A DNA stretch of 6,711 nt from Chloroflexota bacterium (GTDB lineage Bacteria; Chloroflexota; Dehalococcoidia; Lucifugimonadales; UBA826). The stretch covers positions 223,145-229,855 of the forward strand of contig PBDP01000002.1 in the NCBI GenBank assembly GCA_002718095.1, read 5' to 3'. The position numbers were made by a program, and so were the translations under genes. Shown here piece by piece: positions 1 to 6,711 of this stretch (the first letter of the stretch is position 1; every line of letters begins with the position of its first letter). The notes beneath the pieces are model-generated. The model saw only the letters and a list, made by a program, of their open reading frames with translations, did not search any database and was not told where the DNA came from.

Positions 1-2150
1 TCGTTTGCTTTGGGATGCGGATCATCAAAATAAAAAACATCATAATTTTCTACTGATTCCGCTGCATTTATACCTGCTTCAAAGAGTTTATTCATCCAAA
101 ATTCAGTTGTTTGGGATTTAAAAACATTAAAAACCAACAATCCATAATCAGTATGTAAGTAATCTTCATCAAATTTATTTTCACCTCTCTTACTTTCAAT
201 ATTATCGTCATAAATATTAATAAAGTGATGGAAAGCATCTGTATTTCCTTCCGCAGAAATATATATCCAACCATCCTTCGTCTGATATAAACGATTGTAA
301 TCACTAAGACCATATTGATTTATATCACCAAGACGTCTATCTGAAAAATTCAAATTTGGCAAATGATCTTTCTGTATTTCTGACAAATCCCCCTCCAACA
401 AAAGCGTACCTGCATTTAGCAAATTAGTTCGGGATATTTGTCCTTTACCAGTTTTCTCACGATGATATAAAGAGATAGTTATACCCAAACTTGCTATTAG
501 ACCTGCAGTATAATCTGTTGGAGCTAATTGTCCTATAAATGATGGCCTTTGAGGAGATCCTCCTTGAGCTGTTTGCAAACCTAACCACGCTTGAGCTAGT
601 GGGTCAAGGCCTGGTCTATGTGAAAATGGACCCGATTCTCCAAAAGCACTAATATAAGATTCAATTATTCTAGGATTTTCCTTCTTTAATTCTTCAGATG
701 ATAACCCTAAACGATCCAAAACACCTGGCCTCAGGTTAGCTATTAAGGCATCTCCTTTACATATGACTTTCTTAACAACATGGCTCCCCCTATCATCTTT
801 GATATTGATGGAAAGTGATCTTTTATTAGAATTTGACGAATGGAAAAAATGGAGGTTTCCAGGTCTTGAAAGATCTCCATATGGAGGTTCAATTTTATAA
901 ACATCAGCACCTAAATCAGCCAAAACCCTACCAGCAGATGGCCCAGCGATCACATTAGTAATATCTGATACTTTAATACCTTTCAATGGCATTTCTGTAG
1001 CAGTACTAAATTTAACCGGTTTATAAACTATTCTATTAAATGGAAAAGAATCTAATAAATCATCTTTTGTAACATAAGCAAGAGGTGAAATACTATTAGA
1101 GGAATCTGACAGATGTAAAGGACATCCCGGTTGTTTTATAGTCCCCAAAATAGGGTCTTCAGTTTCAACTAGCATATTGTTGTGTATAAGCTGTTCATTA
1201 TGCATAGCACTCTTGGAGGTAGCAACAACAGCAAAAGGAATGTCAGCGGCGTCAAATATGCCTGACCATTCGACAGATGATTTAGTTTTCATTTTTTCTT
1301 TTACAATATTAAATAATTCAAACCTTGATTCGTCATCAACAGGAGAAATGCCATTTCCAAATCTTTCTTCTACTAAAATGTGGGCTATGTCCATAACAGC
1401 AGCTGCAATATCAACAAACCCTTCATGAATACATGCTAATTGAATCCAATTACTATCTGAACATTCAAAAACACTATAAAAAGGACCTCCGCCTACTGGT
1501 GAATTATTAGGATATTTTTTCACTTTATTACTTGATACTATGGGAGTATAAAAAAGAGCAGCGGCATACAAGGAGGTATATACTCTGCAACCATGTTTTG
1601 TTTGCTCACGTTTAAATAATGCCGCAGTAATACCTATAGCACTAAGTAATCCTGCGCCAACTTCTACAAATGGATGAACAACATATATAGATCCTTCTCG
1701 AAACCCAGGTAATCTATCATAGATGCCTGCTCTTGCTTTAACTAGATTAGGATCTCCCACACTATCCTTCAAAGGACCTTTATTACCATATGGAGTAATA
1801 GAGCTATGGATGATATGTGGAAATTTTTTAGTTATTTCAGAAATATTTAATCCATGGAAATCCTCTGATGGAGTACAGTCATCTATAACAACATCTACAG
1901 ATGCAAGTAATGATTCAATAAAATTCAATTCTTCTGAAATATTTATCTTCAGAAGTTCTTTTCCTCGATTAAAAAAGGAGAATTCTGTTTCATAAAATTT
2001 TTCCCCTTCTGAAATTTTTAAAATGTCATTATTAGAATTATCCAAAACACGTATAACTCTAGCTCCATTATCAGCCAAGAACATTGATGAAACAGCTCCA
2101 GATTTACCTCTTGATATATCAAGTACTATTATATCTTTAAGAGTAGACAT
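1..2150 (-). CDS. Tandem (fused) CaiB/BaiF family III CoA-transferase, 3' end cut by window
   Basis: The frame is open from ATG at 2150 to the left edge (716 codons, no stop); an in-frame TAA lies directly upstream of the ATG, so no earlier start is possible. Family III CoA-transferases move CoA between carboxylic acids through an aspartyl-CoA intermediate in the cytoplasm and normally have about 400 residues. Here two copies are joined. Domain 1 spans about 1-380 (NRGK at 61-64, GGG loop at 220-222). Domain 2 begins near M387 with IAGPSAGRVLADLGADVYKIEPP-like signature parts (IAGP 401-404, IEPP 420-423, NKRSL 442-446, RPG repeats). The catalytic-Asp position is D546 (TDYTAG) in domain 2 but E163 (VEVGAG) in domain 1. 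Roughly 60-70 C-terminal residues should lie outside the window, judging from domain length. No good Shine-Dalgarno is seen; a GGA lies 13 bases from the ATG. The substrate is unknown. It is divergent from the DUF971 gene. Confidence 0.9.
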   Translation of the reverse strand, partial: MSTLKDIIVLDISRGKSGAVSSMFLADNGARVIRVLDNSNNDILKISEGEKFYETEFSFFNRGKELLKINISEELNFIESLLASVDVVIDDCTPSEDFHGLNISEITKKFPHIIHSSITPYGNKGPLKDSVGDPNLVKARAGIYDRLPGFREGSIYVVHPFVEVGAGLLSAIGITAALFKREQTKHGCRVYTSLYAAALFYTPIVSSNKVKKYPNNSPVGGGPFYSVFECSDSNWIQLACIHEGFVDIAAAVMDIAHILVEERFGNGISPVDDESRFELFNIVKEKMKTKSSVEWSGIFDAADIPFAVVATSKSAMHNEQLIHNNMLVETEDPILGTIKQPGCPLHLSDSSNSISPLAYVTKDDLLDSFPFNRIVYKPVKFSTATEMPLKGIKVSDITNVIAGPSAGRVLADLGADVYKIEPPYGDLSRPGNLHFFHSSNSNKRSLSINIKDDRGSHVVKKVICKGDALIANLRPGVLDRLGLSSEELKKENPRIIESYISAFGESGPFSHRPGLDPLAQAWLGLQTAQGGSPQRPSFIGQLAPTDYTAGLIASLGITISLYHREKTGKGQISRTNLLNAGTLLLEGDLSEIQKDHLPNLNFSDRRLGDINQYGLSDYNRLYQTKDGWIYISAEGNTDAFHHFINIYDDNIESKRGENKFDEDYLHTDYGLLVFNVFKSQTTEFWMNKLFEAGINAAESVENYDVFYFDDPHPKAN

Positions 2151-2184
2151 TTATATATGAATTTCCTTTTTTGGTTAAGTTTCG

Positions 2185-2213
2185 AAAGTATCACAGGTAT
2201 CTTAATGGGTCAA
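2185..2213 (-). promoter_or_regulatory. Candidate promoter of the CoA-transferase gene
   Basis: On the minus strand, TTGACC (2213-2208) is followed after 17 bases by TACTTT (2190-2185). The -35 box matches the sigma-70 consensus at 5 of 6 positions but the -10 matches poorly; GATACT two bases earlier, preceded by TGT, is an alternative. Start of transcription would be about 30 bases before the ATG at 2150. This is a pattern match only. Confidence 0.3.
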
Positions 2214-2246
2214 TCTTATATATGATATTTAATATGAGTATATTTT

Positions 2247-2252
2247 GGAGAA
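2247..2252 (+). promoter_or_regulatory. Ribosome binding site selecting a TTG start
   Basis: GGAGAA lies with its GGAG core 6 bases before TTG at 2257. The earlier in-frame TTG at 2245 overlaps this site and has no purine-rich sequence before it, so 2257 is the better start for the DUF971 gene. No ATG exists near the start of this frame. Confidence 0.6.
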
Positions 2253-2256
2253 CATA

Positions 2257-2565
2257 TTGAATTCATCTATCAAACTAAAAAATGTTGGATTATATGGCAA
2301 TAAGATACTATTACAGTGGGATGACGGGCACGAAAGTACTTTTTCGGCACGTGAAATTCGGGTAAGCTGCCAGTGCGCACAATGCGTAGAAGAATGGAGC
2401 AAAAGACAACTTTTGGATCCAGCCTCAGTCCCTCATGACCTAACTGCAGAAGACTATCTAACTGTTGGGCGTTACGGTATTCAATTTTTATGGAGTGACG
2501 GACACCATACAGGAATATTTCCTTTTTCTGTTTTAAGAGAAATGGATGATAGCCTTTATGATTAG
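2257..2565 (+). CDS. DUF971 / gamma-butyrobetaine hydroxylase N-terminal-like protein
   Basis: A 102-residue stand-alone DUF971 (GBBH-like_N) domain. The pattern is complete: a first W-DDGH segment (21-25), the metal cluster C38-x-C40-x2-C43, then VGRYGI (70-75) and the second WSDGHHTGIF segment (79-88) with H83/H84. In human gamma-butyrobetaine hydroxylase the equivalent three Cys and one His bind structural zinc, so a zinc site is likely here. There is no oxygenase domain attached, so it is not itself a hydroxylase. In bacteria the domain occurs alone or fused to Mrp/ApbC iron-sulfur carriers, and its role alone is not settled. The start is TTG at 2257, chosen from the GGAG six bases upstream. 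It is divergent from the CoA-transferase, and its TAG stop overlaps the stop of the DUF35 gene on the other strand by 4 bases. Family assignment is firm; function is not. Confidence 0.85.
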   Translation: MNSSIKLKNVGLYGNKILLQWDDGHESTFSAREIRVSCQCAQCVEEWSKRQLLDPASVPHDLTAEDYLTVGRYGIQFLWSDGHHTGIFPFSVLREMDDSLYD

Positions 2566-2981
2566 ATCGGTTTAAATTTAGGTAAAGCTATCTCTTCAGT
2601 TATATCTTCAAACACAACTTCCAAATCCATTCCAATCTTTAAATTATCCGAGCTTGGATTATCTATCACAATATTAGTAGGCATCTTTGGGCCTTCTTCA
2701 AGTTCTACAATTGCTGTAACATAAGGGACATCGTCAACAAACCCAGGATGTGGGGCTCTATGAACAATCCCGTAGGTAAACAAAGTAGCTTTACCTGAAG
2801 CTTTTCTCCAACCTGTATCCCTAGGGTTTGAGCAATCTAAATTTCTGCAAATATCAGTTGGGTAAAAGTAAGCATCATCGCATGTATTGCAATACCTAAG
2901 CCACAATTCTCCAGCCTTAGCTTTCTCCCAATAAAAATCTGATTCACCTTGAGGCATCGGTATAGGTTTCTTATAAGTCAT
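2562..2981 (-). CDS. DUF35 protein (rubredoxin-like Zn ribbon plus OB fold), partner of the thiolase-fold protein
   Basis: A 139-residue protein of the DUF35 family's usual size. The N-terminal helix carries the GESDFYWEKAKAGELW-type segment (12-27). The zinc ribbon follows with C31-x2-C34 and C45-x4-C50; the second pair is more widely spaced than the commoner C-x2-C. The OB fold (about 66-137) contains FTYGIVHRAPHPGF (68-81) and ends in FKPI. DUF35 proteins have no known activity alone: they bind thiolase-fold enzymes, as in archaeal thiolase/HMG-CoA synthase complexes and the Ltp2-ChsH2 aldolase, where they place the acyl-CoA. The gene sits 18 bases after the thiolase-fold gene in the same direction, so they are almost surely co-transcribed and probably form one complex. 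AAAGGA lies about 11 bases before the ATG. The 3' end overlaps the convergent DUF971 stop codon, leaving no room for an intergenic terminator. Confidence 0.9.
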   Translation of the reverse strand: MTYKKPIPMPQGESDFYWEKAKAGELWLRYCNTCDDAYFYPTDICRNLDCSNPRDTGWRKASGKATLFTYGIVHRAPHPGFVDDVPYVTAIVELEEGPKMPTNIVIDNPSSDNLKIGMDLEVVFEDITEEIALPKFKPI

Positions 2982-2999
2982 ATTTCTTTATCCTTTTAA

Positions 3000-4151
3000 T
3001 TAATCAACAGCTAATATAGCGGTTCCTGTGGAAGAAAGTTGTCCTCCAGTACCATTTACTAAACATAATTTAGGATCATCAAGTTGACGGTCTCCACATT
3101 CTCCACGCAATTGCCTAACAGCTTCTAAAACTAAGAACATTCCGTACATACCTGAATGAGTATAAGATAATCCTCCTCCAGAAGTATTCATTGCAAAGTC
3201 TCCTCCCGGAGCAGTTCTTTGATTTGCAACAAAATCTGGTGCCTCACCAGGACCACAAAAACCTAAACTTTCTAAAGTTGCTAAAACTGTATATGTAAAA
3301 GAGTCGTATATCATAGCAAGGTCCATATCATCATGTGTAAGACCTGCTCTTTTCAAAGCCGCAGGACCAGTATTCCTAGCGACAGAACGAGTTAAATCAG
3401 GCATTTGACTAATAATATTATGATCGTGTGACTCTGCAGCACCCAAAACCCAAACAGGTTTCTTTTTCGCATCTCTTGCACGCTCTGCAGAAGTTATAAC
3501 ATAAGCTCCACCAGCATCAGTAACTAAACAACAGTCAAGTAAATGGAATGGTTCTGATATCCATCTAGAATTATGATAATCATCAAATGTCATATCATCT
3601 TTCATATATGCTTTTGGATTCATTTGAGCCCATTTTCTAGTAGCAACAGCAACTTCAGCCATTCCTTGTCTAGTTTTATCTTCACCATATATATGCATGT
3701 ACCTACGCGCTGCCATGGCGTAATTGACCGGTGGTCCAATTAGGCCATATGGAATTTCATATTGAGGACCAGGATCTGCAGGATCTGGACCTGGTCGTGT
3801 TCTCCTACTTCTACCGGCTTCTCCATGAGTAACCAAAGCTACATCGCAATATCCTGCATTAATAGCTGCAACAGCATGTGCTATGTGAATAACAAACGAA
3901 GAACCTCCAACAGCAGTAGTATCGGTAAAGCTAGGTTCAATACCTAAATATTCGGCTATATTTAAAGTCCCCATAGCTGTATTACCAGAGCAAAAAAGCC
4001 CATTAACATCTTTCAAAGACATCCCAGCATCGGCTAAAGCATTATGTGCAGCCTCTGCATGGTGCTGAAGATTTGATTTACCCGGAACTTTTCCGATTTC
4101 ATCCGATTCATCTACCCCTACGATAGCGACAGTTTTCCGAAGATCTGTCAT
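3000..4151 (-). CDS. Thiolase-fold lipid-transfer protein (SCP-x/Ltp2-like), lacking the canonical nucleophilic Cys
   Basis: A 383-residue member of the SCP-x/lipid-transfer branch of the thiolase superfamily. The start at 4151 is set by GGGAGGT (4156-4162) four bases upstream; the frame continues upstream to a TTG at 4283, but that would run into the divergent gene. The N-terminal half has the first thiolase fold, with VGGSSF (81-86) where thiolases carry the acylated Cys, so Gly/Ser replaces it. The second half has YDSFT (282-286), LESLGFCGPGE (293-303), N322-TSGGG, H332 in a YTHSG context matching the thiolase GHP His, and NGTGG (366-370) where the second catalytic Cys would be. Loss of both Cys argues against ordinary thiolysis and favours an Ltp2-like carbon-carbon lyase or another acyl-CoA reaction. 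The following DUF35 gene supports a complex. Substrate cannot be read from sequence. Family confidence is high and reaction confidence is low. Confidence 0.88.
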   Translation of the reverse strand: MTDLRKTVAIVGVDESDEIGKVPGKSNLQHHAEAAHNALADAGMSLKDVNGLFCSGNTAMGTLNIAEYLGIEPSFTDTTAVGGSSFVIHIAHAVAAINAGYCDVALVTHGEAGRSRRTRPGPDPADPGPQYEIPYGLIGPPVNYAMAARRYMHIYGEDKTRQGMAEVAVATRKWAQMNPKAYMKDDMTFDDYHNSRWISEPFHLLDCCLVTDAGGAYVITSAERARDAKKKPVWVLGAAESHDHNIISQMPDLTRSVARNTGPAALKRAGLTHDDMDLAMIYDSFTYTVLATLESLGFCGPGEAPDFVANQRTAPGGDFAMNTSGGGLSYTHSGMYGMFLVLEAVRQLRGECGDRQLDDPKLCLVNGTGGQLSSTGTAILAVD

Positions 4152-4188
4152 GATTACCTCCCAAAATATATAATCTTGATCTAAATAG

Positions 4189-4217
4189 AATATATTAGAA
4201 ACTCGTTTAGGATACAA
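4189..4217 (-). promoter_or_regulatory. Candidate promoter of the thiolase-fold/DUF35 operon
   Basis: On the minus strand, TTGTAT (4217-4212) and TATATT (4194-4189) are separated by exactly 17 bases. The -10 box matches 5 of 6 consensus positions and the -35 box 3 of 6. Transcription would begin about 30 bases before the ATG at 4151, leaving a short leader containing the strong GGGAGGT ribosome site. AT-rich spacers produce such matches by chance. Confidence 0.35.
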
Positions 4218-4218
4218 T

Positions 4219-4249
4219 TTATAACCTAAACACACAACACTTATATAAA
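4219..4249 (+). promoter_or_regulatory. Candidate promoter of the degenerate zincin gene, giving a near-leaderless mRNA
   Basis: TATAAA (4244-4249) is a good -10 match only 12 bases before the ATG at 4262, with TTATAA (4219-4224) 19 bases further upstream as a weak -35. If used, the transcript would start about 5 bases before the start codon. That fits the absence of any purine-rich ribosome site before this ATG. The site overlaps the divergent operon's candidate promoter region. Confidence 0.3.
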
Positions 4250-4261
4250 GTTTTAAATTTA

Positions 4262-4618
4262 ATGGCACAACTTTCTTTAACAAAATTCAAACAATTAGTA
4301 GCAGATGCAATTAATAACCTTCCAGATAACTCAAAAAAATATCTGGAAAATATCCAAGTAATTGTAGATTTATCTCCTACAGAAGAACAACTATTAGGTA
4401 CTGGATTAGAGAATAAACTAGACCTTCTAAGTTTGTATGAAGGAATCCATTCATCTGAAAGATATGGCTATGAAGACATTTTGCCAGATAAAATCACGAT
4501 ATTCCAAGAATCACTAGAATCACTTTCAACAATTGAGAGTGAGCTCGTCAAAGAAATTCAACTTACAATCAATGCGGAAATATCTCAAAATATAAGATCA
4601 TATCAAGATTTATCATAA
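4262..4618 (+). CDS. PF06262-type minimal zincin with lost HExxH motif (pseudo-metallopeptidase)
   Basis: A 118-residue protein matching the small 'metallopeptidase family' (Zincin_1) from end to end. It has an N-terminal helix with LVADAINNLPDNSKKYLENI (12-31), the LLSLYEGI segment (55-62), the LPDKITIFQ segment (74-82), and a final helix where the family has HEIAHHFG. Here that helix reads AEISQNIR (105-112): both zinc-binding His are gone (A105, Q109), the Glu (E106) remains, and the usual Gly is R112. The protein should therefore not bind zinc through this motif or cleave peptides; a binding or regulatory role is an inference. The reading frame is intact and of family length, so it is not an obvious decaying pseudogene. 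ATG 4262 has no Shine-Dalgarno. It is divergent from the thiolase-fold operon, and its stop overlaps the HerA gene's 3' end by 6 bases. Confidence 0.75.
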   Translation: MAQLSLTKFKQLVADAINNLPDNSKKYLENIQVIVDLSPTEEQLLGTGLENKLDLLSLYEGIHSSERYGYEDILPDKITIFQESLESLSTIESELVKEIQLTINAEISQNIRSYQDLS

Positions 4619-4641
4619 GCCTAGATTTTTTTTATCTTGAT
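4602..4641. repeat. Inverted repeat at the convergent gene ends, possible weak terminator
   Basis: ATCAAGAT (4602-4609) and ATCTTGAT (4634-4641) are perfect 8-base inverted copies separated by 24 bases. The loop includes an 8-T run (4626-4633) just after the plus-strand stop. The structure spans the overlapping 3' ends of the zincin-like and HerA genes. The stem is AT-rich and the T run lies inside the loop rather than after the stem, so it is not a classic intrinsic terminator. Confidence 0.2.
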
Positions 4642-6262
4642 CTATTTGTTCTTGAGTTTTTTGTGGTGCCATTGATTGATAAAAATCTTCGTTATACCTT
4701 CTAGTTTTAATTGGAACAGGTATTGGCAATGCATGACTAATAATTAATGCTTGCCCATTAGGCTCTAGCTTAGACAGTACACCTCGTAGTTCGCGCGCTT
4801 GAGAGTCACCCGATAAAACAGCGTCAATGTCTTTATCGCTATCTAAACTACATGCAATTTTAGTACCAATTTGACTCATAACATCATCATCTATTTGACT
4901 AGGCCTTTGATCTACAACCAATAAAGTGACGTTATATTTACGCATCTCTCTAGCTATATTGCCAAAAATAGTCTGATTTGCAACAGATGAGTCTAAAAAT
5001 AAATGAGCCTCTTCAATAGTTATAACTAAATTTCTAGGACGATCACTTGGATTAGAATTTGCAAGTGCATTTTCCATTTTCTGCTTATATTCATTATAAA
5101 TACGCCTTGATAACATGTTAGCTATCAATATATAAGCTGTTCTATCACTAGCAAATCGTCCAAAATTTAAAACTACGTTATACCCTTGCAACAACTGCGT
5201 AATAATGTCTGAAGCGAAATCATCTGAATTATTTTTATTTAAATTATTATCGATAAATGTATACCTTATTAGTCTAGATAACCTTCTTTTCAAAGCTTCA
5301 AGAGTTCCTGAATGACTTCCAGTTTTAGCAGCTAAATCTTCAATATCTCCATTCATAAATTCACCAAGCCAGTCATTACCAAAACGAGCTTTTAAGGCAT
5401 AAGAAGCTTCAATTGATTTTTCATTAAGGTCTAATGTCCTCTGAAGTAACGCTATATCTTCTGGTTCAATATCTGAATATTTTATTTTAATCAACGCATC
5501 TGGTGAATTATTAGAATTTCTTGTATTTTTATCAAGAGAGTGAACAAAAACATTAGAAGGAAACAATTGTTTTAATCCTTTAACCTCAGTCTGACCTTCC
5601 GTTGTACCTGACCAACCATAATCATTATGCATATCGAATATTAAATTACTGGAGAAATCACTTTTAATAATCCCACTTAACAAAATGCGCGTTAAGAAGG
5701 TTTTTCCACTCCCTGTCTTTCCAAAAACACCTGTATTCCTAGACGTCATTTTATCTATATTAAATGCTATCGAAATATTCGATTCATCCATATTGATAAA
5801 TTCTCCAATAGGAAAATTCCCTTGAGATTCATTTTCAAAAATTCTGTCCATATCATCTTTTGTAGCCTTTCTAACAATTGAAAAATATCCGGGAATATTT
5901 TTAGAATTCTGGTTAGAATTTTCACTTTCTACCTCATAATTGGGGAAATGAGGATTTAGGTCACCAAAAATTAAAACCGGCTTTATGATAAGGGTCGTAT
6001 ACAAAACAGTTCCTGATAAGGTTTGATTTAGAAAAGTATGATTATCATCTAATAATAATGATTGAAATTTAGGGTCAGTAGTCTCCAATACAATATCTTT
6101 AACAACGGCCAAGAAATCTTTGCTAGCACCTTCAATAACTACGAATAATCCATCAGAAATAGATTCAACAGGTACATTATTAGAAAGCTTAACTTTTAAT
6201 CCTTCAGAATATGATCCGCCAATAATAAATCCTATATTACTTTCAAGATTCGATTGAGTCAT
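4613..6262 (-). CDS. herA: HerA-type DNA translocase ATPase (HAS barrel plus DUF87)
   Basis: A 549-residue HerA/FtsK-superfamily ATPase. The N-terminal HAS-barrel beta domain spans about 5-100 (IGFIIGG at 10-16). The RecA-like core has Walker A GKTGSGKT (181-188), the D210-M-H-N-D-Y segment matching HerA's D-x-H-x-EY motif, a helical insertion at about 265-345, Walker B LVITIEEAH (412-420) with E417/E418, and REMRKYNVTLLVVDQRPSQI (438-457) as the sensor/arginine-finger region. The tail carries TRRYNEDF (520-527). HerA forms hexameric rings that pump DNA and usually work with the NurA nuclease in end resection; other HerA proteins pair with Sir2 or DUF4297 in phage defence. The start at 6262 follows AGGAGG (6271-6276) at ideal spacing, and its ATGA overlaps the stop of the preceding gene, so the two are translationally coupled. 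The 3' end overlaps the convergent zincin-like gene. Gene symbol is by family, not proven orthology. Confidence 0.9.
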   Translation of the reverse strand: MTQSNLESNIGFIIGGSYSEGLKVKLSNNVPVESISDGLFVVIEGASKDFLAVVKDIVLETTDPKFQSLLLDDNHTFLNQTLSGTVLYTTLIIKPVLIFGDLNPHFPNYEVESENSNQNSKNIPGYFSIVRKATKDDMDRIFENESQGNFPIGEFINMDESNISIAFNIDKMTSRNTGVFGKTGSGKTFLTRILLSGIIKSDFSSNLIFDMHNDYGWSGTTEGQTEVKGLKQLFPSNVFVHSLDKNTRNSNNSPDALIKIKYSDIEPEDIALLQRTLDLNEKSIEASYALKARFGNDWLGEFMNGDIEDLAAKTGSHSGTLEALKRRLSRLIRYTFIDNNLNKNNSDDFASDIITQLLQGYNVVLNFGRFASDRTAYILIANMLSRRIYNEYKQKMENALANSNPSDRPRNLVITIEEAHLFLDSSVANQTIFGNIAREMRKYNVTLLVVDQRPSQIDDDVMSQIGTKIACSLDSDKDIDAVLSGDSQARELRGVLSKLEPNGQALIISHALPIPVPIKTRRYNEDFYQSMAPQKTQEQIDQDKKNLGL

Positions 6263-6711
6263 AATCGCAACCTCCTGAAGATAGAATTCAATCTTTGGGT
6301 ATCATTTCTCAACATAGCAGATATTTTTTTAGCTGCCTCATTAACAAAATTAGGATTATCGACAATAGTGGCAACTTGCCTGATGAATGATGCTACTATG
6401 TCATCTGATTGAGGTTGGTTAGAATAAATTATAGTCTCCAAAAATTCTATGTTAGTAGAAATTTTACTTATCTCTTCTGATGAAGATTCTTGAACAAAAG
6501 AGTGGATTTTAGGCGGAGTAGGAGACAAGAAAAATTCTATATTTTGATTAACGCTATGCCCTATTATGATTGATTTAAACTCCGTAGTTAACAATTGATT
6601 CAGTTGAGGGTTTTGTTCATATATTTCCGACTCATCGTCTAAATGCTTACCTCTAGGTAACGGGCGCCTTGTAGGGTCCAATCCTAAAGTTTGAACATAA
6701 GAAACTATCCC
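6259..6711 (-). CDS. C-terminal part of an unassigned HerA-coupled protein, 5' end outside the window
   Basis: The frame is open to the right edge: ten residues (GIVSYVQTLG) precede the TTG at 6681, so TTG 6681 is probably internal and the gene starts beyond 6711. The visible 150 residues begin with a basic, proline-rich turn (LDPTRRPLPRGKH, about 11-23), then an acidic stretch and a beta-like segment (FKSIIIGHSV). A mostly helical tail ends in the basic RLNSIFRRLRL. No catalytic motif is visible and I do not recognise the family. Its ATGA overlap with herA means the two products are made together and probably act together. NurA is the usual partner, but I cannot see the NurA C-terminal signature here, so that remains only a context-based guess. 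Another nuclease or effector is possible. Confidence 0.7.
   Translation of the reverse strand, partial: GIVSYVQTLGLDPTRRPLPRGKHLDDESEIYEQNPQLNQLLTTEFKSIIIGHSVNQNIEFFLSPTPPKIHSFVQESSSEEISKISTNIEFLETIIYSNQPQSDDIVASFIRQVATIVDNPNFVNEAAKKISAMLRNDTQRLNSIFRRLRL

Follow-up and report, generated by a model that had tools for sequence, protein, structure and literature searches.

Family III CoA-transferases are homodimers (PMC3720670, PMC9813914) whose catalytic Asp and substrate loop are contributed by different subunits; in YfdE the Asp and the loop residue His233 are divided in this way (PMC3720670). A gene in the 6,711-nt stretch of Chloroflexota DNA analysed here (the window) encodes two such domains in one chain, with a Glu in the first copy at the position of the catalytic Asp in the second, raising the question of whether the protein holds one working active site or two, and whether the Glu takes part in catalysis.

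Two family III domains and their catalytic positions

Contig C2 of a 1.44 Mb genome contains the window, and the transferase gene there has a full length of 785 aa (L011:9938-12295, minus strand), whereas the part of the open reading frame within the window, starting from an ATG at 2148-2150, encodes 716 aa, so that the final 69 residues lie beyond the window edge; codon 717 is unread in this genome. CoA_transf_3 (PF02515) was found twice in the protein, one stretch per half (Pfam, E 1.7e-116), and the N half as the sole query matched solved family III members (SUGCT, E 1.2e-25). The protein is thus a member of family III (CaiB/BaiF) with two domains in one chain, as the initial annotation had claimed.

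Table 1 Features of the transferase locus in window coordinates.
Feature	Position	Strand	Basis
Gene of the tandem family III CoA-transferase; covers residues 1-716 of 785, with the 3′ end beyond the window	3..2150	minus	ORF, Pfam
N-terminal half, residues 1-380; degenerate catalytic half, conserved small domain	1011..2150	minus	
C-terminal half, beginning near residue 387; complete as a catalytic half	3..992	minus	
E163 codon (GAA), opposite the catalytic Asp, variable among homologs	1662..1664	minus	
D546 codon, catalytic Asp, invariant in 81/81 homologs	513..515	minus	
NLRPG motif, residues 472-476, C half	723..737	minus	
NSPVGGGPFYS segment, residues 216-226, in the small domain of the N half; predicted from the YfdE structure (PMC3720670) to lie against D546 in trans	1473..1505	minus	
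OB-fold/zinc-ribbon (ChsH2-type) protein; kept beside the transferase in sister genera	2562..2981	minus	
Thiolase-like protein (NCBIfam PRK06158); kept beside the transferase in sister genera	3000..4283	minus	

Translation gives Glu at residue 163 and Asp at residue 546. D546 pairs with residue 169 of YfdW (tag-corrected numbering; PDB 1pt5; independent phmmer alignment), and a search with the N half alone pairs E163 with Asp173 in YfdE and, in human SUGCT, with the equivalent Asp. In the N-half structure model a long helix spans residues 160-184 and E163 falls in its first turn; Asp165 of mesaconyl-CoA transferase sits at the same place, in a helix spanning 163-186 (PMC9196870). The fold of the N-half model (pLDDT 70, pTM 0.72) matches the family, and its large domain superposes on YfdW with Z 20.1 and an rmsd of 3.8 Å over 205 residues and on FRC with Z 20.3 and 3.7 Å over 206 residues; the full-length model, built from nine input sequences, was poor (pLDDT 52.7, pTM 0.57), and the structure search used the N-half model only. 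The proposal that a Glu of domain 1 lies opposite the catalytic Asp of domain 2 is borne out by the alignment of E163 with D546 and of D546 with YfdW Asp169.

A different Asp of domain 1 at the catalytic position, which would have overturned that placement, was looked for, and none takes the place in the N half; the nearest acidic residues are E152 and E182, neither of which is conserved in the manner of a catalytic residue. D232 was considered as a substitute nucleophile and rejected, because this residue, although present in every N half, is frequent in C halves and single-domain enzymes as well and probably has a structural role.

To follow both positions across the family, we aligned the window protein with 80 further tandem proteins, of which 78 come from genomes belonging to its phylum and 2 from Rhodococcus plasmids. 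Residue 546 is Asp in 81/81, and position 163 takes 12 residue types, with Ser the commonest (Ser 33, Asn 11, Asp 8, Thr 8, Tyr 5, Gly 5, Gln 4, Glu 2, His 2, Leu 1, Ala 1 and Val 1); within the window's own family, orthologs carry Glu, Asp or Tyr there. On a midpoint-rooted tree built without columns 163 and 546, parsimony counted 21 changes at position 163 versus 0 at D546, the median N-half column changing 20 times; Ser was the inferred root state at position 163. Conservation of E163 among other double-domain proteins, a check suggested in the initial annotation, is therefore not seen, and 73 of the 81 homologs carry a single Asp per tandem protein.

The NxRPG motif separates the halves in the same set: Asn, Arg and Gly are present in 99%, 100% and 95% of C halves versus 5%, 14% and 32% of N halves, and the complete combination of the Asp with Asn, Arg and Gly occurs in 76/81 C halves and 0/81 N halves. 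In the window protein the motif is carried by the C half and absent from the N half. Asn100 of mesaconyl-CoA transferase holds pantetheine (PMC9813914), and the Asn of NxRPG, judged by position, probably matches it. It had also been foreseen that homologs with Asp at position 163 might reveal E163 as an isolated change; such homologs do exist (8/81), but their Asp is one state among many, and each of these N halves lacks the Asn, Arg and Gly of NxRPG. The 12 residue types, the average rate of change and the fact that no Asp occurs together with an NxRPG residue thus point to E163 as drift at a dead site.

Crossed conservation and a probable composite active site

If the fusion is a dimer of the YfdE kind with one site, its C half should keep the large domain and its N half the small domain. 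With domain borders drawn by eye, guided by the alignment and by published structures, conservation among 29 orthologs was 0.61 in the C half versus 0.52 in the N half for the large domain, and 0.60 in the N half versus 0.34 in the C half for the small domain, giving a crossed interaction of 0.353 (column bootstrap 0.257-0.448). The interaction had the same sign in tandem clades B and C (0.312 and 0.153) and was absent in clade D, a mixed set of deep lineages (0.029, interval including 0). Within the N-half small domain the GGGPFYS segment is nearly invariant in orthologs, and the small domain of the C half retains some invariant residues (R620 and G614); the invariance of these two residues and the null result in clade D count against a one-site heterodimer. 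In one genome of the same order (G039, locus L127) the two halves are separate adjacent genes, the first having Ser at the site and the second Asp, and in a tree of halves these genes group with the N and C halves, respectively.

Taking the sequence comparisons together, we consider it probable (roughly 0.85) that the gene product is a fused pseudo-heterodimer with one composite active site across the two halves; the built-in heterodimer with one standard site suggested by the initial annotation draws support from the loss of N-half motifs and from crossed conservation. The two halves would fold together like the two subunits of an ordinary interlocked dimer, the C half providing the large-domain part of the sole working site, namely D546 and the NxRPG motif, and the N half, left without a nucleophile or NxRPG of its own, serving as a scaffold and as the donor of the small-domain loop GGGPFYS, which would close over D546 in trans. 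D546 should form acyl-aspartyl and aspartyl-CoA intermediates. The acceptor of the CoA is probably a carboxylic acid that the cell takes up or makes, and the donor a small acyl-CoA; E163 would reflect drift within an N-half site that has been abandoned.

The protein might instead form ordinary inter-chain homodimers, in which the C halves interlock to give two Asp sites and the N halves either pair among themselves or ride along as passengers, as would agree with the homodimeric nature of family III enzymes (PMC3720670, PMC9813914) and with the large-domain motifs being carried by the C half alone. Such C:C pairing, however, needs a conserved C-half small domain lining D546, and this is the least conserved region (0.34), the N-half small domain being kept instead (0.60); the occurrence of the halves as an adjacent gene pair in L127 also argues against this arrangement, which we regard as unlikely. 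The good conservation of the N-half small domain with no catalytic site beside it in the same half could likewise reflect a regulatory domain that binds CoA or a partner and is not half of an active site. The loss of NxRPG argues against CoA binding there, and in homologs the loop formed by the conserved stretch is known to lie opposite the Asp of the partner, making a regulatory role highly improbable.

A second nucleophile at E163, active in the N-half site but with slower or different chemistry, is very unlikely. Glu is acidic, and Asp occupies the position in five near relatives, but a sister genus carries Tyr (L105), and the site drifts over 12 residue types at an average rate with its NxRPG motif gone. 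FRC Asp169 mutants reportedly lack transferase activity; the Asp169Glu variant of FRC exists as PDB 1vgr, and we found no published kinetics for it in the open literature. Glu as an alternative nucleophile was accordingly rejected on the drift and the NxRPG loss, and the slow or altered Glu chemistry that the initial annotation had entertained finds no support in the 81 homologs.

Heteromeric and tandem precedents

Returning to the proposed fused pseudo-heterodimer, a close parallel in design is BbsEF, the succinyl-CoA:(R)-benzylsuccinate CoA-transferase (PDB 9fn0, 9fol, 9fun), which like the window protein combines two dissimilar family III subunits or halves with the catalytic Asp in one only: the title of 9fol names a D178-CoA adduct, D178 belongs to chain B of 9fn0, and the aligned residue of chain A is Tyr171. 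BbsEF differs in being made of separate polypeptides and in having known substrates, and it is distant in sequence (28 bits between 9fn0_A and the N half); no bss or bbs genes were seen around the window transferase. DddD, the DMSP CoA-transferase/lyase of Marinomonas, is likewise a CaiB-type tandem protein, ~800 aa long, whose second domain bears the catalytic Asp; its likeness to the window protein would lie in this design. No DMSP-related genes were seen near the window transferase, and the NCBIfam scan did not list a DddD model. An earlier study describes SAR202 CaiB proteins whose best Swiss-Prot hits are to DddD (PMC5395668). The formyl-CoA transferases FRC and YfdW and the acetyl-CoA:oxalate CoA-transferase YfdE share the fold, the catalytic Asp and the NxRPG-type motif with the C half but, unlike the window protein, are homodimers of single-domain chains with two identical sites.

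The window's genome also contains two pairs of adjacent single-domain family III genes, one on contig C3 (G000:C3:45799-47433; L012:5800-8070), with Ser at the site in the first gene and an unread codon there in the second, and one on contig C4 (G000:C4:246451-248348; L013), with Gln in one partner and Asp in the other. A distant tandem CoA-transferase lies near thiolase and OB-fold genes on a plasmid of Rhodococcus sp. BH4 (L055, 558-6268), and this cultured strain is a possible experimental model for the tandem enzyme.

Genomic setting and significance

The transferase adjoins thrS and infC in seven genomes of the same family, six of which also keep the thiolase (88% identical), a GBBH-like_N protein (68-76%) and the OB-fold protein (72-78%) beside it; in the seventh, the contig begins at the transferase. 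The transferase itself is 42-46% identical across these genomes, far below its thiolase and OB-fold neighbours, and this block of genes is not kept outside the family. The thiolase-like protein reads TTAVGGSSF at what we take to be the place of the nucleophilic Cys in classical thiolases. A HerA-type ATPase is encoded near a candidate NurA (window 4613-6262 and L011:16996-18174), between SelB and the thiolase, and sister genomes have an enolase-superfamily gene near the place of this ATPase.

Directly 3′ of the transferase, 22 of the 29 orthologs have a gene for a PMT_2 membrane protein of ~930-1100 aa, at most about 30 bp away or overlapping (L099, L100-L104, L106, L108-L111, L113, L114, L116 and others), and two of the three PMT_2 proteins scanned contain PA14. 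The gene is absent beside the transferase in the window's genome and in G005, and a search of the window's genome with one PMT_2 protein gave no match, which proves little by itself. PMT_2 was also not found beside the other tandem clades, many of whose loci have only about 1 kb of flank. A substrate prediction from neighbours was dropped because the thiolase and OB-fold genes are kept only within the family and PMT_2 is missing here. From the placement of a large PMT_2 protein, often with PA14, directly after the transferase across several families of the order, we raise, as a rather doubtful suggestion, that this distinct fused group may serve an undescribed CoA-linked membrane modification pathway that was secondarily lost in the window's lineage.

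Given the precedents of heteromeric BbsEF and tandem DddD, the enzyme design is already known, and the window transferase is an ordinary example of it. The analysis also removes a false lead on glutamate chemistry. The crossed pattern offers a test for one-site family III enzymes that needs sequence only: the large domain is conserved in the half with the Asp, the small domain in the dead half. In this order, CoA transferase is the sole annotation of many tandem CaiB proteins, and their annotation would gain from counting them as one-site enzymes and from choosing the right half for substrate prediction.
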